From Naumannella halotolerans (GTDB lineage: Bacteria; Actinomycetota; Actinomycetes; Propionibacteriales; Propionibacteriaceae): DNA of 64,000 nucleotides. The stretch covers positions 186,001 to 250,000 of the forward strand of contig NZ_SOAW01000003.1 in the NCBI RefSeq assembly GCF_004364645.1, in the 5' to 3' direction. Positions 1 to 64,000 of the stretch are shown piece by piece. Position 1 is the first letter of the stretch, and the number at the start of each line of letters is the position of its first letter. Both the position numbers and the translations under genes were made by a program. The notes under the pieces are model-generated. The model made no database searches and was not told the DNA's origin. It saw only the letters and a program-made list of their open reading frames with translations.

Positions 1-2
1 CG

Positions 3-572
3 TTCTTTGAGAAGTATATCGACTCCAGTGTCTTTAGGCCGGTATATATTCCTGCGGGAAAGGAGTCAAATCCAGGGTTGCGGAAAGCGTTGTCTCGCGA
101 CGGTTTTGGCAGCGATGTGCTTCTGTCGAGAGTCGATTCGGATGATTTGATTACGGCGGATTATGTTGAGCGGTTGTCGCGTGCGGCACTCGAATCCGGA
201 ATGCCGGACCAGTGGTTTGTGGCGGTCGATGGTCAGCGCTCGGATCTACGGCAAGTGCAGTCATTTCACTACGTGAACTCTCCATTCATCTCCCGTTTTG
301 TTAAAAACAGGACCTCGGAATCCATCTTCCGCAACCATCAAAACGTGACAGAATTGCAGCCGATACTACTCGAAGGGGTGTTGTGGTGGCAATTGCTGCA
401 CGGATCCAATCTGGCGAACAAGTTTTGGAAGCCTCGACCCTTAGAGAAGCAGGTGCGCGGAAAGAGTTATAGTGGCGGCTTGTCAGAATTCCAGTTTGAT
501 GAGTTCAATCGCTTGTTCGGGTTCGACGCGAGCAAGTTAATCGGTGTCCTTGGTCGTGAGGAATGTCAGTAG
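3..572 (+). CDS. Glycosyltransferase, rhamnosyltransferase-like (5' end outside window)
   Basis: The frame is open to the first base of the window, so only the C-terminal 189 residues are visible. The segment SRVDSDDLITADYVERL resembles the DxDD nucleotide-sugar/metal motif of putative rhamnosyltransferases (PF11316 type), and WWQLLHGSNLANKF resembles the family's later W..HG.N..N motif. It probably acts in the cytoplasm adding a sugar to a surface glycan; dTDP-rhamnose genes lie 6.7 kb downstream. The coding sequence is visibly richer in A/T than most of the window, which fits an exchanged polysaccharide gene. Donor, acceptor and full length cannot be judged from this fragment. Confidence 0.6.
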   Translation, partial: FFEKYIDSSVFRPVYIPAGKESNPGLRKALSRDGFGSDVLLSRVDSDDLITADYVERLSRAALESGMPDQWFVAVDGQRSDLRQVQSFHYVNSPFISRFVKNRTSESIFRNHQNVTELQPILLEGVLWWQLLHGSNLANKFWKPRPLEKQVRGKSYSGGLSEFQFDEFNRLFGFDASKLIGVLGREECQ

Positions 573-743
573 TAATTTGCCAAGTTCTCTGTCCCTCTGA
601 AGGTTGTGGCCGCGGCGTCAGACGTGTCGAGCGGGGACACAATGGGAGGACGCGCACCAGTTCGGGCGTTTAGTATTGCACCCCCACAGCAGGCGCGCTG
701 ACTGCAACCAACTGTGGACTGTCTCGAATTCTGCGGCTTCTTT
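573..743. other. AT-rich intergenic stretch without a gene
   Basis: No convincing gene is present between the glycosyltransferase stop and the IS target duplication. A 60-codon open frame from 604 shows no family similarity and runs into the IS end. The two glycosyltransferase genes flanking this stretch point toward each other, so it is a 3'-3' junction into which the IS landed. Confidence 0.6.
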
Positions 744-751
744 TCTAAAGG
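744..751. repeat. IS target-site duplication, left copy (TCTAAAGG)
   Basis: Perfect 8-bp direct repeat immediately outside the left inverted repeat; the partner is at 2213-2220. Confidence 0.9.
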
Positions 752-775
752 GGCTCTTCCCAGATGAGGGTGTAG
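752..775. repeat. IS left terminal inverted repeat
   Basis: 24-bp end; 18 of 24 positions match the complement of 2189-2212, including the first five bases GGCTC and the inner block GAGGGTGTA. Confidence 0.85.
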
Positions 776-873
776 TGGCGGTGTGAGGTGGTCGGCGCGC
801 GTCGGTCCCGGGAGAGAGGTCGAGGTCTCCCGAAGATGAAGGTTCCTACACGCCTCATCCGAAAGACCTCGAC

Positions 874-2209
874 GTGTCTGACGCTACCTCGGTGGCCGGC
901 TTCGCCTGCCCTGACCTGACCGTGTTCTGCCGACTCGACGAACTCGGGCTCGAAGCCACTGGCCAACGGCTTGAACCCGACCGTGCGGTGCTCGCGTGTC
1001 GGGTCGTCGAGTCGGATCAGTGGTGCCGACGCTGCGGTTGCGAGGGTGCGCCGCGTGACAGCGTGGTGCGTCGGCTGGCGCACGAGCCGCTGGGTTGGCG
1101 ACCGACCACGCTGGAGGTGACCGTCCGTCGCTACCGGTGCACCGGTTGCGGGCACGTGTGGCGCCAGGACACCAGCCAGGTGGCCGGGCCGCGAGCGAAG
1201 CTCTCGCGGCGCGGGCTGCGGTGGGCACTGGAAGGCATCGTCGTGCAGCACCTGACGGTGGCCAGGGTGGCCGAAGGCCTCGGGGTGGCGTGGGACACCG
1301 CCAATGACGCGGTCCTGGCCGAAGGCAGGCGGGTCCTGATCGATGACGAGCACCGATTCGACGGCGTCACCGCCATCGGGGTCGACGAGCATGTCTGGCG
1401 GCACACCCGGCGCGGCGACAAGTACGTCACCGTGGTCATCGACTTGACCGGGATTCGTGACGGCACCGGCCCGGCGAGGCTGCTGGACATGGTCGAGGGT
1501 CGCTCCAAGCAGGCGTTCAAGACCTGGCTCGCCGAACGCCCCCGGGCCTGGCGTGACCAGGTGGAGGTGGTCGCGATGGACGGGTTCGCCGGCTTCAAGA
1601 CCGCCACCACCGAGGAACTGCCCGAAGCCGTCGCGGTCATGGACCCCTTCCACGTCGTCAGGCTCGCCGGCGACGCCCTCGACCGCTGCCGGCGCCGCGT
1701 GCAGCAGACCATCCACGGCCACCGCGGCCGCAAGGACGACCCGCTCTACCGCGCACGCCGGACCCTGCACACCGGCGCCGGCCTGCTCACCGACAGGCAG
1801 AAGGCCCGACTCGCGGCTCTGTTCGATCCCGATGCCCACGGCGACCGGCATGTCGAGGTCGAGGTGACCTGGTCGATCTACCAGCGGATGATCGCCGCCT
1901 ACCGCGAACCCGACCGGTCGAAGGGCCGCGAGGTACTGCTCAAGCTCATCGAATCGATCAGCCACGGCGTTCCAACCGCGCTGGTCGAGGTCCGCACGCT
2001 GGGGCGGACGCTGAAGAAGCGCACCGACGACGTGCTCGCCTACTTTCGACCGCCCCGGCACGTCCAACGGCCCCACAGAAGCGATCAACGGCCGGCTAGA
2101 ACACCTCCGCGGCTCCGCGCTCGGATTCCGAAACCTCACCAACTACATCGCGAGATCCCTGCTCGAGACTGGCGGCTTCAGGCCGCAGTTACACCCTCGA
2201 TTCGGATGA
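874..2209 (+). pseudogene. ISL3-family transposase, frameshifted near the 3' end
   Basis: From GTG 874 the frame shows the ISL3 layout: a Cys4 zinc finger (C..C at about residues 50-55 and a second CTGC pair near 90), a helix-turn-helix region, and a DDE core with acidic residues in IGVDEHVW and VAMDGFAGF. At 2044-2046 there is a run of three T. Removing one T restores YFDRPGTSNGPTEAINGRLE and about 35 further family-like residues, ending at TGA 2207-2209 inside the right inverted repeat. As written, the frame loses the TEAINGRLE segment that should hold the catalytic glutamate and ends in unrelated residues at 2217. The encoded enzyme is therefore expected to be inactive unless the ribosome slips there or the base is a sequencing error. 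Confidence 0.85.
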
Positions 2210-2212
2210 GCC
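2189..2212. repeat. IS right terminal inverted repeat
   Basis: Partner of 752-775. The last codons and the shifted-frame stop (2207-2209) of the transposase lie inside this repeat, an arrangement seen in compact IS elements. Confidence 0.85.
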
Positions 2213-2220
2213 TCTAAAGG
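2213..2220. repeat. IS target-site duplication, right copy (TCTAAAGG)
   Basis: Perfect copy of 744-751 immediately outside the right inverted repeat. Confidence 0.9.
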
Positions 2221-2235
2221 TCCTAGGCTCTCGCC

Positions 2236-5200
2236 TCACCCTTGTGCATCGCTGGCCATGGAACGCTCGGCCAGAGGGCGTCGCCTCGAGCAGTGCCATA
2301 CCTCGTGATCGACCTGTGTCGCTCGGCCATCCAGCGTCTCCGCAAGTGCGGCGCTCCGCTCGCGATACGCCGATTGCAGGGATGCAGGGATCCGGCTTCT
2401 CGCCCAGTCGAGCACATGAAGCGCGAACGCTTTCCATTGCCCCTGGGCGACCAGATAGGCGTCCAGCTCAGAGATTCGTTCGTGTGTGCCACGCAGAGCT
2501 TCCAGCACGGCCATGCGGCGACCGTCGTCGATGTTGGTCACCTGCGCCCGTCGGGTGAACTTCCGGTGTGTGCACACCTCCACGTCGAGGTAGCTGATAT
2601 GGGTCGCGCTGAGGATGCTGTGCCAGTGGTAGAGCACGTCGTTATGGACGATGGTTGGGCCGAAGAAGATGTTCGCATCGTGCAGCAAGGAGGTGCGGAT
2701 GATCCGGTTCCACGGGTAGTTGATCAACCCGGCCAGCAGAACCTGCTTCTCGATGTTCTCTGTCGCGTCGGGAAGCTGTTGCCAGATCTCGGCATCGGCG
2801 TTGAACATGCCACGGGAGCGGTTCTCGTCCGTGTATTCAATGCGGTACTGGACGAACAACAGGTCAGCATCTTCGCTGGTGGCCTTGGTCACCGCCTCCC
2901 GCAGTGCACGCGCATCGATCGTGTCGTCAGCATCCAAGAAATAGGTGTAGCGACCAGTACACAGGGGAATCACCGCGTTGCGGGCGCGGCCTGCGCCACG
3001 GTTCTTCTGCTCGAAGACATGCACATTCTCGTGGTTCTGCTCGTACTCCCGAAGGATCTCCAGCGACTCATCGGTCGAGCCGTCGTCGATCAGCAGTACG
3101 TCGTAGGCGAGCCCCTCGAGTTGCAGCACCGAGTCGAGCGTGTCCCGCAGCAGGTCTGCACTGTTGTAGACCGGGATGACGATCGTCAGGTCAAGCTCCG
3201 GGTACGCCTTTTGGTAGCGGGTGAAATGAGCGATGGTGGCTTGGGGAATGTCGGCGTCCGGTTCGGCAGACCGGGCACGTTCGTAGATGTCGGCGAGGCG
3301 ACGCTGAATCATGTGAGCCGCCGCCGGCTGGGTCTGCCGCCGCACGATCCAACGCTGCCGGCTCACGTAGTCGATGAACTGCTCGAACAGCAGTTCCCGG
3401 TGGGCGGCCACACTTCCAGTGAGGGAGTTGAGCGTCGTGTTGGCATGGCTGGCGATTGCGCCCAGCTTGTACTCGTAGGCGCCCATCGTTTGTCCCTCGC
3501 GCGCCATCCGGTGATAGCTGACGATCTCGTCACAAGCGATGACTCGTTCGGCGCGGGAGAGGACGTGCCAATGCAGCGGGTTGTCCTCGTAGAAGTAGTC
3601 GCCCTCGGGATAGAGCACGTGGTGCGCCTGCACGAAGTCTCGTCGGTACAGCTTGCGCCAAGGCACCGGCGAGATCCGCAACAAATCCGGGTGGCTGGAG
3701 GCCGAGATCACCTGGTTCAGCGGAACGTCCCTCCACCGATCGCTGTCATACGCCTCGGAGACCGTGCGGTCGTTCTCGTCGAAGGTGCAGAAATTGCCGA
3801 TCACCAACTCGGTGTCGTTGTCCTCCGCGAGCTGCACCAGTTTCGCGAACGCGGTCTTCGTCACCCAGTCGTCGCTGTCCACGAACGCCAGATACCTGCC
3901 GCGGGCGGCACGAATGCCGAGGTTGCTCGGGACTCCCGCTCCGCCGAGAGTGTTGTGGTCCAGAGCGATGACTCGGATCCGGGGGTCGAGCGACCGATGC
4001 ATATCGATCACCTGGCGTCCATTGTCGGTCGACGCATCATCGACGATGATCAACTCGAAATCTTGGAAGTCCTGCATCAGCACCGACTGGATGGCGGTGT
4101 CGAGGTAGGGGCCCACGTTGAACACGGGCATGACGATCGACAGCATCGGTACCCGGTCCGGAGCCGGCGGCGCGGGCTTCTCTACCACGTGAATCACATC
4201 GAGGCCGCCCCGGTGCAGCTGGCGGATCTGATACTCCGCGGAGTCTTGGAGCAGCGTGCTGCGATCGAAACGGATCGGTGCCTGCACCGGGCCCAGCGGC
4301 GTCTGGAAGATGGCAAATGTCCGCCAGCGTTGGTCAAGGACATCGCCCAGCTCCCGGATCCCTCGATGCCGACCGTCCTTTGTTGTCTCAATATCGAAGG
4401 CCCGGCGGCGTATCCGACCGCGATCCTCGCGCACCGCGTGGATCGCCGACACCTCGACCCCAGGGGGACATTTCACCGTCAGTTCGAGTTGGTCACGGAA
4501 GACCCGCGCATAGGTAATCCGAGCCGACAGATATCGGTCACGGAACTCGCGGGCTCCGGTCTCGCCCGCGGACGCCTCCTCCGGGAGCACGCGCAGAACT
4601 CGGCCATCGGCGATCAGGAGTCGGCCGGCGCCAGTCGCGACGATGTTCTCAGGTGCGATCAGGAGACCCTGGAGGGACACGGACGCGCCCTCCCCGCGCA
4701 CCACGGAGACCGGAAGGTGGCCGATGGGCAACAGTTCCAACTCCCCGACGGCGACAGCAAATCCACGCTTGTTGATCGTCACAGGGAAGTCATGTGACTC
4801 CGCACCGACACCGATCCTGACGGCTCGCAACTGTCTCGCATCGGTCGCTTGGAGGGTGACATGGACTTTGCCTTCCTTGACGATGACCGATCTGAGCCTC
4901 GGGCGCGGCCGCACGGGGCTGGCCGCCAGCCATGACGGCTCCACGCCGAACCAACCGGTGACGGTCGCATCCACGTCGACACAGGCGATGGTCTCTCCAC
5001 GAGTGTCGCCGGCTGCCGGGTCCTCGACGACCACGACCCGCTCAGCCGTGACCGGCCGCCGATCCGGCGCATGTCCCTGCGCCGCTCCTGCGTGCCGGAC
5101 AACAACTGCGGCAGTCTGCACCTGGTCGATGTCGAAAACCCGTGTGACCTGACCGGAGTCGATCAGTTGCTGCAGCACACTTGCGATCGGCCCCGGCTCA

Positions 5201-6963
5201 GGGCCAGTCGTGGAATCGGATTGCAGAATGGCCAAGCGCATGCCCGCCGCGAGGGCGACGACGCACTCATCCGCCACTGCGTTGAGGAAATCGCGCCGAT
5301 GCTCGGACCACTGCGCATCCAGAACCAGCAGCAGATCTACCTCATGCTGAGAGGGTTCGCTGGCCAGCCAACTCGACGGGGCCGAAAATGCGCGTTGGGC
5401 CTGGGGAAACGGCACCACCGCAGACCGACTGCCGGACCGGATCTCGCCGTGGAACCGCGAGGCGGCTTCGCGATAGGCCAGCCACTGCGGATCCACGAAG
5501 CTGCCGTTCTCGAAGTCGTTCTGGGCGTCGCGATCGGTCGAAGTCGACAAGAATTCCAATGGCAGGTCCGGTCCAACGAAGCCGACGTCGGCGCCCGTGG
5601 CGGCCTTGAGGCGGCTGCGGAACTCGGTGCCTGCGCCTCGACGCACGGTGTCGAAGAAGCCGATGGCAGTGAGCACTGGGTCACGCCGGAACAGCAGCGA
5701 CGATTCGGACAACACCAGCCGGGCACCTCGTGGGCCGACCAACGAGAGGTCCTCGCGAGCGCGTGCGGCGCGGACGAGGTTGGCCAGTTTCCCAGGGGCG
5801 TTGACTAAATCACGCACCTGGATCTCGATCCGGCGCGGATGTGACCATCCGGAAGCGTCCTGGAAGGTGACGAACTCGCCTTCTGCGAGTTCGAGAGCTT
5901 CGTTGCGGCGCACATAGGGGCCGGCATTGTCGGTGGACCGAATGACTCGAACGCGCGGGTCCATCGCGGCAATGTGATCCAAGAGGGGAGCGCACTCATC
6001 GGGTGAGCCATCGTCGATGACGATGAGTTCGAGTTCCCGGTAGGTCTGGGCGAGGATCGAGCGTGCCGCGGTTAGTGCCTCGGGCCCGGGGCTCCGCGTG
6101 GTCAGAATCACCGTGACCAGTGGCCCGGGCTGTGCCGACCCATGGGGGTCGGCGTCGAGTCGCTGGAACGCCGACTGCCCGTCCCCGTCGAGGCGGATCC
6201 GTTCCAGTCCGAGTTGGTGGAACTTCGAGTTCAGGGCGAGCAGCATGCCGTCATAGGTGCCACCGAACCGAGGGTGCTCCAGATCGACGGCGAGCGCGTG
6301 CTTGCGCCAACTGTTGCTGTCGAGTTGGGAGACAAACGCCCGAGCCGGGCCCGAAATCCCTGCATAAATCAGCCGTTCGAGCAGCAACTCCATCAACGGC
6401 GTGTCGAAGTCAGCACCTTCGAGGACACGAGTGGAGATGAAGGTCAGGAGCGCTCGCTCCCCGTCGTGGTCAACACCACGCTCGTGGAGCACCTCGGCAA
6501 TGGTCCAGAGATCCTTCAGCTTCAGACGATCCAGAGTCGGCTCGAACTCGCGGGGCGCGGCAGCGAACCGGAGCGCGATCGTGCGAAGGCTGCCCCAGTC
6601 GTGCGATCCGCGGCTGTATCGTTCGGCGAGCAAGTCGAGTGCCCAAGTGGAGCCGTGCCGGCCGGCGAAGGCACGCACTCGGGGGGTCGGCAGCACCGGC
6701 GAACGCAGCACCGACAGGTGTTCGTGACGTGTGGGGTCTCCAGCGACCAAACCGAGACTCGCGTCTCCCACGCCGGGAGAGGTCGCGGTCTCTGCGTGGA
6801 GCTGGGGGCTGTCGGAACCATGAGTCGTGCCTGCGAATTCTCCGCTCCGGACCCGGATCAGGAAGTCGTTCGAATGCCACTGCGGCGGGCTGGAGATCTC
6901 GGCGGGATTCTGCACGGTAGGCACCCTACTGGTCCGATGGCCTGTTCTGTGCGGAGCATTCAC
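2236..6963 (-). CDS. Very large multidomain glycosyltransferase (three GT2 modules, 1575 aa)
   Basis: A 1575-residue cytoplasmic protein without an obvious signal peptide. An N-terminal region of about 270 residues is unassigned. GT-A/GT2 modules begin near residues 280 (VTVILTT), 941 (LSIVMPVFN) and 1259 (TIVIPVYN). Modules 2 and 3 keep canonical acidic motifs (VDSDDW near 1031, LDADDT near 1344). Module 1 has FQDASGW near 370 where the family usually shows a D-x-D-D signature, so it may not catalyse. Two catalytic modules in one chain suggest alternating sugar addition in a repeating polymer, as in teichoic-acid or capsule polymerases; this is inference. Start is GTG 6963, with AAGGAGG 11 nt upstream. 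It diverges from the rhamnose genes and its 3' end faces the IS. Confidence 0.85.
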   Translation of the reverse strand: MNAPHRTGHRTSRVPTVQNPAEISSPPQWHSNDFLIRVRSGEFAGTTHGSDSPQLHAETATSPGVGDASLGLVAGDPTRHEHLSVLRSPVLPTPRVRAFAGRHGSTWALDLLAERYSRGSHDWGSLRTIALRFAAAPREFEPTLDRLKLKDLWTIAEVLHERGVDHDGERALLTFISTRVLEGADFDTPLMELLLERLIYAGISGPARAFVSQLDSNSWRKHALAVDLEHPRFGGTYDGMLLALNSKFHQLGLERIRLDGDGQSAFQRLDADPHGSAQPGPLVTVILTTRSPGPEALTAARSILAQTYRELELIVIDDGSPDECAPLLDHIAAMDPRVRVIRSTDNAGPYVRRNEALELAEGEFVTFQDASGWSHPRRIEIQVRDLVNAPGKLANLVRAARAREDLSLVGPRGARLVLSESSLLFRRDPVLTAIGFFDTVRRGAGTEFRSRLKAATGADVGFVGPDLPLEFLSTSTDRDAQNDFENGSFVDPQWLAYREAASRFHGEIRSGSRSAVVPFPQAQRAFSAPSSWLASEPSQHEVDLLLVLDAQWSEHRRDFLNAVADECVVALAAGMRLAILQSDSTTGPEPGPIASVLQQLIDSGQVTRVFDIDQVQTAAVVVRHAGAAQGHAPDRRPVTAERVVVVEDPAAGDTRGETIACVDVDATVTGWFGVEPSWLAASPVRPRPRLRSVIVKEGKVHVTLQATDARQLRAVRIGVGAESHDFPVTINKRGFAVAVGELELLPIGHLPVSVVRGEGASVSLQGLLIAPENIVATGAGRLLIADGRVLRVLPEEASAGETGAREFRDRYLSARITYARVFRDQLELTVKCPPGVEVSAIHAVREDRGRIRRRAFDIETTKDGRHRGIRELGDVLDQRWRTFAIFQTPLGPVQAPIRFDRSTLLQDSAEYQIRQLHRGGLDVIHVVEKPAPPAPDRVPMLSIVMPVFNVGPYLDTAIQSVLMQDFQDFELIIVDDASTDNGRQVIDMHRSLDPRIRVIALDHNTLGGAGVPSNLGIRAARGRYLAFVDSDDWVTKTAFAKLVQLAEDNDTELVIGNFCTFDENDRTVSEAYDSDRWRDVPLNQVISASSHPDLLRISPVPWRKLYRRDFVQAHHVLYPEGDYFYEDNPLHWHVLSRAERVIACDEIVSYHRMAREGQTMGAYEYKLGAIASHANTTLNSLTGSVAAHRELLFEQFIDYVSRQRWIVRRQTQPAAAHMIQRRLADIYERARSAEPDADIPQATIAHFTRYQKAYPELDLTIVIPVYNSADLLRDTLDSVLQLEGLAYDVLLIDDGSTDESLEILREYEQNHENVHVFEQKNRGAGRARNAVIPLCTGRYTYFLDADDTIDARALREAVTKATSEDADLLFVQYRIEYTDENRSRGMFNADAEIWQQLPDATENIEKQVLLAGLINYPWNRIIRTSLLHDANIFFGPTIVHNDVLYHWHSILSATHISYLDVEVCTHRKFTRRAQVTNIDDGRRMAVLEALRGTHERISELDAYLVAQGQWKAFALHVLDWARSRIPASLQSAYRERSAALAETLDGRATQVDHEVWHCSRRRPLAERSMASDAQG

Positions 6964-7238
6964 CGTGTTGAGTTCCTCCTTGCGGGCTGGGTTTGAGGGG
7001 ACTCAGGCGAACGAGCCTTGTCGCTGAGTCACCCCGTTGGGCTTGGCGCACTTGAAAGGATCAAGTCGCCTGGCGCAGATGAGTTGTTCGCGTGATGGCG
7101 ACGGACTGACCTTCAGCGAGGTCCAGCCGCTGCGTCAATTTTGAGCACGGCTCATCGGCACCTGATGAAGTGGTTCGTCTCCGGGGCGAGGAGTATAAGA
7201 AGGGTCAAATGCGGGACTGGCCTTGCTAGGGTCTGTCC
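6964..7238. promoter_or_regulatory. Divergent intergenic region between the GT2 gene and rmlB
   Basis: 275 bp, less GC-rich than its surroundings, with no gene visible. It should hold promoters for both directions. On the plus strand TAGGGT (7227-7232) lies 6 nt before the rmlB GTG and no Shine-Dalgarno is present, suggesting a leaderless mRNA. On the minus strand AAGGAGG lies just upstream of the GT2 gene start. Confidence 0.5.
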
Positions 7239-8234
7239 GTGAAATTTTTGATCACCGGCGGGCTCGGCTTCATCGGGTCGAACTTGGTACACCATGTGAT
7301 CCGGATGACCGATCATTCAGTGACAATCCTGGATAAGGGAGGCTACGCGTCCCGTCGTGAGTCGCTGCAGGGCCTTCCCGTTGAGAGGGCCCAAGTGGTG
7401 ATCGGAGATATCTGCGATGCCGGCGTCATCGACCCGCTGGTGGAGGATTGCGATGCGATCATCCATTGTGCCGCCGAGTCGCACAACGACAACTCCATCG
7501 CCGGACCGGCGGAGTTCGTCCGCAGCAACGTGATCGGAACCTTCGAGGTCCTCGAAGCGGTGCGCCGGCACAAGGTGCGGTTGCATCACATCTCCACCGA
7601 TGAGGTCTACGGCGATCTGGAGCTGGATGATCCGAACCGGTTCACCCCGGAAACTCCGTACAACCCGTCCTCGCCCTACTCCTCGACCAAGGCCGCATCC
7701 GATCACCTGGTCCGGGCCTGGATCCGTACCTACGGGGTGGAGGCGACCCTGTCGAACTGCTCCAACAACTACGGTCCGCGCCAGCACGTGGAGAAGTTCA
7801 TCCCGCGGCAGATCACCAATCTGATCGACGGTGTTCGGCCCCGGCTCTACGGGACCGGACAGAACGTCCGCGACTGGATCCATGTCGATGACCACAACAG
7901 CGCGGTGATGGCGATTCTGGACCGCGGACGTATCGGCGACACCTACCTGATCGGTGCCGAAGGTGAGCGCTCCAATCTCGATGTGGTCAAGGATCTCCTG
8001 CGAATCTTCGGCCGGCCGGACGACGACTTCGACCACGTCAACGACCGCCCGGGTCACGACCTGCGCTACGCGATCGACCCCAGCAAGCTGACCAGTGAAC
8101 TCGGCTGGGCCCCGAAGCACATCTCCTTCGCCGAGGGTCTTGCGGCAACCGTCGAGTGGTACCGCGACAACGAGGAATGGTGGCGGGGCTCCAAGGCCGA
8201 GACCGAGGCCAAGTACTCCAAGGTGGGCCAGTGA
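7239..8234 (+). CDS. rmlB: dTDP-glucose 4,6-dehydratase
   Basis: 331 residues, usual for RmlB. It converts dTDP-glucose to dTDP-4-keto-6-deoxyglucose with NAD, the second step of dTDP-L-rhamnose synthesis. Seen: the Rossmann motif GGLGFIG at residues 7-13, the catalytic STDEVYG segment near 120, and the YSSTK tyrosine-lysine pair near 147. Start is GTG 7239, 6 nt after a -10-like TAGGGT and without a Shine-Dalgarno. The stop overlaps the next start by 4 nt (GTGA), giving translational coupling to rmlCD and rmlA. The gene order B-CD-A makes one short rhamnose-donor operon serving the neighbouring glycosyltransferases. Confidence 0.95.
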   Translation: MKFLITGGLGFIGSNLVHHVIRMTDHSVTILDKGGYASRRESLQGLPVERAQVVIGDICDAGVIDPLVEDCDAIIHCAAESHNDNSIAGPAEFVRSNVIGTFEVLEAVRRHKVRLHHISTDEVYGDLELDDPNRFTPETPYNPSSPYSSTKAASDHLVRAWIRTYGVEATLSNCSNNYGPRQHVEKFIPRQITNLIDGVRPRLYGTGQNVRDWIHVDDHNSAVMAILDRGRIGDTYLIGAEGERSNLDVVKDLLRIFGRPDDDFDHVNDRPGHDLRYAIDPSKLTSELGWAPKHISFAEGLAATVEWYRDNEEWWRGSKAETEAKYSKVGQ

Positions 8235-9595
8235 CTGCAGAGCTCAGCATCGAACAGACCGCCATCGACGGGCTGCTCGCCCTGACCCTGCCGGTCCACG
8301 GTGACGCCCGTGGCTGGTTCAAGGAGAACTGGCAACGCGCGAAGATGACGGCGCTGGGTCTGCCTGATTTCGGGCCGGTGCAGAACAACGTGTCCTTCAA
8401 CACCGACTCCGGGACCACCCGTGGTCTGCATGCAGAGCCCTGGGACAAGCTGGTCTCGGTCGCCACCGGTCGGGTCTTCGGCGCCTGGGTGGAACTGCGC
8501 GAGGGTGACGGTTTCGGCACCTTGGTCACTCGCGAACTCGGGCCCGGTGAGTCGATGTTCGTGCCCCGGGGTGTGGCCAACGGTTTCCAGACCCTGGAAC
8601 CGAACACCGCCTACAGCTACCTGGTGAATGATCATTGGCGCCCCGACCTGACCTATTCCATGGTCAACCTGGCCGACCCGGAGCTGGCGGTCCCCTGGCC
8701 GGTGCCGTTGGAACAGGCAACAGTCTCCGACAAGGATCGTCAGCACCCGCTGCTGGCCGACGCCGTTCCGTTCGCCGAGGGCCGGATCGCGATCCTGGGC
8801 GGGGGACAGGTCGCCAAGGCGCTGCAGAAGGTGTATCCGGAGGCAAGGCTGATCGGCCGCGCCGAGCTGGACTTCGCCGATGCCGCCGCGGTGGAGTCGT
8901 TCGACTTCGGCGACTTCTCGACGGTGATCAATGCCGTGGCAATGACCAAGGTGGACGCCGCCGAGACTGACGAGGGCCGTCGTGAGGCCTGGCAGGTCAA
9001 CGCCACGTCGGTGGCGGCGCTGGTCCGCAATCTGGCCGGGACCCCCGCGACATTGGTCCACTTCTCCTCCGACTACGTCCATGACGGATCCGACGAGGTG
9101 TCCGACGAGGACTCACCGATCGCGCCACTGGGTGTGTACGGACAGTCCAAGGCCGCCGGCGATCTGGTGGTCTCCTGTTTCCCACGGCACTACCTGATCC
9201 GCACGAGCTGGGTGATCGGCGAGGGCCACAACTTCATCGCCACCATGCGCAGCCTTGCCGAGCGCGGCATCTCGCCGTCGGTCGTCAGTGATCAACACGG
9301 CCGCCTGAGCCATACCGACAACATCGCCGCCGCGGTCGCCCATCTGCTCTCGGTGAAGGCGCCGTACGGCACCTACAACGTGACCGATTCCGGCCCTGCC
9401 ACCACCTGGGCAGAGATCGCTTCGCAGGTGTTCGACGCGTCCGGTGCTGCCGGTGTGGTGACCCCGGTCAGCACGGCCGACTACTTCGGTGACAAACCAC
9501 ATGCCCCCAGACCCACCCACAGCGTCTTGTCGCTGGACAAGATCATCGCCACCGGATATCAACCGACGGACCAGACGGGACAGCAGAACCGATGA
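8231..9595 (+). CDS. rmlCD: Bifunctional dTDP-4-keto-rhamnose 3,5-epimerase / dTDP-4-keto-L-rhamnose reductase (RmlC-RmlD fusion)
   Basis: 454 residues from GTG 8231, which overlaps the rmlB stop. An upstream in-frame start at 8156 lies inside rmlB and is rejected. Residues 1 to about 180 form the RmlC cupin epimerase, with TRGLH at 64-68 supplying the expected catalytic histidine (H67-68 region). From about residue 183 ([11 protein letters not shown]) begins the RmlD short-chain reductase, with YGQSK near 302 as the Tyr-Lys pair. One polypeptide therefore carries the last two steps to dTDP-L-rhamnose. Such fusions are known in some actinobacteria, including bifidobacteria. The stop overlaps the rmlA ATG (ATGA). 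Confidence 0.92.
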
Positions 9596-10464
9596 AGGGA
9601 ATCATCCTCGCAGGCGGGTCCGGCACTCGCTTGTGGCCTATCACCAAGGCCATCAGCAAGCAGCTGGTGCCGATCTACGACAAGCCGATGATCTACTTCC
9701 CGCTGAGCACGTTGATGCTCGCCGGGGTGACCGACATCCTGGTGATCACGACCCCGGCCGATCAGGATCAGTTCGAGAAGTTGCTGGGCGATGGCAGCCA
9801 GTTCGGCATCACGCTGACCTATGCCACCCAGCCTTCTCCCGACGGTCTGGCCCAGGCGTTCGTGATCGGCGAGGAGCACATCGGCGATGACTCGGTAGCC
9901 TTGGTCCTCGGCGACAACATCTTCTACGGCACGGGCCTCGGCAGCCAGCTTGCACAGTATGCAGATCCCGACGGTGGGTTGATCTTCGGATACTGGGTCG
10001 CTGACCCGACTGCCTACGGCGTGGTCGAGTTCAACGACGATGGAAGTGTGGCCGGTCTGGAGGAGAAGCCGACCAGCCCGAAGAGCAGTTACGCCGTGCC
10101 GGGACTCTACTTCTACGACAATTCCGTGGTCGCCCGGGCCAAAGCTCTCACACCGTCGCCGCGTGGCGAGTTGGAGATCACCGACCTCAACCAGAGCTAC
10201 CTCGACGACAAGGCACTGCGGGTCGAGCTCCTGCCGCGCGGAACCGCTTGGCTGGACACCGGCACGTTCGAGGGAATGAACGAAGCGAGCGAGTTCGTCC
10301 GTACCATCCAGCACCGGCAGGGCCTGTCGATCGGGTGCCCGGAGGAGATCGCCTGGCGCCGCGGTCTGATCAGTGATGACCAACTGTTGGCGACTGCGGA
10401 CCGGTTGGCCAAGAGCGGATACGGAAGGTATCTGCGTACCGTGTACGAACGGGAACGCAGCTGA
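9592..10464 (+). CDS. rmlA: Glucose-1-phosphate thymidylyltransferase
   Basis: 290 residues, typical of RmlA. It makes dTDP-glucose from glucose-1-phosphate and dTTP, the first step of the rhamnose pathway. Seen: the nucleotidyltransferase signature [13 protein letters not shown] at 6-18, the substrate-loop lysine in [12 protein letters not shown], and LGDNIFYG near 108 with the metal-binding aspartate. Start ATG overlaps the rmlCD stop. Its own stop (10462-10464) directly abuts the stop of the convergent lipoprotein gene, leaving no room for a terminator between them. Confidence 0.95.
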
Positions 10465-12060
10465 TCACTCGTCGCTGAAACGCAGCAGCGTCACCGACCC
10501 GCGCGGCAGTGAGTCGGGTACGGCATCGGCCTCGGACAGCAGCCGCAATCGCCCCTCATTGGTCGCCTCGAGCGATTCGGCGGTGAGCGTGGAGATGCCG
10601 TGCAGACGGTCGGCGTCGACCGACAGGTCCATGGCTCGGTCGGTTCCGGGCTCTCCGGTGTCGACCAGCACGATGTCGGTGTAGCCCTCTCCGGCCACGG
10701 CGTAGGCGCGTACCTCGGGGTCCGAGCTGGAGATCTCCACCAGCTCGCCCGTACCGACCTGGCTCAACATCAACAGCGCCAGATAGTTCGACTGCGCAAT
10801 GACTCGCGGGCTCTCGTTCGGCACCGCTCCCATACCGCAGACCATGCTCATCGGGGCGCCACCGCGGCAGGCAGCCAGGCTGGAGTGGTGGTTCATCCGC
10901 TGCGCGCCGACGGCCGCGCCGATCATCACGAAGTCGGCGGTCCACAAGGTCTGGGCATGGGTGCGGGAGGAGTCATTCGTACCCGGACACGAAGTGGGTC
11001 CCGTCTCCTCGATCCACAGCGGCAGGTCATAGTTGTCCGCAGTGTCCTTGCCCTGGCCGAACACCGTCTCGGCCCGCTCGTGCAGCCACTGCGAAGTGAG
11101 GTTCTCGACCTCGGGTTCGGCCCGCTCCTCGGTCTCACCGCTGCGGTCCGGGCACGACCACAACGGGTACCAGTGCTGGGACAACGCGACCTTGTTCTCG
11201 ATCTCGGCCTCACCGAAGGCGCGCCACCACGGCGCGTCATAGGCGCCCGGTCCGTCGACCGCCAGCTCCGGCACCCGATCATGAACCGCCTGGCCGTAGT
11301 CCTCGGCCTCGCCCACCCAGGCCTCGGCGTCCCAGCCCTCGTCCCGCAGCGCCAGGTCGAGCTGTGACTGGTGATGGAAACCGTTCGGTTCATTGCCGAA
11401 CGCGACCGCGACCAGCCGATCACCCAAGGCCCGCTCGGCATGGGCGGCCATGTCCGCCGCGCGTTCGGGGTCGAAATGGCCGAGCGGCAGCACCAGGGTG
11501 ACCGAGGCATCGGTCGCCTCGGCGAACCGGGCGATCCGGTCAAGATCATCCGGGCCGATCGTGAACTCCGCCCAATCCGGCGCCGATTCATCCGAGGAGG
11601 TCCACCAGACACGGCGATCCACCGCATTGCCACCGAAGCGCAACGACGGCTGGTTCAGGGCAGCGATCAGCGGGGTCAGGCTGGACGTACCGGGCTCCCA
11701 GCGCTCGTCGGCCAGATCGCTGGCCTCGAAGGACAGCCCGACATTGGTACGCCGGAAACTGCCGACCGGGTCCTCACCCTCGCCCAGGCTGATCTCCACC
11801 GGGTCGCCCTCCACTGACTGCTCGGGCAGCGCACTGTCCCAGGTGACCAGTCCGGGTACGAAATCGGAGACATCGGCCCACGGATCGGCAGTGGGTTCGA
11901 CCGTCGTCGGCCCGGCCGATTCCGTCGATGGCGCCGGCGCCGGCACCTGCGGCGGCGCAGGCGGCGAACAGGCAGCCAGCAGTACGCAGGCGGTACCGAC
12001 GACGACCAGCCGCGCAGCGGCACCGGGGCCCGGCGACCCGGGCCCGGTCCTCAACGCCAT
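10465..12060 (-). CDS. Lipoprotein with GH79-like (heparanase/beta-glucuronidase-type) domain
   Basis: 531 residues. The N-terminus has a short positive segment, a hydrophobic stretch and a lipobox LLAAC near residue 30, so it is probably a lipid-anchored exported protein, followed by a Pro/Ala/Thr-rich linker. The body resembles clan-A glycosidases of GH79 type: GLSFEASDL, LRFGGNAVDRRVWW near 155, FGNEPNGF near 220 (acid/base Glu) and LWIEETGPTS near 350 (nucleophile Glu). It is the last gene of wecB-wecC and overlaps wecC by 10 nt, suggesting it trims or remodels a uronic-acid-containing surface polymer. The substrate is inference. Confidence 0.7.
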   Translation of the reverse strand: MALRTGPGSPGPGAAARLVVVGTACVLLAACSPPAPPQVPAPAPSTESAGPTTVEPTADPWADVSDFVPGLVTWDSALPEQSVEGDPVEISLGEGEDPVGSFRRTNVGLSFEASDLADERWEPGTSSLTPLIAALNQPSLRFGGNAVDRRVWWTSSDESAPDWAEFTIGPDDLDRIARFAEATDASVTLVLPLGHFDPERAADMAAHAERALGDRLVAVAFGNEPNGFHHQSQLDLALRDEGWDAEAWVGEAEDYGQAVHDRVPELAVDGPGAYDAPWWRAFGEAEIENKVALSQHWYPLWSCPDRSGETEERAEPEVENLTSQWLHERAETVFGQGKDTADNYDLPLWIEETGPTSCPGTNDSSRTHAQTLWTADFVMIGAAVGAQRMNHHSSLAACRGGAPMSMVCGMGAVPNESPRVIAQSNYLALLMLSQVGTGELVEISSSDPEVRAYAVAGEGYTDIVLVDTGEPGTDRAMDLSVDADRLHGISTLTAESLEATNEGRLRLLSEADAVPDSLPRGSVTLLRFSDE

Positions 12061-13298
12061 GCACCTCGGGTGTCGATCACGGTCTTGCCTCGCAAGCGGG
12101 TCCGATCCAGCTGCTTGAACTCCTGGTGGTCGACCAGCAGCACCACGACGCTCGCCCGCTCGATCGCCTCGCCCAGCCCGTGCAGCGAGACATTCGGCGC
12201 ATCCGCCAGCGGCGCCGGCAACGAGTCCACGTACGGCTCGACCACCAACAGGGGAGCGTTCGGCAACTTGTCGGCCAGCTTCACGGTGATGTCGAGTGCG
12301 GGAGACTCCCGCAGATCGTCGATGTCGGGCTTGAACGACAGTCCCAAGGTGGCGACGACCGCATCGGCCTGTCCGTCGACCGCTGCCAGCACCTTGTCGA
12401 TCACCGTCAACGGCTTGCCATCATTGACCAGCCGGGCCTGATGGATCAGCCGGGCCTCCTCCGGGGCCGAGGCGACGATGAACCAGGGATCGACAGCGAT
12501 GCAATGCCCGCCCACACCCGGACCGGGCTGCAGCACATTCACCCGCGGGTGCAGGTTCGCCAGCTCGATCAGTTCCCAGACGTCGATCCCCAGCCGGTCG
12601 CAGATGACCGACAGCTCGTTGGCGAAGGCGATGTTGACATCCCGGAACGCGTTCTCGGTCAGCTTGGCCATCTCCGCGGTACGCGCCGCGGTGGACCGGA
12701 TCTCACCGGTGCAGAAGGAGGCATAGACCTCGGTGGCCCGGCGTCCGGCCTCGGGGGTCAACCCGCCGATCAACCGGTCGTTGGTGACCAGCTCCTCCAT
12801 CACCTTGCCCGGCAACACCCGCTCGGGGCAGTGCGCCACATGGATCAGCGGACGCCCGGCCTCACCGTCCAGGGACAGATCCGGTCGTTCGGACAGCAGC
12901 AGCTCAGCCAGATGATCGGTCGTCCCCGGCGCCACGGTCGACTCCAGGATGATCAACTCGTCACCGCGCAGGTGCGGCGCCAGATTCCTCGCCACGGCGT
13001 CGATGTAGCTGGTGTCGACCCGATGATCATCGGTGTGCGGCGTGGGCACCGCGATGATGTGCACCTCAGCCTCGGTCGGCGTGGTACGTACCGTCAGCGA
13101 ACCGTCGGCGACGACCCGGCCCAGTGCGATGTCCAGACCCGGTTCGACGAACGGGAGGTCGCCGCGGCCGATCTGCTCCACCCGCGACGAATCGGGGTCG
13201 ACACCGATCACGGTATGGCCGTTGTCGGCCAGAACGACAGCGGTGGGCAGGCCGATGTAGCCGAGTCCTGCCACCGCGATACGGCGGTGTGCGCTCAC
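12051..13298 (-). CDS. wecC: UDP-N-acetyl-D-mannosamine dehydrogenase
   Basis: 415 residues. It oxidises UDP-ManNAc to UDP-ManNAc uronic acid with two NAD+. Seen: N-terminal Rossmann motif GLGYIGLPTA at 11-20, a second-domain lysine region (AKLTENAFRDVN) and the catalytic-cysteine segment GPGVGGHCIAVDP near 262-274, whose GHCI-DPWF form is typical of WecC rather than UDP-glucose dehydrogenase. The GTG start overlaps the wecB stop by 4 nt (GTGA). With wecB it supplies an acidic amino sugar for a cell-wall polysaccharide. Confidence 0.92.
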   Translation of the reverse strand: MSAHRRIAVAGLGYIGLPTAVVLADNGHTVIGVDPDSSRVEQIGRGDLPFVEPGLDIALGRVVADGSLTVRTTPTEAEVHIIAVPTPHTDDHRVDTSYIDAVARNLAPHLRGDELIILESTVAPGTTDHLAELLLSERPDLSLDGEAGRPLIHVAHCPERVLPGKVMEELVTNDRLIGGLTPEAGRRATEVYASFCTGEIRSTAARTAEMAKLTENAFRDVNIAFANELSVICDRLGIDVWELIELANLHPRVNVLQPGPGVGGHCIAVDPWFIVASAPEEARLIHQARLVNDGKPLTVIDKVLAAVDGQADAVVATLGLSFKPDIDDLRESPALDITVKLADKLPNAPLLVVEPYVDSLPAPLADAPNVSLHGLGEAIERASVVVLLVDHQEFKQLDRTRLRGKTVIDTRGAWR

Positions 13299-14530
13299 GC
13301 GGCTCCCATTCTCAACGGAGCACCGGCCTGCAGACTCTGGGCCCGGGCCGCCTGTTCCAGCGTCCAGGTCGACACGTCGGGATAGCCACTGCCGAAGTCC
13401 TTGATCCGCGTACCGACCCCGAGCAGCTGCTCGATCGCAGCGCAGGCGCGCGGGGCTGCATGCCCGTCACCGTAGGGATTGGTCGTGTTCGCGAAGCTGT
13501 CGTACCAAAGCCGATCGTTGATCAGTCGGGAGACCTCCCGGATGATCACGTGCTCATCGGTGCCGATCAGCTGCACCGTACCGGCGACCACCGCCTCCGG
13601 ACGTTCGGTGTTGTCCCGCATCACCAGCACCGGCTTGCCCAGCGAGGGGGCCTCCTCCTGGATGCCGCCGGAATCGGTCAGCACGATCCGGCTGGCGGCG
13701 AGCAGATGGGTGAACTGGTCGTAGGGCAGGGGCTCACCGGCGAGCACGTTCGGCAGATCACCGATCTGCGGCAGGATCGCCTGGCGTACCACCGGGTTGC
13801 GGTGCGTCGGCAACACGACCAGCCATTCCGGATTCCGCTCGGCCAGCACCCGCAGCGCCCGGCCGACACCCTCCATCGCCGAACCCCAGTTCTCCCGCCG
13901 GTGGGTGGTGACCAGCAGGATCGGCCGCTCGTCGGCGACGGCCTGCGCGATCCGCGGATCCTCGATCCGGGCCGGCTTCTGCACCGCCTCCAGCAAGGCA
14001 TCGATGACGGTGTTGCCGGTCACGGCGATGTCGCGCTCGGCAATGCCTTCGCGGGTCAGGTTGGAACGCGCGGTCTGGGTGGCGGCCAGATGCAGGCTGC
14101 TGATCTGCGAGATCAACCGGCGGTTCGCCTCCTCGGGGAACGGCGAATGCAGGTTGCCGCTGCGCAGACCGGCCTCCAGGTGCACCACCGGGATCTGCTG
14201 GTGGAATGCCGCCTGTGCGGCGGCCAGCGCGGTGGAGGTGTCGCCCTGGACCAGCACCGCATCCGGGGCGTTCTCGGCGAAATGCTGATCCAGCCGGGAG
14301 AAGACCTTGGAGACCAGGGCGTTCAGGGTCTGGCCCGGTTCGAACACGTTCAGGTCGTGATCGGGGGTGATGGAGAAGAACTGGTTGACCTGGTCCAGCA
14401 TCTCGCGGTGCTGGCCAGTGACCAAGGTGATGGAGTCGACCTTCGACGAGGCCTCCAGGGCGCGGATGACGGGAGCCACCTTGATCGCCTCCGGTCGGGT
14501 GCCGTAGACGGTCATCACTCGTGGGTTCAC
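13295..14530 (-). CDS. wecB: UDP-N-acetylglucosamine 2-epimerase (non-hydrolysing)
   Basis: 411 residues from GTG 14530, chosen because AAGGAG (14536-14541) lies 5 nt upstream; a longer frame to 14623 adds unrelated Arg/Pro-rich residues. It interconverts UDP-GlcNAc and UDP-ManNAc. Seen: GTRPEAIKVAPV near the N-terminus, GDTSTALAAAQAA, HLEAGLRSGN, THRRENWG and the C-terminal LTDSGGIQEEAP nucleotide-binding segment, all family hallmarks. It is first in the wecB-wecC-lipoprotein operon. Confidence 0.94.
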   Translation of the reverse strand: MNPRVMTVYGTRPEAIKVAPVIRALEASSKVDSITLVTGQHREMLDQVNQFFSITPDHDLNVFEPGQTLNALVSKVFSRLDQHFAENAPDAVLVQGDTSTALAAAQAAFHQQIPVVHLEAGLRSGNLHSPFPEEANRRLISQISSLHLAATQTARSNLTREGIAERDIAVTGNTVIDALLEAVQKPARIEDPRIAQAVADERPILLVTTHRRENWGSAMEGVGRALRVLAERNPEWLVVLPTHRNPVVRQAILPQIGDLPNVLAGEPLPYDQFTHLLAASRIVLTDSGGIQEEAPSLGKPVLVMRDNTERPEAVVAGTVQLIGTDEHVIIREVSRLINDRLWYDSFANTTNPYGDGHAAPRACAAIEQLLGVGTRIKDFGSGYPDVSTWTLEQAARAQSLQAGAPLRMGAA

Positions 14531-14817
14531 CGCAGCTCCTTGGGTCTCGTCCGGCGCGTCAGTGGGGGGATCAGCCCCGCGGGTCCGTCGCGAGAACTGC
14601 AGCGAGAGCACACAGGGCGTCAACCTCGGCGCATTTCACTGTCTGAAGAACGCTAATCGGAATCATATGTGCTGTCTAGGCAACGCATGGTAATGCGACC
14701 TAGATGCGACGGAGGTCTCAATCCCCGGTTGAGACCTGCCGTTCCCGGCGGCATCCCTTGTTGCCGGTCAATTGCCGGAATCGATAGCACAGCAACCGAT
14801 TCCGGCAAATCGCCGGA
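14531..14817. promoter_or_regulatory. Intergenic region with two inverted repeats between the LCP gene and wecB
   Basis: Both flanking genes read on the minus strand, so this holds the LCP terminator and wecB promoter. A perfect 12-bp inverted repeat (14772-14783 / 14797-14808, 13-nt loop) lies just after the LCP stop and probably terminates that transcript, although no T-run follows. A second perfect 8-bp repeat (GGTCTCAA 14714-14721 / TTGAGACC 14729-14736) lies between it and wecB; it may be an operator or a second hairpin. Confidence 0.5.
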
Positions 14818-15888
14818 TCAATTCTCCGGGTACTTCTCGACGTACTCGCCGACGGTGTCGTTCTGCAATGCCTCGCTCAGCTCGGCCATCTTCGCCTCGT
14901 CCGGTACGGCGATGCTGGCGTTGGTCTGCGGATCCCGGCCGAAACCGGTGATCGGCGCCTGCAGGGAGGTCATCTCATCGCCCAGGTCCCGGTACTCCAG
15001 TGCCTGGTCGGTGATCACATCGGCGTTCAGCTCCGAATCCACGGTCACGTAGCGCGAGATCGTGTACACCACATCGCGGAACTGGGCCGGGTTGGCCAGC
15101 ACCGACGGGCTCATCGTCTTGCGCATGATGGCCTGCAGGATCAGCCGGTGGTTCTCCTCCCGGCTCAGATCCCCGTTCGGCAACTTCTTCCGCTCACGGG
15201 CGAACTGCAATGCGCAGGTGCCCTCGATGGTGATCTCACCTTCGGGGTAATCGCACTGGGCGCCGTCGATCGCCTTGCGCTGGAAGGCAGTGGCATTGTC
15301 CACCGTCACCCCGCCGAGGGCGGTGGTCAGCTCCGCGAAGGACTGGAAGTCGACACTGGCGGCATGGTCGACCCGGACGTCGAGCAGGGTTTCCACGCTC
15401 TGCACGGTCAGGTTCATCCCGCCGTAGGCGTAGGCATGGGTGATCTTCTGCTTCTCGTACCCGGGGATCTCGGCGTACAGATCGCGCGGGATCGAGATCA
15501 GGTACACCTGCGACTTGTCGGCCGGTACGTGGGCCAGCAGCAGGGCATCGCTGCGGCCAGGGTCGTCGACCGAGACCGAACCGGCATCGGTGCCGATCAG
15601 CACATAGTTGCGGGCCACCGAGCCGTCGGCCGCCGGCTCCGCGGCAGCCGGCCGGTCGGGATAGTTGGCGACCGGTTCGGTGGCGAAATTGTCCACCGCA
15701 CCGCGCAACGTGGCGACGTAGAAGGCGGCCACGCCACCGACGATCAGTACCAGGGCAAGAGCGATACCGAGCAGGATCAACAGCGGGCGTCCGCGCCGAC
15801 GTTGCGGCTCCTCCTCACTCACCGGTCCGGCGGATCGCGCGGGCTGGCCCGGTTCATCGAACAGTGCCAAGCCCTCGTTGTCGTTCAT
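14818..15888 (-). CDS. LytR-CpsA-Psr (LCP) family glycopolymer ligase
   Basis: 356 residues from ATG 15888, preferred over GTG 15900 because GAGG lies 6 nt upstream. Layout: a cytoplasmic Arg-rich tail, one membrane helix (LLILLGIALALVLIVGGVAAFYV region, about 37-60), then an extracellular LCP domain. Seen: GTDAG, GRSDALLLAHV, SIPRDLYAEIPG and FARERK, which carry the pyrophosphate- and metal-binding Asp/Arg residues of the family. LCP enzymes transfer lipid-linked wall polymers onto peptidoglycan. Location beside the rml and wec genes suggests that it anchors the polysaccharide made here. Confidence 0.9.
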   Translation of the reverse strand: MNDNEGLALFDEPGQPARSAGPVSEEEPQRRRGRPLLILLGIALALVLIVGGVAAFYVATLRGAVDNFATEPVANYPDRPAAAEPAADGSVARNYVLIGTDAGSVSVDDPGRSDALLLAHVPADKSQVYLISIPRDLYAEIPGYEKQKITHAYAYGGMNLTVQSVETLLDVRVDHAASVDFQSFAELTTALGGVTVDNATAFQRKAIDGAQCDYPEGEITIEGTCALQFARERKKLPNGDLSREENHRLILQAIMRKTMSPSVLANPAQFRDVVYTISRYVTVDSELNADVITDQALEYRDLGDEMTSLQAPITGFGRDPQTNASIAVPDEAKMAELSEALQNDTVGEYVEKYPEN

Positions 15889-16026
15889 ACCCCGCCTCAC
15901 GCTCGGTGCTTCGCCGATCTGATATCGACCCGAATGCTATGTGAGGAATGTGGCAATGCCTATCCGATCAATGCGGAGCGGCACGATTTTCGTTGACGAG
16001 CGGCGTGTGGAACGCGTCACATCGGC

Positions 16027-17091
16027 TCAGTCGGCGGCGTCGCTGTAGGAGGCCTCGGCGATCCGGGCCAGTCCGTCGCGAATCAGGTTCGCCCGGTTCT
16101 CACCGATCCCCTCGACCTGCAGCAGATCGGTGATCGAGGCCGCGAACAGATGCTGCAGATCGCCGAAATGGTCGATCAGGCGGGTGCTGTAGGCCGCCGG
16201 CAGGCGGGTGATCTGGGCCAGCTGTCGGTGCCCCTTGGTGCGCAGCTTGGCGTCCAGGTGCTCGTTGCCGCCGAAACCGAGCGTCCGGGCAATCAGCTGC
16301 GGCTCCAACAATTCGGCATCGGTCAACGTGGCAAGCGATTCCAGCGACGGCGACTCCCCGCCGGGCGGCGGATAGTCCATCACCAGCAACTGTCCGATCT
16401 CGGTGGTGCCGGCACTGAGCTCCTGGCGTTGCAGATCCGGCAGCCGGCCCAAGGTCCCGAGCTCGATCACGTACCCGATCGTCTCGGCGTCCAGGCGGCG
16501 GATCATCTCCAGCCGCTGGGCGAGCCCGACCACATCCTTCACCGTCACCTGGTCGCGGATCTCCAGGCCCGAGAGCCGATCGGTCTGCTCGAACAGCCGC
16601 GTCCGGTAGCGCTCCATCGTCTGCACCGCCAGATTGGCCCGTCCCAACAGCACCTCGCTGCGTTCGAGCACCCGGCGGGTACCACGAAGGAAGAGCGTGA
16701 TCGTGGACAATGCCGCGGAGACCGAGATCACCGGTTTGCCGGTCTGCTGGGAAACCCGGTCCGCGGTCCGATGCCGGGTACCGGTTTCCTCGGTGGGGAA
16801 TCCGGCATCCGGCATCAGGTGCACCCCGGCGGTGATGATCCGCTCGGCATCGCCGGACAGCACGATCGCGCCGTCCATCTTCGCCAGTTCGCGCAGTTTC
16901 GTCGGTACGAACGGGACGTCGATCTGGAAACCGCCGGTGGAGACCTGCTCCACCTGCCGGGTGTTGCCGAGCACGATCAGTGCCCCCGTACGGCCGGACA
17001 GGATCCGGTCGATCCCGTCACGCAGCGCGGTCCCCGGCGCCAGCATCGCCAGATGCCGGTGCAGGGTCTCGGTGTCGACCGGTGATTCCAC
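16027..17091 (-). CDS. disA: DNA integrity scanning protein, diadenylate cyclase
   Basis: 354 residues, standard length. It makes c-di-AMP from two ATP and scans DNA for branched structures. The DAC domain carries the DGA motif near 71 (KMDGAIVL) and the RHR motif near 105 (GTRHRTA). A helical linker follows, and the C-terminus has a helix-hairpin-helix (VEGIGENRANLI). GTG 17091 lies 7 nt after a minus-strand TACGTT (17104-17099) without a Shine-Dalgarno, suggesting a leaderless mRNA. It is divergent from radA, a common actinobacterial and firmicute association tying c-di-AMP to recombination repair. Confidence 0.95.
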   Translation of the reverse strand: MESPVDTETLHRHLAMLAPGTALRDGIDRILSGRTGALIVLGNTRQVEQVSTGGFQIDVPFVPTKLRELAKMDGAIVLSGDAERIITAGVHLMPDAGFPTEETGTRHRTADRVSQQTGKPVISVSAALSTITLFLRGTRRVLERSEVLLGRANLAVQTMERYRTRLFEQTDRLSGLEIRDQVTVKDVVGLAQRLEMIRRLDAETIGYVIELGTLGRLPDLQRQELSAGTTEIGQLLVMDYPPPGGESPSLESLATLTDAELLEPQLIARTLGFGGNEHLDAKLRTKGHRQLAQITRLPAAYSTRLIDHFGDLQHLFAASITDLLQVEGIGENRANLIRDGLARIAEASYSDAAD

Positions 17092-17201
17092 GGGGCCGAA
17101 CGTAGCAGGGGAGAGTCTCGGGACCGGTGCGCGAACGCACCGGGTCGGCGTCCCGGGTCGTCGTACCGGTGGTGTCGGTGCCGGGCCCTAGGATCGCAGC
17201 C

Positions 17202-18593
17202 ATGGCCAGAACTGCGGCGAAACCTGCCTTCCGATGCACCGAGTGCGGATGGACGACTGTGCGCTGGGTCGGCCGTTGCGGTGAGTGCCAGGCGTGGGGG
17301 ACCGTGCAGGAGCAGGGGGCGCCGAAGCTCAAGGAGGTACGGGCCCAGCCGCCGAGCAGGGGGGCGGTGCCGATCGCCGAGGTGCCGACCGAGGCCTCCG
17401 AGCGTGCACTGAGCGGGATCGGTGAACTCGACCGGGTGCTCGGCGGCGGGCTCGTCCCCGGCGCCGTGGTGCTGCTCGCCGGTGAGCCCGGCGTCGGCAA
17501 GTCCACCTTGTTGTTGGAGGTGGCCGCCCACTGGGCCCGCGCCGGTCGGCGCACCCTGTACGTCTCCGGTGAGGAGTCCGCGGCCCAGGTCCGGTTGCGG
17601 GCCGGGCGGACCAATGCCCTGGCCGATGAGCTCTACCTGGCTGCCGAGACCGACCTGGGGACGGTGCTCGGGCATGTCGAGCAGACCAACCCCAGTCTGC
17701 TGGTCGTCGACTCGGTGCAGACCATCGCCACCGCCGAGGCCGACGGCTCCCCCGGAGGTGTGACCCAGGTACGGGAGGTCACCGGGGCGCTGGTCCGGAT
17801 CGCGAAGTCCCGCGGCATGGCGGTGCTGCTGATCGGTCACGTCACCAAGGACGGCAACATCGCCGGCCCCCGTCTGCTGGAGCACCTGGTCGATGTGGTG
17901 CTCGCCTTCGAAGGTGACCGTCACTCCGGATTCCGGATGGTCCGGGCGACCAAGAACCGATACGGCCCGGCCGACGAGGTCGGCTGTTTCGAGCTGGTCG
18001 ACGCCGGGATCAACGAGGTTCCCGACCCCTCAGGCCTGTTCATCTCCCAGTCCGTGGCAGTCCCCGGGACGGCGATCACGGTCACCATGGAGGGGCGGCG
18101 ACCGCTGCTCGCCGAGGTGCAGGCACTGGTCAGCACCACCGGCCCGCAGCAGAACCCCTCCAGGGTCAGCGCCGGGCTGGATCGGCAACGGTTGCTGATG
18201 TTGCTGGCGGTGCTGCAGAAGCGGTGCCGGATGCCCCTGCACACCCAGGACTGTCATGCCTCCTCGGTCGGTGGCGCCCGGGTGACCGAGCCCAGCGCCG
18301 ACCTCGCCCTGGCGGTGGCGGTCGCCTCCAGCTATGTCGACGCCGTGCCCGAAGGGGTGGGGCGGGCGGTTGCGCTGGGCGAGATCGGCCTGGCCGGTGA
18401 ACTGCGCCGGGTGCCCGGGGTCGACCGGCGGATCGCCGAAGCCGGACGCCTCGGCTTCGACACCGTGATCGTGCCGGCCAGCCTGCAGACGGGCCTGAAG
18501 TCCTACACCCAGGCCGGCGTCACGGTGCAACCGGCGGCCACCGTGATGGACGCCCTCGGCTTCCTCGGGTTCCCCGGCCGGCGGCGCGGCTGA
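17202..18593 (+). CDS. radA: DNA repair protein RadA (Sms)
   Basis: 463 residues from ATG 17202, which lies 7 nt after TAGGAT (17189-17194); an upstream extension to 17127 adds non-homologous residues before the zinc finger. Seen: a Cys4 zinc finger (C12, C15, C26, C29), Walker A GEPGVGKST near 95, the RadA signature KNRYG near 250, and a C-terminal Lon-protease-like domain without the need for catalysis. It is a RecA-like helicase that promotes branch migration. It is transcribed divergently from disA across 110 bp. Confidence 0.95.
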   Translation: MARTAAKPAFRCTECGWTTVRWVGRCGECQAWGTVQEQGAPKLKEVRAQPPSRGAVPIAEVPTEASERALSGIGELDRVLGGGLVPGAVVLLAGEPGVGKSTLLLEVAAHWARAGRRTLYVSGEESAAQVRLRAGRTNALADELYLAAETDLGTVLGHVEQTNPSLLVVDSVQTIATAEADGSPGGVTQVREVTGALVRIAKSRGMAVLLIGHVTKDGNIAGPRLLEHLVDVVLAFEGDRHSGFRMVRATKNRYGPADEVGCFELVDAGINEVPDPSGLFISQSVAVPGTAITVTMEGRRPLLAEVQALVSTTGPQQNPSRVSAGLDRQRLLMLLAVLQKRCRMPLHTQDCHASSVGGARVTEPSADLALAVAVASSYVDAVPEGVGRAVALGEIGLAGELRRVPGVDRRIAEAGRLGFDTVIVPASLQTGLKSYTQAGVTVQPAATVMDALGFLGFPGRRRG

Positions 18594-18767
18594 TCCGGCC
18601 GTACCCTCGGGCGAGGATGATCAACTTCTTCGGGATCGGTCAGGAGATCGCGAGGTCCTTCCCAAAATGATCAACAGTGCTCAGTCGGTCGGCAATCACC
18701 ACCGGCCGTTGCCGGTGATGCCTGTTGCCGGGTGTCTTTGTGGAACGGTTGGGGATGTCGGTGGCGA

Positions 18768-19847
18768 TCAGCGGGGAAGGTTCGCCGCCACTTCGACGGC
18801 CAACGCATTGGCCTCCGGTTCGCCGACGGTGATCCGTACCCCGTCGAACTCGTCGTCGGCGACATAGCCGCGGACCATGATGCCCTCGGCGGCGAAGCGA
18901 TCGGTCCACTCGGCGGTACGTTTCCCGGCCGGCAGCCAGACGAAGTTGCCTCCCGAATCGGGCACCTCGAACCCCAGTGCCCGCAGAGAGTCGATCATGG
19001 TCGCTCGCTGGTTCACGATCTCGGCCACCCGGGCGAGAAGCTCCGCTTTCGCTTGCAGGGAAGTGATTGCGGCAACCTGTGCCGGCGCCGACACCGAGAA
19101 CGGCGGATTCAGGGTGCGGGCAGCCGCTGCCAACTCGGGCGAGGTGACGCAGTAGCCGACGCGCATCCCGGCCAACCCGTACGCCTTGGAGAAGGTACGC
19201 AGGGTCGCCACATTGTCGTACTTCTTGGCCAGCGCCAGCCCGTTCGCCGCCCGGTCATCGGTGACGAACTCGGCGTAGGCCTCGTCGACCATGATCAACA
19301 CATTGTCCGGAAGATCATCGATGAACGCCTCCAGCGCGGCCTGGGAGATCACCGTGCCGGTCGGGTTGTTCGGCGTGCAGACCATCACCACCTTCGTCCG
19401 CTCGGTCACCGCGGCACGCATCGCCTCCAGATCGTGGGTCCAACCGGGGCCGAGCGGCACCTGGACCGGTGTCGCGCCATGGCTCAGGACCGAGATCGGG
19501 TACGCCTCGAACGAACGCCAGGCGTAGACGACCTCGTCCCCGGGGCTGCAGACCGCGCCGAGCAGGTGACCGAGCACCGACACCGAACCGACACCGAGCG
19601 CAATCTGCTCGGGTGCCACCTGCAGATGCTCGGACAAGCTCTCGGTGAGGGCCGCATTGGCCATGTCCGGATACCGGTTCATCAGCTCCAGCGACTCGCC
19701 GACCTTCTGCAGCACACCCGGCAGGGGCGCATAGGGATTCTCGTTCGACGACAACTTCCACGATGCCCCGCTCGGTCCGATCGGGGCCGGCTTTCCGGCC
19801 TTGTAGGCGGGCAGTGCGCTGATCTCGGGGCGGATCCGGATGTTCAC
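18768..19847 (-). CDS. Histidinol-phosphate / aromatic aminotransferase, PLP fold-type I
   Basis: 359 residues. Seen: SSNENPYAPLP near the N-terminus, CTPNNPTGTV, DEAYAEF, the PLP-lysine segment FSKAYGLAGMRVGY near 220, and the C-terminal VRITVGEPE arginine region. This pattern fits HisC and the closely related actinobacterial aromatic aminotransferase Pat. With no other his genes nearby, Pat is at least as likely, so no symbol is given. The GTG start overlaps the upstream VOC gene stop by 4 nt. The region 18594-18767 between its stop and that of radA holds no gene. Confidence 0.85.
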   Translation of the reverse strand: MNIRIRPEISALPAYKAGKPAPIGPSGASWKLSSNENPYAPLPGVLQKVGESLELMNRYPDMANAALTESLSEHLQVAPEQIALGVGSVSVLGHLLGAVCSPGDEVVYAWRSFEAYPISVLSHGATPVQVPLGPGWTHDLEAMRAAVTERTKVVMVCTPNNPTGTVISQAALEAFIDDLPDNVLIMVDEAYAEFVTDDRAANGLALAKKYDNVATLRTFSKAYGLAGMRVGYCVTSPELAAAARTLNPPFSVSAPAQVAAITSLQAKAELLARVAEIVNQRATMIDSLRALGFEVPDSGGNFVWLPAGKRTAEWTDRFAAEGIMVRGYVADDEFDGVRITVGEPEANALAVEVAANLPR

Positions 19848-20479
19848 AAACTGACCGTACCGGACGGTGTCTCGAAGTGGGCGGCCAAGATGCCCGGTTG
19901 GCCGTTCGGTGCCAGCCAGTTGATCTCCAGGTCCTCGAGCAGGCTGTCGGCCGAACCGCCGAGCCAGTCCTCCAACCGGGCACGGTCACCGGCGATGTCC
20001 AACTGGGTCAACCGGATCTCGCTGTCCAGGGCGCTCGGCAGCACCGAGGGTTCGGACACCCACTTGAGGAAGAACGGCAACTGCGGATCGGCCATCGTTC
20101 CCTTGGTGCCGACCTGCCGCCATTCCAGCAGCCTGCCGTCCGGCAGGTGCCGACTGCCCGGCACGGCCGGGCGGCCCAGCCGCTCCTCGAACGGGCTCAG
20201 GTCGTCGACCGAGACCACCCAGCCCATCCAGCCGCCACCGGCCTCGGAACGGGCACGGACGATCTGCCCGTAGGGCGCGCTCTCGGCCGCGGGATGATCG
20301 AGTACCTCGACCACCTCCACGTACCTTCCGTCGCGCAGGGGAATCAGTCTGTTGCGGGTGCCGAAGCGAGGGTGGAAACCGCCGTCGAGGGAATCGGTGC
20401 CCAAGGCCTGGCTGAGTCGGTCGGCGGTGCCGCGGAGCCCGTCGGGGCCTGCTGCGAAGGAAAGATGGTCAACACGCAT
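19844..20479 (-). CDS. VOC-superfamily (glyoxalase-like) protein
   Basis: 211 residues from ATG 20479. A second ATG 9 nt further upstream sits almost on top of the GGGAG that would serve as ribosome site, so the inner one is preferred. It begins MRVDHLSFA and contains GTRNRLIPL and YVEVVEV, like Glyoxalase_3-type single-chain VOC proteins that bind small metabolites or metals. No substrate can be assigned. It is translationally coupled to the downstream aminotransferase. Confidence 0.7.
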   Translation of the reverse strand: MRVDHLSFAAGPDGLRGTADRLSQALGTDSLDGGFHPRFGTRNRLIPLRDGRYVEVVEVLDHPAAESAPYGQIVRARSEAGGGWMGWVVSVDDLSPFEERLGRPAVPGSRHLPDGRLLEWRQVGTKGTMADPQLPFFLKWVSEPSVLPSALDSEIRLTQLDIAGDRARLEDWLGGSADSLLEDLEINWLAPNGQPGILAAHFETPSGTVSL

Positions 20480-20529
20480 GAGGAGCATTCTCCCGATCGA
20501 TGTTTCGGGCTCATTGCACGGGGTAGGGC

Positions 20530-20571
20530 AGGCGGCGTGATGTCAATGTGATAAGCGACACGTAGCCGCCT
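20530..20571 (-). terminator. Possible stem-loop after the Cys-rich gene
   Basis: GGCGGC (20531-20536) pairs with GCCGCC (20565-20570), extended by GTG/CAC with a small bulge, immediately downstream of the minus-strand stop at 20575. No clear T-run, so termination is tentative. Confidence 0.35.
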
Positions 20572-20574
20572 AGG

Positions 20575-21360
20575 TCAGGACTTCCGCACCAGTTTCAGCT
20601 GCTTGCGGCTGGCCGGATGGTCCATGCCGAGCCCATTCGCCTTCTCGAACCGGCGGCAGTGTCGCGCCAGTTCGGCGTACCCCTGCGGACCCATCAGCTC
20701 GGTCAGCTCGTCGACGTTCTCCTGATACACCGGCAACCGGCCGCCGTGGGCCTCGGTGTTCGAGGTGCAGTACCAGTCGAAGTCGTGGCCGCCGGCACCC
20801 CAGCCGTCCCTGGTGTACTCGCCGATCGACACCTCGGTGTAGCTGGTGCCGTCGTTGCGCTCGACCTCGCGGTAGGTACGCCGCAGCGGCAATTGCCAGC
20901 ACACATCGGGTTTGGTCTCGACGAAACTGCGCCCCTCCCGCATCGCCAGCAGATGCAGTGCACAACCGGCTCCGGCCGGGAAACCGGGCCGGTTCTGGAA
21001 GATGCAGGCACCGTCGACGGTCCGGGTCTTGCGCTCGGGCGGATCGTTCGGGTCGTCGGCCTCCTCATCGACGGCCCAGCCGTTGCGGCGCCCCTCCTTG
21101 CGGTACTGCCACAGCTCCGGGGTGAGTCGCTTCACCGACTTCGCCACCCGCTGCTCGTCCTCGGCATCGGCGAAGTGGGCCCCGAGGGTGCAGCAGCCGG
21201 CATCGGGGGCGTTGGCGTAGATGCCCGGGCAGCCCTGACCGAAGATGCAGTTCCAACGCGAGGTCAGCCAGGTCAGATCGCAGCGGAAGACCTGTTCGGG
21301 ATCGGCCGGGTCGGGGAACTCCACCCAGGCGCGGGGGAAGTTGGAGAGCACCTCGGGCAT
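20575..21360 (-). CDS. Conserved cysteine-rich protein of unknown function
   Basis: 261 residues from ATG 21360. This start is chosen because TATCGT (21373-21368) lies 7 nt upstream; GTG 21369 would begin inside that element. The N-terminal third has Cys in [19 protein letters not shown] and [11 protein letters not shown], followed by [16 protein letters not shown] and CWQLPL. The spacing resembles Cys-cluster (YkgJ/DUF3109-like) proteins that bind zinc or an Fe-S centre. There are no membrane segments. Similar proteins occur widely in actinobacteria to my knowledge, but I know no function. It diverges from ppx across a 718-bp repeat-bearing gap. Confidence 0.75.
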
Positions 21361-21525
21361 GGTCGCCACGATAGACCCCGGGTCGAAGCCCGGTGGGTCA
21401 TTCGGTGGCAGCCCGCTGCTGTGGGTGATCGCAGGTGGGGTCTGGCGGTGATCGGCTGGTGTGGTGATCGCAGTCGGCCATCACGGGTGGTTGCCCATGT
21501 AATCGACTTTCGTGCGGGTCCTGCT

Positions 21526-21954
21526 GCACCGTTTTCGTGGCTCCAGATGCTGATTTCGGTGATTTGGGGGCCGGTTCGTCGATCTGGCGCCACGTCAGCG
21601 GTGTTCGTCCAGCCCGTGGGGGCATGGACTGGATGGATTGGGCTGTCCCCGTAACTGGGACGGCGCATGCGGCTGGCGCGGGCTTCTCGGTGGTTGATCC
21701 GGTAGCTGGCTCGGGGGTGGCGCACCGTTCTCGTGGCTTCAGATGCTGATTTCGGTGACTTGGGGGCCGATTCGTCGATCTGGCGCCACGTCAGCGGTGT
21801 TCGTCCCGTGCTGGTCGTCCGGTTCCTCGGTGACGGGTTCGGCTGCTGTGCGGGGCTCGCTCTCGGGGGTGGCGCACCGTTTTCGTGGCTTCAGATGCTG
21901 ATTTCGGTGACTTGGGGGCCGATTTGTCGATCTGGCGCCACGTCAGCGGTGTTC
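21526..21954. repeat. Three imperfect direct copies of a roughly 82-85 bp repeat
   Basis: Copies at about 21526-21610, 21722-21806 and 21873-21954, all in the same orientation. Shared core: GCACCGTT, then CGTGGC, CAGATGCTGATTTCGGTGA, TTGGGGGCCG and GATCTGGCGCCACGTCAGCG, ending GGTGTTC. Copies 2 and 3 also share about 16 bp upstream (CTCGGGGGTGGC). Spacers are 111 and 66 bp and unrelated. The whole block fills most of the 718-bp gap (21361-22078) between a minus gene and ppx. No gene is supported there. Confidence 0.85.
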
Positions 21955-22078
21955 AGCTCGGCGGTGTCCGGTCTCCACCGACGTGCTCGGGCCGAAGAGT
22001 CGTGCGCCCGCGGCAGCGGCCGGGGCGAAGAGCCGTTCGCCCGCGGGAGCGGCCGCGGTCCCGCTAGGGTGCTGCTTC

Positions 22079-23005
22079 ATGCGCCTCGGGGTACTCGACG
22101 TCGGATCGAACACCGTCCACCTGCTGGTCGTGGATGCACGCCCGGGCGGTGCGCCCTCGGCGGCCGCCTCCCACAAGTGGCCGCTGCGGCTGGCCGAACA
22201 TCTCGACGCCGACGGCGCGATCGACGACGAGGCCGTCGGGCTGCTGGCCGACACCCTGACCGAGTGCCGGGTGCGTGCCGACGACGCGGGTTGTGCCGAA
22301 CTGCTGACCTTCGTCACCTCCGCGGTACGCGAGGCGGTCAACGGTGAACAGGTGCTGGCACAGGTACGTCAACGCTCCGGGGTCTCCCTGGAGGTGATGT
22401 CGGGTCGCGACGAAGCCCGGGTGACCTTCCTCGCCGCCCGCCGCTGGTTCGGCTGGTCGGCCGGCAAACTCGCCGTCTTCGACATCGGCGGCGGGTCGCT
22501 GGAGATCGCCGGCGGACCGGACGAGGACCCCGATGTCGCCCTCTCGGTCCCGCTGGGCGCCGGTCGGATGTACCGCGAGTTCGGCGACGACCTGGCAGCG
22601 ATGCGGCGGCACGCCCGGATCACCCTGGGAGCGGTCATCGGTGACCTCAGCCGTCACGGGCCGTTCGACCGCGCCGTCGGTACGTCGAAGACCTTCCGGG
22701 CCCTGGGCCGGATCACCGGGGCCGCGCCGCGCAGCGAGGGACCGTTCGTCACCCGCCGCCTGGAACGCCACGACTTGCAGCAGTGGATGCCGAAACTGGC
22801 CGAGATGGAGATCTCGGATCGGGCCAAGCTCCCCGGGGTCTCGCTCGATCGCGCCCCGCAGATCCTTGCCGGGGCAGTGGTGGCCGAATCGGTGATGGAC
22901 CTGTTCGGCGTGAACCAGCTGATCCTCTGCCCGTGGGCCCTGCGTGAAGGGGTGCTGCTGCGGCACATGGACCACCTGACCAATGGGTCCGGGCGGCACG
23001 ACTGA
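22079..23005 (+). CDS. Exopolyphosphatase / guanosine pentaphosphatase (Ppx/GppA family)
   Basis: 308 residues from ATG 22079, 8 nt after TAGGGT (22065-22070). It has an actin-like ASKHA fold: [12 protein letters not shown] at 5-16 (phosphate 1), the catalytic-glutamate region [21 protein letters not shown] near 140 (phosphate 2) and [11 protein letters not shown] near 200. The length matches the short, two-domain actinobacterial Ppx form. It degrades polyphosphate or pppGpp; which of these cannot be told from sequence. A ppk gene lies elsewhere in the window (55575-57734). Confidence 0.88.
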
Positions 23006-23129
23006 CCGCTGCGGGATTGCTGGGTCGGGCTGTGTGACTCAACCGTCCTGGGCGCCGGTTCGGCATAGGGGTCATCTGACCGTCGGGTTCGGACAGCACG
23101 ACTGATCGTTGTGGGTCGCCGGGTCAGGC
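22985..23129. repeat. Imperfect duplication of the 3' end of the Ppx gene
   Basis: 22985-23030 (GGGTCCGGGCGGCACGACTG and onward, including the stop) resembles 23085-23129 (GGGTTCGGACAGCACGACTG and onward). The second copy is non-coding. The rest of the 230-bp gap up to 23235 shows no gene. Confidence 0.55.
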
Positions 23130-23235
23130 ACAGGGTCATCCGTCCGCCAGGCCCGGGCCGCACGCCCCACCTGCCGCGGTCGGATAGCCGGATGCTCGAC
23201 ATGGCCTTCTGTGGCCTGAGGCGTACATTGGAGCG

Positions 23236-24189
23236 GTGAGTCCACACATGGGAAGCGCCCCGGAGGGGGCGGCCGCCGGGCACGCCGGCGACGATGACAG
23301 TGCAGCTTCGCGTACCGTCTGGGGCGCCGGTCCGGTCACCGACGGGGCCACGCCGCCGGTACCCGGTGAGAACCAGGTCGGCCTGTCGAGCTCCTCGGTC
23401 TACCCCGAGGGCACCGCCCGTACCTTCGAACTCGCCGGCCGACTCGGCTACGACGGCGTCGAGGTGATGGTCGGCATCGACGGTGTCTCCACCAACGAGG
23501 ACGAGCTGGAGCGACTCCGCGACTTCCACCAGGTCCCGGTGCTCTCGATCCACGCCCCCTGCCTGATCTTCACCGTGCGCACCTGGGGCACCGACCCGTG
23601 GGAGAAACTGCGCCGTTCCGGCAAGGCCGCCCAGCGCCTCGGCTGCGACGTCGTGGTCGTGCATCCGCCGTTCCGCTGGCAGAAGGGGTACGCCGAGAAC
23701 TTCGTCACCGGGATCGCCGAACTCCACGACGAACTCGGCGTCCGGTTCTGTGTCGAGAACATGTACCCGTGGCGGGCGCCGAAGGCCGGCAGCCGGGAAC
23801 CCGGAACCTTCAAGGCCTACCAGCCCGGATTCGACCCCACCGACCACGACTTCGCCCATCTCACCCTCGACTTCTCCCATGCCTCGACCGCCCGGCAGCA
23901 GTCGCTGGACCTGGCCAAGGCCTGGGGTACGCGGCTGCAGCACGTCCACCTGGGCGACGGCCGCGGGTCGATCAAGGACGAACATGTGCTGCCCGGACAC
24001 GGTGATCAACATGCCGACGAGGTCCTGCGCTACCTGGCTTCGGCCGGGTACGCCGGGCAGGTCGTGCTGGAGGCGAACACCCGGCGCAGCGGCAGCCGGG
24101 AGCAGCGCGAGATCGACCTGAGCGAATCGCTCGCCTTCGCCCGTACCCACCTCGCCGCGGGCGCCCGGGTCGCTACCGCCACCGCCTGA
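23236..24189 (+). CDS. Sugar phosphate isomerase/epimerase (AP endonuclease 2-type TIM barrel)
   Basis: 317 residues from GTG 23236, placed 6 nt after TACATT (23224-23229). The first 45 residues are low-complexity and probably disordered. The barrel follows: VGLSSSSVYPEG, LGYDGVEVMVG, SIHAPCLIF, VVVHPPFRWQ, VENMYPWR, LTLDFSHAST, HVHLGDG and VLEANTRR provide the Glu/His/Asp metal ligands expected in PF01261 barrels. It lies between ppx and proline dehydrogenase. The substrate is unknown; the family includes xylose, inosose and hydroxypyruvate isomerases. Confidence 0.8.
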   Translation: MSPHMGSAPEGAAAGHAGDDDSAASRTVWGAGPVTDGATPPVPGENQVGLSSSSVYPEGTARTFELAGRLGYDGVEVMVGIDGVSTNEDELERLRDFHQVPVLSIHAPCLIFTVRTWGTDPWEKLRRSGKAAQRLGCDVVVVHPPFRWQKGYAENFVTGIAELHDELGVRFCVENMYPWRAPKAGSREPGTFKAYQPGFDPTDHDFAHLTLDFSHASTARQQSLDLAKAWGTRLQHVHLGDGRGSIKDEHVLPGHGDQHADEVLRYLASAGYAGQVVLEANTRRSGSREQREIDLSESLAFARTHLAAGARVATATA

Positions 24190-24363
24190 GGCGTGACGGA
24201 ACTTCTGTGTCCCACCGGATCGTTTCCCCTCAGGCGTGCGGCTACCGATCGGTGACGACACGGTGAGATCCGGTATCCGAAGCCGCCGATCACTGTCACA
24301 CTTGATCATGTCGGTCACGTCGGGTGTGCCGGTGGGATTGCGCCCGTAACCGGGAGTTCGTGG

Positions 24364-25285
24364 GTGAGTAGGAGCAAGAGGGTGGCTGCAGCAATGCTGA
24401 AGCTGTCGAACGGTGACACCGTGAGGGGACTGGCCAGTCGGCTGCCGCTCACCCGTTCGCTGATGCAGCGGTTGATCGCCGGGGACGGCATCGACGAGAT
24501 GATCGGTGCTGTCGCCGAACTCGCCGCGACCCGGCGCCTGGCGACGATCCACCACCTCGGCCCGCGGGCCGCCAACCCCCGTGCCGCCGATCACACCACC
24601 GAGCACCACCTGCAGGTACTTGATCAACTACGACTGAACGAGTTGACCTCGGTCACCGAGCTGTCGATCGACATCGCCGGCATCGGCTTCGACCTGCCCG
24701 ATGGTGCGACCGAGGCCGCCGAACGCCTGCGCCGGATCGCCCGCCGGGCCACCCGCCTCGGCGTGCCGGTGACCCTGTCCGGTGGCGACCGTCGGATGGA
24801 TGACGTGACCGCCCTGCTGGGCGAGCTGCGTACCGACTTCCCGACCATCGGGGTGACCGTGCAGACCTCCCTACGGCGCAGCGAGGACGACTGCGCGGCC
24901 GTGGCCACTCCGGGCACCCGGGTCAGGCTCTACGCCGGCGGTCATCGAGAGGTCGAGGATCTGGCCTTCCTGAACAACGCCGATGCCGAGTTGAGCTTCG
25001 TCCGCTGCCTGAAGGCGGTGATGTACAGCGAGGCCTATCCGGTCGTCGCCACCCACTCCTCGCGGTTGATCGCCGTCGCCCAGGACGTCGCCCAGCGTGC
25101 CGGCCGCGGCATCGACGACTACGAGCTGTCGATGTTGCGCGGGGTACGCCCGGCCATGCAGGCCAAACTGGCCGGCCTCGGGCAGCGGGTACGGGTCTTC
25201 GTCCCCTACGGCCCGCTCGGCTACGAGTACACGATGCGCCTGCTGGCCCAACCGCAGAATCGGCAGGAGCTGCTGCGAGGACTGC

Positions 25286-25299
<14 letters not shown>
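24364..25299 (+). CDS. Proline dehydrogenase
   Basis: 311 residues, the length of stand-alone (monofunctional) enzymes. It oxidises proline to pyrroline-5-carboxylate using FAD. Seen: a helical N-terminus, barrel strands VTLSGGDRR, VTVQTSL, RVRLYAGG and VVATHSSRLI, and the C-terminal VFVPYGPLGYEYTMRLLA, matching the active-site YG..W/Y...R.LAERP signature. Start GTG 24364 is tentative because no clear signal precedes it. No P5C dehydrogenase is adjacent, but proC (27293-28093) is close. The CPBP gene overlaps its 3' end by 14 nt. Confidence 0.82.
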
Positions 25300-28093
<2,794 letters not shown>

Positions 28094-28095
28094 TC

Positions 28096-29250
28096 ATGAA
28101 GACGGTGCTGGTCCATTCACCGGAGCTGGAACGCTACAGCTTCGGAGTTGATCATCCGATGGGCCCCGGTCGGGTCGAACTGACCCTGGCCCTGGCCCGA
28201 CAGCTGGGGATCCTCGACGGGGTACAGGTGATCGAGCCGCCGCTGGGGGACCAGTCGCTGCTCGCCAGCGTCCACGACGAGATCTACATCGCCGCGGTGA
28301 GGGCTGATCGGGAGGCATCGATCTTCGGTATCGGAACCGCCGACAATCCTTTGGTGCAAGGGATGCACGACATCGCCTCGCAGATTTGCGCAGCCACCAC
28401 CGAGGCCGCCCGGCAGGTCTGGACCGGTCGCGCCCAGCGAGCGATCAACGTCTCCGGCGGCCTGCACCATGCGATGCCGACCGGTACCAGCGGGTTCTGT
28501 GTCTACAACGATCTCGGGGTCGCCGCGCAGTGGCTGAAGGCCAACGGGGCGAAGCGGATCGCCTATGTCGACGTCGACGCTCACCACGGTGACGGGGTGC
28601 AGAAGATCTTCTACAACGACCCCGATGTGCTCACCGTCAGCATCCATGAGAATCCCGCGTACCTGTTCCCCGGGACCGGGTACCCGACCGAGGTCGGTGG
28701 CGTCGGTGCACTCGGTTCGGCGGTGAACGTGGCGCTACCGCCGGGAACCGGTGATGCCGGCTGGCTGCGGGCCTTCGAGGCGATCGTGCCGCCGGTGCTG
28801 GAGGCCTTCCAGCCCGACATCCTGATCACCCAGCACGGCTGCGACTCCCATGCCGACGATCCGCTGACCGACCTGACCCTGACCCTGGGCGGGCAGGTGG
28901 AGAGTTATCGGCGACTCGGTGAGCTGGCCGATCAGTACGCCCACGGCCGGTGGGTGGTCACCGGTGGTGGTGGGTACGCGATGCCCTGGGTGCTGCCGCG
29001 GGCCTGGGCCCAGCTGATCGGTGTCGTCTCGGGACATCCGGTGGACCCCGAGACCCCGATGCCGAGCGGCTGGATGCCCGAGACCTGGCGTTCGATCGCC
29101 GGTCCGGGCCCGGCCACCGTCGGCGAACCCGAACCGGAGTTCACTCCGATCACCGCCGGGATCGACCCGGCCGACCCGGTCGACCAGGCGATCCTGGCCA
29201 CCCGCCGGGCCGCCTTCCCCGAGCTGGGCCTGGACCCCGACACCTTCTGA
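28096..29250 (+). CDS. Histone deacetylase-family amidohydrolase (AcuC-like)
   Basis: 384 residues from ATG 28096. Class I deacetylase motifs: GGLHHAMP near 125 (active-site His pair), YVDVDAHHGDGVQ near 157 (zinc Asp/His), QHGCDSHADDPL (zinc Asp) and VTGGGGYAM. The family removes acetyl groups from lysine side chains (AcuC on acetyl-CoA synthetase) or from small amides. No acs gene is nearby. The last 40 residues are Pro/Asp-rich. It is likely co-transcribed with asd-proC. Confidence 0.85.
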   Translation: MKTVLVHSPELERYSFGVDHPMGPGRVELTLALARQLGILDGVQVIEPPLGDQSLLASVHDEIYIAAVRADREASIFGIGTADNPLVQGMHDIASQICAATTEAARQVWTGRAQRAINVSGGLHHAMPTGTSGFCVYNDLGVAAQWLKANGAKRIAYVDVDAHHGDGVQKIFYNDPDVLTVSIHENPAYLFPGTGYPTEVGGVGALGSAVNVALPPGTGDAGWLRAFEAIVPPVLEAFQPDILITQHGCDSHADDPLTDLTLTLGGQVESYRRLGELADQYAHGRWVVTGGGGYAMPWVLPRAWAQLIGVVSGHPVDPETPMPSGWMPETWRSIAGPGPATVGEPEPEFTPITAGIDPADPVDQAILATRRAAFPELGLDPDTF

Positions 29251-29486
29251 ACGGCGGCGGTCGGCAGCGGTCGGTCGGCAGCGGTCGACAGAGCAGCGCA
29301 GCGGCCCGGCGAGTCGGTCCGGATGCCGACGATTGGGCGATGCCCGGGGTACGCGGGTAAGCTGTGCTTCTTGACCGGCTGGCGCCGACCGACGGGCTCT
29401 GCCCGCAGGCTGCAGCTGCCGAGATCCGACATCAACCGGAGCGCTCCCCAGCGCACCGAACGAGACGACGACGAAAGAGGCCACAG
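29251..29486 (+). promoter_or_regulatory. Leader and promoter region of the bS22 gene
   Basis: 236 bp without a gene. A short tandem (CGGCAGCGGTCGGT-like) lies at its start. TTGGGC near 29333 and TAAGCT near 29360 could form a promoter with a 19-nt spacer, slightly long. The leader would be about 120 nt and carries AAAGAGG 6-7 nt before the GTG start. Confidence 0.3.
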
Positions 29487-29588
29487 GTGGGTTCTGTCAT
29501 CAAGAAGCGCCGCAAGCGGATGGCGAAGAAGAAGCATCGCAAGCTGCTGAAGCGCACCCGTATCCAGCGTCGCCGCGCAGGCAAGTAA
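29487..29588 (+). CDS. Small ribosomal protein bS22 (33 aa)
   Basis: A 33-residue, extremely basic peptide beginning (V/M)[16 protein letters not shown] and ending RRRAGK, matching the bS22 protein found in mycobacterial 30S subunits (AURKAIP1/COX24-domain family). GTG 29487 follows AAAGAGG at proper spacing. A longer in-frame reading from 29364 is unrelated. It binds rRNA in the small subunit. The position after proC matches mycobacterial gene order. Confidence 0.92.
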
Positions 29589-29605
29589 GGCGACCGACAC
29601 CGGTC

Positions 29606-29887
29606 GTGGGAGACCGGGACCCCGAGAAGTCGGGGAACACCGCAGACAGCCGGGTCGTGGTCTACACGCGACCGGGCTGTCATCTGTGTGAGGTGGCGAT
29701 GCTCACCATCGCCCAGGTCTGCGACGAACTCGGCGAGAGCTGGCGCGAGGTCGACATCACCGGCGACCCGCAGCTGACCGACCGCTACACCGACCAGGTC
29801 CCGGTGACCACCGTGGACGGACGGCAGCACGACTACTGGCGGGTGGACGCCGACCGACTGCGGGCGGACCTGCTGACGGGACGCTGA
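29606..29887 (+). CDS. Glutaredoxin-like thioredoxin-fold protein
   Basis: 93 residues. After a 16-residue polar start it reads VVVYTRPGCHLCEVA, giving a CxxC redox motif (CHLC), then an alpha/beta thioredoxin fold with the cis-Pro segment QVPVTTVDG. It is of the short DUF836 type. It probably reduces disulfides or delivers electrons in the cytosol. It lies 17 nt after bS22 and just before rex-hemA, an arrangement known also in mycobacteria (glutaredoxin-like gene before hemA). Confidence 0.85.
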   Translation: MGDRDPEKSGNTADSRVVVYTRPGCHLCEVAMLTIAQVCDELGESWREVDITGDPQLTDRYTDQVPVTTVDGRQHDYWRVDADRLRADLLTGR

Positions 29888-29940
29888 GGGAGGTGCCCTC
29901 GCGCACCACCCGAGGGGGCGGGACTTCGCCATACCTTACT

Positions 29941-29958
29941 TTGTGCACAAGTTCACAA
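29941..29958 (+). promoter_or_regulatory. Rex operator (TTGTGCACAAGTTCACAA)
   Basis: An 18-bp near-palindrome matching the Rex consensus TTGTGAAN4TTCACAA with one mismatch in the left half (C for A). It lies 57 nt before rex and overlaps the rex promoter, as expected for NADH-responsive autoregulation. Confidence 0.85.
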
Positions 29959-29969
29959 GGTCCTACGAT
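29941..29969 (+). promoter_or_regulatory. Promoter of the rex-hem operon
   Basis: -35 TTGTGC (29941-29946), 17-nt spacer, -10 TACGAT (29964-29969). The Rex operator occupies the -35 and most of the spacer, so bound Rex should block RNA polymerase. The mRNA leader of about 40 nt carries AAGGAG (30004-30009). Confidence 0.65.
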
Positions 29970-30015
29970 GAGGCGTCCCGGGTTTCCGGGTCGCCAGGTC
30001 GGCAAGGAGCAGGGG

Positions 30016-30717
30016 ATGAGCGATGCGGAGTCACCGATTCCGGGTGCCACCGTCGCCCGCCTGGTCGACTACCTCGCCGTGCTGACCCGCCTGGCCGATG
30101 CCGGGGTGAGCAAGGTCTCCAGCAACGAACTGGCCGAGGCCGCCGGGGCCAACCCGGCGCAGCTTCGCAAGGACCTGTCCCATCTCGGCTCCTACGGCAC
30201 CCGCGGGGTCGGCTACGACGTCTCCTACCTGCAGATCCAGCTCGACCAGCACCTGGGTGCCGGTCTCGACCTGCCGGTGGTGATCGTCGGCGTTGGCAAC
30301 CTCGGGCGAGCACTGGTGAACCACACCGGATTCTCCTCCCGCGGGTTCAAGGTCGTCGGCCTCGTCGACGCCGATCCGGCGCTGACCGGTGAACAGGTCG
30401 AGGGGCTGACGATCGTCGGCGACGCCGGACTGGAAACGCTGATCGCACGCACCGGCGCCACGATCGCCGTGATCACCACCCCCGCCGAGGTGGCACAACA
30501 GGTGACCGACCGTCTGGTCGCCAGTGGCATCATCGGTATCCTCAACTTCGCTCCGACCGCGTTGTCGGTCCCGTCGAATGTGACGGTACGCAAGGTCGAC
30601 CTCGGGTCGGAGCTGCAGATCCTCGCCTACCACTGTCGAGTCCCGGGATCGAAGGACAGCCTGTTGTCCGCCTGGAACGAGCAGTCCAACGAACTTGCCG
30701 GAGCTGACCCACTGTGA
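30016..30717 (+). CDS. rex: Redox-sensing transcriptional repressor Rex
   Basis: 233 residues from ATG 30016, fixed by AAGGAG 6 nt upstream; the longer frame to 29893 would read through the operator. An N-terminal winged helix (VSSNELAEAAGANPAQLRKDLSHLGSYG, about 35-62) precedes the NAD(H)-binding Rossmann domain with VGVGNLGRAL near 93-102, and a C-terminal helix swaps between subunits. Rex releases DNA when NADH/NAD+ is high. Its placement at the head of hemA-hemC-hemD-hemB links haem supply to respiratory redox state. The stop overlaps the hemA start (GTGA). Confidence 0.95.
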   Translation: MSDAESPIPGATVARLVDYLAVLTRLADAGVSKVSSNELAEAAGANPAQLRKDLSHLGSYGTRGVGYDVSYLQIQLDQHLGAGLDLPVVIVGVGNLGRALVNHTGFSSRGFKVVGLVDADPALTGEQVEGLTIVGDAGLETLIARTGATIAVITTPAEVAQQVTDRLVASGIIGILNFAPTALSVPSNVTVRKVDLGSELQILAYHCRVPGSKDSLLSAWNEQSNELAGADPL

Positions 30718-31979
30718 GCATTCTCGCCCTGAGTGCCTCCCACCACACCGCGTCCCTCGACCTGCTGGCCGAGCTGACGCTGGTGCCCGACCAGCGCGCG
30801 AAGGTGCTCACCGAGCTCGAACGCAGCGCCTATGTCGACGAGGCCTTGGTGCTGTCCACCTGCAACCGGACCGAGATCTATGCCGCGGTGTCCCGCTTCC
30901 ACGGTGGTCTGGAGGAACTCGCCGGGGCGCTGTCCCTGGTCTCCGGGGTGCCGCTGACTGCCTTGCAGAGCGGCTGTGCGGTCAGCTACGACGAGCGGGC
31001 CGTGCAGCACGCCTTCTCGGTCGCCTCCGGTATGGATTCGATGGTCCGCGGTGAGCAGCAGATCCTCGGTCAGGTCCGTTCCGCCCTCACCGAGGGCCAG
31101 CGCGCAGGCACCGTCGGCACCTCGCTGAACTCCTTGTTCCAGCAGGCATTGCGGGTCGGCAAGCGGGTCCAGCACGAGACCGCGGCCGGTGCCGCCGGCC
31201 GTTCGCTGGTCACCGCCGCCTTCGACCAGATCGGTGACCTGGCAGGTCGCCGGACCGTGATCATCGGCGCCGGGACCATGTCCTCGATGGCTGCCGCCAC
31301 GGCTGCGGCCGCCGGTGCCGACCTGGTGCTGGTGAACCGGACCCGGTCCAAGGCCGAGCGGCTCGCCGGCACCCTCGGTGCGCAGGTACGCGACCTGTCC
31401 GAGCTGCGTTCGGCGATCGCCGACGCCGAGGTGCTGATCAGCTGCACCGGCGGCCGGGACCTGCAACTGGGTGTCGACGACCTGCTGGGCAGCGGGCTGC
31501 GTACCGTGGTCGACCTCGCACTTCCCGCCGACATCGCCCCGGAGGTCGCCGAGATCCCCGGGCTGCGGCTGATCAACCTGGCCAGCCTGGCCGAGGGCGG
31601 GTACGACGCCGCCTCCGAGGACGACCTGGCCGATGCGATGCAGCTGGTCGCCGACGAGGTCGCCGACTTCCTGGCCGCCCGCCGGGCCGCTGCGGTGACC
31701 CCGACCGTGGTCGCCCTGCGGACCATGGCCAGCGAGATCCTCGACGCCGAACTCTCCCGCCTGCAGTCGCGTACCCCGGAGCTGTCCGAGGCCGAACGGG
31801 CCGAGGTCGGCAAGTCCATGCGGCGGGTGGTGGAGAAATTGCTGCACCAGCCGACGGTGCGGGTACGCCAGCTCTCCTCGGAGTCCGACACCGACTACGC
31901 CGGTGCCCTGCGCGAGCTGTTCGCCCTCGACCCGCAGACGGTCCGGGCGGTCGGCGGGGGTGACCTCGGACGTGAGTGA
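30714..31979 (+). CDS. hemA: Glutamyl-tRNA reductase
   Basis: 421 residues. It reduces Glu-tRNA to glutamate-1-semialdehyde with NADPH, the first committed step of the C5 tetrapyrrole pathway. Seen: the catalytic cysteine in LSTCNRTEIY near 50, GMDSMVRGEQQILGQV near 105, the NADPH motif IIGAGTMSSMAA near 185, and a C-terminal helical dimerisation region. The GTG start overlaps rex. The downstream transaminase HemL is encoded 5.5 kb away, in the second haem block. Confidence 0.96.
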   Translation: MSILALSASHHTASLDLLAELTLVPDQRAKVLTELERSAYVDEALVLSTCNRTEIYAAVSRFHGGLEELAGALSLVSGVPLTALQSGCAVSYDERAVQHAFSVASGMDSMVRGEQQILGQVRSALTEGQRAGTVGTSLNSLFQQALRVGKRVQHETAAGAAGRSLVTAAFDQIGDLAGRRTVIIGAGTMSSMAAATAAAAGADLVLVNRTRSKAERLAGTLGAQVRDLSELRSAIADAEVLISCTGGRDLQLGVDDLLGSGLRTVVDLALPADIAPEVAEIPGLRLINLASLAEGGYDAASEDDLADAMQLVADEVADFLAARRAAAVTPTVVALRTMASEILDAELSRLQSRTPELSEAERAEVGKSMRRVVEKLLHQPTVRVRQLSSESDTDYAGALRELFALDPQTVRAVGGGDLGRE

Positions 31980-32958
31980 GCCGGGGACGATCCGGATCGG
32001 TGCCCGGCGTTCCCCGCTGGCCGTCGCCCAGGCCGAATGGGTGGCCGGGCAGTTGCAGCTGCGGGGTGTTCCGACCGAGGTCGTGGGCATCACCACCCAA
32101 GGCGATGTCGATCGCCGCGAACTCACCCAGATCGGCGGCACCGGGGTCTTCGCCAGTGCGGTGCGGGACGCCCTGCACGCCGACACCATCGACCTCGCCG
32201 TGCACTCGGGCAAGGATCTGCCGACCGCCCCGGTGCCCGGGCTGGAGGTCGTCGCCCACCCCGAGCGGGAGGACCCCCGCGATGTGCTGATCGGGCTCCG
32301 GCTGGCCGACCTGGACGGTGCCCGGGTGGGTACGGGATCGCCACGCCGGGCAAGCCAACTGCAGGCCTGGGCGCGGGCCCGCGGGATCGAGATCACCGTG
32401 CAGCCGATCCGCGGCAATGTCGACCGGCGGATCTCGCTGGTCCGCAGCGGCGAGGTCGACGCCACCTTGTTGGCCGCCGCCGGCCTGCGCCGACTCGGCC
32501 GGCTCAGCGGTACCGGGCAGGAACTGCAGGTGATCGATGCCGCCGGTGTGCCGCAGTGTCCGGCCGAACTGCTCGATCCCGAGGTGATGCTGCCGGCGGC
32601 CGCCCAGGGGGCACTGGCGGTGGAGGCCGTCGCCGGCTCGCCGGCGGCCGAACTGGCCGCCGTACTGGACCATCAACCGACCCGCACGCGGGTGATCGCC
32701 GAGCGGTCACTGCTGGCCCGTCTGGAGGCCGGCTGCACCGCTCCGGTGGGGGCGCTTGCCGAGCTCGACCGGGGACGTGATATTGCCTCCGATTTGACTA
32801 TGGCGGCGGTAATTGGGAGAACGTATCCGAGCACGTTCGACGAAACGGCTGCCGAGGGATCGCTGATCCGGGTCGCAGGCAGTGGATCGGCGGACGAAGC
32901 AGCAGCACTCGGCGCTCGACTGGCCGAGGACCTGCTGGCTCGACTTGACCGGACCTGA
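31972..32958 (+). CDS. hemC: Porphobilinogen deaminase (hydroxymethylbilane synthase)
   Basis: 328 residues from GTG 31972, overlapping the end of hemA by 8 nt; an in-frame GTG at 31960 is possible. It condenses four porphobilinogens. Seen: IGARRSPLAVAQ at the N-terminus, the VHSGKDLP active-site segment, GTGSPRRASQLQA, PIRGNVDRR, and the dipyrromethane-cofactor cysteine in LEAGCTAPVGA near 253. Codon pattern and composition change little, except for an AT-richer patch around 32780-32820. Confidence 0.96.
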   Translation: MSEPGTIRIGARRSPLAVAQAEWVAGQLQLRGVPTEVVGITTQGDVDRRELTQIGGTGVFASAVRDALHADTIDLAVHSGKDLPTAPVPGLEVVAHPEREDPRDVLIGLRLADLDGARVGTGSPRRASQLQAWARARGIEITVQPIRGNVDRRISLVRSGEVDATLLAAAGLRRLGRLSGTGQELQVIDAAGVPQCPAELLDPEVMLPAAAQGALAVEAVAGSPAAELAAVLDHQPTRTRVIAERSLLARLEAGCTAPVGALAELDRGRDIASDLTMAAVIGRTYPSTFDETAAEGSLIRVAGSGSADEAAALGARLAEDLLARLDRT

Positions 32959-33003
32959 TCCGGCGGACTGCCACCGTCGGCGGGCGAAAGGACGCGTGAC
33001 CGA

Positions 33004-34722
33004 ATGACCAGCACGGCCCGCCAAACGATGCCCGATTCGGTGCAAGGAACCCCGGACACCGACCCTTCCGCGGATTCCCAGAGCACCCCACCCGACCATT
33101 CCTCGCTGTCCCTGCCCACCCGCGGCCGGGTGATCTTCGTCGGCACCGGGCCCGGTGACCCCGACCTGCTGACCCTCGGCGCGGTGGCCGCGATCGCCGA
33201 CGCCGATGCCTTGGTTCTTGATCATGAGGATCTGCGGACGATCCTCGAACACCCCTCGGTCAGCACCAAGAACGAGGACGTACCGGTGACGGTGGTCGGC
33301 CGCCAGCCCTCGGGCAAGCTGCAGCCGCCCTCGAGCCGCGCCCGGACCGTGCTGAAGCAGTCCACCGGCGGCCGTCGGGTGGTCCGGCTGATCGCCGGGG
33401 ATCCGTTCCTGGACGGCGGGATCGCCGATGAGGCCGCTGCCTGTGTCCGCGGCGGGATCGACTTCGAAGTGGTGCCCGGTGTCTCCAGCCTGACCGCCGT
33501 ACCCGAGTACGCCGGGATCGCGATGCAGAATGCCGCCGGTATCCATTTCGCCGCCGCCCCGGATCGGGTGACCAAGGCCCAGTCGGCCCAGTGGTCGAAC
33601 TCCGGCACCCTGGTGATCTCCACCAAGGCCGGACTGGTCGCCGAGATCGCCGACGCCGCCCTGGCCAACGGCCGCCCCGGTGAGGACGCGGTGCTGGTCA
33701 CCTTCGACGGTGGCACCACCTTGCAGAACTCGCTGATGAGTGTGTTGTCCGAACTCGCCGAGGACATCACCGCCGCCATCGCCGACAGCGGAACCGATCC
33801 CGAGGACCCGGTGCACGTGATGGTCGGCCCGGCCGTCAGCGCCCGCGACGATCTGTCCTGGTACGAGAGCAAGCCGCTGTTCGGCTGGCGGGTGCTGGTG
33901 CCCCGGACCAAGGAACAGGCCGGTCCGATGACCACCCGTCTGCGCAGCTACGGCGCGCACAGCGAGGAGGTGCCGACCATCTCGGTCGAGCCGCCGCGCA
34001 GCCCGCAGCAGATGGACAAGGCGGTACGGGGCCTGGTCGAGGGACGCTACGAATGGGTGGTGTTCACCTCGGTGAATGCGGTCCGCGCGGTCCGCGAACG
34101 CTTCGAGGCCTACGGCCTGGATGCCCGGGCGTTCTCCGGGTTGAAGGTCGCGGCGGTCGGCAACACCACCGGTGCCGCCCTGCAGGCCTGGGGGATCGAA
34201 CCCGACCTGGTGCCCACCGGGGAGCACTCGGCGGCCGGTCTGGCCGCGGAGTTCCCGCCGTACGACGACACCTTGGACCCGATAAACCGGGTCTTCCTGC
34301 CGCGCGCCGACATCGCCACCGAGACCCTCACCGCCGGTCTGACCAAGCTCGGCTGGGAGGTCGAGGATGTCACCGCCTACCGGACCGTGCGGGCCTCGCC
34401 GCCGCCGGCCGAGGTGCGGGAGGCGATCAAGACCGGCAAGTTCGACGCGGTCGTCTTCACCTCCTCCTCGACCGTGCGCAACCTGGTCGGTATCGCCGGC
34501 AAACCGCACGCCTCGACGGTGATCGCGGTGATTGGCCCGGCCACCGCCCAGACCTGTATCGAGCACGGTCTGAGTGTCGATGTGATGGCCTCCAAGCCGT
34601 CGGCGATCGAACTGGCCGACGGTCTGGCGAACTTCGCCGCCGAACGCCGCGATGCCTTCCTGGCCAAGGACGAACCGGTCCTGCGCCCCTCGGAGGTACG
34701 GGGGAAGGCGCGTCGCCGGTGA
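33004..34722 (+). CDS. hemD: Uroporphyrinogen-III C-methyltransferase / uroporphyrinogen-III synthase fusion
   Basis: 572 residues. Residues 1-40 are polar and probably disordered. A SUMT/CobA-like tetrapyrrole methylase domain follows, with [15 protein letters not shown] near 45 and [17 protein letters not shown] near 158. The HemD domain starts near 292 ([12 protein letters not shown]) and contains [12 protein letters not shown] and [14 protein letters not shown]. In actinobacteria this fusion is the usual HemD and closes the ring to uroporphyrinogen III; the methylase half could feed sirohaem. The stop overlaps the hemB start (GTGA). Confidence 0.93.
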
Positions 34723-35732
34723 GCGGGACGGATTCACCGCTGCCCGACGACTTCACGGTGCAGCCGCCGGTGGTCCGTCCGCGGCGTCTGCGGGCGAACC
34801 GGGCGATCCGCCGCATGGTTGCCGAGACGCTGGTCGATCCCGGCCGGTTGATCCTGCCGGTCTTCGTCGCCGGGGGGCTGACCGAGCCGCGACCGATCAG
34901 CTCCATGCCCGGGGTGGTGCAGCACACCCTCGACTCGGTGGTCGCCGAGGCGCGGCGGTGTGCCGAGGCCGGGCTTGCCGGGGTGATGCTCTTCGGCGTA
35001 CCCGAGCACAAGGACGCTGCCGGTTCCGGTGCCCTGGACCCGACGGGGATCCTTCCCCGGGCCGTGCGGGCGATCAAGCAGGCGGTCGGTGAGGACCTGC
35101 TGGTGATGACCGACGTCTGTCTGGACGAGTTCACCGATCACGGCCACTGCGGTGTCCTGCGTACCGATGGGACGGTCGACAACGACGCCACCCTGGCCGC
35201 CTACGCCGAGATGGCGGTGGTGCACGCCGAGGCGGGTGCCGATGTGGTCGGGCCGAGCGGGATGATGGACGGCCAGGTCGCGGTGATCCGGCAGGCGCTG
35301 GACGCGACCGGGCACACCGACACGGTGATCATGGCCTACTCGGCGAAGTACGCCAGCGCGTTCTACGGGCCGTTCCGAGAGGCCGTCGGCTCCTCCCTGC
35401 AGGGGGATCGCAAGACCTATCAGCAGGATCCGGCCAATGTCGCGGAGTCCTTCGGGGAGGTGGAGCTCGACCTGCAGCAGGGCGCCGACATCGTCATGGT
35501 GAAGCCCGCTCTTGCCTACCTGGACGTGATCGCGAAGGTACGCGAGCGGGTGGACGTACCGGTCGCTGCGTACAACATCTCCGGTGAGTACGCGATGGTC
35601 GAGGCGGCGGCGGCGAACGGCTGGCTGGACCGGGAGCGGACCATCGACGAGACCCTGCTCTCGATCACCCGGGCAGGCGCGACGATCATCCTCACCTACT
35701 GGGCCCTGGAGTACGCCCGACGTCACCGGTGA
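34719..35732 (+). CDS. hemB: Delta-aminolevulinic acid dehydratase (porphobilinogen synthase)
   Basis: 337 residues from GTG 34719. It joins two ALA molecules to porphobilinogen. Seen: the two Schiff-base lysines in MAYSAKYAS near 209 and VMVKPAL near 261, and the metal-site segment [15 protein letters not shown] near 130. That segment keeps two Cys but has Asp where zinc enzymes have the middle Cys, so metal use (Zn or Mg) is not obvious. Upstream in-frame extension into hemD is rejected. It ends the Rex-headed haem block. Confidence 0.96.
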
Positions 35733-35839
35733 GGCGTGTTCGGATCGTTGCCGAAAGTTGGCGCTCCGGGCATCGACCTGTGAACCCGCTGTGGCCTAGT
35801 GTTCCTTCCTGACAACCTGTCTCACAGAAGGAACAGAAC

Positions 35840-36292
35840 ATGAGTGCTGGATACGCGCCCGGTGGCGAACCGCCGCTCAACCAACCCTGGTACGGCATCG
35901 GCTTCGGCGATGCCCTCAAGCGATGGACCAAGAAATTCTTCGTCTTCAACGGCCGTGCCAGCCGGGGCGAGTACTGGTGGGTGACCCTCTTCGTGGTCAT
36001 CGTCTCGACCGTGCTCGGTGCCCTGCTGGGGGCCATCGGCCTGGGGACCGGCGAGGCAGTGGTCACCGGCACCTCGTTCTCCTCCAGCGGCCCCACCACG
36101 ATGATCAGCTATCTGATCAGCCTCGTGTTCTTCGTGCTCACCCTGGGATTGCTGGTGCGTCGACTGCATGACGCCAACTTCAGCGGCTGGCTGGCGCTGT
36201 TGTTGCTCATCCCCTGCATCGGATCGCTGATCGTGCTGATCCTGACGATCCTGCCGTCGAAGCCCGAGGGTGCGCGCTTCGACACTGCGTGA
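35840..36292 (+). CDS. DUF805 membrane protein, short paralogue
   Basis: 150 residues from ATG 35840, with AGAAGGAA 8 nt upstream. After a 20-residue cytoplasmic start (QPWYGIGFGDALKRW) comes the DUF805 hallmark [12 protein letters not shown], then three to four membrane segments and [15 protein letters not shown] near 110. The family (PF05656; YhaH-like) is widespread and of unknown function. It is followed by a strong hairpin and then by a second, longer DUF805 gene with the same core. Confidence 0.88.
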   Translation: MSAGYAPGGEPPLNQPWYGIGFGDALKRWTKKFFVFNGRASRGEYWWVTLFVVIVSTVLGALLGAIGLGTGEAVVTGTSFSSSGPTTMISYLISLVFFVLTLGLLVRRLHDANFSGWLALLLLIPCIGSLIVLILTILPSKPEGARFDTA

Positions 36293-36337
36293 TCGCGCAG
36301 TCGCAGAGAGCGCCGACGGGTGAGTCCCACCCGAACC

Positions 36338-36371
36338 GTGGCCCCGGCACCTTCGTAGGTGTCGGGGCCAC
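36338..36371 (+). terminator. Stem-loop terminator after the first DUF805 gene
   Basis: 14-bp stem (36338-36351 / 36358-36371; one G-U pair) with a 6-nt loop TTCGTA, 46 nt after the stop. It is very stable but has no T-run. Confidence 0.65.
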
Positions 36372-36536
36372 GCATGTCCCCGGTGAAACCGGTGGGGTCT
36401 TCTCGCTCGGTGAGTGTCGCGCTGGGGTGCGTGGGACATCCCGGAGACGAACCCCGATCCCGCTAGGCTCGCCGCACCAGCCTCGTCAGGGCGCTCGTTG
36501 CCGTCCGGACGCCCCCCACGAACCAGAAGGACTCCG

Positions 36537-37343
36537 ATGAGCCAGGACCCGCAGAACCCTTGGACCCCACGCGACAACGACCAGTCGGCGACTCCGGCCG
36601 ATGAGGCGTACGGCCAGCAGTCGTCCGGCCAGGGTTCCTATGGTCAGGATCCGTACGGGCAGGGTTCGTACGACCAGGGTTCCTACGGTCAGGGTTCCTA
36701 CGGGCAGGGCTCGTACGACCAGGGTTCGTACGGTCAGGGTTCCTACGACCAGGGTTCGTACGACCAGGGTTCCTACGGCCAGGACGCCTACGGGCAATCC
36801 GCCCAGCAGCAGGGCGGCTACGGCCAGGATCCCTACGGGCAGCCGGGTTACGGTCAGCCCCAGGCCGCCTACCCGGTCGCCGCCACGCCTGTCCCCGGTG
36901 ACCCGGGAACCCTGGACCTGCCGTGGTACGGAATCGGTTTCACTGCGGCGATCAAGCGCGCCTTCAGCAAGGCCTTCGTCTTCGACGGCCGGGCCAGCCG
37001 CGGTGAGTACTGGTGGGTGATCCTGGCTCAGTTCCTGCTGTCGGTGATCATGCTGATCCTCGGCTACGCGCTGTTGCTCAGCGACCCAGCGGTCCGGACA
37101 TCGGAGGGCTCGCCCGGGCCGGTCGGGATTGCCGGCATCGTCGTGCTGATCGCGTGGTTGGTCGTCTCGGTCATCATCTCGCTGCTGCTCATTCCCCTCA
37201 CCGTGCGGCGGCTGCACGATGCCAATTTCAGCGGCTGGTTCTGGCTGCTCAACCTGATCGCCTCGCTGATCGTGATGATCCTTTGCGTGCTGCCGTCGAA
37301 CCCGATGGGTGCCCGCTTCGACAAGTCGGCGACGAACCGCTGA
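36537..37343 (+). CDS. DUF805 membrane protein with Tyr/Gly/Gln/Ser-repeat N-terminus
   Basis: 268 residues from ATG 36537, with AGAAGG 6-7 nt upstream. Residues about 25-115 are low-complexity: a run of roughly a dozen pentapeptides GQGSY / DQGSY / GQDPY. At the DNA level these are near-identical 15-bp units around 36630-36790. The C-terminal half repeats the core of the gene upstream: [28 protein letters not shown], membrane segments and [14 protein letters not shown]. The tail should be cytoplasmic if topology matches the family. The repeats resemble self-associating low-complexity domains. Function is unknown. Confidence 0.88.
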
Positions 37344-37430
37344 GGCTGCACCACCGGGCCGGGCGCAGGCGGATCCGGTCCGCCTCGCCGGCGGCACCGG
37401 CGACCGTCGCGCACCGGGTCGCTTCCCGGT

Positions 37431-37459
37431 TTGGGATTTTCTCCTACAGCGCGTAGAAA
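37431..37459 (+). promoter_or_regulatory. Possible hemL promoter giving a leaderless mRNA
   Basis: TTGGGA (37431-37436), 17-nt spacer, TAGAAA (37454-37459) in a short AT-rich patch. Only 8 nt separate the -10 from ATG 37468, so transcription may begin at the start codon. Confidence 0.45.
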
Positions 37460-37467
37460 TAGTGACC

Positions 37468-38769
37468 ATGACGTCGCGTTCTGCTGCCATGTTCGACGCC
37501 GCGAAACGCGTCATCCCGGGTGGAGTCAACTCCCCGGTGCGTGCATTCAACTCGGTCGGCGGTACGCCCCGGTTCATCGCCGAGGCGCACGGGCCGTACC
37601 TGGTCGATGTCGACGGCAACGAACTGGTCGACCTGGTCTGTTCCTGGGGGCCGATGCTGCTCGGCCACGCCCATCCGCAGGTGATCGAGGCGGTCACCAC
37701 CGCCGCGGCCCGGGGGACCAGCTACGGCGCTCCCACCCAGGCCGAGACCGAACTGGTCGAGACCATCATCGAGCGTGCTCCGGCCGAACAACTCCGACTG
37801 GTCAACTCCGGCACCGAGGCCACCATGAGTGTGCTGCGGCTCGCCCGCGGCGTCACCGGCCGGGACAAGATCGTGAAGTTCGCCGGCTGCTACCACGGTC
37901 ACGCCGACTCGCTGCTGGCCAGTGCCGGCTCCGGGCTCGCCACCCTCGGCATCCCCGGCACCCCGGGGGTCACCGCGGGCACCACCGCCGACACCATCGT
38001 GCTGCCGTACAACGACCGCGAAGCGGTCACGGCCGCCTTCGCCGAACACGGTGCCGACATCGCGGCCCTGATCACCGAGGCGAGCCCGGGCAACATGGGC
38101 GTGGTGCCACCGGCCGAGGGGTTCAACGCCTTCCTCGCCGCGACCGCCCACGAACACGGCGCACTGTTCGTCTCCGACGAGGTGATGACCGGATTCCGGG
38201 TGACCCGATCGGGCTACTACGGCATCGACAAGGTGGAGCCGGATCTGGTCACCTTCGGCAAGGTGATGGGCGGCGGGTTCCCCTGCGCCGCCTTCGGCGG
38301 CCGGGCTGAGTACATGGCCCAGTTGGCACCGCTCGGCGGCGTCTACCAGGCAGGCACCCTGAGCGGGAACCCGATCGCTGCCGCCGCCGGTACGACCACG
38401 CTGAAACTGGCGACCGAGGAGGTCTACGCCGGGATCGACAAGCGGGCCGGGGAACTGTCGAGCGCGGTCACCGAGGCCTTGTCGGCAGCAGGTGTGCCAC
38501 ATGTGCTGCAGCACGCCGGGAACATGTTCAGCGTCTTCTTCACCGATGCGCCGGCCGTACCCGATTACGCCACCGCAGCGGCCCAGGACACCACCGCCTA
38601 TGCAGCCTTCTTCCACGCCATGCTGGACGCCGGGGTCTACCTGCCGCCGAGCGCCTTCGAGGTGTGGTTCCTGTCCGCCGCGCATGACGACGCCGCCATC
38701 GACAAGGTCATCAGCGCGCTCCCCGCAGCCGCCCGGGCAGCAGCCCAGTCCCGTTCGTCGCAAGCCTGA
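37468..38769 (+). CDS. hemL: Glutamate-1-semialdehyde 2,1-aminomutase
   Basis: 433 residues from ATG 37468 (GTG 37462 is also in frame). It converts glutamate-1-semialdehyde to 5-aminolevulinate with PLP. Seen: [13 protein letters not shown] near the N-terminus, [34 protein letters not shown] and the PLP lysine in [11 protein letters not shown] near 263. It heads the operon leading into cytochrome c maturation, so ALA formation and haem use are adjacent. Confidence 0.96.
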
Positions 38770-38780
38770 GGAGAGACCAG

Positions 38781-39482
38781 ATGAGCCCCGCCGACGGCGA
38801 ACCGCAGAACGAGACCGCCCCCGGACCCGTCCGGGCGGTCGTCCACCTGGTCCGCCATGGCCAGGTGGAGAACCCCGGCGGTGTGCTCTACGGCCGGCTG
38901 CCGAACTTCCACCTGTCCGCACTCGGCCGGGAGATGGCCGAGCGGGTTGCCGCGCGTACCGCCGACTGGCCGCTGACCCACCTGCGCTGTTCACCGCTGG
39001 AACGCGCCCAGGAGACGATGGCGCCGATCGCGGCCAATCATCCCGAACTGGACGTGGTGATCGACGACCGGGCGATCGAGTCCGGCAACGAACTGCAGGG
39101 TCGGGTCTTCTCCGACAAGGCCTCCTCCCTGCGCGACCCGCGGATCTGGTGGATGCTGCGCAATCCGCTGCGCCCGTCCTGGGGTGAGCCCTACACCGCG
39201 ATCGTCGCCCGGATGGATGAGCTGGTACGCGACGCCGCCCGCCAGGCCGGACCGGACGGGCAGGCGCTGATCGTCTCCCACCAGCTGCCGATCTGGATGG
39301 CCCGCAGTGCCGCCGAGGGACGGCGGTTGGCCCACGACCCCCGCAACCGGGAGACGACCCTGGCCTCGATCACCTCCCTGACCGTCGTCGACGGCCGGGT
39401 CACCTCGGTCAGCTACGACGAGCCCGCCGCCGACCTGTTGCCCGTCAAGGGCCGGGACAAGAAGTTCGTGGCCGGGTCGTGA
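38781..39482 (+). CDS. Histidine phosphatase family protein (phosphoglycerate-mutase-like)
   Basis: 233 residues; GAGGAG lies 8-9 nt before the ATG. Seen: the phospho-histidine motif LVRHGQVENP near 25, RCSPLERAQETM near 75, a mid-chain acidic region and ALIVSHQLPIWM near 170 with the second histidine. A member of this family commonly sits between hemL and the ResA-like thioredoxin in actinobacteria. The substrate is unknown. It overlaps the next gene by 4 nt. Confidence 0.85.
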   Translation: MSPADGEPQNETAPGPVRAVVHLVRHGQVENPGGVLYGRLPNFHLSALGREMAERVAARTADWPLTHLRCSPLERAQETMAPIAANHPELDVVIDDRAIESGNELQGRVFSDKASSLRDPRIWWMLRNPLRPSWGEPYTAIVARMDELVRDAARQAGPDGQALIVSHQLPIWMARSAAEGRRLAHDPRNRETTLASITSLTVVDGRVTSVSYDEPAADLLPVKGRDKKFVAGS

Positions 39483-40042
39483 GGGCTCGGCTGCGTGGTG
39501 GTGTCGTCGCGACCCTGGTGGCACTGCTGGTTCTCACCGGGTGCTCCTCGGGGCGTACCACCGACGGCTTCGTCTCCCCCGAACCGGGGCTGACCCAGGT
39601 GCCGCCGCAGGAGCGCCAGCCGGCGCCGGTGCTCACCGGGACCACCTTGACCGGGGAACCGATCAGCTTCGCCGACTACCCGGGCAAGGTGCTGGTGGTC
39701 AACGTCTGGGGATCGTGGTGCGCGCCCTGCCGCAAGGAGGCCCCCGAGCTCGTCCGGGCCTCGGAGGAGACCGCCGACGTGGCCCAGTTCATCGGCATCA
39801 ACACCCGCGACCAGGCCCCGGCCGCGGCGATCGCCTTCGAACGGGAGAACGGCGTCTCCTATCCGAGCATCTTCGATGTCGACGGCCAGGCGATCGTCAG
39901 CTTCGCCGACACCCTGCCGCCGAACGGGATCCCCAGCACCTTGATCATCGACACCGAGGGTCGGGTCGCTGCCCGGATCCTCGGGCCGACCACCGCCACC
40001 ACCTTGGTCGGTCTGGTCGAGGACACGGCCGAGGGCAAATGA
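39479..40042 (+). CDS. resA: Thioredoxin-like lipoprotein for cytochrome c maturation (ResA/TlpA type)
   Basis: 187 residues. A signal peptide ends in lipobox LTGC (Cys near 22), then a TlpA-like fold with the redox pair WCAPC (C81, C84 approx.) and the cis-Pro segment NGIPSTLIID. It keeps the CXXCH cysteines of apocytochrome c reduced outside the membrane, receiving electrons from CcdA encoded next. The GTG start overlaps the preceding stop. Confidence 0.9.
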   Translation: MRARLRGGVVATLVALLVLTGCSSGRTTDGFVSPEPGLTQVPPQERQPAPVLTGTTLTGEPISFADYPGKVLVVNVWGSWCAPCRKEAPELVRASEETADVAQFIGINTRDQAPAAAIAFERENGVSYPSIFDVDGQAIVSFADTLPPNGIPSTLIIDTEGRVAARILGPTTATTLVGLVEDTAEGK

Positions 40043-40052
40043 TCATGGACGG

Positions 40053-40820
40053 ATGTTGATCATGGACTTGGCTGCATGGGCACAGGAACTCGTCCAGGGG
40101 ACGCTTCTGGTGGCGTTGCCGATCGCGCTGCTCGCCGGAGCTGTCTCGTTCTTCTCGCCCTGTGTCCTGCCCCTGCTTCCGGGGTACCTGTCCTATGCCT
40201 CGGGTATGAGCGCCAGTGAGGTCGTCGGCGGTGAACGCCAGCGCGGCCGGTTGCTGCTGGGATCGATCCTGTTCGTCGCCGGGTTCACCTTCGTCTTCAT
40301 CTCCTTCGGCGCCGCCTTCGGTGGCCTGGGCCAACTCCTGCTGGCCCAGGCCAGTCTGCTGACCCGGATCCTCGGGGTGGTGCTGATCGTCGTCGGGCTG
40401 ATCTTCACCGGCTGGGTGGGGATCGGTCAGTCGACCAAGCGGTTCGCCGCCCCGAGCAGCATCGGCCTGACCACCGCGCCACTGCTCGGCGCACTCTTCG
40501 GTCTCGGCTGGACCCCGTGCATCGGACCCACCCTGACGGTGGTGCTGACGATGGCCTACACCGAGGCCTCGGCGGTCCGCGGGGCCGCCCTCAGTGGTGT
40601 CTACGCCCTCGGCCTCGGGATCCCGTTCGTGATCGCCGGGATCGCGTTCGGGCGGTTCAACCGGACCGTCCAGTGGGCCCGCCGGCACAGCCTGGCGATC
40701 CAGCGGATCGGCGGCCTGAGCATGGTCGCCATCGGGGTGTTGATGCTGACCGGTGTCTGGGATCTGCTGCTCGGCCTGGTCCGCCAATGGGTCGGCGCAT
40801 TCGGAATGACGGTGATCTGA
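40053..40820 (+). CDS. ccdA: Cytochrome c biogenesis protein CcdA (thiol-reducing electron carrier)
   Basis: 255 residues from ATG 40053; ATG 40062 is an equal alternative. Six membrane segments are visible. The two transport cysteines lie in FSPCVLPLLPGYLSY near 36 and LGWTPCIGPTL near 156. It carries reducing equivalents from cytosolic thioredoxin across the membrane to ResA. The stop overlaps the resB ATG (TGATG). Confidence 0.93.
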   Translation: MLIMDLAAWAQELVQGTLLVALPIALLAGAVSFFSPCVLPLLPGYLSYASGMSASEVVGGERQRGRLLLGSILFVAGFTFVFISFGAAFGGLGQLLLAQASLLTRILGVVLIVVGLIFTGWVGIGQSTKRFAAPSSIGLTTAPLLGALFGLGWTPCIGPTLTVVLTMAYTEASAVRGAALSGVYALGLGIPFVIAGIAFGRFNRTVQWARRHSLAIQRIGGLSMVAIGVLMLTGVWDLLLGLVRQWVGAFGMTVI

Positions 40821-42667
40821 TGGCGAAGGACGATCTGCTGACCGAGGGACCGAGCGCCGACGAGGTCGGCAACGACACCGCCGCCGACCGGGTGGCACAG
40901 GAACGGCGCAAGGACTCCTCGACCGGATTCGGGCTGACCGACTGGCTCCGGTGGCTGTGGAACCAGCTGACGGCCATGCGTACCGCGTTGGCGCTGCTGT
41001 TCCTCGGCGCCCTGGCCGCGATCCCCGGCTCCTTCGTACCGCAGCGGTCGATCTCACCCTTCGAGGTCGAGCAGTTCATCGCCGACAACCCGACCCTGGG
41101 CAGTTTCTACGACGCGATCGGGATGTTCTCGGTCTACACCTCGCCCTGGTTCGCCGCCATCTACCTGCTGTTGTTGATCTCCCTGGTCGGCTGCATCGTT
41201 CCCCGGATCGGTCAGCACTACAAGGCCGTGAAGGCTGAACCGCCGCGGGCGCCCAAGCGGCTCTCCAGGCTGCCGGAGAACGCCGAGACTCGGGTCGGCT
41301 CCGACCCCGAGGAGGTACTCGACACCGCCGCGGCCTTCCTGCGCCGCAAGCGTTTCCGGGTGGTCCGCCGAGACGGTGAGCTGAGCGCGGAGAAGGGCTA
41401 CCTGCGCGAGGTCGGCAACCTCACCTTCCACATCTGCCTGGTGCTGATCCTGGCCACCATCGCCGTCAGCGTGCTCTGGGGCTTCCGCGGGACCTCGGCG
41501 ACGATCGTCGGCCGGGGCTTCTCCAACAACCTCGCCTTCTACGACGATGTCACCGCCGGCGGCCTGTTCCGTACCGACCAGTTGTCGCCGTTCACCCTGC
41601 AGGTCGACGACTTCACCGTCGAGTACAACCTGGGCGACCCGCAGAACGCCTCCCAGCCGCTGCACTTCGAGACCAATGTCACCGTGATCGACCGGCCGGG
41701 GGCTCAGCCGCGGTCGGAGACCATCACCGTCAACCACCCGATCACCATCGACGGGGTGCAGGTGCACCTGTTGGGGTACGGGTTCGCGCCGGTGGTCACC
41801 GTCACCGACGGCGAGGGTCAGGTGGCCTACTCCGGGCCGGTGCTGTTCCTGCCCCAGGACGGGAACTTCACCTCTGCCGGTGTGATCAAGGCACCCGATG
41901 CGCGACCCGAGCAGGTCGCCTTCCAGGGCTTCTTCCTGCCGACCGCGACCGTCGACGAGATGGGGCCGCGCTCGGTCTTCCCCGATGCCTACGTCCCCGA
42001 GCTCTTTCTCAATGCCTGGGCCGGTGAGCCCACGGCCGAGACCGGGGTGCCGGAGAACGTCTACCAGCTCGACACCACCGGCTTGGAGCAGCTGACCTCG
42101 GCCGACGGCGAGCCGCTGCGGATCCGGCTGGCGCCGGGGGAGAGCTATCAGCTCCCTGACGGGCAGGGGACCTTGTCCTTCGACGGTTACACCCGGTGGG
42201 TCCGGTTGCAGTACTCGAGCAGTCCCGGCGCGGCCGAGACGCTGGTGGCGATCGGGCTGGCGGTGGCCGGCCTGTGCCTGTCGCTGTTCGTCCGGCCTCG
42301 ACGGATCTGGGTGAAGGCAGGCACCGGGGAGGCGCCGCCCGGCCGTACGCCGAAGCCGGACCCCGTACCCACCGAGGCCAGTGAATCGGCTGCCATGGGA
42401 GCCGCTGGCGAAGCTGCCGGCAACGCGACGGCCGATGCCGGATCCACGCAGGTCGACCCGGCGGATACCGAGCCGGCGGAATCGGCCTCGGTCGCGCCGA
42501 GTGGCCCGACCTGGGTCGAGGTGGGCGGACTGGACCGGGTCGGTGGCCGGATCGGTCTGGAGGATGAACTGGCGGCAGTCCTGGGCGTGGTGCAGGATGC
42601 CGATATCGATCGATCGCGCGGGGACCACACACCCGGTGACGAATCGCGTGGGAAGGAACCCGCATGA
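40820..42667 (+). CDS. resB: Cytochrome c biogenesis protein ResB (System II)
   Basis: 615 residues from ATG 40820. Seen: N-terminal membrane helices (MRTALALLFLGALAAIPGSFVPQR and a second pair), a third helix near 210, a large extracellular domain of about 300 residues with VNHPITIDGVQVHLLGYGFAP, and a last helix near 480. The final 100 residues are Ala/Pro/Glu-rich and cytoplasmic, longer than in many homologues. With CcsB it forms the haem-handling synthetase of System II. It overlaps ccsB by 4 nt. Confidence 0.92.
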   Translation: MAKDDLLTEGPSADEVGNDTAADRVAQERRKDSSTGFGLTDWLRWLWNQLTAMRTALALLFLGALAAIPGSFVPQRSISPFEVEQFIADNPTLGSFYDAIGMFSVYTSPWFAAIYLLLLISLVGCIVPRIGQHYKAVKAEPPRAPKRLSRLPENAETRVGSDPEEVLDTAAAFLRRKRFRVVRRDGELSAEKGYLREVGNLTFHICLVLILATIAVSVLWGFRGTSATIVGRGFSNNLAFYDDVTAGGLFRTDQLSPFTLQVDDFTVEYNLGDPQNASQPLHFETNVTVIDRPGAQPRSETITVNHPITIDGVQVHLLGYGFAPVVTVTDGEGQVAYSGPVLFLPQDGNFTSAGVIKAPDARPEQVAFQGFFLPTATVDEMGPRSVFPDAYVPELFLNAWAGEPTAETGVPENVYQLDTTGLEQLTSADGEPLRIRLAPGESYQLPDGQGTLSFDGYTRWVRLQYSSSPGAAETLVAIGLAVAGLCLSLFVRPRRIWVKAGTGEAPPGRTPKPDPVPTEASESAAMGAAGEAAGNATADAGSTQVDPADTEPAESASVAPSGPTWVEVGGLDRVGGRIGLEDELAAVLGVVQDADIDRSRGDHTPGDESRGKEPA

Positions 42668-43653
42668 GCCTGTCCGAACTGTCCTACCTGTCCACGGTGA
42701 GTGCTGCCGTGGTGTTCCTGTTCGCCACGATGATGCACGCCGCGGAATGGGCCACGGCCACCGTGCGGCGGCAATCGGCGGCCCGGGGCAGACAACTCGC
42801 GGCGGCCACCGCCGGCGCCAAGGGTGCCGAGGTGACCGGGGTGACCGATTCCGCCGGCGCGCGCCCGAGCAGTGAGGCGGTCGAGGTCGCGGAGGAGAAG
42901 TCCAGCGGCTGGGGACGGATGGGGCTGGGCCTGAGCGTGGTCGGCACCGGATTGATCTTCGCCGGTCTGATCACCCGCGGGATGGTCGCCGAGCGGCTGC
43001 CGCTGGCGAACATGTTCGAGTTCACCTCGATGGCGATGGGCATGATCGCGGTGGCCTATCTGGTGGCCAACCTGAAGTTCGGTATGACCTTCCTCGGGCT
43101 GCCCGTCACCTTGCTGGAGACGATCGGCCTGGGTGCGGCGGTGACCTGGTTCTACGTCGACATCGTGCCGCTGATCCCGGCGCTGCAGTCGGCCTGGTTC
43201 AACTTCCACATCTCGGCCGCCGCGATCTGCGCGGCCGCGTTCAACCTCGCCGCGATCGTCTCCATCCTGTACCTGGTCCGGCGCCACCACGACAACCGCG
43301 TCGCCGCCGGCACCGCCCACCGCAACTACCTGGACAAGCTGCCCAGCACCCAGGCCCTGGACCGGATCGCCTACTGGTGCCTGGCCTTCGCCTTCCCGCT
43401 GTGGACCTTCACCATCACCGCCGGTGCCATCTGGGCCCAGTACGCCTGGGGCCGGTTCTGGGGCTGGGACCCGAAGGAGACCTGGTCCCTGGTGACCTGG
43501 GTGATCTACGCCTGCTACCTGCACGCCCGACTGACCGCCGGCTGGCGAACCATCGTCCCGGCCGTGATCGCGATCATCGGCGCGATCTCCTTCTGGTTCA
43601 ACTTCGTCGGCATCAACCTGCTGGTCTCGGGGCTGCACTCCTACGCCATGTGA
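42664..43653 (+). CDS. ccsB: Cytochrome c haem-lyase subunit CcsB/CcsA (System II)
   Basis: 329 residues with about eight membrane segments. The haem-handling WWD motif appears as WGRFWGWDPKETW near 262, and conserved histidines occur in the flanking loops (FNFHISAA, LHARLTAG, LHSYAM). A polar insertion of about 55 residues follows the first helix. It ligates haem to apocytochromes outside the membrane with ResB. It ends the hemL-phosphatase-resA-ccdA-resB-ccsB operon. Confidence 0.94.
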   Translation: MSLSELSYLSTVSAAVVFLFATMMHAAEWATATVRRQSAARGRQLAAATAGAKGAEVTGVTDSAGARPSSEAVEVAEEKSSGWGRMGLGLSVVGTGLIFAGLITRGMVAERLPLANMFEFTSMAMGMIAVAYLVANLKFGMTFLGLPVTLLETIGLGAAVTWFYVDIVPLIPALQSAWFNFHISAAAICAAAFNLAAIVSILYLVRRHHDNRVAAGTAHRNYLDKLPSTQALDRIAYWCLAFAFPLWTFTITAGAIWAQYAWGRFWGWDPKETWSLVTWVIYACYLHARLTAGWRTIVPAVIAIIGAISFWFNFVGINLLVSGLHSYAM

Positions 43654-43879
43654 CCCGCGGGCGCCAGGTGACCCCGCGGCGCCAGGTGAGCCCGCCGTAC
43701 CCGCAAATTGTCGGAAGTTATGGCGACCTGGACTGCCGCGGAGGTCGCCACAGCTCCCGATGAGTTCGGGGTACGGGGCGCGATGCCGCTGCGCGCAGGG
43801 CAGACCGGGCTGCCGCCGAGCGCCGAGCAGACCGGGCCGCCGCCGGGCGCCGGGTCAGTGGCGGCGACCGGGCGTCGGG
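43654..43879. repeat. Intergenic stretch with short GC-rich tandem repeats
   Basis: Two copies of GGCGCCAGGTGA plus CCC lie near 43660-43695, and a looser pair CAGACCGGGCTGCCGCCGAG / CAGACCGGGCCGCCGCCGGG follows near 43801-43850. The region separates the convergent ccsB and SDR genes. No gene is supported. Confidence 0.5.
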
Positions 43880-44641
43880 TCAGTGGCTGCCGGCGAACCA
43901 GCGGCTGACCGGCAGCACGATCCGCATCGGCATCCGCTTCGAGACCTCGCCGAGCAGCACATTCGCCGGGCCGTCGATCACACTCGGTACGCCGCGGTGC
44001 AGCGCCTTGAAGGTGCTCTGCACGACCTGCTCGGGGGTACGCCGGCGCTGCATGATCGACTCGTCGCCGGCGCGGGCGAAGAACCCGGTCTCGGTCGGGC
44101 CGGGACAGACCGCGACCACCCGTACCCCCTGCGGCTTCAGCTCCGACCACAACGCCTGGCTCAGGCTCAGCACATAGGACTTGGTGGCGGCATAGACGGC
44201 CATTCCCGGGATCGGCTGGTACGCCGCCAGGCTGGCGACATTGATCACGGTGCCGCCGCCGCGCTCGACCATCGCCGGTACGAAGGCCCGGGAGAGGGTG
44301 GTCAGGCTGACACAGTTCAACTCGATCTCGTCGACCATCCGGTCGGTGTCGGCGTCCGCGAAATCGCCCACCGTGCCGAAACCGGCGTTGTTCACCAGCA
44401 CCGAGACGTGGCCGAGCCGTTCGGCGGCCGCGACCACCGCGCTCCGGCCCTCGGCCGTACCCAGATCCGCCGCCACGACCTCCACGGCCACCCGGTGGAA
44501 GTGCCGCAACTCCTCGGCCAACTCCCTCAGCCGGTCCTCACTGCGGGCGGTCAGGATGATATTGTGGCCCTTCCGGGCCAGGTAGCGGGCGAAGTGCTCG
44601 CCGAGTCCACCGCTGGCTCCGGTGACGAGTGCGTAGTCCAT
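43880..44641 (-). CDS. Short-chain dehydrogenase/reductase
   Basis: 253 residues, a classical SDR: TGASGGLG at 7-14 (cofactor loop), LVNNAGFG near 85, the catalytic serine in NVASLAAY, and YAATK near 153. LTARSEDRL after the second strand suggests NADP preference. ATG 44641 lies 6 nt after minus-strand TAGGCT (44653-44648), so it is probably leaderless. It is divergent from the TauE-like gene. The substrate is unknown. Confidence 0.85.
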   Translation of the reverse strand: MDYALVTGASGGLGEHFARYLARKGHNIILTARSEDRLRELAEELRHFHRVAVEVVAADLGTAEGRSAVVAAAERLGHVSVLVNNAGFGTVGDFADADTDRMVDEIELNCVSLTTLSRAFVPAMVERGGGTVINVASLAAYQPIPGMAVYAATKSYVLSLSQALWSELKPQGVRVVAVCPGPTETGFFARAGDESIMQRRRTPEQVVQSTFKALHRGVPSVIDGPANVLLGEVSKRMPMRIVLPVSRWFAGSH

Positions 44642-44731
44642 GCCGCCAGCCTAGGGCCGTACCCACGATGCCTGCGTCCCACCGCCGGGCTCGAATGGCT
44701 GTCAGGCTCCCGGCAGGGCTAGTTTTGGCCC

Positions 44732-45487
44732 ATGCCGTGGGAGCACTTCGTACTGATCGCCATCGCCGGTCTCTGGGCCGGGACGATCAACACCGTCGTC
44801 GGGTCGGGCACCTTGGTGACCTTCCCGGTGCTGGTGACCCTGGGCTACCCGCCGGTCACCGCCACCACCTCGAACGCGATCGGCCTGATCAGTGGCTCGT
44901 TCACCGGCGCCTGGGGCTACCGGCACGAGCTGACCGGGATGAAGGCGAAACTGATCCGGTACGGCATCGCCTCCCTGCTCGGTGCCATCACCGGCGCGGT
45001 GCTGCTGCTGGTCCTGCCGCACACCTGGTTCGAGCAGATCGTGCCGTTCCTGATCGGCTTCTCGGTGCTGCTGGTGGTGATCCAGCCGTGGTTGACCAAA
45101 CGGATGAAGGAACGCCGGACCGCCACCGAATCGGCCGGCCCGCTGCTCTACGGGCTGATCTTCGCCGTCGGCATCTACGGCGGCTACTTCACCGCCGCCC
45201 AGGGGATCATGTTGGTCGCGGTGCTCGGGTTGTTCCTCTCCGATCCGTTGCAGCGGCTGAACGGGATCAAGAACGTGCTGGCCGCGATCGTGAACCTGGT
45301 GGCCGGTGTGCTCTATGCCTTCCTGGCGCCGGTGAACTGGTGGATCGTGCTGACCATCGCACTCAGCTCGATCGTCGGTGGACTGCTCGGGGCGAAGTTC
45401 GGTCGGAAGCTGCCGCCGATGGCCCTGCGGGGCCTGATCGTGGTGATCGGCGTCGCCGCCATCGTCTACATGGTGTTCTTCCAGTGA
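44732..45487 (+). CDS. TauE/SafE-family (TSUP) membrane transporter
   Basis: 251 residues with about eight membrane segments. The N-terminal GTINTVVGSGTLVTFPVL and the mid-protein repeat YGGYFTAAQGIMLVAVL are the two characteristic inverted-repeat motifs of sulfite/organosulfur exporters. ATG 44732 lies 6 nt after TAGTTT (44720-44725). The cargo cannot be told, but the neighbouring mycothione reductase makes a sulfur-related role plausible. Confidence 0.85.
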   Translation: MPWEHFVLIAIAGLWAGTINTVVGSGTLVTFPVLVTLGYPPVTATTSNAIGLISGSFTGAWGYRHELTGMKAKLIRYGIASLLGAITGAVLLLVLPHTWFEQIVPFLIGFSVLLVVIQPWLTKRMKERRTATESAGPLLYGLIFAVGIYGGYFTAAQGIMLVAVLGLFLSDPLQRLNGIKNVLAAIVNLVAGVLYAFLAPVNWWIVLTIALSSIVGGLLGAKFGRKLPPMALRGLIVVIGVAAIVYMVFFQ

Positions 45488-45571
45488 CCCGCGCCGGGGC
45501 CCCGTACCGGGCGACCGGAGGGTTGCCGAGCCGGACTCGTTCGGCTTGCACGGACGTGGAACGATAGGGCC

Positions 45572-46969
45572 ATGCTTCGTCCTCTCGACCACTACGATCT
45601 GGCCATCATCGGATCGGGATCTGGGAACTCGATCGCTGACGAGGCGTTCGCCGACCGCTCGATCGCGATGATCGAGCGCAACCCGGTCTTCGGCGGGACC
45701 TGCATCAATGTCGGCTGCATCCCGACCAAGATGCTGGTGCTGCCGGCCGACTACGCCTCCTCGGTCGCCGAGGCCCGGCGGGTGAATGTCGACCTCTCGC
45801 TGGACGCGGTCGACTTCCCGGCGATGCGGGACCGGATCTTCGGCCGGATCGACCAGATCTCCGAAGGGGGCAAGGAGTGGCGCAGCAGTGCCGACAACCT
45901 GACCCTGTTCAGCGCCGAGGCCTCCTTCGTCGGCGAACGGCGGTTGCGGGCCGGTGAGCACGAGTTCACCGCCGATCAGATCGTCCTCGCCACCGGCAGC
46001 AGCGCCGTCCTGCCCGATGTCCCCGGCATCGACCTGCCGAAGGTGCACACCTCGGACACGATCATGCGGATCGACGAACTGCCGCAGACCCTGTTGATCA
46101 TCGGCGGCGGTTACATCGCCACCGAGTTCGCCCACATCTTCGGTTCCTTCGGGGTGAAGGTGACCCAGCTCGCCCGCTCCGGACTGCTGCGCGGCCAGGA
46201 CCAGACGATCATCGACCGCTACACCGAGATCGCCGCCGAGCGGCGTACCCTGCGGTTCGGGCAGACGCTGAACGGCATCGAGGCCTCCGAGGACGACCAG
46301 TTGCTGGTACTGACCTCCGATGCCGACGGTGAGCAGTACACCTACCTGACCGACATGGTGCTGGTCGCGATCGGCCGCAGCCCGAACTCGGCCGACCTGA
46401 ACCCCGAGGCCGGTGGGGTACGGGTGTCCGCGTCGGGTTACATCGAGGTGGACGAGTTCCAGCGGACGAGCGCGGACGGTGTCTGGGCGCTGGGTGATGT
46501 CTGCAATCCCAACCAGCTCAAGCATGTGGCGAACCGGGAGGCGCGGGTCGTCCGGCACAACCTGCTGCACCCCGACGACCTGCAACCGGTGGGTGATCTG
46601 CCGGTTCCTTCGGCGATCTTCGGCGAGCCGCAGATCGCCACGGTCGGTCTCACCGAACAGCAGGCGATCGCGGCCGGGGTCGACTTCGTGACCGCGATCC
46701 AGGAGTACGGATCGGTCGCTTACGGCTGGGCGCTGGAGGACACCGTCCACCTGATGAAGCTGCTGGCCGATCCGGCCTCCGGCCAATTGCTCGGCGCGCA
46801 CATCCTCGGACCCCAGGCGGCGTCGTTGATCCAGCCGCTGGTCCAGGCGATGACCTTCGGCCTGGGGGCCCAGGAGATGGCACGGGGCCAGTACTGGATC
46901 CATCCGGCGCTGCCCGAGCTGGTGGAGAACGCGTTGTTGGCGCTGCCGTTGACAGGACAGGCCCGTTGA
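45572..46969 (+). CDS. mtr: Mycothione reductase
   Basis: 465 residues, a class I flavin disulfide reductase that reduces mycothiol disulfide with NADPH. Seen: the FAD motif IIGSGSGNS at 12-20, the redox disulfide GGTCINVGCIPTK near 42-54, a second nucleotide motif IIGGGYIATEFA near 175, ALGDVCNP near 308 and the C-terminal YWIHPALPELVENALL with the His-Glu pair. GSGSGN in place of GSGPGG and the HPALPE form fit Mtr rather than lipoamide dehydrogenase. The stop overlaps the next gene. Confidence 0.92.
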   Translation: MLRPLDHYDLAIIGSGSGNSIADEAFADRSIAMIERNPVFGGTCINVGCIPTKMLVLPADYASSVAEARRVNVDLSLDAVDFPAMRDRIFGRIDQISEGGKEWRSSADNLTLFSAEASFVGERRLRAGEHEFTADQIVLATGSSAVLPDVPGIDLPKVHTSDTIMRIDELPQTLLIIGGGYIATEFAHIFGSFGVKVTQLARSGLLRGQDQTIIDRYTEIAAERRTLRFGQTLNGIEASEDDQLLVLTSDADGEQYTYLTDMVLVAIGRSPNSADLNPEAGGVRVSASGYIEVDEFQRTSADGVWALGDVCNPNQLKHVANREARVVRHNLLHPDDLQPVGDLPVPSAIFGEPQIATVGLTEQQAIAAGVDFVTAIQEYGSVAYGWALEDTVHLMKLLADPASGQLLGAHILGPQAASLIQPLVQAMTFGLGAQEMARGQYWIHPALPELVENALLALPLTGQAR

Positions 46970-48192
46970 GCGCGCGACGTCTCAGCGGCGGCCTGGCCCT
47001 GCTGGCGGTCGGTGCGACCCTGCTGGCCTGTTCTCCGTCACCGCAGCCGGCCCCGCCGGGGGAGTCGGCCGTACCGTCGGCCACCCCCAGTCCGAGCACC
47101 GCGGCGCCGACGCCGAGTGAACCGCTGTGCGCGGACCTGGTGGATGCGATGGGCCAGTCCGAGCAGATCGCCCAGTTGTTCATGCTCGGGATCGACATCG
47201 CCTCCGGTGAGGTCGACTCCTCGACGCTGAACCTGATGGACGACACCGGGGTGGGCAATGTCCTGCTGCTGGGCAACTCCGAGCTCGGGGTCGCCGGGGT
47301 GAGCGACCTGGCGCAGACCCTGCGGAACAGTTCTCCCCAGCCCGGCGGGGTCGACCTGATGATCGCCACCGACCAGGAGGGTGGGCAGGTCCAGCGGCTG
47401 CAGGGCACCGGCTTCCCCGACATGCCCTCGGCCGCCGAACAGGCGCAGCTGTCCGATGCCGAACTGCGCAGCCGGGCCGAGGAGTGGGGCGAGGCGCTGA
47501 AGCAGGCCGGGGTCGACTACAACCTGGCCCCGGTGGCCGATGTGGTGCCGGCGGACCGGGTGGACAGCAACGAACCGATCGGCGTGCTGCAACGCGGCTA
47601 CGGGTCGGACCCGGAGGTGGTGAAGGAGAAGGCACAGGCCTTCGTCAACGGTATGCACGATGCCGAGATCGCCACCTCGGTGAAGCACTTCCCGGGTCTG
47701 GGGCTGGTCGAGGGCAATACCGACCTGGAGGCCGATGTCACCGACACCGAGACCACCGCCGAGGATCTGCAGACCTTCACCGGGTACGAGAACCTGAGCT
47801 CGGTGATGGTCTCCTCGGCCGTCTACACGCAGATGGATCCCGACCATCCGGCGGTCTACTCCCGGGAGATCGTCACCGGCACCTTGCGGATCGGACTGGC
47901 CTTCGACAAGGTGATCATCTCCGACGACCTCGGGATCGCCGAGTCGGCCGCGGCGGTCGACGAGGTGGACCGCGGGGCGGCCTTCCTGGCCGCCGGTGGT
48001 GACCTGGTGATCAACGCCGATCCCGATTCGCTGGCGGCGATGATGGAGGGGGTACGCCGCCGCGCCGCCGAGGACCCCGGTTTCGCCACCACCATCCCGG
48101 ACAAGGCGACCCGGGTGCTGGAGCTGAAGGCCGAGACCGGTCGGGCCAAGTGCCAGCCCGGGCGCCAGCCCGCCAGCACCCCGGAAGGCTGA
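46966..48192 (+). CDS. Glycoside hydrolase family 3 lipoprotein (NagZ/LpqI-like)
   Basis: 408 residues from TTG 46966 (TTGA overlap with mtr). Signal peptide with lipobox LLAC near 22, then a Pro/Ser/Thr linker and a GH3 barrel: ATDQEGGQVQRL near 133, SVKHFPGLG near 237 and the nucleophile aspartate in IISDDLGIAES near 318. The form KHFPGLG..GNTD is that of actinobacterial lipoproteins such as LpqI, exported beta-N-acetylglucosaminidases acting on muropeptides. Pairing with mtr by overlap is unusual functionally. Confidence 0.88.
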   Translation: MSARRLSGGLALLAVGATLLACSPSPQPAPPGESAVPSATPSPSTAAPTPSEPLCADLVDAMGQSEQIAQLFMLGIDIASGEVDSSTLNLMDDTGVGNVLLLGNSELGVAGVSDLAQTLRNSSPQPGGVDLMIATDQEGGQVQRLQGTGFPDMPSAAEQAQLSDAELRSRAEEWGEALKQAGVDYNLAPVADVVPADRVDSNEPIGVLQRGYGSDPEVVKEKAQAFVNGMHDAEIATSVKHFPGLGLVEGNTDLEADVTDTETTAEDLQTFTGYENLSSVMVSSAVYTQMDPDHPAVYSREIVTGTLRIGLAFDKVIISDDLGIAESAAAVDEVDRGAAFLAAGGDLVINADPDSLAAMMEGVRRRAAEDPGFATTIPDKATRVLELKAETGRAKCQPGRQPASTPEG

Positions 48193-48198
48193 CCCCTC

Positions 48199-48265
48199 CT
48201 CATCCGTTCCGCAGCAAACGTACCCATACGGTGTTCATGGGTGCGTTTGCTGCGGAACAGATGAG
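48199..48265. repeat. Long intergenic hairpin 2
   Basis: 29-nt arms (48199-48227 and 48237-48265) with 27 Watson-Crick pairs, one G-U and one mismatch, and a 9-nt loop. The arm includes GTTCCGCAGCAAACG. It begins 7 nt after the GH3 stop, between convergent genes, so bidirectional termination is plausible. Confidence 0.85.
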
Positions 48266-48317
48266 TTCGGGTCACCCGGGAAGAGGTGATGGGGCACCTG
48301 CGCGGTACGGGTTGATC

Positions 48318-48362
48318 GGTGGCGGCCCGGTTCGTGGCGGCCCGGTTCGAGGCGGCCCGGTT
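48318..48362. repeat. 15-bp tandem repeat, three copies
   Basis: Units GTGGCGGCCCGGTTC, GTGGCGGCCCGGTTC, GAGGCGGCCCGGTTC are directly adjacent, 30 bp before the stop of the convergent DUF2510 gene. Number of copies may vary by slippage. Confidence 0.85.
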
Positions 48363-48391
48363 CGACGCGACTCTGGGTTGAGGCGGGTCGA

Positions 48392-49333
48392 TCAGTCGTC
48401 GACGCGGAGTTCGTCGACCAGCTTCCGGGCCGGCTGTTCGTACTCGGGGGTGTTGCCCGGGATCGAGGCGAAGTACAGCGCGGAGGTCACATCGGTGGTC
48501 CGCACGATCACCACGATCATCAACTCGCTCTTGGCTTCGACATCGGGAAGGTCGAAGCCGAGTTCGGATTCGACGATCCACCCCTCGTGGCCGTCGATGG
48601 TGATCGCCTCGTTGCGTTGATCATCGCGGGTCACCTCGGCGTCACCGTAGAAGGAGCCGACGATGCACTCGGTGACGATCTCCGAGCCCTGTTCGGGAGA
48701 GAAGAAGCCGTCACCGGCGGCCAGTTCGGCGATCAGTACCCCGGCCTGCCAGACGTCACCACCGTCACGCTGTTCGGTGATGATCACCTGGGTGGCGGTG
48801 TCCCGGCCGAAGGGTACGCGGTTGTCGTAGATCGGCGCCGACCACGGGGCACCCAACTCCGGATAGGACAGGTTGCCCGCCCGTACCCGACCGTCGGTGA
48901 CCGCCGGAGGTGCGGTCGGCAGCTCGCTGGGGTACGGCGGGCACAGACTCTGCGGTGTCGCATTCGGGCCGGCGGGATCGGCCGGGTCGATCAGTTCCCG
49001 GCCGGTCAGCAGGCGAGGCAACACGATCACCGCACCGATGATCAGCCCGATCGCCAGCACCGCAGCGAGGATCCACCACCCAGCCCCGCCACGACGGGTC
49101 GCGGGGGCTGCAGCGGGTACGTACCCACCCTGACCGGTGCCACGGGCACCCTGGCCATCGAAGCGGCCGCCGGACCGCGCGCCAGCGGCCGGGAGCTGGC
49201 CGGGTGGTACGGCCGTACCCGGCGGTGCGGCGGTGGGAACGGGGGACAGCGTGGTCGACCACTGCTGACCGTCCCAGTAGCGATACATCCCGGGCTGACC
49301 ACCCGGATCGGAGTACCACCCGGGCGCGCTCAC
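48392..49333 (-). CDS. DUF2510 membrane-anchored protein, paralogue A
   Basis: 313 residues. The N-terminal DUF2510 motif is APGWYSDPGGQPGMYRYWDGQQW at 3-25 (keeping W..DP....RYWDG.QW), followed by a Gly/Pro-rich linker, one membrane helix (WWILAAVLAIGLIIGAVIVLP) and an extracellular domain of about 200 residues with two cysteines (SLCPPYP and TECIVGSFY). The family is a common actinobacterial membrane-associated domain of unknown function. It is a tandem copy of the gene immediately upstream. Confidence 0.82.
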   Translation of the reverse strand: MSAPGWYSDPGGQPGMYRYWDGQQWSTTLSPVPTAAPPGTAVPPGQLPAAGARSGGRFDGQGARGTGQGGYVPAAAPATRRGGAGWWILAAVLAIGLIIGAVIVLPRLLTGRELIDPADPAGPNATPQSLCPPYPSELPTAPPAVTDGRVRAGNLSYPELGAPWSAPIYDNRVPFGRDTATQVIITEQRDGGDVWQAGVLIAELAAGDGFFSPEQGSEIVTECIVGSFYGDAEVTRDDQRNEAITIDGHEGWIVESELGFDLPDVEAKSELMIVVIVRTTDVTSALYFASIPGNTPEYEQPARKLVDELRVDD

Positions 49334-49373
49334 GGACGGTCCGTTCGCGGTACGTACCGTCGCGTGGCCTGCA

Positions 49374-50297
49374 TCAGCCCTCGACCTGCAACTCGTCGAT
49401 CAGGTCCTCGGCCGGCTGCAACAGTTCGGGGGTGGTGTCGGGGATGGAGGCGTAGTAGAGCGCCGAGGTCACATCCGAGGTCTTCACGATCACCACGATC
49501 ATCGTCTCCCCCTTGGTCTCCAACCCCTCGATGTCGAAGCTGAGGTGGGACTCGACGATCCATCCCTCCTTGCCGTCGATGGTGATCGCCTCGTTGCGCT
49601 GGTCGTCGCGGGTCACCTCGGCGTCGCCGTAGAAGGAGCCGACGATGCATTCGGTGACGATCTCCGAGCCCTGTTCGGGGGAGAAGAAACCGTCGCCGGC
49701 GGCCAGTTCGGCGATCAGCACCGACGCCACCCAGGAGGAGAACCCGTCATAACCCTCCTCGACCAGCACGGTTTGGGTCTGTGCGTCCCGGCCGAACGGC
49801 ACCCGGTTCTCCGATGACGGCGCCGACCACGGTGAACCCAGCTCGGGATAGGACATCCCGCCGGCATGCACTCTGCCGTCGCCCTGGGCCGGCGGTACGG
49901 TCGGGTACTCACTGGGCTGGGGCGGGCACAGGCTCTGCGGCGTCGCGCCACCGCCACCGGGATCGGTGTCGATCACCGAGCGACCGGTCAGCAACTGCGG
50001 CAGGATGATCACCGCGCCGACGATCAGCGCGAGCGCGAGCACACCGCCGAGCACCCACCACAGTGCGCCGCTGCGCGGTTGACGTACGGCATAGGGGTTG
50101 CTGCCGTTCGGCGCGTACTGGCCCCCTTGAGGCTGCGCCCCGGGCGCCGACGGCTGCTGCCCCCGCGCCGGTCCGGTGCCGGGTGCCGGCGCATGCGGTG
50201 TCGGGGACAACTCCTGCGACCACGCCGTGCCGTTCCAGAATCGGAACATGCCCGGTTGCCCACCCGGATCCGGATACCACCCCACCTGGCCACTCAT
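49374..50297 (-). CDS. DUF2510 membrane-anchored protein, paralogue B
   Basis: 307 residues from ATG 50297, 6 nt after minus-strand TACACT (50309-50304); the extension to 50330 is rejected. Same layout as paralogue A: GWYPDPGGQPGMFRFWNGTAW, linker, helix ALWWVLGGVLALALIVGAVIILP, and an exported domain. Its central segment (AELAAGDGFFSPEQGSEIVTEC and onward) is almost identical to paralogue A, whereas linkers and C-termini differ. This suggests tandem duplication with later partial homogenisation. Confidence 0.82.
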   Translation of the reverse strand: MSGQVGWYPDPGGQPGMFRFWNGTAWSQELSPTPHAPAPGTGPARGQQPSAPGAQPQGGQYAPNGSNPYAVRQPRSGALWWVLGGVLALALIVGAVIILPQLLTGRSVIDTDPGGGGATPQSLCPPQPSEYPTVPPAQGDGRVHAGGMSYPELGSPWSAPSSENRVPFGRDAQTQTVLVEEGYDGFSSWVASVLIAELAAGDGFFSPEQGSEIVTECIVGSFYGDAEVTRDDQRNEAITIDGKEGWIVESHLSFDIEGLETKGETMIVVIVKTSDVTSALYYASIPDTTPELLQPAEDLIDELQVEG

Positions 50298-50333
50298 GGC
50301 GCCAGTGTAGGGCGGGAGAAGGGCCACCAAAAA

Positions 50334-50369
50334 CGCCGTGCCCGGCCCCTGACGGGACCGGGCACGGCG
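50334..50369 (-). terminator. Rho-independent terminator of the pst operon
   Basis: Read on the minus strand: a 12-bp perfect stem CGCCGTGCCCGG / CCGGGCACGGCG, 12-nt loop, then TTTTTGG. It lies 20 nt after the pstB stop. It is the clearest intrinsic terminator in the window. Confidence 0.9.
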
Positions 50370-50388
50370 CCAGAAGTCGGTTGCCGGA

Positions 50389-51168
50389 TCAGCCGAACTT
50401 GCCGGTGATGTAGTCCTCCGTGGCCTGCTGCTGCGGGGTGGAGAAGATCCGCTCGGTCGGACCGACCTCGATCAACCGTCCCGGCTTGCCCTGGGCGGCC
50501 AGGTTGAAGAATGCGGTCTGGTCGCTGACCCGCGAGGCCTGCTGCATGTTGTGGGTGACGATCACCACCGTGTAGTTCTCCTTCAGCTCACCGATCAGGT
50601 CCTCGATGGCCAGGGTGGAGATCGGGTCCAGTGCCGAGCAGGGCTCGTCCATCAAGATCACCTGCGGCTGCACGGCGATCGCCCGGGCGATGCACAGCCG
50701 CTGCTGCTGCCCGCCCGACAGACCCGAGCCGGGGGAGTTCAGCCGGTCCTTCACCTCGTTCCACAGGTTGGCCTGCTTCAGCGAGTGCTCCACCAGTTCG
50801 TCCATGGCCTTGCCCGACATCCGGCCGCCGTTCAGCCGTACCCCGGCCAGCACGTTCTCCTTGATCGACATGGTGGGGAACGGGTTCGGCCGCTGGAAGA
50901 CCATGCCGACCTGCCGGCGTACCTGCACCGGGTCGATCTTCGGTCCGTAGAGGTTCTCGTCGTCGAGCATCACCGCACCCTCGACATAGGCGCCGGGGAT
51001 CACCTCGTGCATCCGGTTCAGGGTCCGCAGGAAGGTGGACTTGCCACAGCCCGACGGACCGATGAAGGCAGTCACGGTCCGGGCCTCGACCTTCAGGCTG
51101 ACATCCTCGACGGCCTTGAACTTGCCGTAGTAGACGTTCAGGTCCTCGACGTAGATGCGCTTGCTCAT
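50389..51168 (-). CDS. pstB: Phosphate ABC transporter ATP-binding protein PstB
   Basis: 259 residues, standard for PstB. Walker [10 protein letters not shown] near 37-45, the PstB-typical FQRPNPFP near 90, ABC signature LSGGQQQR near 150, Walker [14 protein letters not shown] and the switch histidine in [13 protein letters not shown]. It powers phosphate import through PstA-PstC. It is last in pstS-pstC-pstA-pstB, followed by a strong terminator. No phoU is in the window. Confidence 0.96.
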
Positions 51169-51224
51169 CGGTGGTTCCTTCGCAGATGGTTCGGGCTCGA
51201 GAAGTGGAGGTGGGGCATCGTCGA

Positions 51225-52286
51225 TCAGCGCACCTTCGGTGCGAACTTCGCCGCGATCAGGCGACCGGCGAGGTTCAACAGCATGACGATCAGGATCAGG
51301 GTCAGGGCGCCGGTCCAGGCACGTTCCAGATAGGCCTGGGCATCAGCTCCCTGGTCGACGTAGGAGCGGTAGACGAAGACCGGCAGGGTCATCATCGGCC
51401 CGTCGACCGGATTGTTGTTCAGCGAGGCGGTGAAACCGGCGGCGACCAGCAGCGGGGCGGTCTCACCGATCACCCGGGCGACCGCCAGCATCACACCGGT
51501 GACCAGGCCTGCCAGGGAGGTCGGCAGCACGACTTTCAGGATGGTCCGCCACTTCGGTACGCCGAGGGCGTAGGAGGCCTCCCGCAGCTCGTTCGGGACC
51601 AACCGCAGCAGTTCCTCGGTGGAACGGACCACGACCGGGATCATCAGCACCGACAACGCGACCGAACCGGCGATGGCGGTCTTCGTGCCGGGGTCGAGGA
51701 AGATCACGAACAGCGAGTAGGCGAACAGGCCGGCCACGATCGAGGGGATGCCGGTCATCACGTCCACGAAGAAGGTGATCGCGCGGGCCAGTCGGCCGCG
51801 GCCGTACTCGACCAGGTAGATGGCGGTCAGCAGGCCGATCGGCACCGAGATCACCGTGGCGATCCCGGTCACCCACAAGGTGCCGGTGATCGCGTGCACC
51901 GCGCCGCCCCCGGCGCCGATGACGCTGCGCATCGAGTAGGTGAAGAACTGCAGATCGAACCGGGGAAGACCGTTGGCCAGGGTGGAGATCACCAAGGAGA
52001 TCAGCGGCACCAGGGCCAGGGCGAAGGCCGAGCTGACGAGCAGGGTGGCCAGCCGGTCCTTGGCCTTGCGGGAGCCTTCGATCGCGGTCGAGGCGATCAG
52101 CGTGCCGATGCCGAACAGCAGCCAGCCGACGAGGACGGTCTTGGCGATGCCGATGCCGCCGGTGACCGTACCGATCAGCAGGGAGGCAGCGAGCGCGGCG
52201 ACGGCGATCCCGGCGACCACCGGCCAGCGCAGTTGATTGCCGGTCAGGCTGGTGGACCGGAGCTCCGGTGCGGTGGTGACAGCCAT
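51225..52286 (-). CDS. pstA: Phosphate ABC transporter permease PstA
   Basis: 353 residues, longer than typical PstA because of an extra N-terminal pair of hydrophobic segments ([19 protein letters not shown] and [16 protein letters not shown]). About eight membrane segments in all. The permease EAA-type loop appears as [23 protein letters not shown] near 240. The ATG shares one base with the pstC stop (TGATG). Confidence 0.94.
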
Positions 52287-53275
52287 CAGTTGGCTCCTGA
52301 GAACTCTTTGCGCCGGCTGACGATCCAGCGGGCGAACATGTTGACGGCGAGGGTGATCACGAACAGCACCAGGCCGCTGGCGATCAGCTGGTTCACGCCG
52401 AGCCCGTAGGACTCGGGGAAACTGAGGGCGATGTTGGCCGCGATCGTGCTCGGGTTGGCCGACTGGAACAGGGCGAAGGTGAAGCCGCCGCCGACCGAGA
52501 GGACCATCGCCACTGCCATGGTCTCGCCGAGGGCACGGCCCAGGCCCAGCATCGAGGCCGAGATCAGACCCGGGCGGGCGTAGGGGATGACCGCGACACG
52601 GATCATCTCCCAGCGGGTGGCGCCGAGGGCCAGGGCGGCCTCCTCGTGCAGCACCGGGGTCTGCAGGAACAGCTCCCGGCTGAGCGCGGTGATGATCGGC
52701 AGGATCATCACCGCCAGCACGATGGAGGCGGTGAAGATGGTCCGGCCGGTGCCCGAGACGGGTCCGGCGAAGAGCGGGATGAAGCCGGCATTGGTGGCCA
52801 GCCAGTCATAGGTCGGCTGCACGGCCGGGGCGAGCACGCTGATCCCCCAGAGGCCGAAGACCACCGAGGGTACGGCAGCCAGCAGGTCGATCACGTACCC
52901 CAGCCCGGTCGCCAACCGGCGCGGGGCGTAGTGGGTGATGAACAAGGCGATGCCGATGGAGACCGGTACGGCCATCAGCAGCGCCCAGAAGGCGGCCCAG
53001 ACGGTACCGAAGACCAGCGGGGCGACCCAGCCGGCGAAGGCCCCGTAGGGCAGTTCCTCAGCCGGTGCGGTGATCGCCGGCATGCCCTGCCAGAGCAGGA
53101 ACAGCGCGACCAGAGCGAGGACGACGAGAATGGCGATCCCGGAGCCGGTGGCGAGGCCGGTGAAGACCCGGTCGCCGACTTTGCTGACGGGCTGGCGTTG
53201 AGTTGTGGGCACTGGTGCTGGATCCCTCGGTTCCGGGTCTGCCACCGAACTCGGGGCGGTAGTCATCTTGCTCAT
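52286..53275 (-). CDS. pstC: Phosphate ABC transporter permease PstC
   Basis: 329 residues from ATG 53275, selected because GAGGAG lies 4 nt upstream; the longer frame to 53362 reads back through a hairpin. Six membrane segments. EAA-type loop HEEAALALGATRWEMIRVAVIP near 225. The N-terminal 35 residues are polar. It pairs with PstA to form the channel. Confidence 0.94.
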   Translation of the reverse strand: MSKMTTAPSSVADPEPRDPAPVPTTQRQPVSKVGDRVFTGLATGSGIAILVVLALVALFLLWQGMPAITAPAEELPYGAFAGWVAPLVFGTVWAAFWALLMAVPVSIGIALFITHYAPRRLATGLGYVIDLLAAVPSVVFGLWGISVLAPAVQPTYDWLATNAGFIPLFAGPVSGTGRTIFTASIVLAVMILPIITALSRELFLQTPVLHEEAALALGATRWEMIRVAVIPYARPGLISASMLGLGRALGETMAVAMVLSVGGGFTFALFQSANPSTIAANIALSFPESYGLGVNQLIASGLVLFVITLAVNMFARWIVSRRKEFSGAN

Positions 53276-53327
53276 CGTTCTCCTCAGGAGACAAACTCGG
53301 TTGGACGACCCGCCGTGGGGCCCGGGA

Positions 53328-53368
53328 GAACGGGTGTCTCGCCAGCATCGTAGGCCAGACACCCGTTC
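53328..53368 (-). terminator. Intercistronic hairpin between pstS and pstC
   Basis: 12-bp perfect inverted repeat (GAACGGGTGTCT 53328-53339 / 53357-53368) with a 17-nt loop, starting 8 nt after the pstS stop and without a T-run. It may partly terminate or protect the pstS mRNA, allowing more binding protein than permease. Confidence 0.65.
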
Positions 53369-53376
53369 CCGTCAGA

Positions 53377-54474
53377 TCACTGAATGGCAGCGATCGATCC
53401 GGCGACGGCCTCGCTGACCGCGGAGGACAGCGGGGCGATCCCGGCCGCGTCGACGGCGGCCTGCTGGCCCTCATCGGAGGCGATGTAGCCCAGGTAGCTC
53501 TTCACCAGCGCAGCCGTGTTCGGGTCGGCGTAGCTGTCACAGGCGATCGCGTAGGAGACCAGAACGATCGGGTAGACATCACCCTCGGCCAGACGGTCCA
53601 GTTCGATCGACTGGTCGTTCGGGCTCAGTCCGGCCTCCTCGACCTTCGGGGACTCCTCGACGATCGCCGCAGCGGCCTCGGGGGAGTACTCGACGTAGTC
53701 GTCACCGACCTTGATCTTGGCCACGCCCAGGTCTCCGGCCCGGGAGGCGTCGGCGTAACCGATGGTGCCGGTGCCGTTGGTCACGGTGTCGACCATGCCG
53801 GAGGTCTGCGGGGCGGCCTCGCCACCCTCGTAGGGCCATTCACCGTCGGCCTCGGCGTCCCACACCTCGGGGGCGGCGACGTTGAGGTAGTCGGTGAAGT
53901 TCTCGGTGGTGCCGGAGTCGTCCGCGCGGTGCACGGCGGTGATCTGCAGATCCGGCAGCTCGGCGTCGGGGTTCTGGTCGGCGATCGCCGGGTCGTTCCA
54001 GTTGGTGATCTCGCCCTTGAAGATCTTCGCCAGGGTCTCGGCGTCGAGCTGCAGCTCGTCGACGCCCTCGACGTTGAAGATGATCGCGATCGGGGAGATG
54101 TAGACCGGCAGGTTCATCGCGGTCGAGCCCTCGGCGCAACGCGAGCCGGCCAGTGCCTCGGGAGCAACCTCCTCGGCGGTCATCGCCCGGTCGGAACCGG
54201 CGAAATCGGCTCCGCCACCGGCGAAGGCCTCCCGGCCGGCACCAGAGCCGTCGGGGGAGTAGTTCACGGTCACGTCGGGGTTCGTGGTCTGGAAGTTGGC
54301 GACCCAGACCTCCTGGGCCGATGCCATCGAGGAGGCGCCGACGCCGGTCAGGGTGCCAGTCAGGCCGCTTCCGCTGTCACCACCGGGAGCTTCGCCACCG
54401 GACTCGTTGGCAGCACAGGCCGACAGCAGGAGGGCAGCCGATGCCACGGCTGCGGCGGCTACACGCATCTTCAT
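53377..54474 (-). CDS. pstS: Phosphate-binding lipoprotein PstS
   Basis: 365 residues. A signal peptide with lipobox LLSAC (C20), then a periplasmic-binding fold. Phosphate-contact segments: TGVGASSM near 44, FAGSDRAMT near 92 and RADDSGTTENFTDYL near 182. It captures phosphate outside the membrane for PstCAB. GAAGGGA lies 10 nt before the ATG. A PHO-box-like repeat lies about 90 nt upstream. Confidence 0.95.
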   Translation of the reverse strand: MKMRVAAAAVASAALLLSACAANESGGEAPGGDSGSGLTGTLTGVGASSMASAQEVWVANFQTTNPDVTVNYSPDGSGAGREAFAGGGADFAGSDRAMTAEEVAPEALAGSRCAEGSTAMNLPVYISPIAIIFNVEGVDELQLDAETLAKIFKGEITNWNDPAIADQNPDAELPDLQITAVHRADDSGTTENFTDYLNVAAPEVWDAEADGEWPYEGGEAAPQTSGMVDTVTNGTGTIGYADASRAGDLGVAKIKVGDDYVEYSPEAAAAIVEESPKVEEAGLSPNDQSIELDRLAEGDVYPIVLVSYAIACDSYADPNTAALVKSYLGYIASDEGQQAAVDAAGIAPLSSAVSEAVAGSIAAIQ

Positions 54475-54560
54475 CTAATTCGTATCCCTTCGGATTCCCA
54501 CTCAGCTCGTCGCTGACTTCGCCTGTGAAGCTAAGCGGACGCAATGACGTGATTACGGGT

Positions 54561-54582
54561 CTCAGATGAACAGACGGTGAAC
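54561..54582 (-). promoter_or_regulatory. PHO-box-like direct repeat upstream of pstS
   Basis: On the minus strand GTTCACC (54582-54576) and GTTCATC (54571-54565) start exactly 11 bp apart. This matches the two 11-bp direct-repeat units of the PhoP box known in Streptomyces. It indicates induction under phosphate limitation by a PhoP-type regulator, which is not encoded in the window. Confidence 0.7.
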
Positions 54583-54691
54583 GAGCTGTGCCGACTGCGA
54601 CACGAACCGGCAGCCGACGGCGTGGCGCGAGTGCGCGGGGGCCGAACAGTCGTTGCCGTGCGACCCGCCGGCTGCTGGAGCAAGTCGGCTG

Positions 54692-54722
54692 CTGGAGGAT
54701 GTCGCTGATCGACAGCCTCCAG
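54692..54722 (-). terminator. Stem-loop after the mutT1 gene
   Basis: CTGGAGG / CCTCCAG flank an inner TGTCG / CGACA, separated by one A-G mismatch: 12 pairs in total with a 5-nt loop. It lies 15 nt beyond the minus-strand stop at 54737. There is no T-run. It probably ends the mshD-ppk-mutT1 transcript. Confidence 0.6.
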
Positions 54723-54736
54723 GGCCCGGGCCGGGC

Positions 54737-55573
54737 TCAGGCGGGCAGGTGCCGGACCGAGAAACTTCCCTTGGGGAGCTTGCTGCCCGGCAGACCGGCC
54801 GCCTTCAGCATCGCCGGCAGCACCGGGCGATGGCCGCAGATCACCGTCGGCCGACCGCTCTTGCGGGCCTCGGCGAGCAACTGCTCCATCGTCGCCACGA
54901 CCGCCTTCGGTTCGGCCTCCGCGCCCTCCTCCGACAGCTGATCGAGCGACCGTACCCCGGCGCCGATGTGCTTGGCGTACGGCTCCACCGTGCCCAGGCA
55001 GCGGATCGAGGAGGAACTGATCACGTCCTGCACGCCATAGGCCGACAGCAGCGGGATCAGCGACTTCGCCTGGGCCTTGCCGCGGCGGTTCAGCGGTCGC
55101 AGATCGTCGCGCTTCTTCTTCCACTGTTTGCGGGGGATCGCCTTGCCGTGCCGCAGCACGATCAGGGCCGGTCCGCTGCCCGCCTCGACCGCGGCATCCA
55201 GGGTCGCCCGGTCGTCGTCGCGGGTGAGTTTGCGCCGGGCCGTCTCCAGCGGTAGCCAGAGCACCTCATCGACCTCCCGGTCGGGACGGTGCTTGCCGAT
55301 CTCGAGCACCGCCGCCCGCCACCACTCGACCTGCTTGACCCGCTTGCCCAGCCGATAATGGGTGGCAGGCAGCCGGGCCTGCAGGGCGACCCGGACACCG
55401 GTCTCCTCGCGTACCTCGCGGACCGCGGTCAGCTCCGCGCGTTCACCCGGCTCCAACTTGCCCTTCGGCAGGGTGAGGTCGTCATAGGCCGGCCGGTGCA
55501 CCACCAGGACGCGGTTGCGGTCGTCGATCACCACCGCACCGGCGGCACGGATCGGCTCCGGCGAATGCGCCAT
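54737..55573 (-). CDS. Nudix hydrolase fused to histidine phosphatase (MutT1-like)
   Basis: 278 residues. The Nudix box GKLEPGERAELTAVREVREETG lies near 38-59 (all Glu ligands present). A histidine-phosphatase domain follows with IVLRHGKAI near 137 and VICGHRPVLPAML near 245. This two-domain layout is that of mycobacterial MutT1, which hydrolyses 8-oxo-dGTP and diadenosine polyphosphates; the C-terminal half may remove the resulting phosphate. It begins 1 nt after the ppk stop. Confidence 0.88.
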   Translation of the reverse strand: MAHSPEPIRAAGAVVIDDRNRVLVVHRPAYDDLTLPKGKLEPGERAELTAVREVREETGVRVALQARLPATHYRLGKRVKQVEWWRAAVLEIGKHRPDREVDEVLWLPLETARRKLTRDDDRATLDAAVEAGSGPALIVLRHGKAIPRKQWKKKRDDLRPLNRRGKAQAKSLIPLLSAYGVQDVISSSSIRCLGTVEPYAKHIGAGVRSLDQLSEEGAEAEPKAVVATMEQLLAEARKSGRPTVICGHRPVLPAMLKAAGLPGSKLPKGSFSVRHLPA

Positions 55574-55574
55574 C

Positions 55575-57734
55575 TCAGCTGTCCTTGGCCCGACGCCGCC
55601 GGACCGCCGCGATCAGGTGCTCCTGCAGGTCCAGCAGCGCGTTCCCCTCCTCGTCATGGGTGCGCTGGGTCCAGGTCTCGTCCTCCAGCCACCAGGACGC
55701 GGTGCCGGGGTCGAAGGCAAGGTCGAACAGTCCGCTGATCTGCTTCACATGCTGCGGATTGCCCAACGAGACCACGGTCTCCACCCGGCGGTCCAGGTTG
55801 CGGTGCATCAGGTCGGCTGAACCGATCCCCACCCGCGGGCGACCGGCGTTGGCGAACCAGAAGATCCGGCTGTGCTCCAGGAACCGGCCGAGGATCGAGC
55901 GGACCCGGATGTTCTCGCTCAGACCGGGTACGCCGGGGCGGATGGTGCAGATCCCACGTACCCACAGGTCCACCGGTACGCCGGCCATCGAGGCCCGGTA
56001 GAGGGCATCGCTGATGGCCTCGTCGACCAGGGAGTTGACCTTGATCCGGATCCCGGCCGGTTTGCCCTGGCGGTGATTGGCGATCTCGCCCTCGATCTGG
56101 TCGATCAGTCCCTTGCGGATGCCGTGCGGGGCGACCAGCAGCCGACGGTAGTTGATCTCCTGCGACATACCGGACAGGCGGTTGAACAGCCGGGCGACGT
56201 CCTCGGTGATGATCGGGTTCGCGGTCAGCAGACCCATGTCCTCATACATCCGGGCGGTCTTCGGGTTGTAGTTGCCGGTGCCGATGTGGGCATAACGGCG
56301 AAGGCCCTCGGGCTCCTCGCGTACCACCATCGAGAGTTTGCAGTGCGTCTTCAGGCCCATCAGGCCATAGATCACGTGACAACCGGCCTGCTCCAGCTTG
56401 CGGGCCCAGGCGATGTTGTTCTGCTCGTCGAACCGGGCCTTGATCTCCACCACCGCCAGCACCTGCTTGCCCGCCTGGGCGGCCTCGATCAGGGCATCGA
56501 TGATCGGCGAGTCACCGGAGGTGCGGTACAGGGTCTGCTTGATCGCCAATACGTGCGGATCTGCGGCGGCCTGTTCGATGAACCGCTGGACGCTGGTGGC
56601 GAAGGAGTCGTAGGGATGGTGCAACAACACATCGCGCCGCATCAGCGAGCCGAACATATCGGCCGGCTGGGCGGTCTCCACCTCGGCCAGATCCGGATGG
56701 GTGGCAGGCAGGAAGGCCGGGTACTTCAACTCCTCGCGGTCCAGCCCGCCGAGCCCGAACAGGCCGGTCAGGTCCAGCGGCCCGGGCAGGGAGTAGACCT
56801 CCTCGGGGGAGATGTCGAGTTCGGTGGTGAGCAGTTCCAGCATCACCTCGTCGATGTCGTCCTCGACCTCCAGGCGGACCGGCGGACGACCCAGTTTGCG
56901 CCGCAACAGCTCCTTCTCCAGCGCGAACAGCAGGTTCTCCGCGTCGTCCTCCTCAACCTCCACGTCCTCGTTGCGGGTGACCCGGAACATGTGGTGGGTG
57001 AGGACCTGCATCCCGGAGAACAACTGGTCCAGGTGGCGGGCGATCACATCCTCCAGCGGTAGGAAGCGGCCGCCGCCCAGGGCGACCAGGCGGGGCAGGA
57101 TGTTCGGCACCTTCACCCGGGCGAACTGCCGGGCACCGGTGCTCGGATGCTTCAACAGCACCGCCAGGTTCAACGACAGACCCGAGATGTAGGGGAACGG
57201 GTGCGAGGGGTCGACCGCCAGCGGGGTCAGCACCGGGAAGATCCGGTCGGTGAACAGGGTCCGCATCCGGTCCTTCTCCGGTGCCTGCAGTTCGTCCCAG
57301 CGAAGGATCTCGATGCCCTCGGCGCTGAGCGCCGGGCGGACCTCCTCGGTGAAGACCCGGGCCTGTTCGGTGACGAGTTCGCGAGTGCGTTCGAGGATCA
57401 TCCGATGGACATCGCGCGGCAGCATCCCCGAGGCGCCCGGTACGGCGACCCCGGCGGCCATCCGTCGTTTCAGGCCGGCCACCCGGACCATGAAGAACTC
57501 GTCCAGGTTGGCCGAGAAGATCGCCAGGAACTTCGCCCGCTCCAGCAGCGGGATCCGGTCGGCATCACGGGCCAGGTCGAGTACCCGGTTGTTGAAGGCC
57601 AACCACGACATCTCGCGATCGGCGAAGCGGTGTTCGGGCAACGTGACGGCGGTGTCCGGTTCCTCGGCCTCGCGAGGCTCCAGCTCTGCTTCCACCGTTG
57701 CCACCTCCGGGTTCGTCGGGTGAGTTGCTGACAT
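55575..57734 (-). CDS. ppk: Polyphosphate kinase 1
   Basis: 719 residues from ATG 57734; the preceding in-frame TTG is ignored because ATG overlaps the mshD stop (TGATG). Polymerises the gamma-phosphate of ATP into polyphosphate. Seen: the N-terminal NRELSW-type motif [26 protein letters not shown], catalytic histidine in [11 protein letters not shown] near 463, second histidine in [13 protein letters not shown] near 642, and [14 protein letters not shown]. Tight coupling to mutT1 and mshD is notable. Confidence 0.95.
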
Positions 57735-58624
57735 CAAACTCTATCCGAGTCGGCGCCGGGGAACGCGTAGACGACATCTTGGTGAATGACCTCGAAACCG
57801 GCCCGGCGATAGATCTCGACCACCCGCGGCTGGTCGTCCTCCACATAGAGGATCACCCGTTGCTTGCCGAGGTCGACCAGATGCTGCAGCCCGGCGGTCA
57901 GCAGGGCCCGACCGATCCCGCCACCGCCGGCCTCGGGATCGACGGCGAGGACGTAGACCTCACCGGTCTCGGCGTCGTGCTGTTTGGTCCAGTGGAACCC
58001 GGTCAGCCTCGACCGGCCGTCGGCATCGGTCACGGTGGCCACCAGCAGGTCCTCGGGGCGGTACCAGTCCTCACTCATCCGCGAGGCGAGGTCGGCGGCA
58101 TCCATCGCGCCCTGTTCGGGGTGGTGGGAGAAGGCGCGGGCGTTCACCGCGATCAGCTCCTCGGCGTCCTCGGCCCGGTAGCCGCGAATGGTCACTCCCG
58201 CCGGCGGCGGCACCACCTCCACCGGCCCGGCCGGCGATCGCTCCATGATCAACAACTTGCGTACCGGTTCGGCCCCGCGCGCCGCGGCCCAGGCCCTCGC
58301 CCCGGCGAGGTCGCCGAAGGCCCAGTAGGCAAGGGATCGCGGGTGGTCGCTGAGTTCGGCGACGATCCCGGTGGCGACACCGGACCGGCGGTGATCGGGA
58401 TCGACCACCACCTGGACGTGCCCGTCGGCCAGCAACCCGTACCCGATCAGGGCCTCGGCAGAATGCGCCGTGACCTGCCGTTCGGGGCCGCCGTGGTTGA
58501 TGCTGATCATGGCCGCTTCGTTCAGTGCAGCGGTGCCGTCGACGGCCCGGGCGGCCTCGACCAGTGACCTCACCTCGGCGGTGTCGGGAACGGCGGTGCT
58601 GAAGGTCGTACGCTGCAGGCTCAC
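57734..58624 (-). CDS. mshD: Mycothiol synthase (acetyl-CoA:Cys-GlcN-Ins acetyltransferase)
   Basis: 296 residues from GTG 58624. Two GNAT domains: an N-terminal one with [22 protein letters not shown] near 85 and a C-terminal one with [30 protein letters not shown] near 230, whose acetyl-CoA loop is intact. It makes the last step of mycothiol. GTG lies 7 nt after a minus-strand TAGTCT that belongs to a palindrome shared with the divergent gene. In mycobacteria mshD also lies beside glnR and phosphate-transport genes. Confidence 0.92.
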
Positions 58625-58631
58625 CAGCCCA

Positions 58632-58641
58632 AGACTAGTCT
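58632..58641. promoter_or_regulatory. Palindromic -10 element shared by mshD and the divergent gene
   Basis: AGACTAGTCT is a perfect palindrome that contains TAGTCT on both strands. On each strand exactly 7 nt separate this hexamer from a start codon: GTG 58624 (minus) and ATG 58649 (plus). Only 24 bp lie between the two start codons and neither has a Shine-Dalgarno, so both mRNAs may be leaderless and compete for the same site. Confidence 0.65.
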
Positions 58642-58648
58642 GTCGGTG

Positions 58649-59230
58649 ATGTCCGAGCCTGCTGAACGACCCACGCCCTCCGAGCCGCCGTCGGGGAACG
58701 ATCCCGTCGACCCTGCCGACCCCGGACCCGGGACCGCCGATCCTGATCCGATCGACCCGCAGTTCGTCGCGGCCAGTCGACGCACCGCCGCAGTCGGTAC
58801 GGTGATCGCGCTGATCTGTCTGCTCGGCGTGATCATCGCCCCGGCCCTGTCCTTCGTGGGCTTCAGCCTCTGGGCAGTGCTGACGATCACCACCGCCCTG
58901 GTGATGGTGGCGATCTGCGGATTCCAGTTCTCGGTCTGGAACCGGGTGCAGCGCGGTGACGCCTCGGTCTGGCGGCTGCAGACGATGTCCTGGGCGGGGC
59001 ACCTGCTGTCGTACCTGATCGCCCTGCTCGGTCTGGTCGCAGGGCTGGTCACGATGTCGGTCGACGGCCCGCTGTCACTCGCCTTCTGGATCGCGCTGCT
59101 GGCCGGGCTGGCGTTGTTGCTGGCCCAGTCGACCGCCGCCGTGCAGTTCCTGCGCCGCGGTGGCCCGCCCGGGACCATTCCGGCCCACATCCGCCGGCTG
59201 ATCGACGCCACCAGCCGCCTCGGCAGCTGA
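58649..59230 (+). CDS. Small four-helix membrane protein of unknown function
   Basis: 193 residues from ATG 58649 (a GTG directly before it is in frame). The first 45 residues are Pro/Asp-rich ([16 protein letters not shown]), then four hydrophobic segments near 50-72, 75-97, 110-135 and 142-165, with a basic C-terminal tail. No family was recognised with certainty; it resembles small multi-spanning actinobacterial membrane proteins. It shares its promoter region with mshD and lies 23 nt before dtd. Confidence 0.75.
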
Positions 59231-59253
59231 GCCCGGCTGGCTACCCTCGGCCC

Positions 59254-59679
59254 ATGCGGTTGGTGGTGCAGCGGGCGCTGCAGGGCAAGGTCAGTGTCGA
59301 CGCCGAGACCGTCGGGGAGTTGCCGGGACCGGGCCTGGTGGTGCTGGTCGGTGTGACCCACGACGATGATCGCGAGACCGCCGCCCGGATGGCGTCGAAG
59401 GTCTGGCAGTTGCGGATCCTGCGGCAGGAGCAGTCCGCGGCGCAGATCGGGGCACCGCTGCTGGTGATCTCCCAGTTCACGCTCTATGCCGACACCCGTA
59501 AGGGGCGTCGTCCGTCCTGGGGTGCGGCTGCCCCCGGAGCGGTGGCAGAACCGCTGGTCGAGGCCTTCGTGGAGGCCCTGCGCGGATTCGGGGCCGTGGT
59601 GCAGACCGGGCGCTTCGGTGCCGACATGGCCGTGGAGGTGATCAACGACGGTCCGGTGACGCTGATCCTGGAGAGCTGA
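59254..59679 (+). CDS. dtd: D-aminoacyl-tRNA deacylase
   Basis: 141 residues, a few fewer than usual in the loop before the first motif. It frees D-amino acids from mischarged tRNAs. Seen: MRLVVQRA start, the nucleophile region [17 protein letters not shown] near 73-89 and the Gly-cisPro motif [10 protein letters not shown] at the end. ATG 59254 lies 6 nt after TACCCT (59242-59247), so it is probably leaderless. It is convergent with glnR at 30 bp. Confidence 0.93.
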
Positions 59680-59709
59680 GGGCCCGGGAGCGGCGAGACG
59701 GGCCGGCGT

Positions 59710-60366
59710 TCAGCGGGCCGCCAGCCGGTAGCCGACATTGCGGACGGTGACGATCATCTGTTCGTACTCCGGCCCGAGCTTGGCCCGCAGGCGGCGGACG
59801 TGCACATCGACGGTACGGGTGCCGCCGTAGTAGTCGTATCCCCAGACGTCGGAGAGCAGCTGCTCCCGGCTGAACACCCGGCCCGGATGCTGCACCAGGT
59901 ACTTCAGCAGTTCGAACTCGGTGTAGGTGAGGTCGAGGGAGTTGCCGTTCAGCCTGGCGGCATAGGCGGACTCGTCGATCTCGATACCACCGGAGGAGAT
60001 GACCTCCTCGGCATGACTGCTGCTCAGGCACAACCGGATCCGGGCCTCGAGCTCGGCCGGCCCGATGTTGGTCATCACGAAGTCGTCGAAGCCCCAGTCA
60101 CCGGCCACCGTGGCCAGGCCGCCGTCGGTCATGATCACCAGGATCGGTGCCTGGTTGGTACCGGAGAGCAATTTGCACATCGCCCTGGCGTTGACCAGAT
60201 CGGTCCGCGCATCGAGCATGATCAGCTCGGCCGAGGGCAGTTCGGTCAGTTGGGAGGCGTCGGAGGGGATCATCCGGATCTGGTGGGACAGCAGGCCCAG
60301 TGCGGGCAGGATGTCGACCGAGTTCGCATCCTGGAGATGTTTGGCGAGCAGCAGTATCTGCGCCAC
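59710..60366 (-). CDS. glnR: GlnR-like orphan response regulator (OmpR/PhoB type)
   Basis: 218 residues from GTG 60366, with GGGGAGG 5 nt upstream. The receiver domain is atypical: a single aspartate region LIMLDARTDL near 50 and GDWGFDDFVM near 90, with no acidic pocket at the N-terminus. This fits GlnR, which works without a dedicated kinase. The winged-helix domain reads LDLTYTEFELLKYLVQHPGRVFSREQLL near 142 and TVDVHVRRLRAKLG. GlnR controls nitrogen assimilation. The glnR-mshD proximity matches mycobacterial order. No GlnR box was identified in the window. Confidence 0.85.
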   Translation of the reverse strand: MAQILLLAKHLQDANSVDILPALGLLSHQIRMIPSDASQLTELPSAELIMLDARTDLVNARAMCKLLSGTNQAPILVIMTDGGLATVAGDWGFDDFVMTNIGPAELEARIRLCLSSSHAEEVISSGGIEIDESAYAARLNGNSLDLTYTEFELLKYLVQHPGRVFSREQLLSDVWGYDYYGGTRTVDVHVRRLRAKLGPEYEQMIVTVRNVGYRLAAR

Positions 60367-60443
60367 TGCTACCTCCCCCGTTCCAGGCCGTCGCTGAGTA
60401 CCTCGGCCTTGCCCACCATCGATCGAACCAACAGGATAATCCC

Positions 60444-60683
60444 ATGCAACGCGTACGTTTTCGCTTCTGGGCTGCGGCCAAGTCCGCAGCTGGCACCGAA
60501 ACCTTAGCGGTTGACGGCGAAACGATCGCCGATGCCTTGGCCCGGGCCGATCTCGGCCCCGAGTTCGACCGGGTCGCCAAGCTCAGCACCATCCTCGTCG
60601 ACGGCCGCCGGGTCGCCGACCTGCAGGCCCCCTTGGACCGTCCGGTCGACGCCGAGGTGCTGCCCCCGTTCGCCGGTGGCTGA
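60444..60683 (+). CDS. MoaD/ThiS-family sulfur carrier protein
   Basis: 79 residues from ATG 60444. A beta-grasp fold with C-terminal PPFAGG: the diglycine that would be thiocarboxylated by an E1-like enzyme is intact. It begins MQRVRFRFWAAAKSAAG, typical of MoaD-like carriers. No MoaE, MoeB or ThiF partner is present nearby, so pathway (molybdopterin, thiamine or other sulfur transfer) is unresolved. It is divergent from glnR across 77 bp. Confidence 0.85.
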   Translation: MQRVRFRFWAAAKSAAGTETLAVDGETIADALARADLGPEFDRVAKLSTILVDGRRVADLQAPLDRPVDAEVLPPFAGG

Positions 60684-60887
60684 CCGCTCAGCGGCTGTGG
60701 CACCGGTGCCCGGGAGGGCATCGGTGAACCCCGTCGCACCCCTTCGCCCGAGCGTCGACGGACATCCTTGACGGTGGGCATTTCCCGACCGAGTTCACGA
60801 CTGACGGTGCCCATGCGCCTCGCCGTACCGGCCGATCCGGGCGCGGCGCTCCCGGCTCGGCAACGTCGGCGGACTACCATCGTGCCG
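60684..60887 (+). other. Intergenic stretch before the small membrane peptide gene
   Basis: About 200 bp without a supported gene. Near its end TACCAT (60875-60880) forms a -10-like element 7 nt before ATG 60888. Confidence 0.4.
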
Positions 60888-61022
60888 ATGCCACCGGTTG
60901 CCGAAGTCCACGCCTGGGTGCTCCTGATCGCCGCCGCGACGACCACCCTGGGATTGCTCGCTGCGCTGGTCTGGATGCTGTTCCTCGGACTGCGTCGCAA
61001 TGTCGGCAGCGGTCGCCGCTGA
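60888..61022 (+). CDS. 44-residue single-pass membrane peptide
   Basis: MPPVAEVHAWVLLIAAATTT followed by a continuing hydrophobic helix LGLLAALVWMLFLGL and the basic tail RRNVGSGRR. This predicts one membrane helix with N-out, C-in orientation by the positive-inside rule. ATG 60888 lies 7 nt after TACCAT, as for other leaderless genes here. A longer reading from 60768 has no helix-like or conserved N-terminus. The function is unknown; it lies between the MoaD-like and FABP-like genes. Confidence 0.6.
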   Translation: MPPVAEVHAWVLLIAAATTTLGLLAALVWMLFLGLRRNVGSGRR

Positions 61023-61097
61023 CCGTTCGGTCACCGCTGATCCCGGGCGCCGGTACGCGATCGGGGGCATCCCCGGCTTCGTGGAACACTGGTGTTC

Positions 61098-61598
61098 ATG
61101 GCATTCGAGATCCCTGACGACCTGAACCCCAACCTGCTCGGGCTGGCCTGGATGCTGGGCCGGTGGGAGGGCAGCGGCAAGGGCACCTGGCCCGGCGTCG
61201 GCGAGTTCGACTACGGCCAACAGGTCGACGTCACCCACAACGGTGCTGACTATCTGCACTACCTCTCGCAGACCTTCGAGGTCGACGACGCGGGCAAGGC
61301 TGTGCGTCCGCTGTCGATGGAGACCGGCTTCTGGCGCGCCTCGGGCGACGGTGAGCTGGACCTGGTCCTGGCCCATCCCGAGGGCTACGCCGAGATCTGG
61401 TACGGCAAGTCCGACGGCGCGAAGATCGAACTGACCACCGATGCGGTGATGCGGACCAAGGGTGCCGAACCGGTGACCGGCGGGCAACGCCTGTACGGCA
61501 ATGTCGAGGGCGACCTGTTGTGGACCTGGGACCGGGCCACCACCGAGGTGCCGCTGCAGGCCTTCATGTGGGCGCGGTTGCAGCGGGCGGCTGCCTGA
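61098..61598 (+). CDS. FABP-like / nitrobindin-type beta-barrel protein
   Basis: 166 residues from ATG 61098, 7 nt after AACACT (61085-61090). Seen: LLGRWEGSGKGTWPG near 20, the GxWxGxG signature of the THAP4/nitrobindin and FABP-like actinobacterial family, then repeated beta strands (FWRASGDGELDLVLAHPEGYAEIWYG). The C-terminal segment EVPLQAFMWARLQRA lacks the histidine that coordinates haem in nitrobindins, so a small lipid or other ligand is more likely. The stop overlaps ygfZ. Confidence 0.85.
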   Translation: MAFEIPDDLNPNLLGLAWMLGRWEGSGKGTWPGVGEFDYGQQVDVTHNGADYLHYLSQTFEVDDAGKAVRPLSMETGFWRASGDGELDLVLAHPEGYAEIWYGKSDGAKIELTTDAVMRTKGAEPVTGGQRLYGNVEGDLLWTWDRATTEVPLQAFMWARLQRAAA

Positions 61599-62548
61599 TG
61601 GCCGCGGTGATCGCCGGGGACGGGCCCGACGCCGGCGTCGCCTGGCACCACGGTGACCCGATGGGGGAACAGCGTGCGCTGGAGGCCGGTGAGGGTGTGG
61701 TCGACCTGTCCCACCGGGGTGTGCTGACCGTCTCCGGTCCGGACCGGTTGAGCTGGTTGCATTCGCTGAGCACCCAGCACCTGGAGAACCTGCAGCCGGG
61801 GGAGTCGACCACGATCCTGCTGCTCGGGCCCACCGGGCACATCGAACATGCACTGCTCGCCGTCGACGACGGGGAGATGCTGTGGGCGCACACCGAACCG
61901 GGACGGGCCGCAGCCGCTACCGCATTCCTGGACTCGATGCGCTTCATGCTCCGGGTCGAGGTGGCCGACCGTACCGATCAGCTCGCCGTGGTCTGGCAAC
62001 CCGGTGAACCGCCGGCGGGCCGGGTCACCCGTACCGGTGAGGATTCCCTGGGCGGGTTCGAGTCGTTCATCCCCCGAGGGCATCTGGACGATTACCTGGC
62101 ACAGGCCGGCCGGCCGGTCGGAACCTGGGCCTATGAGGCGCGGCGGATCGCCGCCGGGGTGCCGAGGATCTTCCTCGACACCGACGAGCGGACGATCCCG
62201 AACGAGATCGGGCTCTACGGCACCCACCTGGAGAAGGGGTGCTACCGGGGCCAGGAGACGGTCGCCCGGGTGCACAACCTTGGCCGTCCACCGCGCCGAC
62301 TGGTGCTGCTGCACCTCGACGGCAGTACCGATGCGTTGCCCGAGCTCGGTGCCGAACTGACCCTGGACGGCAAGACCGTCGGGGCGATCGGTACCTCCGC
62401 CCGGCACCACGAGCTGGGCCCCATCGGTCTCGGACTGGTGAAGCGGAAGGTGGACACCGAGGCCACCTTGCTGACCGGTGACATCACCGCGTCCCAGGAG
62501 CCCCTGGTGGACCCCGAGGTGGGCCTGCACTTCCGCGCCCGGTTGTGA
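61598..62548 (+). CDS. ygfZ: Folate-binding Fe-S cluster protein YgfZ
   Basis: 316 residues from ATG 61598 (TGATG overlap with the preceding stop). It is a GcvT-like fold: SHRGVLTVSGPDRLSWLHSLSTQ near 38 and the YgfZ signature KGCYRGQETVAR near 212-223 with its conserved cysteine. YgfZ/CAF17 proteins use folate to support assembly or repair of certain Fe-S enzymes. Pairing with an FABP-like gene recurs in actinobacteria. Confidence 0.92.
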   Translation: MAAVIAGDGPDAGVAWHHGDPMGEQRALEAGEGVVDLSHRGVLTVSGPDRLSWLHSLSTQHLENLQPGESTTILLLGPTGHIEHALLAVDDGEMLWAHTEPGRAAAATAFLDSMRFMLRVEVADRTDQLAVVWQPGEPPAGRVTRTGEDSLGGFESFIPRGHLDDYLAQAGRPVGTWAYEARRIAAGVPRIFLDTDERTIPNEIGLYGTHLEKGCYRGQETVARVHNLGRPPRRLVLLHLDGSTDALPELGAELTLDGKTVGAIGTSARHHELGPIGLGLVKRKVDTEATLLTGDITASQEPLVDPEVGLHFRARL

Positions 62549-62650
62549 GTGTCGCCGGTTCGTGAGACCGGTCCGATGTGGTCCCGGGCTGCTATGACAT
62601 CGCCAACTGTCGGAAATGCGACGACCTGTCGGTCGGTCGAGGTCTCCGTG

Positions 62651-62824
62651 GTGCGCGCAGAGTGAGTCGGGGCTGCTGTGACACCATCCCGGGGGCGAGG
62701 CTTCTCGCCGGTGGGGCGGGGTCGGCGACGGCCTGCGGTTTGCGCAGAGTGCCGGTCAGGCTGCCGTGACACCATCCCGGGGGCGAGGCTTCGCCGGTCG
62801 GGCGAGGTCGGCGACGGCCTCCTG
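62651..62824. repeat. Two direct copies of an 87-bp non-coding repeat
   Basis: 62651-62737 and 62738-62824 are adjacent and share TGCGCAGAGTG, GTGACACCATCCCGGGGGCG, AGGCTTC and GTCGGCGACGGCCT. A partial third copy (GGGCTGCTATGACATC) lies near 62588. They fill the 369-bp gap 62549-62917 between ygfZ and the asparaginase gene, where no gene is supported. Confidence 0.8.
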
Positions 62825-62917
62825 TTTGCGCGTGCAGAACGGCGTTCCGGCCGCCGGCGTTCAACATCCACGACTTCGCGGCCGCGTGCCCGGTGCGTGC
62901 TCGGTTAGCGTGGGCGG

Positions 62918-63886
62918 GTGACTTTCTGGGATTCGGATCCGGTTCTGCTGGAGGTCGAGCGGGGCGGGCTGGTCGAGAGCGTCCATCGCGGGCGGCTGGC
63001 GATCACCGCTGCCGATGGCACGGTCGACTTCTCCTGGGGGACCGTCGACGTACCGATCTATCCCCGCTCCTGTCTGAAGCCGTTGCAGGCAGTGGCGATG
63101 GTGCAGGCCGGTCTCGACCTGGATGGCGAACTGTTGGCCCTGGCAGCAGCGTCCCATTCGGGGGAGGCGTTCCACATCGCCGGTGCGGAGCGCATTCTCG
63201 CCGGGGCGCAGCGCGGTGTCGGTGCCCTGCAGAACCCGCCTGACTGGCCGTTGGACGACGCGTCCAAGGAGGAGTGGATTCTTCAGGGGCGACGGCCTGA
63301 GGCGGTGGCGATGAATTGCTCGGGCAAGCACGCGGCGATGATCCGTACCTGTGTCCGCCGAGGTTGGGACGAGGCCGGCTACCTGCATCCGGACCACCCC
63401 CTGCAGCGCGCGATAGCCGGCACGTTGGAGGAGTGGACCGGCGAACAGCCCGGGGTGCCGACCGTCGACGGCTGTGGTGCGCCCCTGTTCCCGGTGACCC
63501 TGGTCGGGTTGGCGAGAGCGTTCGGCCGGCTCGCCGCAGCCGACGACGGACCGGGCGCCCGGGTGGCCGAGGCGATCCGGCAGAACCCGGAATGGACCTC
63601 CGGCACCTTGCGCGACGAGAACCAGCTGCACCGGGCGATCCCGGGACTGGTGACCAAGGCCGGGGCCGAAGCGGTGCACGCCGTCGGGCTGCCTGACGGC
63701 CGGGGCATCGCGCTGAAGATCGACGACGGCGGATTCCGCGGGCGGGCGGCGCTGATGGCCGCTGCGCTGCAGCGTCTCGGGTACGACCATCCGACCTTGG
63801 CTGCTCAGCGTGACGTACCCGTCCTGGGTGGCGGGCGACCGGTTGGCGCGATGACCGTCGTCGGCGTCGACCGATCGGATGCCTGA
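62918..63886 (+). CDS. Asparaginase, Rhizobium-type (AnsA/PF06089 family)
   Basis: 322 residues from GTG 62918, 6 nt after TAGCGT (62906-62911). Seen: the catalytic Ser-Lys segment YPRSCLKPLQAVAM near 48, ASHSGEAFH near 80, AMNCSGKHAAM near 133 with the metal/structural Cys-Lys, and DGCGAPLFPVTL near 185. This family differs from the Ntn and E. coli-type asparaginases. It hydrolyses asparagine to aspartate and ammonia, in keeping with a nearby GlnR, although no GlnR site was seen. Confidence 0.88.
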   Translation: MTFWDSDPVLLEVERGGLVESVHRGRLAITAADGTVDFSWGTVDVPIYPRSCLKPLQAVAMVQAGLDLDGELLALAAASHSGEAFHIAGAERILAGAQRGVGALQNPPDWPLDDASKEEWILQGRRPEAVAMNCSGKHAAMIRTCVRRGWDEAGYLHPDHPLQRAIAGTLEEWTGEQPGVPTVDGCGAPLFPVTLVGLARAFGRLAAADDGPGARVAEAIRQNPEWTSGTLRDENQLHRAIPGLVTKAGAEAVHAVGLPDGRGIALKIDDGGFRGRAALMAAALQRLGYDHPTLAAQRDVPVLGGGRPVGAMTVVGVDRSDA

Positions 63887-63892
63887 GCGATC

Positions 63893-63996
63893 AACCAAAC
63901 AAACGTCACACTCGATGAGGTGGCGCCGGAGGTGTTTCGCGCCACCGCTGTGTTTGGGCGCTGGTCGTCGCCATCGAGTGTGACGTTTGTTTGGTT
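63893..63996. repeat. Long intergenic hairpin 3 (perfect 25-bp arms)
   Basis: Arms 63893-63917 and 63972-63996 are perfectly complementary over 25 nt (AACCAAACAAACGTCACACT... on the left). The 54-nt interior holds a second inverted repeat GGTGGCGC (63919-63926) / GCGCCACC (63939-63946). It starts 6 nt after the asparaginase stop. It shares ACTCGATG with hairpin 1 and CAAACGT with hairpin 2. Confidence 0.9.
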
Positions 63997-64000
63997 CCGG

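Follow-up and report, generated by a model that had tools for sequence, protein, structure and literature searches.

Promoters that act bidirectionally in bacteria through symmetric -10 elements have reportedly been described by Warman et al. in 2021. According to a 2026 report, the two transcription start sites (TSSs) of such promoters most commonly lie 18 bp apart, with distances of 10 and 23 bp also being common (Warman et al. 2026, PMC12825309), while a study of Salmonella plasmids takes divergent TSSs 7-25 bp apart as its working definition (PMC10268837). In E. coli, the basal activity of the five bidirectional promoters tested is too low for competition, which occurs only once one direction is substantially activated and can then repress the other (PMC12825309). 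A related system is found in M. tuberculosis, where closely juxtaposed divergent promoters are a common feature, and both genes of the divergent pair Rv1129c/prpD begin translation at the TSS (PMC3898074). The locus described here resembles the bidirectional promoters in that one near-symmetric -10 element would serve divergent transcription, a single polymerase would be accommodated at a time, and the predicted TSS distance would fall at the edge of 7-25 bp; it resembles Rv1129c/prpD in the predicted start of translation at the TSS of both divergent genes. In contrast to the bidirectional promoters, the focal site is predicted to be leaderless both ways, consists of a perfect 10-bp TANNNT palindrome, and falls outside the commonest, 18-bp class. 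Among the papers matched by our literature searches, as judged by titles and the starts of abstracts, none described this bidirectional leaderless layout or this locus. Taken together, the findings discussed below suggest that two opposite genes probably share one palindromic promoter box, read without an mRNA leader on either side. The locus would thus be a genus-conserved example of the bidirectional bacterial promoters already described, and not a new kind of switch; it is ordinary in kind and neat in detail, its notable points being its compactness and the leaderless arrangement on both sides.

The window, a stretch of 64,000 nucleotides, carries the perfect palindrome AGACTAGTCT within the sequence CAC-cagccca-AGACTAGTCT-gtcggtg-ATG (58622-58651), and TAGTCT can be read on either strand (Table 1). 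The initial annotation had read TAGTCT from both directions, in each case 7 nt away from a start codon, with 24 bp between the start codons of mshD and the membrane-protein gene; both the coordinates and the arithmetic proved right, as did its remark that the -35 zones of both promoters fall inside the opposite reading frame, which follows from the geometry. A 2-bp overlap of the two hexamers is possible because the dinucleotide TA is self-complementary. By our own derivation, overlaps of 1, 3 or 6 bp between TANNNT and its mirror image are impossible, and overlaps of 4 or 5 bp need a tighter sequence. As in a bidirectional promoter, opposite-strand -10 elements overlap in one common element, both here and in the congener, and each side displays the pattern of a leaderless gene, namely TANNNT about 6-8 nt before the start codon (here 7 and 7 nt) without a Shine-Dalgarno sequence. 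By our own arithmetic, hexamers that overlap by 2 bp would place the TSSs 23 bp apart if 6 nt separate box and TSS, and 25 bp apart if 7 nt do. With leaderless mRNAs on both sides, the predicted start sites at 58624 and 58649 would be 25 bp apart, just at the limit of the 7-25 bp definition. As judged from these distances, the configuration would fit the 23-bp class of bidirectional promoters at leaderless-style spacing.

Table 1. Coordinates of the features of the divergent locus (positions in the window).
Feature	Position	Strand	Basis
Two TANNNT -10 hexamers, mirror image, 2-bp overlap	58632..58641		Perfect 10-bp palindrome AGACTAGTCT; identical in congener
TA common to both hexamers, predicted -12/-11 of each promoter	58636..58637		Sequence; promoter numbering inferred
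-10 element TAGTCT of mshD (putative)	58632..58637	-	TANNNT 5-8 nt before in-frame start in 45/48 family rows
-10 element TAGTCT of membrane-protein gene (putative)	58636..58641	+	TANNNT 5-9 nt before in-frame start in 16/23 divergent pairs
Spacer, -10 to mshD start, 7 nt	58625..58631	-	Congener: 6 nt
Spacer, -10 to membrane-gene ATG, 7 nt	58642..58648	+	Congener: 8 nt
mshD, mycothiol synthase (GNAT); GTG start = predicted TSS, leaderless	57734..58624	-	TIGR03448, 249 bits; TSS inferred
Small membrane protein; ATG start = predicted TSS, leaderless	58649..59230	+	Translation; homologues beside mshD in several genera; TSS inferred
Expected -35 contact of plus-strand promoter, 17-nt spacer	58613..58618	+	Within mshD codons; geometry; no consensus seen
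Expected -35 contact of mshD promoter, 17-nt spacer	58655..58660	-	Within membrane-protein codons; geometry; no consensus seen

The assignment of the minus-strand gene, whose GTG start codon has its first base at 58624, rests on its match to the mycothiol synthase model TIGR03448 (249 bits against a cut-off of 163 bits). The plus-strand product belongs to an unnamed family; its N-terminus is rich in Pro and Asp, and its membrane character was judged by eye from the translation. At the thresholds used, neither Pfam nor NCBIfam gave a match to it, and a scan of the genome contigs with the membrane protein as query gave no relative. An in-frame GTG at 58646 offers an alternative start for this gene; the ATG at 58649 fits better as a leaderless start, and the window has no Shine-Dalgarno-like stretch ahead of it. 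Farther upstream of mshD, and likewise on the minus strand, is a response-regulator-like gene (59710-60366); between the two, the interval 57734-60366 holds a pair of plus-strand genes, the membrane gene and one resembling D-Tyr-tRNA deacylase (names by eye). Several relatives have the C-terminus of a response-regulator-like protein ending just ahead of mshD.

Spacing of TANNNT relative to start codons was measured in samples of this genome (G000) and its congener (G001). The 595 genes called in this genome offered 1587 candidate in-frame starts; TANNNT preceded 64 of these by 6 nt and 36 by 7 nt, compared to an average of about 4 at other spacers; at 6-8 nt, it preceded 110 of the 595 genes, compared to 6-12 genes at three control spacings. 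Given this peak, boxes 7 nt from the start codon at either end of a single 24-bp gap likely represent two working leaderless promoters. In the congener (1642 candidate starts), TANNNT occurred 11 times at 8 nt, compared to 57 times at 6 nt and 51 times at 7 nt. Divergent pairs in which both genes are of this leaderless type are ordinary, making up 9 of 89 pairs in G000 and 9 of 88 in G001. The focal pairs are not among these since our own gene caller placed the focal membrane-gene start too far downstream in G000 and missed the gene in G001. All 18 other pairs sampled in the two genomes have separate boxes, the smallest hexamer gap being +17, in contrast to the 2-bp overlap of the focal boxes. 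The layout had been called unusual at the outset, and this holds for its compact, doubly leaderless form (0 of the 18 other pairs overlap); it does not hold for the motif ANNNTANNNT itself, which is frequent in divergent stretches.

Divergent intergenic stretches contained ANNNTANNNT 18 times in 153 segments, the focal one counted, which is not clearly above shuffled sequence. The count was 9 in 72 segments of G000 (focal site included; shuffle mean 6.1, with 35 of 200 shuffles reaching 9) and 9 in 81 segments of G001 (shuffle mean 5.6, with 23 of 200 reaching 9); the excess is at most weak. In co-directional stretches, ANNNTANNNT was found 4 times in G000 compared to a shuffle mean of 9.0, and twice in G001 compared to 5.5, with 198 and 199 of 200 shuffles, respectively, reaching the count. 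This depletion may not be specific to ANNNTANNNT, since a reversed control motif was also low in the same stretches (13 vs 22.9 in G000 and, only slightly, 13 vs 16.2 in G001). Single TANNNT boxes were in clear excess in divergent stretches, with 115 in G000 and 120 in G001 compared to 71 and 66 in shuffles, and none of 200 shuffles reached these counts.

A single copy of the decamer AGACTAGTCT is present in the window (shuffle mean 0.01), and the 3.47-Mb genome as a whole has 2, compared to 0.85 expected from base composition; we accordingly rejected the idea that the palindrome is rare in itself. The mirrored geometry CAY-N6-8-ANNNTANNNT-N6-8-RTG was matched 3 times in 750 kb of this genome (a sample of 67% GC), compared to 4 times for the reversed control, and 3 times in 720 kb of the congener, compared to none for the control. 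The other matches to this geometry (L137 and L133 in G000; L188 and L191 in G001) were rejected as further cases, as none is situated between two genes that both start there by our own gene calls. What lifts the focal case above chance is that the site lies between two divergent genes, that its spacers fall at the 6-7 nt leaderless peak, and that it is kept in the congener.

The genus sample consisted of two genomes, that of the window and one congener, and the palindrome was present in both (2/2). In the congener, whose mshD is 61% identical, AGACTAGTCT lies between the equivalent two genes as CAC-cgggca-AGACTAGTCT-gtgctgcg-ATG, with an identical palindrome, an identical 24-bp gap, and spacers of 6 and 8 nt. 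The initial annotation had looked to conservation of the palindrome together with both 7-nt spacers. The first part stood, the palindrome being identical in the congener, while the 7/7 mirror gave way to 6/8, and exact 7/7 spacing was rejected as a conserved feature. Given the less used 8-nt spacer, the plus-strand transcript of the congener may carry a 1-2-nt leader.

Retention of all 10 bp in the congener although both spacers changed could also be expected if the palindrome were the operator of a transcription factor controlling both genes, its resemblance to -10 elements being secondary. A perfect palindrome between divergent genes is the classical operator layout, and in both genomes an 18-bp palindrome resembling an operator spans the start of a leaderless MerR-like gene (L137 and L146). 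Several observations nevertheless make an operator unlikely. In either species, pairing without interruption stops after 10 bp, the next three flanking positions being unpaired, and the palindrome was found neither to extend beyond the promoter core nor to be repeated before other genes; the genome has just one further exact copy, which covers the stop codon of a ylxR-like gene upstream of infB. Both hexamers, moreover, are placed where the -10 boxes of the family are. The degree of conservation is also not exceptional, and was rejected as such: among 36 orthologous leaderless promoters, 9 (the focal one counted) are identical over the equivalent 10 bp, that is, the hexamer plus 4 upstream bases, and the spacer is unchanged in 22 and altered in 14. 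Since 9 of 36 are equally identical, no additional binding protein is needed to explain the conservation. The 18-bp palindrome (L137:7119-7148) is comparable to the focal site in that it covers the -10 element of a leaderless gene and is identical in the congener. In contrast, the focal palindrome is only 10 bp long, has no regulator gene immediately adjoining, and is explained by two -10 hexamers.

We assessed conservation of the two boxes separately across the family. The 48 family rows for mshD are the loci retrieved, out of 182 genomes with an mshD match; L020, L021, L033, L034 and L042, which repeat genomes already kept, were left out. In 45 of the 48, an in-frame mshD start was preceded by TANNNT at 5-8 nt, the three misses (L030, L031 and L032) all belonging to genus g16. 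A second mshD set, mostly Nocardioides and including two repeats of family rows (L063 and L093), had the box in 43 of 58 loci, none of the 43 with the TA shared. For the pairing of mshD with the membrane gene, 56 genomes had a match, with no locus retrieved for 26 of these, among them G129, in which both matches lie side by side. The 30 loci retrieved, minus 7 without an mshD match in the retrieved stretch (L040, L045, L056, L058, L060, L061 and L062), gave 23 divergent pairs; the mshD match of L038 is only 33% identical. For 16 of the 23, an in-frame start of the membrane gene had TANNNT 5-9 nt ahead of it; these include the doubtful start of L049, for which a downstream ATG aligns better with relatives. 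The remaining 7 had no leaderless-like start, several showing a Shine-Dalgarno-like stretch instead. Because boxes precede both mshD (45/48) and the membrane gene (16/23), both leaderless promoters are very probably genuine. Together with the identical palindrome of the congener, these frequencies lend sequence support to the original proposal of one palindromic -10 element for two divergent leaderless genes.

The mshD box is better conserved than that of the membrane gene, as might be expected if the focal box served mshD only, with the membrane gene transcribed from elsewhere and the plus-strand TAGTCT a by-product. The 8-nt plus-strand spacer of the congener, the 7 of 23 pairs that lack a leaderless-like membrane start, and the Shine-Dalgarno-like stretches seen in several of these are consistent with that reading, as is L057, which has a shared-TA box and yet has a further box for the membrane gene near its start candidate (6 nt before the start, 81 bp away). 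At the focal locus, however, the starts are 24 bp apart, such that any other plus-strand promoter would have to be sited within mshD. The ATG there has no Shine-Dalgarno-like stretch ahead of it, and TAGTCT has been retained 7-8 nt from it in both genomes of the genus. We consider it improbable that the box serves mshD only, and favor the view that it serves both genes.

Sharing of a box was uncommon among the divergent pairs. A plus-strand box has its TA in common with the mshD box in 4 of 23 (L003, L004, L010 and L057), those of G000 and G001 forming the palindrome. L010 (genus g14) and L057 (genus g20) have a TA common to both boxes without a palindrome, in the sequences ACGGTAGTCT and AAGCTACCCT, respectively, and the membrane gene of L010 is led. 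The nearest plus-strand box lies 6-7 bp from the mshD box in 8 of the 23 (L035, L036, L037, L046, L047, L049, L052 and L054) and 22-94 bp from it in 11. In 19 of the 23 pairs no TA is in common, and in 21 the palindrome is absent; thus, sharing of a single box is not general for the mshD/membrane-gene pair, and the expectation that the palindrome would be conserved wherever the two genes stay divergent was not borne out. In a tree of mshD, g1 clusters with g2 and g22 (91/86), whereas g9 is the partner (100/98) of g14, to which L010 belongs; both groupings fall inside one weakly supported group (83/86). On this tree, the shared TA would have been either gained more than once or lost more than once. 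The 6-7 bp gap between -10 boxes recurs in two genera (g18 and g23), and this spacing may itself be constrained.

These frequencies also bear on the suggestion, made in the initial annotation, that the two genes would be expressed reciprocally. Under such an orientation switch, which adds to the shared-promoter reading and does not exclude it, polymerase competition at the common box would render mshD and the membrane protein mutually exclusive. With the hexamers overlapping by 2 bp and both -35 zones lying over the opposite gene, simultaneous binding is sterically implausible, and the E. coli work cited above indicates that substantial activation one way can repress the other (PMC12825309). 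However, the same work reports that none of the five promoters tested was strong enough for competition at basal level, which runs counter to reciprocal expression. Since 19 of the 23 pairs lack a common box, no such coupling has been kept in the family, and the failure to find a -35 consensus at the focal locus gave no sign of a strong promoter. Taken together, these points make a reciprocal switch unlikely. A version that operates under thiol or envelope stress, in which an activator or a second sigma factor would favor one direction and trade mycothiol synthesis against the membrane protein at the single TA step, appears very unlikely.

We instead favor, with good though not full confidence, a promoter of the 2-bp-overlap class, its start sites about 23-25 bp apart, that would be used in both directions with the housekeeping sigma factor and would serve two divergent leaderless genes. 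The sequence, its geometry and its conservation are observations; what we infer is the sigma factor, the start sites and promoter activity, along with steric exclusion, basal-level independence and the direction in which the arrangement evolved. RNA polymerase bearing the housekeeping sigma factor would recognize ANNNTANNNT in either orientation, with the self-complementary TA providing T-12 and A-11 to both directions. Since 7 nt separate each hexamer from its start codon, each transcript would be expected to begin at its start codon or ~1 base away. One polymerase at a time would occupy the box, binding in one orientation presumably excluding the other on steric grounds, and at ordinary basal strength the two genes would be transcribed independently, with no switch. 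The arrangement most likely arose from two separate leaderless promoters that were drawn together until their -10 boxes overlapped.

P. acnes is a member of the Propionibacteriaceae, the same family as the organism of the window. Leaderless mRNAs and a TAnnnT -10 element are documented for P. acnes, together with GnTTnG as its -35 motif (PMC3848588). GnTTnG was not found upstream of either box at the focal locus, and a sigma70 scan gave no TTGACA-type -35 pair for either direction. The M. tuberculosis study likewise describes TANNNT promoters for which no conserved -35 element was found (PMC3898074).

As a single locus, this promoter leaves current understanding unchanged. With its 24 bp, single palindromic box and predicted lack of leaders, it offers a natural minimum for asking how little DNA can drive two genes. 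The divergent pairs also provide a comparative series within one family, running from -10 boxes that are far apart, via the recurring 6-7 bp gap, to boxes that overlap, and this series of box distances could be used to test where polymerase competition begins.

Two further palindromes were noted in the course of the analysis. The 18-bp palindrome of L137:7119-7148 (G000:C1, about 1927119), GCTTACGTTAACGTAAGC, is perfect, lies over the -10 element of a leaderless gene assigned by eye to a MerR-like family, and is identical in the congener orthologue (L146); it looks like an autoregulatory operator and may resemble LiuR-type sites. The other genomic copy of AGACTAGTCT (L001:1501-1510; G000:C1:538553-538562) includes the TAG stop codon of the ylxR-like gene and sits about 170 nt ahead of the infB-like start (both names by eye), where its TAGTCT could be the -10 element of an infB promoter.
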